Notes under the pieces: generated by a model
What the model saw: only the letters and a program-made list of their open reading frames with translations
Told to the model about the DNA's origin: nothing
Database searches by the model: none
From: a virus
Virus record (IMG/VR): IMGVR_UViG_3300017917_001994
Location: 1 to 26,611 of that record
Strand: one strand, 5' to 3'
Length of the DNA: 26,611 nt
Position numbers and translations under genes: made by a program
In this document: positions 1 through 26,611 of the stretch, piece by piece
Position numbering within the stretch: the stretch's first letter is position 1
How the letters are laid out: each line of letters begins with the position of its first letter

Positions 1-1
1 A

Positions 2-250
2 AGTAAGGACTGGGCAACATGTTTCTGGGCAATAACGAAGTGTCTTGAAATAACTCAGCCAACTCATACTTATATGGGTAGCAGCGACTGTTGGGGTAGT
101 GAGCCATATGATTTAGGTGGAATAGCTGCTTGGTACTTAGGACTAAAAGAAAAATCAAGAGAGATGTGCCTAGCGGCTTGGAAGCTATCACCATCTGACG
201 AAAGATTGCGTAAAAACTGTGAACTAGTAGGTGCTGATCTATCATCATGA
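2..250 (+). CDS. C-terminal part of a glycosyltransferase/TPR-like protein (5' end outside window)
   Basis: An open frame enters from the left edge and ends at the TGA at 248-250, giving 82 visible residues. The tail contains YDLGGIAAWYLGLKEKSREM followed by CLAAWKLSPSDERLRKN. This pattern (a helix with small residues and a tyrosine pair, then 'A..LSP.D.RL..N') resembles the TPR-like tail of family-2 glycosyltransferases in phages and bacteria. The stop overlaps the ATG of the next gene (ATGA), so the two are translationally coupled. The catalytic domain would lie outside the window, so the family call rests on the tail and on the glycosyltransferase-like neighbour; it could be another TPR protein. 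Confidence 0.5.
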   Translation, partial: SKDWATCFWAITKCLEITQPTHTYMGSSDCWGSEPYDLGGIAAWYLGLKEKSREMCLAAWKLSPSDERLRKNCELVGADLSS

Positions 251-1008
251 AAACGGCATTCGTGATTACTAGCGTTATAGAAGCTAATAACGAATTTCCC
301 TTAACGTACTCTAGCACTAGAACTGCGTTTTCTGCTGGAGAAAGATTTAGGCAAACAATATTCACAATTGCATGTATGGATGCAGCATCTACAAGAGATA
401 CCACTATATTTTTATTAGATGCTTCGAGTAATGCCGAACCATATAGGGCTAGTCTAAGTTATCAAAAAAATTTAAGATTCATATCCGTATTAGAAGAATT
501 TCCAGACTTACATAAAGTTGTCAGGGAACATCCGAATAAGAGTCATTGTGAAGCACTAATGCTATTAAAGTTCTTTGAAAAGTATAAATTACAGTTGCAA
601 GAGTACGATTACATATTCAAAATGAGTGGTCGATATTTTACAGACGGCAGCTTTGATTTGAAGATTTGTAACGAAAATAATCTAGATAAAATATTTTTTA
701 AGAAGGCAATGCATTATGATTGGGTAGATGGTTATCATCCACCAATGTTAGATTTAAGAACCGATCAACAAGACAATACTATTCGAATGTATTCATCAGT
801 TCTTTATGGATTTGGCTCTAGATATATTGATACATTTTTAGATATATACCATTTTACTAAGACTATAACATACCATCCAAACGGCTCAATTTATTATATG
901 GAACAAATGCTGTACTTCCTCACTAGAGGTCACGCTAATAACATAGTAGAGACTGATTGGTTAGTGTATGGATGGGACGGCACTAATGGCAACTTTGTAA
1001 GATATTAA
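247..1008 (+). CDS. Putative glycosyltransferase (GT-A-like), 253 aa
   Basis: Soluble protein with no signal peptide or membrane helix. It starts with a beta-strand-like segment (TAFVITSVIEA), has a strand ending in FLLDAS near residues 55-60, and carries DYIFKMSGRYF at residues 121-131. A 'K-(hydrophobic)-SGRYF' segment in mid-protein occurs in bacterial and phage surface-glycan glycosyltransferases of the HtrL/WlaTC-like kind. It is coupled to the upstream glycosyltransferase-like gene and sits one base before the oxygenase-like gene, so the three probably form one glycan-decoration unit. No clear DxD motif is visible, and donor and acceptor are unknown. Coding is certain; the enzyme class is an inference. 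Confidence 0.6.
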   Translation: MKTAFVITSVIEANNEFPLTYSSTRTAFSAGERFRQTIFTIACMDAASTRDTTIFLLDASSNAEPYRASLSYQKNLRFISVLEEFPDLHKVVREHPNKSHCEALMLLKFFEKYKLQLQEYDYIFKMSGRYFTDGSFDLKICNENNLDKIFFKKAMHYDWVDGYHPPMLDLRTDQQDNTIRMYSSVLYGFGSRYIDTFLDIYHFTKTITYHPNGSIYYMEQMLYFLTRGHANNIVETDWLVYGWDGTNGNFVRY

Positions 1009-1009
1009 T

Positions 1010-1549
1010 ATGAATTTAGAACTAATGATAATCGATAACTTCTACCAAGATCCGGACAACGTACGAGCATTGGCATTGTCCCAGGAATTCAATGTGACTG
1101 GAAACTTTCCTGGTAGGCGTACTAAACCTTTTCTAACTGACGATGTTAAAGCTGCCATAAACTACTGGATGTCTGCTGTTGGGCCAATCACACATTGGTT
1201 CGAGGAAGACGGTTTCACAGGCAGTTTTCAAATTGCAACTGCTACTGATCGAACTTGGATTCATTCTGATTATTTTAACAGTTGGGCAGGCGTCTGTTAT
1301 CTAACTCCTGATGCCCCACATACCAGCGGAACAGGCCTGTACCGTCATAGAGCATCTGGTGAATACCGCAGAACCACTTGCGATTACGAAGGTTACGATT
1401 ATACCAAATGGGATCTATTCGATAGAATTGGCAATAAGTACAACCGCCTTATACTTTATCGTGGTGACCTGTTCCATGCTAGTTTGGATTATTTTGGAGA
1501 CAATACAGAGAACGGTAGATTGTTTCAAACATTCTTTTTCAATACTTAA
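1010..1549 (+). CDS. DUF6445-like protein, predicted 2-oxoglutarate/Fe(II) oxygenase fold, 179 aa
   Basis: The protein has the facial-triad pattern of 2-oxoglutarate-dependent oxygenases: H85-S-D87 (in WIHSDYF), H156 (in YRGDLFHASLDY) and R170 near the C-terminus as the likely 2OG-binding basic residue. Flanking segments such as VCYLTPDAP and GTGLYRHR, and the PGRRT segment near residue 35, match what I recall of the DUF6445 family. These proteins are often found near glycosyltransferases. It follows the glycosyltransferase-like gene by one base, suggesting it hydroxylates a sugar, peptide or protein substrate in the same pathway. The substrate is unknown. Confidence 0.6.
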   Translation: MNLELMIIDNFYQDPDNVRALALSQEFNVTGNFPGRRTKPFLTDDVKAAINYWMSAVGPITHWFEEDGFTGSFQIATATDRTWIHSDYFNSWAGVCYLTPDAPHTSGTGLYRHRASGEYRRTTCDYEGYDYTKWDLFDRIGNKYNRLILYRGDLFHASLDYFGDNTENGRLFQTFFFNT

Positions 1550-1552
1550 TAC

Positions 1553-1990
1553 ATGAAAGAAAAATTTATAAAATTATACAGCGACTGGGCGTCTAGAGTG
1601 GCGCAGTTAAGCTATGCTCGCAGGTTAAAAGTCGGAGCAGTCATTGTCAAGGATGACAGTGTCATTAGTTACGGGTATAACGGTATGCCACACGGTTGGG
1701 ACAACGACTGTGAAAATGTAGTTGGCTTCATTGGTGGGCAACCAGAATATCGAACAAAACCTGAGGTGCTACATGCAGAAAGAAACGCACTCGATAAACT
1801 TGCAAAGCGGGGCGGACTTGGTGGAGATGGTGCAGCTCTATTCACAACCCATGCTCCTTGTTTAGAGTGTGCAAAAAGTATCTACAGTGCCGGTATAACA
1901 GAGGTGTATTACAGCGAAGATTATAGATCTGAAGAAGGCATCTACTTTCTAAGAAAATGCAATGTATCAGTGGAAAAAGTTACAAATTAA
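1553..1990 (+). CDS. cd: dCMP deaminase (ComEB/T4 Cd-like), 145 aa
   Basis: Cytidine/deoxycytidylate deaminase family, converting dCMP to dUMP and so feeding dTMP synthesis. The zinc site is complete: H74-A-E76 (in LHAERNAL) and P102-C103-x-x-C106 (PCLEC). The N-terminal SYARRLKVGAVIVKDD and SYGYNGMP segments are standard for dCMP deaminases, and 145 residues is a usual length. T4-type phages normally carry such an enzyme for nucleotide supply. It starts three bases after the previous stop and is probably cotranscribed with the genes upstream. Confidence 0.9.
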   Translation: MKEKFIKLYSDWASRVAQLSYARRLKVGAVIVKDDSVISYGYNGMPHGWDNDCENVVGFIGGQPEYRTKPEVLHAERNALDKLAKRGGLGGDGAALFTTHAPCLECAKSIYSAGITEVYYSEDYRSEEGIYFLRKCNVSVEKVTN

Positions 1991-2013
1991 AGCAGTATAT
2001 AATGAAACATTAG

Positions 2014-2021
2014 TATAGATA
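2014..2021 (+). promoter_or_regulatory. Possible T4-type late promoter (TATAGATA)
   Basis: TATAGATA differs by one base from the T4 late promoter TATAAATA. It lies in the 57-base gap upstream of the metalloprotease-like gene, with the ribosome site CCGGAG at 2035-2040 and the ATG at 2048. Transcription would start near 2028. AT-rich gaps produce such matches by chance, so this is a weak call. Confidence 0.3.
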
Positions 2022-2047
2022 ATTAATAGTATATCCGGAGCCCGATT

Positions 2048-2782
2048 ATGACTAGATCGAAAGCACGATTCAACTGGTTTTCGTTAGATAGGGGGACTAT
2101 AATTAGTTTCATGATGTTTCTTGCCCCGGATCTTGTCAATAAATCACTTACAATAAACCAATTCCACAGCAAATTAACTAATCACTTGAGGCACTTGGCG
2201 CCGTTAAGATTTCGAAAATCTACAAGCTATAAGGTCGAGTCTAACCAAGTTTGGGTGGGCGGGACCTATTACAGTGACTGGGATCAAGAACGAAAGAAGT
2301 GCATAGAGCTCTTATTTGTGTATCCTTTATTTGATGATACTGTTTGTATCACTAAGCGAAGATTTTCTGGAATGTGTCGAACAATAGCCGACACTTTGCT
2401 CCATGAGATGATCCATATGCGGCAGTACAGAAGACGTAAGTTTAAGATTATTCCAGATTACAACAGCACTGCTGAAAAAAGTGAGCTAAGGGAAGAGCAG
2501 AGTTACCTGGGGTGTAGCGATGAGATTGATGCTTACGGGTTTAATATTGCATGTGAACTAATAGATAAGTTTAAGGGCGACTATAATTGTATATTAGAAT
2601 ATTTGAGCGAAAATCAAAAAGGAAAACGCAGAAGACATAATAGTTGGAGGATGTATCTAAAAGCATTCCAGCATGACCATAGTCATCCAGTTATCCAAAA
2701 GTTAAAAAAGAAAATTGTTCAGCATCTTCCGCAGGCATACATTGGCAAACCTTACCGAAATAGAGACTGGATTGATCGTTGA
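2048..2782 (+). CDS. Predicted zinc metalloprotease (SprT-like, HExxH), 244 aa
   Basis: The HExxH zinc motif is H119-E120-M-I-H123, in a helix ADTLLHEMIHMRQY. A downstream SDEIDAYGFNIACEL segment (about 157-171) could supply the third zinc-binding acid residue. The C-terminal third is basic, which fits DNA or nucleoprotein association. The layout resembles SprT/Spartan-type proteases, and similar proteins occur in large myophages. It has its own ribosome site (CCGGAG) and a possible late promoter upstream, and it ends inside the promoter of the next gene. The substrate is unknown. The motif is clear, but the family name is tentative. Confidence 0.6.
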   Translation: MTRSKARFNWFSLDRGTIISFMMFLAPDLVNKSLTINQFHSKLTNHLRHLAPLRFRKSTSYKVESNQVWVGGTYYSDWDQERKKCIELLFVYPLFDDTVCITKRRFSGMCRTIADTLLHEMIHMRQYRRRKFKIIPDYNSTAEKSELREEQSYLGCSDEIDAYGFNIACELIDKFKGDYNCILEYLSENQKGKRRRHNSWRMYLKAFQHDHSHPVIQKLKKKIVQHLPQAYIGKPYRNRDWIDR

Positions 2783-2807
2783 CATAATTAGCAGTTTGTG
2801 CTATACT
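2779..2807 (+). promoter_or_regulatory. sigma70-type promoter TTGACA-17-TATACT
   Basis: The -35 TTGACA at 2779-2784 is perfect; the -10 TATACT is at 2802-2807, with a 17-base spacer. The -35 overlaps the end of the metalloprotease-like gene. The expected start is about 2814, next to the ATG at 2815, so the mRNA would be leaderless or nearly so. Confidence 0.75.
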
Positions 2808-2814
2808 GAGTTGT

Positions 2815-3042
2815 ATGAATATCACAACTCGACAATCTCAAATAAAGCGACTGGATCGAACTGATCGTAGATTTATTATCTACGATGACTTTGTCGCCGT
2901 TCCCCGAGCAGGATTCGAAATTAGCAAGACTTGCCCTGGGGAATATCGAAGTATTTTAATGCAAGCAGTTCAAGCAGGTTGGATCAAACCTGTTGCTCAC
3001 GTTCACGAAAGAGAACTGCTTTTTATGGGACTTTCCGAATAA
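2815..3042 (+). CDS. Unknown small early protein, 75 aa
   Basis: I do not recognise the family. The protein is small, basic at the N-terminus (RQSQIKRLDRTDRR), has no membrane helix, and has a centre reading IIYDDFVAVPRAGFEIS. It stands directly behind a near-consensus host-type promoter, so it is probably expressed early. No ribosome site precedes the ATG, and the next in-frame ATG is about 48 codons in. Either a leaderless start at 2815 or a much shorter protein is therefore used; I chose 2815 because the promoter spacing fits it. It abuts the dehydrogenase gene at 3043. Confidence 0.65.
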   Translation: MNITTRQSQIKRLDRTDRRFIIYDDFVAVPRAGFEISKTCPGEYRSILMQAVQAGWIKPVAHVHERELLFMGLSE

Positions 3043-3855
3043 ATGAGTATATTATTAGATAAAAATCCAAAAATAGGAATAGTTGGATTGGGGTTTGTGG
3101 GCTCCGCTGTCATGGAGGCCATGGATGGAAGTGCTAACCTAGTCCTTGTAGATAAGGATAAAAGTAAGGCACTGAACGATTTTTCTGATCTTATGGACTG
3201 CGAAGGTGTGTTTGTCTGCGTACCTACTCCAATGGGAGACGACGGCGCTTGCGACACATCAATCTTAGAAGAAGTGTTGCATAAACTACGCGACTTCAAA
3301 GGAGTTATAATTAGTAAGTGTACTGCACCGCCAACTGTATATGAACAATTGAATTCAAAATACCCGAACCTAGTTCATTCTCCAGAGTTCTTAACCGCTG
3401 CGAACGCCAGTCGTGATTACTACGGCGGCAAGTTCGCAATCATTGGTGGATCCGTTGGCGCATATATTAGAGATGCAGAGCGAATAATCAAGATAGGACA
3501 ACGGCACTTGCAACAGATTAGACATTGTTCTATCGGTGAAGCAGCGTTGGCCAAGTATGCTATCAATTCTTTTTTAGCGGTTAAAGTTACTTTTATGAAC
3601 GAAATTTATGAACTAGCAAAGGCAGGTAATCAAAATTTCAATACAGTTGCTAGCCTAATGAGTTTGGACGATCGTATCGGTAACAGCCATATGCGAGTTC
3701 CGGGACCTGATGGTAAACTAGGATTCGGCGGGATGTGTTTTCCAAAGGACACATGTGCATTATTAAGCTACGCTGAGAAACTAAACTCTCCAATGAATGT
3801 TTTGGATTCTGCTGTCAAGAAAAATATTGTCCTACGCTTGACTGAATCTAAATAA
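3043..3855 (+). CDS. ugd: Short UDP-glucose/nucleotide-sugar 6-dehydrogenase, 270 aa
   Basis: UDP-glucose 6-dehydrogenase family: NAD-dependent two-step oxidation of UDP-glucose to UDP-glucuronate. Visible features are the Rossmann motif GIVGLGFVG (residues 12-20), VFVCVPTPMG (57-65), the catalytic-glutamate segment VHSPEFL (E115), K171 and N175 in AKYAINSFLAVK, and the catalytic cysteine C232 in GFGGMCFPKD. The protein ends about 38 residues after that cysteine and so lacks the separate C-terminal UDP-binding domain of the usual 390-450-residue enzymes. It follows the previous stop directly. UDP-glucuronate is the substrate of the UXS encoded at 18996. The sugar specificity is inferred. Confidence 0.8.
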   Translation: MSILLDKNPKIGIVGLGFVGSAVMEAMDGSANLVLVDKDKSKALNDFSDLMDCEGVFVCVPTPMGDDGACDTSILEEVLHKLRDFKGVIISKCTAPPTVYEQLNSKYPNLVHSPEFLTAANASRDYYGGKFAIIGGSVGAYIRDAERIIKIGQRHLQQIRHCSIGEAALAKYAINSFLAVKVTFMNEIYELAKAGNQNFNTVASLMSLDDRIGNSHMRVPGPDGKLGFGGMCFPKDTCALLSYAEKLNSPMNVLDSAVKKNIVLRLTESK

Positions 3856-3894
3856 TAGTTTAACATAACAGACATATCGGAGATTATTATAATA

Positions 3895-4593
3895 ATGGAT
3901 ACAAGTAAAAATTTAAGTCAGGCCATTCGCCAAAAGATGGTTTTAGACGGAAAACGGTTCTGGGCAGGCGACAACATCAGCGAATACGTTACACCAGAAA
4001 TCAAACACAAACTAATAGACGAAGCAACAGAAGCATTTGAACTAGTGCTTGATCGATTACTTATTGATCGTGAGAACGATCCTAACTCGCACGGTACGGC
4101 GAGGCGCCTAGCGAAAATGTACTTTAATGAAATAATGAGTGGACGTTATGACCCAGCACCAGACGCAACAGCATTTCCAAATGATTCGGAAGACCGCTAC
4201 GAAGGCATGTTGGTTGTTCGCAGTGAGCTGCGTAGTATGTGCAGTCATCACCATCAGCCCGTTAATGGCGTTGCTTATATTGGTATTATTGCTGCCGAGA
4301 AACTCATTGGCCTCTCAAAATATACACGCATCGCTCAATGGTGTGCCCGACGTGGTACTCTCCAGGAGGAGCTTGCTAATGATATTGCCAAAGAGATTAT
4401 GAAGGCAACTGGAGCAAAAGACGTAGGTGTGTATATTCAAGCAACTCACGGTTGTTGTGAAAACCGTGGCATTATGGCACACTCTAGTCTGACACAGACT
4501 ACAGTGCTTAAAGGTGCATTCAAAGATGATGCAGGAACTAAGAAAGAGTTCTTTGACAACATCAAACTTCAGCAAGATTTTGCTCCGAGATAA
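3895..4593 (+). CDS. folE: GTP cyclohydrolase I (FolE), 232 aa
   Basis: Converts GTP to 7,8-dihydroneopterin triphosphate, the entry step to folate, tetrahydrobiopterin and 7-deazaguanine (preQ0) pathways. The zinc ligands are present: C116 and H119 in the CSHHHQP segment, and C187 in the THGCCENRG segment with H185 beside it. The EEL..DIA core helix and VGVYIQATHGC are typical, and the length is close to the family norm. A CGGAG ribosome site lies about 13 bases before the ATG. In phages this enzyme usually serves base modification or nucleotide supply. The QueD-like gene at 16280 would act on its product. Confidence 0.9.
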   Translation: MDTSKNLSQAIRQKMVLDGKRFWAGDNISEYVTPEIKHKLIDEATEAFELVLDRLLIDRENDPNSHGTARRLAKMYFNEIMSGRYDPAPDATAFPNDSEDRYEGMLVVRSELRSMCSHHHQPVNGVAYIGIIAAEKLIGLSKYTRIAQWCARRGTLQEELANDIAKEIMKATGAKDVGVYIQATHGCCENRGIMAHSSLTQTTVLKGAFKDDAGTKKEFFDNIKLQQDFAPR

Positions 4594-4595
4594 TT

Positions 4596-5006
4596 ATGGC
4601 TACATGGAAGATTACTAACGCAACAAAAAAGAATGCTGTGGAAGTCCAATACTGGACTAAGGACGGTGTTACTATCAAACGCATTGAAGGATATCGTTGG
4701 GGCATCTGGACTTGTGAGAGCGACGAACAACCTGATATCGATTTAGCTAATCCCACTGGGTATGAGTTAGGGTGTACTGACTACGAATGGGAAATGGAAG
4801 AAATGATCGATGGTTGTTGGATGGAATGGGAGTTTCCGCAACAAATGTCACCTCAAGAACAAGAACAAATACAATCAGCATGGGACGAAAATTTCTATGA
4901 GGGTCTCGAAGAACTTGGATGGTACAACGACGAAACTGAGCAATGGATTTATGGACCAATCCAATTAACAAATGAAGATACTGGTGAAGAAATTAAACCA
5001 GAATAA
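4596..5006 (+). CDS. Unknown acidic, tryptophan-rich protein, 136 aa
   Basis: I do not recognise a family. The N-terminal 40 residues look like beta strands (TWKITNATKKNAVEVQYWTK); the rest is strongly acidic with repeated W/E pairs (YEWEMEEMIDGCWMEWEF). There is no signal peptide, membrane segment or cysteine cluster. It begins two bases after the folE stop and precedes the glycosyltransferase, so it is in the same operon. Highly acidic small phage proteins are sometimes DNA mimics or host-protein inhibitors, but nothing here shows that directly. Confidence 0.65.
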   Translation: MATWKITNATKKNAVEVQYWTKDGVTIKRIEGYRWGIWTCESDEQPDIDLANPTGYELGCTDYEWEMEEMIDGCWMEWEFPQQMSPQEQEQIQSAWDENFYEGLEELGWYNDETEQWIYGPIQLTNEDTGEEIKPE

Positions 5007-5024
5007 ACACTATAAAGGCAGAAT

Positions 5025-5744
5025 ATGAAAAAAGGTAAACTAAAAATACCAACTACCAATAAAGCACCATTGGCTACTACATCTACTCCCACAGTTAATA
5101 CTGGAAAGCCAGCAACTAAGCCACCTAGCATTATGATTGCTGTTCCTTCTATGGAAATGGTCAATGCTGAATTTGCACAGCATTTGGCAATGTCTGCGGC
5201 AAACCTTGTTGCACATGGGATTAGAATTAACTGTGCATTCAATATCGGTAGTGTTATCACTATTGCAAGACGTAACCTAGTAGACATTTTTCTTAAGAGC
5301 GACTTTGATTATATTTGGTGGGTCGATAGTGATATGAAATTTCCGATCGATACTCCACTTCGACTCCTAAAGAGAAACAAGGCTATTGTTGGCGCAAACT
5401 ATAGGCGTCGTAGATTCCCAAATCCATCGTTCACCGGTATGAGTGGGGAATCTGGTAGCTTCAAAGAATTCCAAACTACTGACAACAGTCCAGCTATGGA
5501 ATTAATTGATGTTCTACCACACGGGCTGGTGCTATGCAAGCGTGAAGTTTATGAAAAGATTCCGCAACCACACTATATTCAAGAATACGTTCCCGAACTT
5601 AATTTAGAGATCGGTGAAGACATTTATTTCTGCCAACAGGCAAAAAAGGCAGGGTACGAAATCTGGTGTGATCAAGAGCTGAGCCGGGAAGTATCTCATA
5701 TTGGTATTTTCCACTACAACTATAACCTAAGCGTTCCTAAATAA
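5025..5744 (+). CDS. Glycosyltransferase, GT-A fold with DxD motif, 239 aa
   Basis: After a low-complexity basic start of about 33 residues, the protein has the elements of a GT-A/GT2-type enzyme: IMIAVPSMEMVN (about 36-47), the metal-binding D101-S-D103 in YIWWVDSDMKFP, LLKRNKAIVGANYRRRR after it, and a GED acid pair in LEIGEDIYFCQQA that could hold the catalytic base. It would transfer a sugar from an NDP-sugar to an unknown acceptor such as DNA, a capsid protein or a cell-surface glycan. It is a candidate user of the UDP-sugars made by the UGD-like and UXS enzymes. A weak AAAGG ribosome site precedes the ATG. Confidence 0.75.
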   Translation: MKKGKLKIPTTNKAPLATTSTPTVNTGKPATKPPSIMIAVPSMEMVNAEFAQHLAMSAANLVAHGIRINCAFNIGSVITIARRNLVDIFLKSDFDYIWWVDSDMKFPIDTPLRLLKRNKAIVGANYRRRRFPNPSFTGMSGESGSFKEFQTTDNSPAMELIDVLPHGLVLCKREVYEKIPQPHYIQEYVPELNLEIGEDIYFCQQAKKAGYEIWCDQELSREVSHIGIFHYNYNLSVPK

Positions 5745-5754
5745 AGGGTAATAT

Positions 5755-5931
5755 ATGTTTGAATCAATCGAAATCCGTAAAGTAAAAAACGGCGTCGTGG
5801 TCACTTTGCGGACCGATGATGAAGACGCAGAATACGTTTACGATACTGATAGAAAAGCTATCAAGTTTATTAAAGACTTGTTAGAATCTAAAGGTAGCGT
5901 AAGCGTTAAAGAGAAACAACATGACAGTTAA
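5755..5931 (+). CDS. Unknown small protein, 58 aa
   Basis: The ATG at 5755 follows an AAAGG ribosome site and opens a 58-codon frame ending at the TAA at 5929-5931, overlapping the next gene by 11 bases. The product starts MFESIEIRKVKNGVVVTLRT and continues with an acidic stretch and a KAIKFIKDLL helix. This looks like a small beta-hairpin plus helix protein of a kind I associate with T4-like marine phages; function unknown. It fills the gap between the glycosyltransferase and the 149-residue protein, and the close spacing on both sides supports it. Confidence 0.7.
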   Translation: MFESIEIRKVKNGVVVTLRTDDEDAEYVYDTDRKAIKFIKDLLESKGSVSVKEKQHDS

Positions 5932-6370
5932 AAAAGAATACGCAGTCGGTGACACCGTTTGGATCTATGGAGTTAATCGAAGTAACACAAAGCCAGTGGC
6001 TGGAAAAGTCATCAAAATAATTGACTTAAAAGATGCTGGGTTTGCAGGAGACTACTACATTATTGAAGTTCCGACACATATAGATTCTCTACTCGAGTTG
6101 AGAACGTGGGAAACAATTAGTCAAGACGAACGTGGTCCTGTGGGTGGTTTTCGAAATCTAAATATCGAATCCACTGTCAAATATGCATCTAAGGTAGGGT
6201 TTGTTTTCGATGATAACCCAGAACTAGATTCAGAAGATGACGGGCCAAGCCCCGACGAGATTCACGCAGCACTTCAAAAAAGTCAAATGGACATGTCCCA
6301 TGGTCCGTTGGATCTCAAAGACTCAAACACAAAATCCAAGCGCAGACAATATAAAAAGAAAAAAGCATGA
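5921..6370 (+). CDS. Unknown protein with SH3/KOW-like N-terminus, 149 aa
   Basis: The N-terminal part (residues 5-50) reads AVGDTVWIYG ... GKVIKIIDL ... YYIIEV, a pattern of short beta strands seen in SH3-like barrels. The middle contains an acidic stretch (DDNPELDSEDDGP), and the last 15 residues are very basic (KSKRRQYKKKKA), which suggests nucleic acid contact. It overlaps the upstream 58-residue gene by 11 bases and the downstream gene by 4 (ATGA). The family is not recognised. Confidence 0.7.
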   Translation: MTVKKEYAVGDTVWIYGVNRSNTKPVAGKVIKIIDLKDAGFAGDYYIIEVPTHIDSLLELRTWETISQDERGPVGGFRNLNIESTVKYASKVGFVFDDNPELDSEDDGPSPDEIHAALQKSQMDMSHGPLDLKDSNTKSKRRQYKKKKA

Positions 6371-6711
6371 CCCTTATTAGAGACCCATGGACTAGTGTTG
6401 TATCTCAACTAGTTTCTAATTATGATGATCTAAAAGAAGTAATGGAAACGGGGCCCAAGATTATTGCAAAGTTACATAAAGTAAATCTCCAATGGCGTGT
6501 TCGAATTGAAGAAAATTGGACCGACACTGATATTGGAGATCAATACTATACTGCCGACTACAGTAATTTAGATGCTAGGTGCAAATGGTCAGAAGAACAA
6601 TTAGCAAGTTGGAAGTTTGCTATTAGATTGAGTCATCAAGAATGGAAATTCTTTACTAAACGCCAAGCTGAAAAGTTTGTAACACTGTTTAACTTAAAAT
6701 GGGCACAGTAA
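6367..6711 (+). CDS. Unknown protein, 114 aa
   Basis: No family recognised. Soluble mixed alpha/beta protein with several tryptophans (DPWTSVV, NLQWRVRIEENW, ASWKFAIRL, HQEWKFFTKRQAEKF). It overlaps its upstream neighbour by 4 bases and its downstream neighbour by 13, so it sits in a translationally coupled string of small genes. No signal peptide or membrane helix. Confidence 0.65.
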   Translation: MTLIRDPWTSVVSQLVSNYDDLKEVMETGPKIIAKLHKVNLQWRVRIEENWTDTDIGDQYYTADYSNLDARCKWSEEQLASWKFAIRLSHQEWKFFTKRQAEKFVTLFNLKWAQ

Positions 6712-7004
6712 AATTTCAAATTGTTGGAGACGGCGACAAACAAACTGTAGAGGAAATACACAGAGTAGTAGTGCATCAATTCATACTAACCGATGTAGAA
6801 GATCCCGACATATATGCTGCTGAACCTATGTGGGAGTGGCAACAGACTGATGCTGGTAAGTTTGTAATGGAAAACGTGAAGCAGAAACCCGAATTTCATA
6901 TACATGTCGACAATGTAATTCTAGGATATAGATGCATAATAATCGCAGAGCTTGAAAAAAAGAAATTAGTAGAGTATTACTTGAAATTTGGAAAAATTAA
7001 ATAA
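6699..7004 (+). CDS. Unknown protein, 101 aa
   Basis: No family recognised. The sequence alternates predicted strands (VKFQIVGDGD, EIHRVVVHQFIL, EFHIHVDNV, YRCIIIAEL) and ends with a basic tail. It starts 13 bases inside the previous gene and ends three bases before the S11 peptidase start, so it is very likely translated from the same message. It is cytoplasmic by composition. Confidence 0.65.
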   Translation: MGTVKFQIVGDGDKQTVEEIHRVVVHQFILTDVEDPDIYAAEPMWEWQQTDAGKFVMENVKQKPEFHIHVDNVILGYRCIIIAELEKKKLVEYYLKFGKIK

Positions 7005-7007
7005 AGT

Positions 7008-7766
7008 ATGAAATTCCTAATACTTTTATTTTTTCTTTTACCGATCCAAGCTACTGCAAGAAGTGCTGCGTTATATAACTTTACCGATTCGGTAATGGAA
7101 GTGTCGCAAAATGACACAAGCACAGTACCGATTGCCAGTATTACTAAATTATTCACTGCAATGGCAGTAATAGATAGCGGTGAAAATCTATTTGAACAAG
7201 TTAAAGTTCAGGGGAGTGCGACTGGAAGACTGCCAAAAGGTTCGATGGTTACTAGAATAGAGTTACTAAAAGCAATGCTGATCGCTAGTGATAACAGAGC
7301 ATCGGACAGTTTAGCACATGCCCATCCAGGCGGATATGAAGAGTTTATCAAATATGTCAATGATCGCATAAGTGATATCGGTTTGCGAAGTACTACAATA
7401 TCAGATGCAAGTGGGTTAAGTGCAAATAATATTAGTACTGCGGAGGATTTAGTAAACTTTGTTTGGTGGCTAAGAAAGTACCCGCTAATTGTTCAAATTA
7501 GTTCAATGTCAAATGACCATATAGAATTTGACAATCATAGGAATAAGCCTGTAAAATTACAAGTAAGAAATACCAATCCAGATATTTCAAAATATAATGT
7601 ATTAATTAGTAAAACTGGTTTTACTAGCAGAGCAGGTAGATGTTTATTAATGCTAGTCAACCATAATGATACTATATTCGGTGTAGTAGTTCTAGGAGAA
7701 AAGAATACTATTAGTCGTTCAAAAGTAATAAGGCATTTAATTTATAAAAAGGAATATAATAAATGA
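7008..7766 (+). CDS. Periplasmic D,D-carboxypeptidase/endopeptidase, peptidase S11 (PBP7-like), 252 aa
   Basis: Serine D,D-peptidase family that cleaves after D-Ala in peptidoglycan peptides or cross-links. All three penicillin-binding motifs are visible: S44-I-T-K47 (SxxK with the catalytic serine), S94-D-N96 (SxN) and K202-T-G204 (KTG). The first 18 residues form a signal peptide (hydrophobic core LILLFFLLP, then ATARSA), so it would act in the periplasm of a Gram-negative host. It resembles the short PBP7/PbpG type without a C-terminal anchor. It could aid lysis or entry, alter superinfection, or free D-Ala. It overlaps the MazG-like gene by 4 bases. A PBP-type enzyme is unusual in a phage. 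Confidence 0.85.
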   Translation: MKFLILLFFLLPIQATARSAALYNFTDSVMEVSQNDTSTVPIASITKLFTAMAVIDSGENLFEQVKVQGSATGRLPKGSMVTRIELLKAMLIASDNRASDSLAHAHPGGYEEFIKYVNDRISDIGLRSTTISDASGLSANNISTAEDLVNFVWWLRKYPLIVQISSMSNDHIEFDNHRNKPVKLQVRNTNPDISKYNVLISKTGFTSRAGRCLLMLVNHNDTIFGVVVLGEKNTISRSKVIRHLIYKKEYNK

Positions 7767-8134
7767 ACGTGTTTCGAGATCAAGAAAAATTTATGAGGGC
7801 TTGCGACCAAACGGTCGATGTGTTTAACGAAGATCAATTCAAACTATATGTTAAGCTAATTGAAGAAGAGTTCAAAGAACTTCAAGAAGCTATTGCTAGT
7901 GGTGATCGAGTTGAACAGCTAGATGCATTAGAAGATATTCTAGTAGTCACTGTTGGTGCAATCCATAGCATGGGTGCAGACGGTGAAGGTGGTTGGAAAG
8001 AAGTTATGGGAACTAATTTCGCCAAAATTGATAAAGAAACTGGTAAAGTTCGCAAACGTGAAGATGGTAAGGTACTCAAACCCTTAGGTTGGGAACCTCC
8101 AAATCTAAAACCGTTCGTTACCAAATCCAATTGA
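7763..8134 (+). CDS. MazG/PRA-PH-like nucleotide pyrophosphohydrolase, 123 aa
   Basis: All-alpha NTP pyrophosphohydrolase superfamily. The metal-binding pattern is E34-E35-E36-x-x-E39 (in KLIEEEFKELQEA) followed by D54-x-x-E57-D58 (in DALEDILVV). A conserved-looking basic C-terminal stretch (KREDGKVLKP) follows. Relatives hydrolyse NTPs, dNTPs or phosphoribosyl-ATP to the monophosphate. In phages, MazG-like enzymes have been proposed to adjust nucleotide or ppGpp levels. It is coupled to the S11 peptidase gene (ATGA) and ends just before a strong promoter. Substrate unknown; it is distinct from the second MazG-like gene at 18579. Confidence 0.7.
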   Translation: MNVFRDQEKFMRACDQTVDVFNEDQFKLYVKLIEEEFKELQEAIASGDRVEQLDALEDILVVTVGAIHSMGADGEGGWKEVMGTNFAKIDKETGKVRKREDGKVLKPLGWEPPNLKPFVTKSN

Positions 8135-8159
8135 CATTTTCTTTGAGTTGTAGTATAAT
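8131..8159 (+). promoter_or_regulatory. Consensus sigma70 promoter TTGACA-17-TATAAT
   Basis: A perfect -35 (8131-8136), an exact 17-base spacer and a perfect -10 (8154-8159). The -35 overlaps the stop of the MazG-like gene. The expected start (about 8166) coincides with the ATG at 8166, so the transcript would be leaderless. It probably drives strong early expression of the 79-residue protein and the YccA-like gene. Confidence 0.85.
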
Positions 8160-8165
8160 AGTCAC

Positions 8166-8405
8166 ATGACAGCAGTAATTAGACACGGCGACACTTGCAA
8201 AGTGAGACAAGCCAATACCACACGGTTGGTTGACGCAACGGTTCTTGATTTTAAGGACAAAACACATATGACAGTGGTGTTCAATAAATCAGTTAAGTTG
8301 TCCATGACATGGAATGGTAAAGTTTATGAGGGTCGAATGGCTGGAATGGACTTTGTTAGCGATGGACCAAGTGTAAATAAATCATTAACTTCTATTAGAG
8401 GGTAA
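8166..8405 (+). CDS. Unknown small early protein, SH3-like, 79 aa
   Basis: No family recognised. The sequence alternates short strands (DTCKVRQANTTRLVDATVLDF ends near residue 29, then TVVFNKSVKLSMTWNGKVYEG), as in small SH3-like barrels. There is no ribosome site upstream, because the consensus -10 ends only six bases before the ATG; the start therefore appears leaderless. The next in-frame ATG would drop about a third of the protein. It is followed two bases later by the YccA-like gene. Confidence 0.65.
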   Translation: MTAVIRHGDTCKVRQANTTRLVDATVLDFKDKTHMTVVFNKSVKLSMTWNGKVYEGRMAGMDFVSDGPSVNKSLTSIRG

Positions 8406-8407
8406 AC

Positions 8408-9079
8408 ATGTACGCAACGACATATAGATCAGCAGAAGCAGTTAACACCGCTATGGCAGGTGTTTATAAAAACATGGGACTGGCAGTGCTAGTATCCATG
8501 ATTGTCAGTTACCTTGTAGGAACTAATGCTACACTAATGGCATTTTTCTTTACCGGTATTATGAAATGGATTGTTATCTTTGCTCCGCTTGTAGCAATGT
8601 TTGGAATTATGTTTTCATTGGAAAAGGTAAGTAGACCAGCGGCACACTTGATGCTACATGGGTTTGCCTCACTAATGGGGCTGAGTTTTGCTACAATTTT
8701 TGTAGTATACAATATGGGCAGTATTGTTACAGCCTTTATGGGTGCTGCTGTTCTGTTTGGAGTTATGAGTTTCTATGGTTACTTTACTAAAAAGGATCTT
8801 AGTGGCTTAGGTAGTTTGTTGCTGGTAGGTTTGATTGCTATCATTATTGCTAGCGTTATCAATATCTTCATCGGTAGTACAGTATTCCAAATGGTAATTT
8901 CAGCTATTGCTATTATTGTGTTCCTTGGGTTGACTGCCTACGACACTCAACAAATTCGAGAAATGGTCAGCTATGATCGTAACGGAAATGCTGAAGTGGC
9001 TGGTGCACTTACCTTATATCTGGACTTTATTAACTTGTTCTTGAGTCTACTACAACTATTTGGCGAAAAGAAAGATTGA
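8408..9079 (+). CDS. Bax inhibitor-1 / YccA family integral membrane protein, 223 aa
   Basis: Multi-pass membrane protein with about seven hydrophobic helices (for example LAVLVSMIVSYLVG, WIVIFAPLVAMFGIMF, LLLVGLIAIIIASVINIFI). The family signature is at the C-terminus: GLTAYDTQQIREM followed by GALTLYLDFINLFLSLLQLFG, where the aspartates belong to the proton/calcium-sensing pair of BI-1 proteins. The length matches bacterial YccA/YbhL. E. coli YccA is a substrate and inhibitor of the FtsH protease, so a phage copy could modulate FtsH or membrane ion leak. It lies behind a consensus promoter, indicating early expression. Family call strong; role inferred. Confidence 0.85.
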   Translation: MYATTYRSAEAVNTAMAGVYKNMGLAVLVSMIVSYLVGTNATLMAFFFTGIMKWIVIFAPLVAMFGIMFSLEKVSRPAAHLMLHGFASLMGLSFATIFVVYNMGSIVTAFMGAAVLFGVMSFYGYFTKKDLSGLGSLLLVGLIAIIIASVINIFIGSTVFQMVISAIAIIVFLGLTAYDTQQIREMVSYDRNGNAEVAGALTLYLDFINLFLSLLQLFGEKKD

Positions 9080-9080
9080 A

Positions 9081-9908
9081 ATGCGTAACCACTATTGGAC
9101 TTGCTCCAAGTTTGCCGACTGGATTCGTGGCACCACTAAGGGCGGAGCCAAGACCGCAGAAGGATGGGACGAATGGGAAGCTCGTGCAAAATCTGCGCAT
9201 CCTATTCGTTGGTGGCTAGCCGAAGAAGGCCTCGACTATCTTCAAAAGTTTGTGTTTTATATTCCAGATAAAATTCATGCTATCAAGTATTATGTCAATA
9301 ATCGGTGGGTTACTCGTACTCATCAGCTTACTGCTCATGCTCGCGATATCAAGCCTGGTGATTGGTGTGACGTGGGTAATAGGTTTCTTCCATGCTTGTT
9401 TAATGAGCTTGTGGACTTTGTTGAAGTCGAACTAGCTTGGTGGCACATCGCTTGGGACGACGAGGCTAAAAAGAAGTACCAAGCACCGTTTTGGTCGAGA
9501 GGCTGGTTCCGTTGGAGGACCTGGCGTTGCCCGCAGGCTGGTTTGGACAACCTTGACTGGCAAAGCAAACTCGTTTGGAGAGAAGAAGAATGTGAACCAG
9601 GTAGCCCAAATGTCGGCAAGCCTACTTACCAAGCAGAAAAGGCTCTAGAAATTCTGGCGCTATACAAGTGGTGGACTGAAGTTTACCCTAACCGTCCAGA
9701 TCCTCACGATGCTGGTGGCTGGACAGAATACTGTGACCGCAAGCGTGAAGAAGGTGGAAGTTTTATGGCTGAACCAAAAGATCCAGAACTTCGTGCTTTT
9801 GGCGACACTGCTCTTAAAAAGACCCACGAGATCGAACAAGCATACGAAAAAGAAGATGAGGAAATGCTCATCAGACTGATCAAAATTAGAAACTCACTTT
9901 GGACTTAA
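9081..9908 (+). CDS. Conserved phage protein of unknown function, tryptophan-rich, 275 aa
   Basis: The ATG at 9081 is preferred over an in-frame TTG at 9060, because 9060 lies inside the preceding gene and the ATG follows a GAAAAGAAAG purine run. The product starts MRNHYWTCSKFADWIRG, a start I associate with a conserved family in large myophages. It is rich in Trp, Asp and Glu, has no signal peptide, and contains WWLAEEGLDYL and FNELVDFVEVELAWWH segments in its middle. It may be structural or regulatory; nothing identifies a catalytic site. It is followed one base later by an acidic protein. Confidence 0.75.
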   Translation: MRNHYWTCSKFADWIRGTTKGGAKTAEGWDEWEARAKSAHPIRWWLAEEGLDYLQKFVFYIPDKIHAIKYYVNNRWVTRTHQLTAHARDIKPGDWCDVGNRFLPCLFNELVDFVEVELAWWHIAWDDEAKKKYQAPFWSRGWFRWRTWRCPQAGLDNLDWQSKLVWREEECEPGSPNVGKPTYQAEKALEILALYKWWTEVYPNRPDPHDAGGWTEYCDRKREEGGSFMAEPKDPELRAFGDTALKKTHEIEQAYEKEDEEMLIRLIKIRNSLWT

Positions 9909-9909
9909 T

Positions 9910-10149
9910 ATGAACGAAAATGAAAAACCTGAAAATCCGGAAGACCTGAAAGTGGTATTTGCACCCGGTTGTTTCGATAACTTTGAAGGTACTCAAGAAG
10001 AACTTGACGAGTTGATTGCAGAAATTAACAGACTAGTATCCTCTGGAGAACTTTTTGAAAAGGCAGTTCCTATTGATGAGCTGTCTGACGAGGAGCTTCG
10101 AGAAATTGCAGAGGATATTGGTCAAGCTGATAAACGAAATCTGCAATGA
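9910..10149 (+). CDS. Unknown acidic protein, 79 aa
   Basis: Very acidic small protein (EELDELIAEINRLVSSGELF, then DELSDEELREIAEDIG), predicted to be largely helical after an N-terminal KVVFAPGCFDNF strand-turn. No family function is known to me. It starts one base after the preceding stop and overlaps the next gene by 4 bases (ATGA), so all three are coupled. Confidence 0.7.
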   Translation: MNENEKPENPEDLKVVFAPGCFDNFEGTQEELDELIAEINRLVSSGELFEKAVPIDELSDEELREIAEDIGQADKRNLQ

Positions 10150-10691
10150 CAGCTTCTAAGAGTCCCCAACGACATAGCTTCCAAAAAGAAGGATATGTCA
10201 GGCGCTGCCAGGAAAAAGGTGAAGAGCCTAATCAAGACTATTTGAACATGTTTCAAAAAGTTCTAGAAGAACACAATCATAAGTTCGATAATCCTGAAAG
10301 CAGAAAAGACAATCTTGAATGGGACCTACTAACTACAGATTGGATCCTTGAAAAGGCAAGATCTAATACTGCATATGCTCAAAATATCTATGCTGCTCTG
10401 TGCAACAACGACTTTCAAAAATTAGATGTTATTCCGATCCTAACTGAAAAGACTTGGGGGTGTTCCTGGAGATACGCAGGGGGCATTGTTGCTGACATGC
10501 GCCAAGAAGGTGACTATATTGATTGGTACTGTTCTGGTATTCGTGACTCTAGTGGTGACGAGGAAATCAATAAACACTGGGACGGTCGAGGATACGTACC
10601 TGAGGGTAAGATAACCGAAGAGATACGAGCAGATTTTCAAAAGTTGGGGTGGATGCCCGCTAAAGGCGGAGATTGGGAAAAATTTGAGTAA
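10146..10691 (+). CDS. Unknown conserved phage protein, 181 aa
   Basis: No function recognised. The N-terminal half is helical and charged; the centre has a distinctive TWGCSWRYAGGIVADMR then DYIDWYCSGI segment, which looks like a conserved core and is what I would use to find relatives. The C-terminal GWMPAKGGDWEKFE is compact and aromatic. It starts in an ATGA overlap and ends 8 bases into the following gene. Confidence 0.7.
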   Translation: MTASKSPQRHSFQKEGYVRRCQEKGEEPNQDYLNMFQKVLEEHNHKFDNPESRKDNLEWDLLTTDWILEKARSNTAYAQNIYAALCNNDFQKLDVIPILTEKTWGCSWRYAGGIVADMRQEGDYIDWYCSGIRDSSGDEEINKHWDGRGYVPEGKITEEIRADFQKLGWMPAKGGDWEKFE

Positions 10692-10941
10692 ACCTATTGT
10701 CCTAAAAGAACACCAGTGGAACAAACTGCGAGAGCGCCTTAAAAAAGACTACAACCCAAGTGTAATACTAATTCGTGACAAGATGCGTAAAACATTGGGG
10801 TTCGTAGATCGTGCGCATCGCTATTATACAGAGCAGGATGGATTTACGTTCCAAATCTGTTTAGACTTTTACGACGAGCCCAAACGAACTATGTTTATAC
10901 TCAAATATAGTGAATATTTGGATAGTGCTCCTATTGACTAA
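10684..10941 (+). CDS. Unknown small protein, TTG start, 85 aa
   Basis: The frame opens at TTG 10684, eight bases inside the previous gene, and has a GGGAAAAA purine run upstream. The first in-frame ATG is about 33 codons later and would remove the basic helix WNKLRERLKKDYNPSV. The product has strand-like segments further on (FTFQICLDFY, RTMFILKYSEY). Family unknown. Its last codons overlap the -35 region of the next promoter. The TTG start is the least certain part. Confidence 0.6.
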   Translation: MSKPIVLKEHQWNKLRERLKKDYNPSVILIRDKMRKTLGFVDRAHRYYTEQDGFTFQICLDFYDEPKRTMFILKYSEYLDSAPID

Positions 10942-10962
10942 CGATCACTTCGGTTGTATAAT
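10934..10962 (+). promoter_or_regulatory. sigma70-type promoter TTGACT-17-TATAAT
   Basis: The -35 TTGACT (10934-10939) has one mismatch; the -10 TATAAT (10957-10962) is perfect, with a 17-base spacer. The expected start is about 10969, giving a 20-base leader with the ribosome site AAGGAAAAG before the ATG at 10989. Confidence 0.75.
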
Positions 10963-10988
10963 ATAAGTAATCATAGCAAGGAAAAGAC

Positions 10989-12212
10989 ATGGCCACAGTC
11001 GCAGGTGTTAAAATCAAACCGAAATCCAAGCGAGAGTCAACTCGCATTACTTCCCAAACTATTCGAGAAAATGCCAAACGAGACAGGAGTCCCAAATGGG
11101 ATGACGCCGAAACGTGGGATAGCGAAACATTTAATCGGCATTTTCGAAATGCAATGACTTTCTATCGACTTGAGAGTTCTGGCAAAGAACTTAAGAGTAA
11201 AGTTATTGACTGGATGGGTCGAAACGGCTACGATAAAGACACTATCAAAGCATTTAAGGATACTAAAGATAGCAGATGTGGGCTAACTATGGGTGCAGTT
11301 GCTGCATGTTTAATTAAAGGCATGCCGTCAGTTCATCCTGGATTCAACAATGGACGAGACACTGCTACTTGGTTAGGTGCTGAGATATCCAAGGTCATCG
11401 AGCAAGGTGCTGACGATGAAATTGATTCTGATGAACCAACTAAAGTAAACAAAACAGAAGAGTACACTCCGTCTATTCAAGATAGACTGCGTGAAGCAGC
11501 AGGTGCTATGAGTGAAGAACTCGATGCTGCAATTGACAGTTTCATTATAGACCCAGACTCTTTTAATCCTAAAGAAATTAAAGTGATCAACCTTCTTAAA
11601 GGTAAAGGTGCGAAGGCAGCGCACTCTAGGATCATTAAGAGTTATTTTCAAAGAAACTATGATCAATTGCTAGAACTTGCGAGCGGAAATGCAGACGACC
11701 AATTGAGAGAAGCGTATAGGCATTTAGCTAGAAAGAATGTCAAGAAGTTAATAGAATTCTATGAGTCTATAATGACTGCATGTGAGCAAATTGCAGCAGA
11801 ACAAAAGGTTCTGAAAAAGCCTAGAACTGCTAAAGTCAAACCTGCAGAGGATCTAGTTAAAAAGTTAAAGTTCCAGTTAAGCGACACTAAACTTGGAATT
11901 ACTAGTGCGCCACCCGCATCTATTATTGGTGCGCAAGCGGTAGTAGTATATAATACTAAAACTAGAAAAATTGGCTACTACATTGCTAAAAGCAGTGCAG
12001 GGTTAGCAGTCAAAGGTACTAGCTTGCTGGACTTTACTGATAAATCTGTTCAAAAAACTTTACGGAAACCACCAGAGCAAATTAAAGAGTTCAAAGAACA
12101 GAATACACAGAAGAGATTTGAAACTTGGTTTGCAAAAAACGTAAAGACAACAGAAACTGCCCTTAACGGAAGATTTAACGAAGAAACTATAATTTTGAAA
12201 GTGTATAAGTGA
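10989..12212 (+). CDS. Large conserved phage protein of unknown function, 407 aa
   Basis: I do not recognise a catalytic domain. Residues 1-60 are basic (KIKPKSKRESTR); residues about 150-165 are acidic; the centre is strongly helical with coiled-coil tendency (LREAAGAMSEELDAAIDSFI, then LARKNVKKLIEFYESIMTA). The C-terminal 120 residues switch to beta-like sequence (AVVVYNTKTRKIGYYIAKS). The basic and acidic patches plus a coiled coil would fit a nucleic-acid-associated or scaffold-like protein. It has its own promoter and a good ribosome site, and it overlaps the start of the small membrane protein by 4 bases. Confidence 0.75.
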   Translation: MATVAGVKIKPKSKRESTRITSQTIRENAKRDRSPKWDDAETWDSETFNRHFRNAMTFYRLESSGKELKSKVIDWMGRNGYDKDTIKAFKDTKDSRCGLTMGAVAACLIKGMPSVHPGFNNGRDTATWLGAEISKVIEQGADDEIDSDEPTKVNKTEEYTPSIQDRLREAAGAMSEELDAAIDSFIIDPDSFNPKEIKVINLLKGKGAKAAHSRIIKSYFQRNYDQLLELASGNADDQLREAYRHLARKNVKKLIEFYESIMTACEQIAAEQKVLKKPRTAKVKPAEDLVKKLKFQLSDTKLGITSAPPASIIGAQAVVVYNTKTRKIGYYIAKSSAGLAVKGTSLLDFTDKSVQKTLRKPPEQIKEFKEQNTQKRFETWFAKNVKTTETALNGRFNEETIILKVYK

Positions 12213-12412
12213 AAACTATACTATTTTGGATTGGAGCGGTGTTTGCCGTAATTGGCATGGTGACGGTTGCACTAATTATAGTTATATCAGTTCATGAATC
12301 TTCGGAAGAAATTATCTACGATTGTGAACTCATCGAGATGCTGCCGAATGTTCCAGATGATGTGAAAATAGAGTGTAAAAAATTTCGACCATCAAAGTTT
12401 ATTAGCGTTTAA
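12209..12412 (+). CDS. Small single-pass membrane protein, GTG start, 67 aa
   Basis: GTG 12209 overlaps the preceding stop (GTGA). One N-terminal membrane helix (ILFWIGAVFAVIGMVTVALI, about residues 4-23) is followed by a short acidic segment containing two cysteines (YDCELIEML and KIECKKF), probably outside the cytoplasm. The cysteine pair could form a disulfide in the periplasm. It could be a lysis accessory (spanin-like), an exclusion protein or a regulator; no lipobox is seen. Function not assigned. Confidence 0.6.
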   Translation: MKTILFWIGAVFAVIGMVTVALIIVISVHESSEEIIYDCELIEMLPNVPDDVKIECKKFRPSKFISV

Positions 12413-12422
12413 GGAAAAGTAT

Positions 12423-12737
12423 ATGGCAAACGAACGAGCAAAATACTTGAATAGTCGCCGCCGTCTAAAAGATGAAGCCGCAGTTAAGCGACAATTGAGG
12501 ATTGCCAAACAACACGGAATAGACGGTTACCAAAATAAAACCGTTAAACAGCCCCATCGTCTTCATAAGCGTAAGGCAATGGACTGCGGTAATCCGGAAT
12601 GTTTCCTATGCGGCAATCCACGTAAAACACACAAAGACAAGCTAACAGCACAAGAAAAAAGACTTTTCCAAGACCTTGACCACACTACAGACAAACACAG
12701 TAACGGATTGAACAATGACCAAGAAGATCTACTATGA
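12423..12737 (+). CDS. Conserved small protein with CxxxxCxxC knuckle, 104 aa
   Basis: Basic protein. Residues 42-68 carry a distinctive core: PHRLHKRKAMDCGNPECF then LCGNPRK, with C55, C60 and C63 as a likely metal knuckle. I recall this core in phage and bacterial conserved hypotheticals; no function is established to my knowledge. The basic N-terminus with many arginines suggests nucleic-acid contact. It has an AAGGAAAAG ribosome site, and its end overlaps the next gene by 23 bases. Confidence 0.7.
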   Translation: MANERAKYLNSRRRLKDEAAVKRQLRIAKQHGIDGYQNKTVKQPHRLHKRKAMDCGNPECFLCGNPRKTHKDKLTAQEKRLFQDLDHTTDKHSNGLNNDQEDLL

Positions 12738-13197
12738 AAAAGTTGGGCGTCGATATGTGCCCGTTTCTGAATACGACTCTCACCTAATGGATGGGTTACC
12801 AAAAGGCAATCACCTAATTAGTGTTTATCCGGGAGGACAGTCCACTCGGTACAACGTAGATCCAGCACATGCGCCTCTTCTTGCAGCAAGCAGAGTAGCA
12901 GAAGATGCGCTGGCTAAGGCACTTGTCAGGGCAGGTGAATTGCGACTACAGCGGCAGGATCGAGAACGAAAACTTACGCCAGAAGAAAAAGCTGCGTGGG
13001 ACAATTTGGTAAGCGTATTTGGCGATAGTGCCCGTCAACTCGAATGGCCTAGCGCAAGGGAAGTTGCCGAAGCGGGTGTAAAGGCTTTACAAGACGAAGC
13101 AAATATGCTATTATCTAACGAAGCAGTACGCAAAGCGTACGAGCATCTCGTCTTAGTTTGTAAACTTACCCAAGAGGCAAAACATGATCACGCTTAA
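12715..13197 (+). CDS. Unknown conserved protein, 160 aa
   Basis: No function recognised. The N-terminus looks beta-rich (KKIYYEKVGRRYVPVSEYD, LISVYPGGQSTRYNVD); the rest is a long helical region rich in Ala, Glu and Arg (ASRVAEDALAKALVRAGEL and REVAEAGVKALQDEA). It may be a small DNA- or virion-associated protein. It overlaps the upstream gene by 23 bases and the downstream gene by 14. Confidence 0.7.
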   Translation: MTKKIYYEKVGRRYVPVSEYDSHLMDGLPKGNHLISVYPGGQSTRYNVDPAHAPLLAASRVAEDALAKALVRAGELRLQRQDRERKLTPEEKAAWDNLVSVFGDSARQLEWPSAREVAEAGVKALQDEANMLLSNEAVRKAYEHLVLVCKLTQEAKHDHA

Positions 13198-13750
13198 AGA
13201 ATGGATGGAACTAGTCAACTACCGTATTACGGAGGGCAGCCCATACGGTTGGGACTGCTATGGCCCCAATACGCACATGCTTGACAGTTGGAACGGTGAT
13301 CAAGATGGCTACAGCTTTACGATCGTTTTTGATACTAAGACGCAGGTTGTATATGAAGTGCAGGCACACGACTACGTCAACAATCGTGCCTACCGTGTAA
13401 TCAATCCCGAGTACAAGGAGCAGTATGTCGCTCATGCTGCTAGCATGGGTGAACACGCTGACCAAGCATGGGACGATGTTGACTATGTGGATCTTGAGGT
13501 TGACGACGACTTTATTCAAAAAGCATTGGCTATTCGAGACGGCAAGGACTATGACACTCGTGTTAGCATCCCTGTCGACTTTACAGATGCAGAACTACTC
13601 AAGTACATGAAAATGGCTCACGAGCGTGACATGACGTTTAACGAGTTTGTTGAGGAAGCTATTCGAGCTGCTATTGACGATTTCAATCGTGATCCAGAAG
13701 GCATGAAGGCTCGTGCCAAAGCATGGAAAGACGAGCATGACGCTACCTGA
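13184..13750 (+). CDS. Unknown protein with ribbon-helix-helix-like C-terminus, 188 aa
   Basis: The N-terminal two-thirds (1-120) is beta-rich and aromatic (YGWDCYGPNTHML, YSFTIVFDTKTQVVYEVQAH), with no known family. Residues 126-165 read RVSIPVDFTDAELLKYMKMA, then HERDMTFNEFVEEAIRAAID, a strand-helix-turn-helix order that fits a ribbon-helix-helix DNA-binding segment. It could be a phage regulator. It overlaps both neighbours by 14 bases. Confidence 0.65.
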   Translation: MITLKEWMELVNYRITEGSPYGWDCYGPNTHMLDSWNGDQDGYSFTIVFDTKTQVVYEVQAHDYVNNRAYRVINPEYKEQYVAHAASMGEHADQAWDDVDYVDLEVDDDFIQKALAIRDGKDYDTRVSIPVDFTDAELLKYMKMAHERDMTFNEFVEEAIRAAIDDFNRDPEGMKARAKAWKDEHDAT

Positions 13751-13994
13751 CGAACGATATCGTGCAGTAATGTGGGCCAGCAGGTTTTTACAGGATCTAG
13801 CCCACGACCGTAATAAGTATCCCCGCATTCCAAAAGCTGTTAGGCAAGAAGCTTATAGTATTCTACGCCACTACCCTAGTGAATGGGATATGCAGAGAGC
13901 TTCTTCCGGTACTCCGGAAGTTTTTCAAGAGCGCATGGAACCACTATATCGAATGATTAAACAACACGAACAGGATAAAAACGATGTACAGTAA
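13737..13994 (+). CDS. BPSL0761-family protein, 85 aa
   Basis: The ATG at 13737 gives MTLPDERYRAVMWASRFLQDL ... YPRIPKAVRQEAYSILRHYPSEWDM, the pattern of the BPSL0761 family of small proteobacterial and phage proteins (T-x-P-D-E-R-x-x-A at the N-terminus, then R-x-P-x-x-x-R near an L-R-H-Y-P-S motif). An in-frame upstream ATG at 13713 is rejected, since the family start is at 13737. Function unknown. It overlaps both neighbours, by 14 and 11 bases. Its presence points to a proteobacterial host lineage. Confidence 0.75.
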   Translation: MTLPDERYRAVMWASRFLQDLAHDRNKYPRIPKAVRQEAYSILRHYPSEWDMQRASSGTPEVFQERMEPLYRMIKQHEQDKNDVQ

Positions 13995-14412
13995 AGAAGA
14001 ATACGAAGCGTTCGCCAAACGCATGGAGGAGAACTATCCTGAAATGTTCTCTAAGCCTTACGGTGGCTTTGCTGTAGGTCCTGGATGGTGGCCTATTATT
14101 GAAGTATTGTGTTCAAACATCCAACGTCACACTAATTTCTGGAACAAGAATCACGAAACTCGCCCGGTTGTAGAACAGGTTGTTGTGCAACAAATTAAAG
14201 AAAAGTTTGGTGGACTACGGTTTTACCACACAGGCGGTGATGATGCTATTCGCGGCATGGTTCGAATGGCCGAATCTTGGGCAGAGATAACATGCGAAGA
14301 ATGTGGCAAACCTGGCAAGAGCCGTAGGGGAGGTTGGATTCGAACACTTTGTGATGAACACGAAGCCGAACGTCAAGCCCGAATGAAAGAACGTTTTGGA
14401 GATGAAGAATGA
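13984..14412 (+). CDS. Zinc-ribbon protein of unknown function, 142 aa
   Basis: The N-terminal conserved part is PYGGFAVGPGWWPIIEVLC, followed by QIKEKFGGLRFYHTGGDD. The C-terminal part has a zinc-ribbon pattern C104-x-x-C107 ... C123-x-x-H126 around a glycine/arginine loop (GKSRRGGWIRT). I recall this arrangement as a widespread conserved hypothetical in phages and prophages. The RxGGW loop between metal ligands suggests nucleic-acid binding. It overlaps its neighbours by 11 and 4 bases. Confidence 0.75.
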   Translation: MYSKEEYEAFAKRMEENYPEMFSKPYGGFAVGPGWWPIIEVLCSNIQRHTNFWNKNHETRPVVEQVVVQQIKEKFGGLRFYHTGGDDAIRGMVRMAESWAEITCEECGKPGKSRRGGWIRTLCDEHEAERQARMKERFGDEE

Positions 14413-14846
14413 AAATAGGCCTCAGCTACAGTCGTTGTTTGAGAGATATCATTGATGGAAAAGTTGACATTGCCGATGTGCTAGTTGTTATTTCTCGTAC
14501 AGACTTTGATCCACGAGATGATAAACAGTGGAAGGGTATTTGGGCAGGTTACGGTGGAGGCACAGATAATCGCGTGTGGGTCAACCCCGAATGGTACGGG
14601 TACGGTGACGAGTACGAAGACCGCTTTCGCAGTGTGAGTATTGAACTTTACGAGTCTGGCAAATTCCATCAACCTCGCCAGTTCGGTGCCCGTCCTACTA
14701 AACATAGACACTATTGGCTCGAAACTGTGCTACCAGTTGATGAACTTGAATCCAATCCTACTATCAAACGAGCCTGGGAAAACTTTCAAGTGGTCGCTGG
14801 ATTGGCCAATACTAAACTTGTGCCGAGTGCAGGCGATGACCACTAA
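14409..14846 (+). CDS. Conserved phage hypothetical (MKIGLSYSRC family), 145 aa
   Basis: The start MKIGLSYSRCLRDIIDGKVD, followed by DVLVVISRTDFDP, is the recognisable hallmark of a phage conserved family of unknown role. A loop follows with many Gly/Trp/Tyr (WAGYGGGTDNRVW, EWYGYGDEYED), and then RPTKHRHYWLET. No catalytic residues can be assigned with confidence. It starts in an ATGA overlap with the zinc-ribbon gene, so the two are coupled. Confidence 0.7.
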   Translation: MKIGLSYSRCLRDIIDGKVDIADVLVVISRTDFDPRDDKQWKGIWAGYGGGTDNRVWVNPEWYGYGDEYEDRFRSVSIELYESGKFHQPRQFGARPTKHRHYWLETVLPVDELESNPTIKRAWENFQVVAGLANTKLVPSAGDDH

Positions 14847-15183
14847 TGCTTTCATTTTTAGTTGGGACATGTATGGTATTGAATCTATTGTCCCAATCAC
14901 ACAATACGAACATCAGGATAAAATAAATCTCATGCGTATCCTCAAGGAGGAGAAGACCGAGAGGAATCCGCTTGACGATATTGTTAGAATGCTTATACTT
15001 AGAGCAAGGTTTAATCCTCAGCGTCATTACGAAATTTATGCTGTGGATTGTGATTCCAGTCTTGATGAAGAGTTTTGGCGTACACAGTGGGCAGAAAACC
15101 CGCAGTTTACGGCTGATCTAATTCGAGAGCGAGGTCACAAACTATACAGCGACAGACAAACAAAACAACCAGTTATAACTTAA
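14836..15183 (+). CDS. Unknown conserved phage protein, 115 aa
   Basis: The ATG at 14836, eleven bases inside the previous gene, gives MTTNAFIFSWDMYGIESIVP. I chose it over an in-frame ATG at 14641 because the extra 65 codons lie wholly within the preceding gene. The core reads TQYEHQDKINLMRILKEE and IVRMLILRARFNPQRHYEIY, alpha/beta and charged. I know this start (FIFSWDM.GLE) from phage hypotheticals; function unknown. Confidence 0.7.
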   Translation: MTTNAFIFSWDMYGIESIVPITQYEHQDKINLMRILKEEKTERNPLDDIVRMLILRARFNPQRHYEIYAVDCDSSLDEEFWRTQWAENPQFTADLIRERGHKLYSDRQTKQPVIT

Positions 15184-15192
15184 AGGAAAATT

Positions 15193-15807
15193 ATGCTAGT
15201 ACCAATGGTAATTGAAAAGACAGGGCAGGGCGAACGTGCGTTTGACATTTTTAGTCGGTTGTTAAACGAGCGCATTGTATTTTTGAATGGCCCGGTTGAC
15301 GATCATTCAGCTAACTTGATTGTTGCACAATTGCTTCATCTCGAAAGTCAAGATAGCGAAAAGGATATTCATTTCTACATCAATAGTCCGGGAGGACTAG
15401 TCACTGCTGGACTGAGCATCTATGATGTTATGCAATTTATCAAACCCGACGTTGCTACGTATGTTATGGGTCAAGCAGCATCAATGGGGTCGTTTTTAGC
15501 GCAAGCCGGGGCTAAAGGCAAGCGTTATGTATTGCCCGAATCACGCACAATGATTCACCGTGTTAGTTCCGGAACTCCAGGCACTCGTGGATCCGTTCAT
15601 GTCCAAGAACTTCAATTTGAGGACGCAAAACGCACTTACGAAGAAAGCCAACGCATCAATAAACGACTAACAGAACTATACGTAAGACACAATACTGCGG
15701 GCAAGACTTATGAAGATATGTTTGAGACTATGAAGTTTGATACATTTTTAAGTGCTAAGGAAGCAGTCGAATGGGGACTTGCTGATAAAGTTGTCGAGAA
15801 CAGATAA
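15193..15807 (+). CDS. clpP: ATP-dependent Clp protease proteolytic subunit ClpP, 204 aa
   Basis: Serine peptidase S14 that forms a tetradecameric chamber fed by ClpX or ClpA. The catalytic triad is intact: S97 in GQAASMGS, H122 in RTMIHRV and D183 in KFDTFLSA, aligned to E. coli S111/H136/D185 (precursor numbering). The start resembles mature E. coli ClpP (LVPMVIEKT), so little or no propeptide is present. Family blocks [18 protein letters not shown] and [20 protein letters not shown] are present. The AAGGAAAA ribosome site is good. No ClpX or ClpA is seen nearby, so it would need host ATPases or form mixed rings. This is a host-like ClpP, not the distant ClpP-fold prohead protease. Confidence 0.92.
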
Positions 15808-15821
15808 TGTAGTATTTTTAT

Positions 15822-15864
15822 CAACTCCGGTAACGCAATAAATAATTGTGTGTTTCCGGAGTTG
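15822..15864 (+). promoter_or_regulatory. RBS-sequestering hairpin spanning a late promoter
   Basis: CAACTCCGG (15822-15830) and CCGGAGTTG (15856-15864) are perfect 9-base complementary arms; a further six pairs (AACGCA against TGTGTT, one of them G-U) continue inside after one mismatch. The right arm contains the ribosome site CCGGAG (15856-15861) of the membrane-protein gene at 15867. The apical loop contains the late-promoter-like AATAAATA (15837-15844). Read-through RNA from clpP would hide the ribosome site; RNA begun near 15850 would lack the left arm and expose it. Confidence 0.7.
15837..15844 (+). promoter_or_regulatory. T4-type late promoter (AATAAATA)
   Basis: One base from TATAAATA, lying in the loop of the hairpin 15822-15864. 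The predicted start is near 15850, giving a leader of about 16 bases with an exposed CCGGAG and a TTG start at 15867. Confidence 0.55.
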
Positions 15865-15866
15865 CT

Positions 15867-16166
15867 TTGGCTATAATAGACGAATATATTGAGATTTTGT
15901 TAAAATTAAATAGAGAAAGAATACTTTGGCTTATAATTAGTGGTTTTGTTTGTTTTAGCATTGTTGTTATTCTTTTTGAATTGCCGAATATTCAAAATTT
16001 AAGAATAGTATGGGCATTCGTTATCACTGGCATCATTATGACAGTTGTATGGTGGTACTGGACAATGATGCTAATCAGAAAAATCCTCCAACTAAATTTA
16101 ATAGAACGGAAGATAATAGAAGAAATTCTCTCCGACATTGAAGATCTACGAAAAATAAAAAAATAG
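15867..16166 (+). CDS. Two-helix membrane protein, TTG start, 99 aa
   Basis: The frame has no early ATG. TTG 15867 lies five bases after CCGGAG and gives MAIIDEYIEILLKLNRERI. Two membrane helices follow, about residues 26-48 (WLIISGFVCFSIVVILFEL) and 58-82 (VWAFVITGIIMTVVWWYWTM), then a basic/acidic cytoplasmic tail (ERKIIEEILSDIEDLRKIKK). Size and topology fit a holin-like or superinfection-exclusion protein, but no family motif is visible. The hairpin and late promoter at its start imply tight late-only translation, which would suit a toxic membrane protein. An earlier TTG at 15846 is rejected for lack of a ribosome site. Confidence 0.65.
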   Translation: MAIIDEYIEILLKLNRERILWLIISGFVCFSIVVILFELPNIQNLRIVWAFVITGIIMTVVWWYWTMMLIRKILQLNLIERKIIEEILSDIEDLRKIKK

Positions 16167-16198
16167 CATTAAGACTTTTTATTGTCTAAATAATCACG

Positions 16199-16204
16199 TA
16201 TAAT
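16199..16204 (+). promoter_or_regulatory. Possible -10 element (TATAAT)
   Basis: A perfect TATAAT lies just upstream of the structured leader of the QueD-like operon. No good -35 is present at 16-18 bases (the best candidate, TTGTCT, is only 11 bases away). It may be a weak or activator-dependent promoter, or a chance AT-rich match. Confidence 0.35.
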
Positions 16205-16207
16205 AAA

Positions 16208-16279
16208 AAAGCGGCCTTCGGCGTCACCCCGCTTTACAAATTCTGCCGCCTATGTTAAAATTAATATAGGAGATCAATT
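16208..16279 (+). promoter_or_regulatory. Structured leader RNA of the QueD-like operon (riboswitch-like)
   Basis: Three mutually related pairings are visible. AAAGCGG (16208-16214) pairs with CCGCTTT (16229-16235). GCGGC (16211-16215) can instead pair with GCCGC (16245-16249). CCTATGTT (16249-16256) pairs with AATATAGG (16263-16270), which includes the start of the ribosome site AGGAGA (16268-16273). The alternatives are partly exclusive and end in masking of the ribosome site, as in translational riboswitches or protein-bound leaders. It does not match the preQ1-I, preQ1-II or THF-II consensus as I remember them. No ligand can be assigned. Confidence 0.5.
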
Positions 16280-16777
16280 ATGACACCAATAACATATAGA
16301 TATACAAGCACAAAGGAATATGTCGATGCATTTCCATGTGCCTACCGTCAGTGGCGTGCTGACAGTCACTGTAATCTTATCCATGGTTACAGTTTTTCAA
16401 TGAAGTTCTACTTTGGGACTAACGACCTTGATGTTCGCAACTGGGCTGCTGATTACGGCGGTCTAAAGGAACTAAAGCGAGTTCTAGAAGATCAGTTCGA
16501 TCATACGTTAATTGTAGCTCAAGATGACCCAGAGCTTGAAACATTCAAATTGCTTCAAGAAAAGAAAATGGCTAAGATTGTAGTGCTACCAAAACTTGGA
16601 TGCGAAGGACTTGCTGATCAACTCTACAAATATGTAAACGGCGTTTACATACCCGAATATTGGGGTCCTGGCGAAGCAAATAGACTTTGGTGCTATCGCG
16701 TTGAAGTTCGCGAAACACAAGCAAATATGGCATTCAGAGAAGGTCACCGCGAATGGCGTGAGGACTTGTTCGCATAA
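16280..16777 (+). CDS. QueD / 6-pyruvoyl-tetrahydropterin synthase-like protein, 165 aa
   Basis: T-fold enzyme family acting on dihydroneopterin triphosphate, the FolE product. The pattern RQWRADSHCNLIHGYSFSMKF places H30, C31 and H36 where the CxxxHGH motif of QueD lies, and FDHTLIV (H75) matches the conserved DH of the family. The first zinc-ligand segment (usually AAH) reads CAYRQW, and the usual HGH is HGY, so this is a divergent branch. I recall the same 'RADSHC..LHGY' form in proteobacteria and phages. Length is normal. It has an AGGAGA ribosome site and is first in a coupled operon; its stop overlaps the next start (TAATG). Confidence 0.75.
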   Translation: MTPITYRYTSTKEYVDAFPCAYRQWRADSHCNLIHGYSFSMKFYFGTNDLDVRNWAADYGGLKELKRVLEDQFDHTLIVAQDDPELETFKLLQEKKMAKIVVLPKLGCEGLADQLYKYVNGVYIPEYWGPGEANRLWCYRVEVRETQANMAFREGHREWREDLFA

Positions 16778-17406
16778 TGTTAGAAACTATTTGTGATATT
16801 TTAACAGACGCCTATAAGCGTAACTGGATCACAAGTCGTGATGGCAATGTAAGTATTCGTCATCACGACAGAGATCACTTTTACATTACACCTAGTGGCG
16901 TTCGTAAGCAGACTCTGCAACCAGACCAATTTAAGAAGATTGGTATTTTTCCCAGCAAAATGTTGTGGCAAGATTTGCCATACACTGACATCAGTGCAAA
17001 CTTAAAACCGTCTGGAGAACTTCCGTTGCACTTTGGTCTTCAACGAGCGATGGGTCAGCACAGTCACGATGTTCGTGTTGTTGTTCATGTACATCCTACC
17101 TACTGTGTTGCGGCCATGCATGCCGGTATTCAACTTAACGAGTTGGTCAAGGACTTTCCTGAACTAAGTCGCTACACAAAAGTGGCTCCAAACGTAGGTG
17201 ATGTTCCTCCTATTAGTCAAGAGCTTGCAGATCAGTGTTTTGATAAGTTAGAATTAGATGAGTATGGAAACATCAGCTACGACATTGTTGGTATTAAAGG
17301 ACACGGCGTTGTAGCAATTGATACTAGTCCGTGGCGGGCTTATGAGCATATCGAACGGCTAGAGCATATATGTAAAATTGTTTTGGCATCTAAAAACTAT
17401 GAGTAA
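16777..17406 (+). CDS. Class II aldolase/adducin family protein, 209 aa
   Basis: Zinc enzyme family that includes L-fuculose-1-phosphate aldolase, L-ribulose-5-phosphate 4-epimerase and methylthioribulose-1-phosphate dehydratase. The zinc ligands H104 and H106 are in VVHVHPTY, and H176 is in GIKGHGVVA. The catalytic-acid position E81 is in KPSGELPLHFGL, after the SGN-like substrate loop DGNVSIR (22-28) and ITPSGV (37-42). The 209-residue length is normal. Substrate is unknown, probably a sugar phosphate or a phosphorylated carbon chain. It sits between the QueD-like and DadA-like genes with overlapping stop and start codons, suggesting a shared pathway. Confidence 0.85.
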   Translation: MLETICDILTDAYKRNWITSRDGNVSIRHHDRDHFYITPSGVRKQTLQPDQFKKIGIFPSKMLWQDLPYTDISANLKPSGELPLHFGLQRAMGQHSHDVRVVVHVHPTYCVAAMHAGIQLNELVKDFPELSRYTKVAPNVGDVPPISQELADQCFDKLELDEYGNISYDIVGIKGHGVVAIDTSPWRAYEHIERLEHICKIVLASKNYE

Positions 17407-18586
17407 AAAAGTAGCAGTTATCGGAGCAGGAATTACAGGTGTAATGGCTGCTTATTATTTGGCTAAAGCAGGACATAAAGTAACTGTTCTTGAGCAGGAA
17501 TCATATCCTGCTATGAGAACAAGTTATGCAAATGGTGGTCAAGTCAGCGTTAGTAACAGCGAAGTTTGGACTACTTGGAGTAATGTCAAAAAAGGCATCA
17601 AGTGGATGTTTCAAAAGGACGCTCCGTTGCTGATCCGACCCACACCCAGTTGGGCAAAGATTAAATGGATGGCTAGGTTCTTAAAGCATACCTTTGCTGG
17701 CGACTATGGCAGAAATACTGCCGAAACTATTCGACTAGGCTTAGAATCTAGACAACTTTATAAGGAACTTATTGAGGAAGAAGGAATAGAATTCGACCAA
17801 AGTTTCTGCGGCATTTTACACTTCTATAAAGATGACGAGTATTTTCTTGCCGCGCAGTCTGTAAAAGAACTCTACAATGCTCACGGATGCGAGTGGGATA
17901 TTTTAACACCCATGCAATCAGTGAGCCTAGATCCTGCATTGAACGATTTAGACGATCTAGTTGGCGGGGCGTGGACTCCGGGTGATTGGACTGGAGACAT
18001 ACATAAATTCTGCGTCGAACTTGAAAGAGTCCTTAAAGAGAAGTATAACGTAGAATTTTGTTTCGATGTTAAACTTGATCGAGCAATGACTGAAGATCTT
18101 TTAGAAGAGTTTGAAGAGATCGTAGTGTCTGCAGGTGTCGGATCAGTAGAGATAGCCAAGTACTTTGGCGATAGCTTGCCAATCTATCCAGTTAAAGGGT
18201 ACAGCATTACTATCAATGTTAAACCTGAAGATATGAAATATGTTCCCAAGGTTAGCCTGCTTGATGATCAAGCAAAGATTGTTACTAGCACACTAGGCAA
18301 TCGGTTCCGTGTTGCAGGAACTGCCGAACTTGCTGGAGAGAACTACGATATTCGCAGAGATCGGATTGAACCTTTGCTACGCTGGGTGCGAGAAAACTTC
18401 CCAAATCTAGATGCTAGCAACTACTCAAGCTGGGCGTGTTTGCGTCCCATGACGCCTAACATGATGCCCATAATTAAAGAATCTAGAAGTACACACGGGG
18501 TATACTATCATACTGGACACGGGCATTTGGGTTGGACATTGAGTCCAGCAACTGCTAAAGAATTAGTGAGATTAATAAATGGATAA
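17399..18586 (+). CDS. D-amino acid dehydrogenase-like FAD enzyme (DadA), 395 aa
   Basis: FAD-dependent oxidoreductase of the DAO/DadA family; DadA oxidises D-amino acids, mainly D-Ala, to 2-oxo acids and passes electrons to the respiratory chain. The ATG at 17399 puts the dinucleotide motif VAVIGAGITGVMAAYYLA at residues 5-22. DadA-specific blocks follow: SYANGGQVSVSNSEVW, IKWMFQKDAPLLIRP, PVKGYSITI and, near the C-terminus, LRPMTPNMMPI and HTGHGHLGWTLSPATA. Length is close to E. coli DadA (432). It overlaps the aldolase stop by 8 bases and the MazG-like gene by 8. It could instead oxidise a modified-nucleotide amino group, since operon partners are nucleotide and sugar enzymes. Confidence 0.85.
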   Translation: MSKKVAVIGAGITGVMAAYYLAKAGHKVTVLEQESYPAMRTSYANGGQVSVSNSEVWTTWSNVKKGIKWMFQKDAPLLIRPTPSWAKIKWMARFLKHTFAGDYGRNTAETIRLGLESRQLYKELIEEEGIEFDQSFCGILHFYKDDEYFLAAQSVKELYNAHGCEWDILTPMQSVSLDPALNDLDDLVGGAWTPGDWTGDIHKFCVELERVLKEKYNVEFCFDVKLDRAMTEDLLEEFEEIVVSAGVGSVEIAKYFGDSLPIYPVKGYSITINVKPEDMKYVPKVSLLDDQAKIVTSTLGNRFRVAGTAELAGENYDIRRDRIEPLLRWVRENFPNLDASNYSSWACLRPMTPNMMPIIKESRSTHGVYYHTGHGHLGWTLSPATAKELVRLING

Positions 18587-18863
18587 TCAAGTAAAAGAAG
18601 TTATGGACATTCTTCAAGAAGAATGTGCCGAGGTAATCCAAGCAGTGAGCAAGATTAGTCGATTTGGAATTGACAATCAAAAGCCTGGGAATCCGAAAAC
18701 TAACCGTGAACACTTGGAAGAAGAATTGGGCGACATGTTAGCAATGATCGATCTTCTTAAAGAAATGGGTGTGGTGTCTGAGAATAACCTAGACGCTGCC
18801 AAACATGCTAAAATAGAAAAATTAAAACAATGGTCAAACATTTATGGCACAATATCTAAATGA
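18579..18863 (+). CDS. MazG-like NTP pyrophosphohydrolase, 94 aa
   Basis: Single-domain MazG fold: E14-E15-x-x-E18 (in ILQEECAEVIQAVSK) and E49-x-x-D52 (in HLEEELGDMLAMIDLL) form the magnesium site. The KISRFGIDN and NREHLEEELGD segments are typical of phage MazG-like proteins. Such enzymes convert (d)NTPs to monophosphates. It lies between the DadA-like gene and the UXS gene. In an operon that may make unusual nucleotides it could remove a competing NTP, but its substrate is not determined. It overlaps both neighbours. Confidence 0.8.
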   Translation: MDNQVKEVMDILQEECAEVIQAVSKISRFGIDNQKPGNPKTNREHLEEELGDMLAMIDLLKEMGVVSENNLDAAKHAKIEKLKQWSNIYGTISK

Positions 18864-18999
18864 TAAAGATTGGTTGGAAAAAGTAAGCATTGCATATGCT
18901 GCTTATAAACAACAACATGAACGATCACCATGCGTCGAATCATTCATTTCGTGGCTGTATAAGCAATACGGCATTATAGAACCAAAGGATAACGAATGA
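18844..18999 (+). CDS. Unknown small protein, 51 aa
   Basis: The ATG at 18844 lies 20 bases before the end of the MazG-like gene, and the TGA at 18997-18999 overlaps the UXS start (ATGA). The product reads [20 protein letters not shown], then [21 protein letters not shown], amphipathic helices with one cysteine. It fills the gap exactly and has coupled starts on both sides, which supports it as real. Function unknown; it might be a small regulator or subunit of a neighbouring enzyme. Confidence 0.65.
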
Positions 19000-19931
19000 A
19001 AAAAATTTTAGTAACAGGCGGCGCTGGCTTCTTAGGAAGTCATCTATGTGACAGGCTTGTAAATCAAGGACACCATGTTCTTTGCGTTGACAACTACTTC
19101 ACAGGAAGTAAACAAAATATAGAACACTTGCTAGACTATAAGAATTTTGAAGTTATCAGACAAGATGTTTGCTTTCCACTATATGTTGAGGTTGATGAAA
19201 TTTACAATCTAGCATGTCCCGCAAGCCCCTACTACTACCAGTGGGATCCTATTCAGACCATGAAGACCAGTGTGTTGGGCGCGTACAACATGCTAGGGCT
19301 GGCCAAGAGAACTGGTGCTAAAATACTACAAGCAAGTACTAGCGAAGTTTACGGTGATCCGCAGGTACACCCCCAAAATGAATCTTACTGGGGCAATGTA
19401 AACCCTATTGGAATCCGCAGTTGCTACGACGAGGGTAAACGTGCTGCCGAAACGCTGTTTATGGATTACTACCGTGTTCACGATGTAAAGGCAAAAATTG
19501 TCAGGATCTTCAATACATATGGACCAAGAATGGCAAAAAATGATGGGCGAGTGGTTAGCAACTTCATTGTACAGGCGCTTCAAGGGCGCCCAATTACAAT
19601 TTATGGAGACGGTACGCAAACTCGAAGTTTCTGCTACGTTGACGACTTGTTAGATGGTATGATGGCTATGATGGATTACTCTGATGATTGCTACATTGGC
19701 CCAGTCAACATTGGTAATCCGGGAGAGTTTACAATGTGGGATTTGGCTCATAAGGTTATAGAATTAACTGGAAGTAGCAGTGAAATCCTACAACAGCCAC
19801 TGCCACAAGATGATCCAAAACAAAGACGGCCTGATATTGGTGAAGCAAAAAGAGTGCTGAACTGGGAGCCAAAAATTGATTTGGAAACTGGTTTAATCAA
19901 AACAATTGACTATTTCCGTAAGATCATGTAA
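18996..19931 (+). CDS. UDP-glucuronate decarboxylase (UDP-xylose synthase, UXS), 311 aa
   Basis: Extended short-chain dehydrogenase that decarboxylates UDP-glucuronate to UDP-xylose with bound NAD. The NAD motif is G8-x-x-G11-x-x-G14, the active-site pair Y144 and K148 (in CYDEGKR), and E117 is in [12 protein letters not shown]-specific blocks are very well kept: [18 protein letters not shown] (61-78), [39 protein letters not shown] (131-149) and [14 protein letters not shown], and RSFCYVDDL follows. Length is the soluble bacterial size. Its substrate would come from the UGD-like enzyme at 3043. Last gene of the QueD-like operon. Confidence 0.92.
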
Positions 19932-19934
19932 AAT
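19906..19934 (+). promoter_or_regulatory. sigma70-type promoter TTGACT-17-TAAAAT
   Basis: The -35 TTGACT (19906-19911) and -10 TAAAAT (19929-19934) have a 17-base spacer, the same spacing as the other three. The -35 lies in the end of the UXS gene. The expected start is near 19941, 15 bases before the ATG at 19956, with no clear ribosome site between. Confidence 0.55.
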
Positions 19935-19955
19935 AACTTTATATTGCATAAGACT

Positions 19956-20414
19956 ATGACTCAAATCAATTTTTCCAATCAAGAACTGTCAATAGAAGAC
20001 AAATATCATCTAGTAAAGTCTTTTCTAGATGAGGAACTATGCGCTATCGAAATTGGCGATGCAATTATACATTGCACATTGCGGGATGATTTTTTATCAA
20101 CAAGTGCATCAACACTAAAAGGTGATATCACATCAATCAGTGACGATTTAGAAAATCTTGCAGTGTGGAATTTGAAAAATACTGCATGGCAAGTTATCAA
20201 AGTCGATAGCATTCAATCTATTCGAAAACTACCCACAAAGTGGGAAATTACTGTAGAAGAAGATCCAGAAACTGGAGAGTTAATACTTCCTTTGCCCGCT
20301 GATCTGCTCGATATTCAAGGTTGGGTTGACGGTGATTCTCTTGAATGGATCGACCACCGTGACGGTTCTTGGAGTGTTCAAAAAGCAAATGACTCCGAAA
20401 CAAAAAAGATCTGA
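19956..20414 (+). CDS. DUF2693-like plus AbrB-like phage protein, 152 aa
   Basis: ATG 19956 (MTQINFSNQEL) is chosen; a TTG at 19944 in the same frame is also possible. Residues about 30-90 (DAIIHCTLRDDF ... VWNLKNTAWQVIKVDSI) resemble the Sm/SH3-like DUF2693 (WYL_2) domain of T4-like phages. Residues 96-143 (WEITVEEDPETGELILPLPADLLDIQ up to residue 121, then GWVDGDSLEWIDHRDGSW) fit a SpoVT/AbrB-type swapped-hairpin DNA-binding domain. It is probably an early DNA-binding regulator. It overlaps the next gene by 26 bases. Domain calls are from memory of the families. Confidence 0.65.
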   Translation: MTQINFSNQELSIEDKYHLVKSFLDEELCAIEIGDAIIHCTLRDDFLSTSASTLKGDITSISDDLENLAVWNLKNTAWQVIKVDSIQSIRKLPTKWEITVEEDPETGELILPLPADLLDIQGWVDGDSLEWIDHRDGSWSVQKANDSETKKI

Positions 20415-20622
20415 AATTAAACGAATTTTATCTCTCCTCACTGATAAGAATCGATTAATTTTCAAGCGTATGTACTCACATACCGATTTAGAAAAAGATA
20501 TTAATCTGGTAGTTGACGAGATGCCTGCGAACAGATTATCGTGGGCGCTAACACAGTGCCAAAATAGCTACTACTCTCTTTTTAGAAAAATCAAAAACTC
20601 CTCAGAAAGACCCCACCAATGA
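20389..20622 (+). CDS. Unknown small helical protein, 77 aa
   Basis: ATG 20389 is chosen over an in-frame ATG at 20326, because the extra 21 codons lie inside the preceding gene and look non-native. The product is basic and helical (KQKRSEIKRILSLLTDKNRL, then LSWALTQCQNSYYSLFRKIK). Its stop overlaps the UV endonuclease start (ATGA). Function unknown; the coupling suggests joint expression with the repair enzyme. Confidence 0.65.
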   Translation: MTPKQKRSEIKRILSLLTDKNRLIFKRMYSHTDLEKDINLVVDEMPANRLSWALTQCQNSYYSLFRKIKNSSERPHQ

Positions 20623-21623
20623 TCAAACGAATTGGCTTTGCGTGTAAAATTTCGTCCTTTGACCCGGACAAAGGCATCGTTGCGATCCCAGAATACAATT
20701 CGAAAGGCACAACAATTTCATGGCTAAATAGACAGACAAAAGATGCCGCTGTAGAAAAGCTGTGGGAACTAATGACCCACAATATTACGGCAGCAAAAAA
20801 TGCTGTAGAATATGTTGGAAATCTGGAAGAAAACCTTAGACTATTTCGATTGGGCAGCGATATACTTCCTGCGTATACTGAGTCAAGCTGGAGCTGGTTT
20901 TGGCGGCTTCCCGATGTGCGAGCCTATTGCGAAAGAGGACTTGGGCAAGTTGGAGATTTGGCTCGCAAGAATAATGTTAGGCTGTCTTTTCATCCTGGCC
21001 AGTTTACTGTCTTGGCAAGTGATAACCCAGATATTGTAAATCGTAGCATCGAGGAGTTTGAATATCATGCAGACATGGCCCGCTGGATGGGGTATGGTAA
21101 ATCGTTTCAAGACTTTAAGATCAACGTCCACATCTCGGGTCGAGAAGGTCCAGCCGGTATCCGAAGCGCATACACCCGACTATCCCCAGAAGCCCGTAAC
21201 TGTATTACCATCGAAAACGAAGAAAACGCATGGGGACTAGATGATTGCCTTACTCTATCTGATATTCTTCCAATTGTTTTGGACCTACATCATCATTGGG
21301 TACGAGAAGGAGAATACCTGGCGGCATCCTCGGAGCAAGTTCAGCGGGTTATTGATAGTTGGCGCGGTATTCGCCCTGTTTTACATTTTAGTACTTCACG
21401 TGAAGATTGGCTTGTTAGTCATTGCACTAATACTCTTCCTTGCCGCGAGAGCTTGATTGAAAGTGGAATTAAAAAACAAAAACTCAGAGCGCATTCTAAT
21501 TTTTGCTGGAATACCGCAGCTAATGATTGGGCCTTGAGCTTTTTGGATACCCACGATATAATGGTCGAAGCCAAAGCAAAGAATTTAGCATCGACAGCAT
21601 TATACAAGTATGCTGGATTATAA
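20619..21623 (+). CDS. uvsE: UV damage endonuclease UvsE/UVDE, 334 aa
   Basis: TIM-barrel AP-endonuclease-like enzyme that nicks DNA 5' of UV photoproducts and other lesions, using metal ions. Recognisable parts: RIGFACK at the N-terminus, NLEENLRLFRLGSDILP (68-84), RLSFHPGQFTVL (121-132, with H125), EYHADMARWMG (H150), INVHISGREG (H171), TIENEENAWGL (E199), LDLHHHWVREG (D222, H224-H226) and DIMVEAKAKN near the end. These cover the expected metal ligands. Length is near the bacterial norm. T4 itself uses a different enzyme (DenV). It starts in an ATGA overlap and is followed by a terminator. Confidence 0.9.
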   Translation: MIKRIGFACKISSFDPDKGIVAIPEYNSKGTTISWLNRQTKDAAVEKLWELMTHNITAAKNAVEYVGNLEENLRLFRLGSDILPAYTESSWSWFWRLPDVRAYCERGLGQVGDLARKNNVRLSFHPGQFTVLASDNPDIVNRSIEEFEYHADMARWMGYGKSFQDFKINVHISGREGPAGIRSAYTRLSPEARNCITIENEENAWGLDDCLTLSDILPIVLDLHHHWVREGEYLAASSEQVQRVIDSWRGIRPVLHFSTSREDWLVSHCTNTLPCRESLIESGIKKQKLRAHSNFCWNTAANDWALSFLDTHDIMVEAKAKNLASTALYKYAGL

Positions 21624-21649
21624 TATATCTTAATAATACTTCAAAGATA

Positions 21650-21676
21650 AAAAAAGGGCCACTAGGGCCCTTTTTT
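21650..21676. terminator. Bidirectional rho-independent terminator
   Basis: AAAAAAGGGCC (21650-21660) pairs perfectly with GGCCCTTTTTT (21666-21676), with a 5-base loop ACTAG. The A run on the left and T run on the right make it work in both directions. It separates the + strand UvsE operon from the minus-strand gene ending at 21675; the minus-strand stop codon overlaps the T run. Confidence 0.92.
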
Positions 21677-22016
21677 ACTTCTTAGCACGTGGTTTCTTAG
21701 GTGCTCGTTCTGCTTTTGTCTTAGCAGCCTTCTTTCCTTTTGTTGCTGTCTCTGCTTTTGGAGTACGTGGTTTACGTGCTTTTTTTGCAGGTGCCGCTTC
21801 TTCTGTAGGAACAGATTGGACGACAGGAGCAACCACAGGTTGTGCTACTTCGACAACTGCTGGTTCTGCTGCCTTGGGCTGTGCTACTTCTTCTGGTGCA
21901 GGAGTTTCTGTTTTTTCAGGATTACCTGCACTTTGAGTAGTATCAGCCGCAGGTGTTCTTAAAAAGAACCACCAAACAGCTAATGCTAAGACTGCAATAA
22001 TTAATAAAATTTCCAT
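21675..22016 (-). CDS. Membrane-anchored protein with basic H1-like tail, 113 aa
   Basis: The only minus-strand gene of the window. The N-terminus is one membrane helix (ILLIIAVLALAVWWFFL, about residues 3-19). Residues 20-75 are Ala/Pro/Glu/Val-rich (EEVAQPKAAEPAVVEVAQPV), and residues 76-113 are Lys/Ala/Arg/Pro-rich (KKARKPRTPKAE, KKAAKTKAERAPKKPRAKK), like histone H1 tails. The basic tail could bind DNA at the membrane, or the protein could be a periplasmic linker. An AAAGGA ribosome site lies 6-7 bases before the ATG. Low-complexity sequence makes homology unreliable, but the start, ribosome site and terminator support a real gene. Confidence 0.75.
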   Translation of the reverse strand: MEILLIIAVLALAVWWFFLRTPAADTTQSAGNPEKTETPAPEEVAQPKAAEPAVVEVAQPVVAPVVQSVPTEEAAPAKKARKPRTPKAETATKGKKAAKTKAERAPKKPRAKK

Positions 22017-22105
22017 GGTTTTTTCCTTTAATTAAAGTACCATATATTTAATATTGTATTTTAATGGACGCACAAAAAACGGTCTAAAATTACTGCCCCA
22101 CTAAG

Positions 22106-22113
22106 GATAAATA
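22106..22113 (+). promoter_or_regulatory. T4-type late promoter (GATAAATA)
   Basis: One base from TATAAATA, with the correct 3' seven bases ATAAATA. It lies 29 bases before the first tail gene, with a predicted start near 22120. Confidence 0.7.
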
Positions 22114-22114
22114 G

Positions 22115-22134
22115 CTCTATAGAGATCTATAGAG
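22115..22134 (+). promoter_or_regulatory. Inverted repeat over the ribosome site of the tail cluster
   Basis: CTCTATAGA (22115-22123) and TCTATAGAG (22126-22134) are perfect complements separated by two bases; the second arm abuts the ribosome site AGAGGA (22131-22136). The predicted late start (about 22120) falls inside the first arm, so late RNA could not form the whole stem. Confidence 0.55.
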
Positions 22135-22141
22135 GAAATCC

Positions 22142-22843
22142 ATGGCTAGACAAGAGATTAATATAGGCGGACAAGCTAATGACGGCACGGGCGATAGTAT
22201 CCGCGAAGCATTTAATAAAGTAAACCAAAACTTTTCAGAAATATATGCTGGCGGCATCGGTGGTACTGATTTAGGTCCCCTTGAAAACAGAGTTAGTGAA
22301 ATAGAGAACGAATATACCATTTCACTCAACCCGGATTTTTCAGTAAGCGGAATTACTCGAATAGATAACGCCGTTAGTATTAATGCAGTTCCGTTCACCG
22401 AAGATTCATTTGTTATAAAAATATCATCTAGTAATGGCGAACTCACCGGAGTTAAACCATTCATTTTAGATAATGGGATTGTAAAACTGCGGCCTAAGGA
22501 TATTGTATCAACCAACAACGTTCAAAATCGAGCAATTACTCACGCCTACAATGCCGAAACAAGCTTCAACCAAACTGGCCCTGGCATTACTGCCACATTC
22601 TATAATACTGTTACTAATATCGTATGCCCAGCTGGTTCTAAACTGGTGACTATAGGCTTCGGGGTATCGGATTTGAATACTACCACTAACTACACTTCAA
22701 GCACTGTAGTAGTGCCAATAACGAATATATATTCTATAGACACTGATGGGACCTACTCTGTTACTGCGAGTGTGACCCTCACTAGGGCGGATTCTGTATT
22801 TCAAGGATTTTTAACCACCACTGTATTAGTCTTAAAGAGGTAA
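22142..22843 (+). CDS. Tail-fibre/baseplate-type structural protein, 233 aa
   Basis: The N-terminus MARQEINIGGQANDGTGDSI continues REAFNKVNQNFSEIY. This 'I.IG..ANDGTGD..R.AF.K.N.NF.E.Y' motif recurs at the N-termini of tail-fibre and baseplate-associated proteins of T4-like and large marine phages, where it anchors them. The rest is beta-rich with many Thr, Ser, Val and Asn residues and no enzyme motif, as in fibre shafts or virion beta-sandwiches. It is the first gene behind the late promoter at 22106. The exact position in the tail is not determined. Confidence 0.75.
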   Translation: MARQEINIGGQANDGTGDSIREAFNKVNQNFSEIYAGGIGGTDLGPLENRVSEIENEYTISLNPDFSVSGITRIDNAVSINAVPFTEDSFVIKISSSNGELTGVKPFILDNGIVKLRPKDIVSTNNVQNRAITHAYNAETSFNQTGPGITATFYNTVTNIVCPAGSKLVTIGFGVSDLNTTTNYTSSTVVVPITNIYSIDTDGTYSVTASVTLTRADSVFQGFLTTTVLVLKR

Positions 22844-22850
22844 CACTAGA

Positions 22851-23345
22851 ATGAATATTGTAATTAGTAAAAAAAGAATCGGTGATATACCAGACTCTGT
22901 TCAATTAGATAGTGATGATAATTCTGTTAAATCAATCGCCATATCTCTATTCAACAAACACACTGGATTATTGGAACACGCTTATTCGGGGCCTTCTATT
23001 TCAGAACCTGTTGCATCCGAAGATCAAATTAAAGTAGACGGGTTTTATAGAGACTCTTACATAACACTATCGGGAGATATTAAATCTACACCTAGACGTC
23101 CAGGTGCATTTTATATATTCGATAGATCGCAAGAGGCGTGGGTTTCTGTTGAAACACCAGAAATAAAAGCAGACAACATTAGGAAACTACGTGATGGCTT
23201 GCTTGCAGGTACTGACTGGACGCAGTTACCAGATGTTCCAGAATCAATGAAACAAAAATATATTCCCTATCGACAGGCGCTGCGAGATATCACACTTCAA
23301 GAAGGCTTTCCTGAGACTGTCATTTGGCCAGAAATACCTGCATAA
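22851..23345 (+). CDS. Tail assembly chaperone-like protein, 164 aa
   Basis: The C-terminal third contains IRKLRDGLLAGTDWTQLPDV, continued by YRQALRDITLQEGFPETVIWPEIP. This closely follows the phage tail assembly chaperone pattern (R..LLA.TDWTQ.PD ... YRQALRDI....GFP..V.WP..P) found next to tail-fibre genes. The N-terminal 100 residues are beta-like with no assigned family. In other phages the domain helps fibre assembly. It lies between two fibre-like genes, four bases before the next. Confidence 0.75.
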   Translation: MNIVISKKRIGDIPDSVQLDSDDNSVKSIAISLFNKHTGLLEHAYSGPSISEPVASEDQIKVDGFYRDSYITLSGDIKSTPRRPGAFYIFDRSQEAWVSVETPEIKADNIRKLRDGLLAGTDWTQLPDVPESMKQKYIPYRQALRDITLQEGFPETVIWPEIPA

Positions 23346-23348
23346 TTT

Positions 23349-25400
23349 ATGAGCACGACTCCCGTTTGGATAACACCTGCAGGCTTGCTAACTACAGCAA
23401 CCGAGCTAACATTTACGTCTACTAGTGTACTAGCAACCGGTACGAACGTAAAATATTCAGTTGCAAGTGGGCAACTGCCTGCAGGAATGTCATTTTCTTC
23501 ACTCGGTATTATTTCTGGTACCCCGATGGCAGTGTCTAATACTGTCAGAAATGAATTTACTATTAGAGCAAGGAGTTTTCCATATTATTCAGACAGAACA
23601 TTCTTTATCGATGTTCAAGGGTTTAGTAATGTTGGATGGGCCACACCTAGCGGTTATTTGAAGATCGGATATAATGGTGAACAATACGCAATAAACAAAC
23701 AGTGGATAAACATTCAATTACTTGCCAACATCGGAAATGATCCTGTTACTTTTTCTCTTAAAACAGGTGCGTTGCCCGACGGACTTTCACTATCTGCAAG
23801 TGGAAAAATCACTGGATATGTGAATTCTCAGTTTATTGAAGATTTGCCGGAGATTTACGAATTTACAGCAACTGTATCTAACGGAACAATTTCATCAGAT
23901 AGGGCATTCAAAATTGCACTGATACATCCAGACATGCTACGTGCAGATAGCTCTTTATATGACTGGGTATACGAGACCTTTACTGCTGACAACAATGTTG
24001 CAAGCATTAGTTACTTGCAACCATTGCAGTTTCTAAACGGAAATGACCTTGGCACCATAACACCAAGCACAAATCTTGTATCTATCCCCGTACAGGCGTA
24101 CGATGCAGCACCAAATCGAGGCCCTGTTTCTTATAACATAGTTAATGGCTATTTGCCAGATGGCTTAACATTAAACACTAGTACTGGAATCATATCTGGT
24201 TACGCAAAACGAACGCCCGAATATACAGACAACTATCAGATATCAATTGCTGCAACTAAAACAGATTTAGAATCTTCTGCAACAGTAGTAACGTACAACG
24301 TATTTGACCTTAAAGTAAAAGGTAGATTTGAGTCGCCTTTACACTGGGTAACGTTGCCAAATCTTGGGACTATTGAAAAAGGAACAGTTAGCGAACTGTA
24401 TGTTCGAGCTATAGAGAATGACAGTAGCGAAGGCATCAAATACAAAGTAATCGGAGGGGGCTTGCCTCCAGGCATAACCTTAAAATATGATGGCACTTTA
24501 GTTGGAAGAGTGTCCTACGATGCAATGGCGTCTTACAATTTCACAATTCGTGCCACAAATAAACTAAAGAGTAGATTTATTGATCGAGAATTTACATTAT
24601 CGATAATACAGTCACAAAAACATTATTCCGAAATATATCTACGACCATTCTTACCAATTGATAAACGCTCTGAGTATAATGAATTTATCACTAATGAATC
24701 GATATTCGTACCCGATGCCATGTATCGATTTAATGATATAAATTTTGGAATTCAAAGAAACATGAAAGTAGTTCTTGAATTTGGATTAGAACAACTCTAT
24801 CAAGAAGAATACTATTATGCGATTTTAGAAAACTTTTATAAAAAGAAGCTACAACTTGGAACTGTAAAAACTGCACAAGGCAAGGACTCTGCAGGCAATC
24901 ACATATATGACGTAATTTACGTAGAAGTCGTAGACGAATTAGTCAATAATGCCGGCGAAAGTGTTAACAAAATTGTCTTATATCCGTGGACAAGAAACGA
25001 ACTATACTACCCGGCAAGTATTGACAATATGAAATCTCAACTGAGATCCGTCACTTTGATTGACTATACTACAATATCAGTAAACGAGCGTATGCGCCCG
25101 AGATACATGAAATCATCAGGTAACACATACATAGCAGTAATGCCGCTTTGCTATACACTACCCGGTATGAGTGGAGAAATTGTTAGAAGAATTAAGAAAA
25201 GCGGGTTCAAATTTAATACTGTCAATTTTGAAATTGACAGGCTAGTAGTCTCAGATACGCTAGATAAAACCAAAGATAAATATATAAGATTTGATAGACA
25301 AGCTCTAGGAGACTTGATAGAATCGGATTCGTTTATCAGAGGTCCAGAAGGATGGATTCGACTAGACGACGAGGATGACCAACCTCTATTAAGAGAATAA
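23349..25400 (+). CDS. Large virion adhesin with four putative-Ig (He_PIG) repeats, 683 aa
   Basis: Four repeats of the putative-Ig (He_PIG) type, each with a 'Y.(I/V)..G.LP.G(L/M).(F/L)...G.ISG' core, at about residues 35-59 (GQLPAGMSFSSLGIISGTP), 135-158 (GALPDGLSLSASGKITGYV), 261-286 (GYLPDGLTLNTSTGIISGY) and 364-388 (GGLPPGITLKYDGTLVGRV). These beta-sandwich modules occur in cell-surface and phage tail adhesins. The last 270 residues (EIYLRPFLPIDKRSEYNEF onward) are a separate unrecognised domain, possibly for attachment to the baseplate. It lacks a signal peptide, as virion proteins do. Late operon, between the chaperone-like and S74 fibre genes. Confidence 0.75.
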   Translation: MSTTPVWITPAGLLTTATELTFTSTSVLATGTNVKYSVASGQLPAGMSFSSLGIISGTPMAVSNTVRNEFTIRARSFPYYSDRTFFIDVQGFSNVGWATPSGYLKIGYNGEQYAINKQWINIQLLANIGNDPVTFSLKTGALPDGLSLSASGKITGYVNSQFIEDLPEIYEFTATVSNGTISSDRAFKIALIHPDMLRADSSLYDWVYETFTADNNVASISYLQPLQFLNGNDLGTITPSTNLVSIPVQAYDAAPNRGPVSYNIVNGYLPDGLTLNTSTGIISGYAKRTPEYTDNYQISIAATKTDLESSATVVTYNVFDLKVKGRFESPLHWVTLPNLGTIEKGTVSELYVRAIENDSSEGIKYKVIGGGLPPGITLKYDGTLVGRVSYDAMASYNFTIRATNKLKSRFIDREFTLSIIQSQKHYSEIYLRPFLPIDKRSEYNEFITNESIFVPDAMYRFNDINFGIQRNMKVVLEFGLEQLYQEEYYYAILENFYKKKLQLGTVKTAQGKDSAGNHIYDVIYVEVVDELVNNAGESVNKIVLYPWTRNELYYPASIDNMKSQLRSVTLIDYTTISVNERMRPRYMKSSGNTYIAVMPLCYTLPGMSGEIVRRIKKSGFKFNTVNFEIDRLVVSDTLDKTKDKYIRFDRQALGDLIESDSFIRGPEGWIRLDDEDDQPLLRE

Positions 25401-25401
25401 C

Positions 25402-26319
25402 ATGACACGAATTACAAACCTGCCGCCAGTAACTACATTAACTAACCAACTACTTTTTCCAGTTGTTGACGTTTCTCAATCTCCAGATAGGACACGATCT
25501 ATAACAGTAGCGCAGTTAGTTTCATTAATTGGTAGTGGTGGAGACATATTAGAAACTGCAAACACTGCAACCAATATTGCAGCAGGTGCTGAGGGCCTGA
25601 TCCCGTTCCAATCTAGAGCTGGCAGAACTACATTTGATACCAGATTTAAGTATACATCTACAACTGGAGAAATAGGTGTACCTTCGTTTCGACTAGGGGC
25701 CCAGTTGTTAGGTGATACAATAACAATTACTAGCGGCGATTCGATCCTAGGCACCGTTAATAATAGTGGTGGTCAATTGACAATATCTACTACCACGTCC
25801 ACGGCTGACCTTAGACTAGGCAATACTATAAATGTTCAAGAATTTAAGGGTATAGTCATTTCACCAGTGTCTGGAAACGTGTTAATTAATTCAACACAAA
25901 CTGCAACTTCGCCGAGCACAGGTGCACTTGTAATAAAAGGTGGATTAGGTATTGACGGAAATGTGTATGCAACTGGCAGCATATTCGGCAATACTCCTTC
26001 AGATAGAAGGTTAAAAGAGAACATAACTCCTATTGAAAATCCGTTAGAACTAATATCTCGAATTACAGGAACTCGATTCGAGTGGGTAGATTCGTACATT
26101 GAGTCCCTAGGCGGCGAGGACGGTAATTTTATCAAAAAACAAGATATCGGTGTAATTGCACAAGATGTTGAACTAGTTTTACCAGAAATAGTAGGAACAA
26201 AAATCGATGGGTTCAAAACTGTCAAATATGAAAAACTAGTACCGGTGTTAGTTGAAGCTGTTAAGGCTCTAATGGCCGAAGTCGACGATCTTAGAAATAC
26301 GCTATCAAAACTGCAATGA
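25402..26319 (+). CDS. Tail fibre with C-terminal S74 intramolecular chaperone, 305 aa
   Basis: The C-terminal 105 residues are a peptidase S74/intramolecular chaperone domain: cleavage-site S200-D-R-R-L-K205 (serine-lysine dyad) in SDRRLKENI, then GTRFEWVDS, DIGVIAQDVELVLPEIV, VKYEKLVPVLVEAVKAL and a final coiled-coil helix. Such domains trimerise the fibre and then cut themselves off before the serine. Residues 1-199 are the fibre shaft, rich in Thr, Ser, Gly and Ile. It follows the adhesin gene by one base and is followed by a late promoter and the collagen-like gene. Confidence 0.85.
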   Translation: MTRITNLPPVTTLTNQLLFPVVDVSQSPDRTRSITVAQLVSLIGSGGDILETANTATNIAAGAEGLIPFQSRAGRTTFDTRFKYTSTTGEIGVPSFRLGAQLLGDTITITSGDSILGTVNNSGGQLTISTTTSTADLRLGNTINVQEFKGIVISPVSGNVLINSTQTATSPSTGALVIKGGLGIDGNVYATGSIFGNTPSDRRLKENITPIENPLELISRITGTRFEWVDSYIESLGGEDGNFIKKQDIGVIAQDVELVLPEIVGTKIDGFKTVKYEKLVPVLVEAVKALMAEVDDLRNTLSKLQ

Positions 26320-26324
26320 GCCTG

Positions 26325-26332
26325 TATAAATA
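26325..26332 (+). promoter_or_regulatory. Perfect T4-type late promoter TATAAATA
   Basis: Exact match to the T4 late consensus, in the gap after the S74 fibre gene and 28 bases before the ATG of the collagen-like gene at 26360. Predicted start about 26339. Confidence 0.85.
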
Positions 26333-26359
26333 TTAATTTAAGTAACTTGGTACCAGAAC

Positions 26360-26611
26360 ATGAGTCGTGCATCCTTATTAGAAATCTTATCCACCCCGTT
26401 AACTAATCCTACAAATCTAGAAACTCGATTTGTAGTAGTCCACAACGGTGTTGAGCAGACTATCACACCCGCAGTAGTTGTTAGTTGGTTGGGAAATCTT
26501 CAAGGACCTGTTGGACCTCAAGGTCCGAGGGGTGCTACGGGCCCGACAGGTCCGAAGGGTGCTACTGGTCCGACAGGTGCTACTGGTCCGACAGGACCGA
26601 CTGGTGCTACA
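26360..26611 (+). CDS. Collagen-like tail fibre protein (3' end outside window)
   Basis: Begins [20 protein letters not shown] with the ATG at 26360 and continues open to the edge. From residue 49 it is a Gly-X-Y repeat ([20 protein letters not shown], with GAT, GPT and GPK triplets), that is, a collagen-like triple-helix shaft, common in phage tail fibres. The short N-terminal domain probably attaches it to the baseplate or to another fibre. It is driven by its own perfect late promoter. Total length and the receptor-binding end are not visible. Confidence 0.85.

Follow-up and report, generated by a model that had tools for sequence, protein, structure and literature searches.

A predicted T4 gene e-type translational switch in a group of uncultivated T4-like phages

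The window analyzed here, a 26,611-nt stretch of IMG/VR virus record IMGVR_UViG_3300017917_001994 (positions 1 to 26,611), contains a hairpin between a ClpP-type protease gene and a small membrane-protein gene. A switch of the T4 gene e type is the best reading of this hairpin, and we regard it as probable, since its arms covary among related loci, a TAAATA motif is kept between them, relatives of the phage encode a gp55-type sigma factor, and the ribosome site is predicted to drop in accessibility in read-through RNA. Transcripts reading through clpP would fold nucleotides 15822–15864 into the hairpin, which would bury the Shine-Dalgarno sequence of the membrane-protein gene and prevent its early translation. 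Late in infection, host RNA polymerase carrying a phage gp55-type sigma factor would initiate at AATAAATA inside the hairpin, near position 15850, and the resulting RNA, lacking the left arm, would leave the ribosome site much less buried and allow the protein to be made. What we infer in this model is that early transcripts read through, where the late RNA starts, and when the protein is translated; the read-through RNA is suggested by the contiguous, same-strand genes and by the finding of no recognized terminator between clpP and the hairpin.

The hairpin, the covariation of its arms, the conserved motif, the sigma gene in relatives, and the predicted accessibility change were each computed. 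In the window, a repeat search extended the core arms to 16 nt with 88% complementarity and a spacing of 11 nt, and a 58-nt segment folded at -21.9 kcal/mol (z -4.8), with none of 200 shuffled sequences being equally stable. Among the non-overlapping 50-nt sites of the contig the hairpin ranks fourth in stability despite 38% GC. An earlier sequence-only reading of this DNA had described the arms, AATAAATA in the loop, a right arm that includes the ribosome site, and a TTG codon five bases 3' of CCGGAG; all of these were confirmed (Table 1). A search of Rfam returned only chance-level matches, such as mir-70 (E 1.8) on the hairpin.

Table 1. Positions of the switch elements and of other features in the window and in related loci
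Feature	Position	Strand	Evidence
ClpP-type protease gene, presumed source of the read-through transcript	15193..15807	+	Pfam CLP_protease, E 9e-64
Left arm (core CAACTCCGG, 15822-15830), absent from the predicted late RNA	15822..15837	+	sequence, repeat search, fold
AATAAATA in the interval separating the arms; putative -10 element of a T4-type late promoter	15837..15844	+	TAAATA kept in relatives
Right arm (core CCGGAGTTG, 15856-15864) with the Shine-Dalgarno sequence (GGAG, 15858-15861); late RNA predicted to start near 15850	15849..15864	+	repeat search, accessibility
Small membrane protein, 99 aa, TTG start (15867-15869)	15867..16166	+	homologues, structure model
H-type pseudoknot upstream of PTPS/QueD-like gene	16209-16265		conserved in 29 loci
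Pseudoknot in relative L005	6317-6365		
Pseudoknot in relative L039	5349-5400		
Pseudoknot in relative L040	2147-2190		
Terminator-like hairpin 3' of UvdE-like gene	21643-21676		
ATAAATA followed by hairpin arms CTCTATAG/CTATAGAG	22107-22141		
Start of collagen-like Gly-X-Y repeats	26480-26611		
Unit with ATAATTA, L039	4924-5000		
Unit with ATAATTA, L040	1713-1797		
Unit with ATAATTA, L074	4147-4221		
Unit with ATAATTA, L105	4600-4671		
Second strong switch of G001, before homing endonuclease gene	L141 18654-19564 (G001 58654)		

A scan with a ClpP profile yielded 80 loci, and a hairpin with TAAATA between its arms and a Shine-Dalgarno sequence in its right arm recurred after clpP; the clpP product of the window is 84–88% identical to those of relatives having the same downstream hairpin. 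In two loci, L005 and L064, a tail gene rather than clpP precedes the unit. For 21 loci, picked by eye from the locus lists, the arm sequences differ while complementarity and the intervening TAAATA are retained: arms of the same locus pair at a mean of -16.4 kcal/mol as compared to -9.5 kcal/mol when swapped between loci, and the summed pairing energy was not matched in any of 100,000 permutations, which excludes chance. A search with an unrelated motif located seven sites upstream of membrane genes of this kind, partly overlapping the earlier loci; TAAATA was in place at all seven, although the hairpin of one (L241) is unclear. A variant of the arrangement, in which the right arm covers the start codon itself in place of the Shine-Dalgarno sequence, occurs at L054, L090, L111, L064, L097, and L079; the predicted late RNAs of L054 and L111 have a leader of two bases. 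At L059 the ribosome site is not covered by the right arm. Four further loci have ATAATTA where TAAATA is expected (Table 1); their loop is larger and in several of them contains a second small hairpin.

Hairpins were also sought at TAAATA sites of four relatives under a strict rule that needs a Shine-Dalgarno sequence found by pattern; they were present at 2 of 34 sites in G001, 1 of 14 in G010, and none in G003 and G014. This rule misses T4 e because shuffled sequences there also pair its Shine-Dalgarno sequence. As few TAAATA sites carry hairpins, the hairpins are selective and not a by-product of AT-rich promoters. The only two strong switches found among the 34 sites of G001 precede the same membrane gene as in the window and a homing endonuclease gene.

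Accessibility of the ribosome site was predicted for read-through RNA and for a late RNA whose 5' end was placed six bases beyond the promoter. In the relatives, the predicted probability of the Shine-Dalgarno sequence being unpaired is approximately 0 in most read-through RNAs and mostly 0.3–0.94 in the late RNAs, and at the loci hiding the start codon that codon goes from approximately 0 to 0.28–0.69. No comparable shift is predicted at the majority of the remaining TAAATA sites of these loci, and the T4 controls e and 49 behaved in the same way as the switch loci in the same test. The left arm of the window outperformed 100 shuffles (p 0.01), and the predicted cost of opening GGAG falls from 14 kcal/mol in the read-through RNA to 3.3–6.6 kcal/mol in RNA starting at approximately 15850, varying with the downstream length included. 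By strict probability, GGAG in the late RNA of the window is 0.03 unpaired, unlike in most relatives. The residual cost arises largely because CCGGAG pairs with downstream bases such as CUUUGG, a local pairing that also covers the TTG start. The predicted change thus has the direction expected of the switch, but given this residual hairpin and the TTG start, we predict that late translation of the window gene may be weak or modest.

The window belongs to a member of an uncultivated T4-like phage group. Its genes are of phage type and include those for the ClpP-type protease, a PTPS/QueD-like protein, GTP cyclohydrolase, dCMP deaminase, and tail fibers; a search for cultured relatives found none close to this phage, and related IMG/VR contigs reach 260–360 kb. 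A clear intrinsic-terminator-like hairpin (AAAAAAAGGGCC...GGGCCCTTTTTT) lies 3' of a UvdE-like gene, and the collagen-like repeats that begin near the end of the window are in a reading frame that continues past the contig end. A T4 gp55-type late sigma factor is encoded in 9 of the 14 related records tested, with best cultured matches in the Pseudomonas phage PA5oct group (approximately 46% identity); none was seen within the 26.6-kb window, itself a fragment.

The late promoter motif was examined independently of the hairpin by counting 7-mers upstream of predicted genes in relatives. ATAAATA ranked first in G014 and G010 and second in G001 (15 seen, 0.9 expected); in G003 it was near the top, but its reverse complement was equally frequent. 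This enrichment, together with the gp55-type sigma factors of relatives, makes a T4-type late promoter well supported at the sequence level in this phage group. In the window ATAAATA occurs four times, always on the plus strand, where 9.3 occurrences would be expected for the two strands together; besides the sites in Table 1, it is found at 25276, close to where the ORF upstream of a tail fiber gene ends, and at 26326, between two ORFs. The hairpin following ATAAATA at 22107, the right arm of which touches the ribosome site of a tail-fiber-connector-like gene, was not significant in a shuffle test (p 0.47). In G001 (L139–L151), ACACTAAC-type 7-mers such as ACACTAA (17 seen, 1.3 expected) are also enriched upstream of genes and are possibly another promoter or leader element, and GCTATAA is likewise enriched there.

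Two other accounts of the hairpin were weighed. A strong stem immediately 3' of clpP could be an intrinsic terminator or a 3' stabilizer of the clpP mRNA that overlaps the next ribosome site by chance. An intrinsic terminator was rejected for want of a T-run, which is missing after the right arm both in the window (GTTGCTTTGG) and in L005; moreover, the right arm always lies at a Shine-Dalgarno sequence or start codon though its sequence varies, and at L005 and L064 the gene preceding the unit is not clpP, making this account most unlikely. We also consider it very unlikely that the hairpin is a thermosensor or a protein-binding operator with AATAAATA being a mere AT-rich loop or a sigma70 -10 element. 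Hairpins over Shine-Dalgarno sequences can be opened by other means, and sigma70-like matches are present at 15841–15846 (AATAAT) and 15872–15877 (TATAAT), but the retention of TAAATA between otherwise changing arms, its presence in 7 of 7 loci from the unrelated-motif search, and gp55 in relatives count against this account.

The gene under the predicted switch encodes a 99-aa protein with two predicted transmembrane helices and charged ends and tail, which AlphaFold models as a helical hairpin (pLDDT 84); its homologues in relatives have ATG starts. These proteins form a family (A) of 99–115 aa with two transmembrane helices and a WWYW motif, and share a C-terminal helix (hhalign 95.6%) with a second family (B) of 55–60 aa with one helix. 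The sequence-only reading had joined to the switch the proposal that the protein is a holin or other toxic protein kept silent until late infection. Whereas the switch is strongly supported in comparisons by the covariation, TAAATA, gp55, and the T4 e order of elements, the holin or toxic-protein part had only been deduced and is unsupported, as no family match is convincing and the hairpin also precedes tail-type genes. That the protein is possibly a holin or similar lysis protein, with the switch preventing early lysis, is suggested by the two helices with their charged ends and tail and by weak matches of 4 of the 14 family A members to Pfam Phage_holin_5_2 (best E 0.0019). We nevertheless regard this as unlikely: the window protein matched no PHROG and scored 14.1 bits (E 0.056) against the Pfam holin model, below the curated cut-off of 29.2; a different Pfam family, 8xMP, matches more members, also weakly (7 of 14, best E 1.2e-5); a structure search gave uninformative helical matches at E 0.15 or worse, none below 0.1; and a one-helix protein takes the place of the window protein in many phages. 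A literature search on 8xMP found nothing relevant. Because the device is also found before tail-type genes at this junction, it points to late timing and not to toxicity.

A second conserved RNA element lies just downstream of the membrane-protein gene, where an H-type pseudoknot precedes the PTPS/QueD-like gene (Table 1). Its 5-bp stem changes on both sides (AGCGG/CCGCT, ACCGG/CCGGT, TCCGG/CCGGA, AGAGG/CCTCT, and AGTCG/CGACT), and the pairing of loop and tail covaries (0 of 50,000 permutations). A sequence pattern derived from it was found in at least 120 viral contigs, but in 84,980 species genomes only a single contig matched, and 74 of 81 elements stand before a PTPS-like ORF. The pseudoknot has no match in Rfam, and its layout is similar to that of the preQ1-I riboswitch. 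We regard it as a candidate riboswitch that is nearly phage-restricted, separate from the neighboring switch and testable in its own right.

In T4 the mechanism proposed here is well known from genes e, soc, 49, and I-TevI; a review describing it gives about 100-fold repression for e and predicts the switch only in close T4 relatives carrying e (PMC3014915). The window resembles T4 gene e in having a left arm, a late promoter, a right arm with the Shine-Dalgarno sequence, and a start codon in that order, and in that the early read-through RNA is predicted to be closed. The late RNA is predicted to be open in T4 e and mostly so in the relatives; in the window its ribosome site becomes easier to open but stays locally paired. 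The window differs from T4 e in that the gene encodes a small membrane protein and no lysozyme, the promoter is AATAAATA in place of the TATAAATA of T4 e, a TTG start and a residual local hairpin are present, and the phage group is distant. As in T4 soc, 49, and I-TevI and in Aeh1 mobE, the Shine-Dalgarno sequence or AUG would be sequestered in read-through RNA (PMC3014915), and the homing endonuclease with the same arrangement in G001 recalls I-TevI; in contrast to these systems, the genes downstream are unrelated, and here the arrangement occupies mostly one junction, after clpP, where the downstream genes change.

From sequence comparison, a switch of the T4 gene e kind is predicted in distant phages, with relatives adding a variant that hides the start codon, and the covariation indicates that this style of control is conserved well beyond the close T4 relatives in which it was described. 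Most occurrences share a single genome junction, although the genes there differ. As the hairpin also precedes tail-type genes after clpP, it looks like a device of the early/late boundary rather than a mark of toxicity. We tentatively suggest that the unit may be such a boundary device, placed after clpP or a tail gene, ahead of any late gene that comes next, and hiding either a Shine-Dalgarno sequence or the AUG of an almost leaderless late mRNA, and that the small membrane proteins often under its control may constitute a new late-acting phage family. For this as yet unnamed family, the predicted switch would provide a clue to timing, namely that its members act late.
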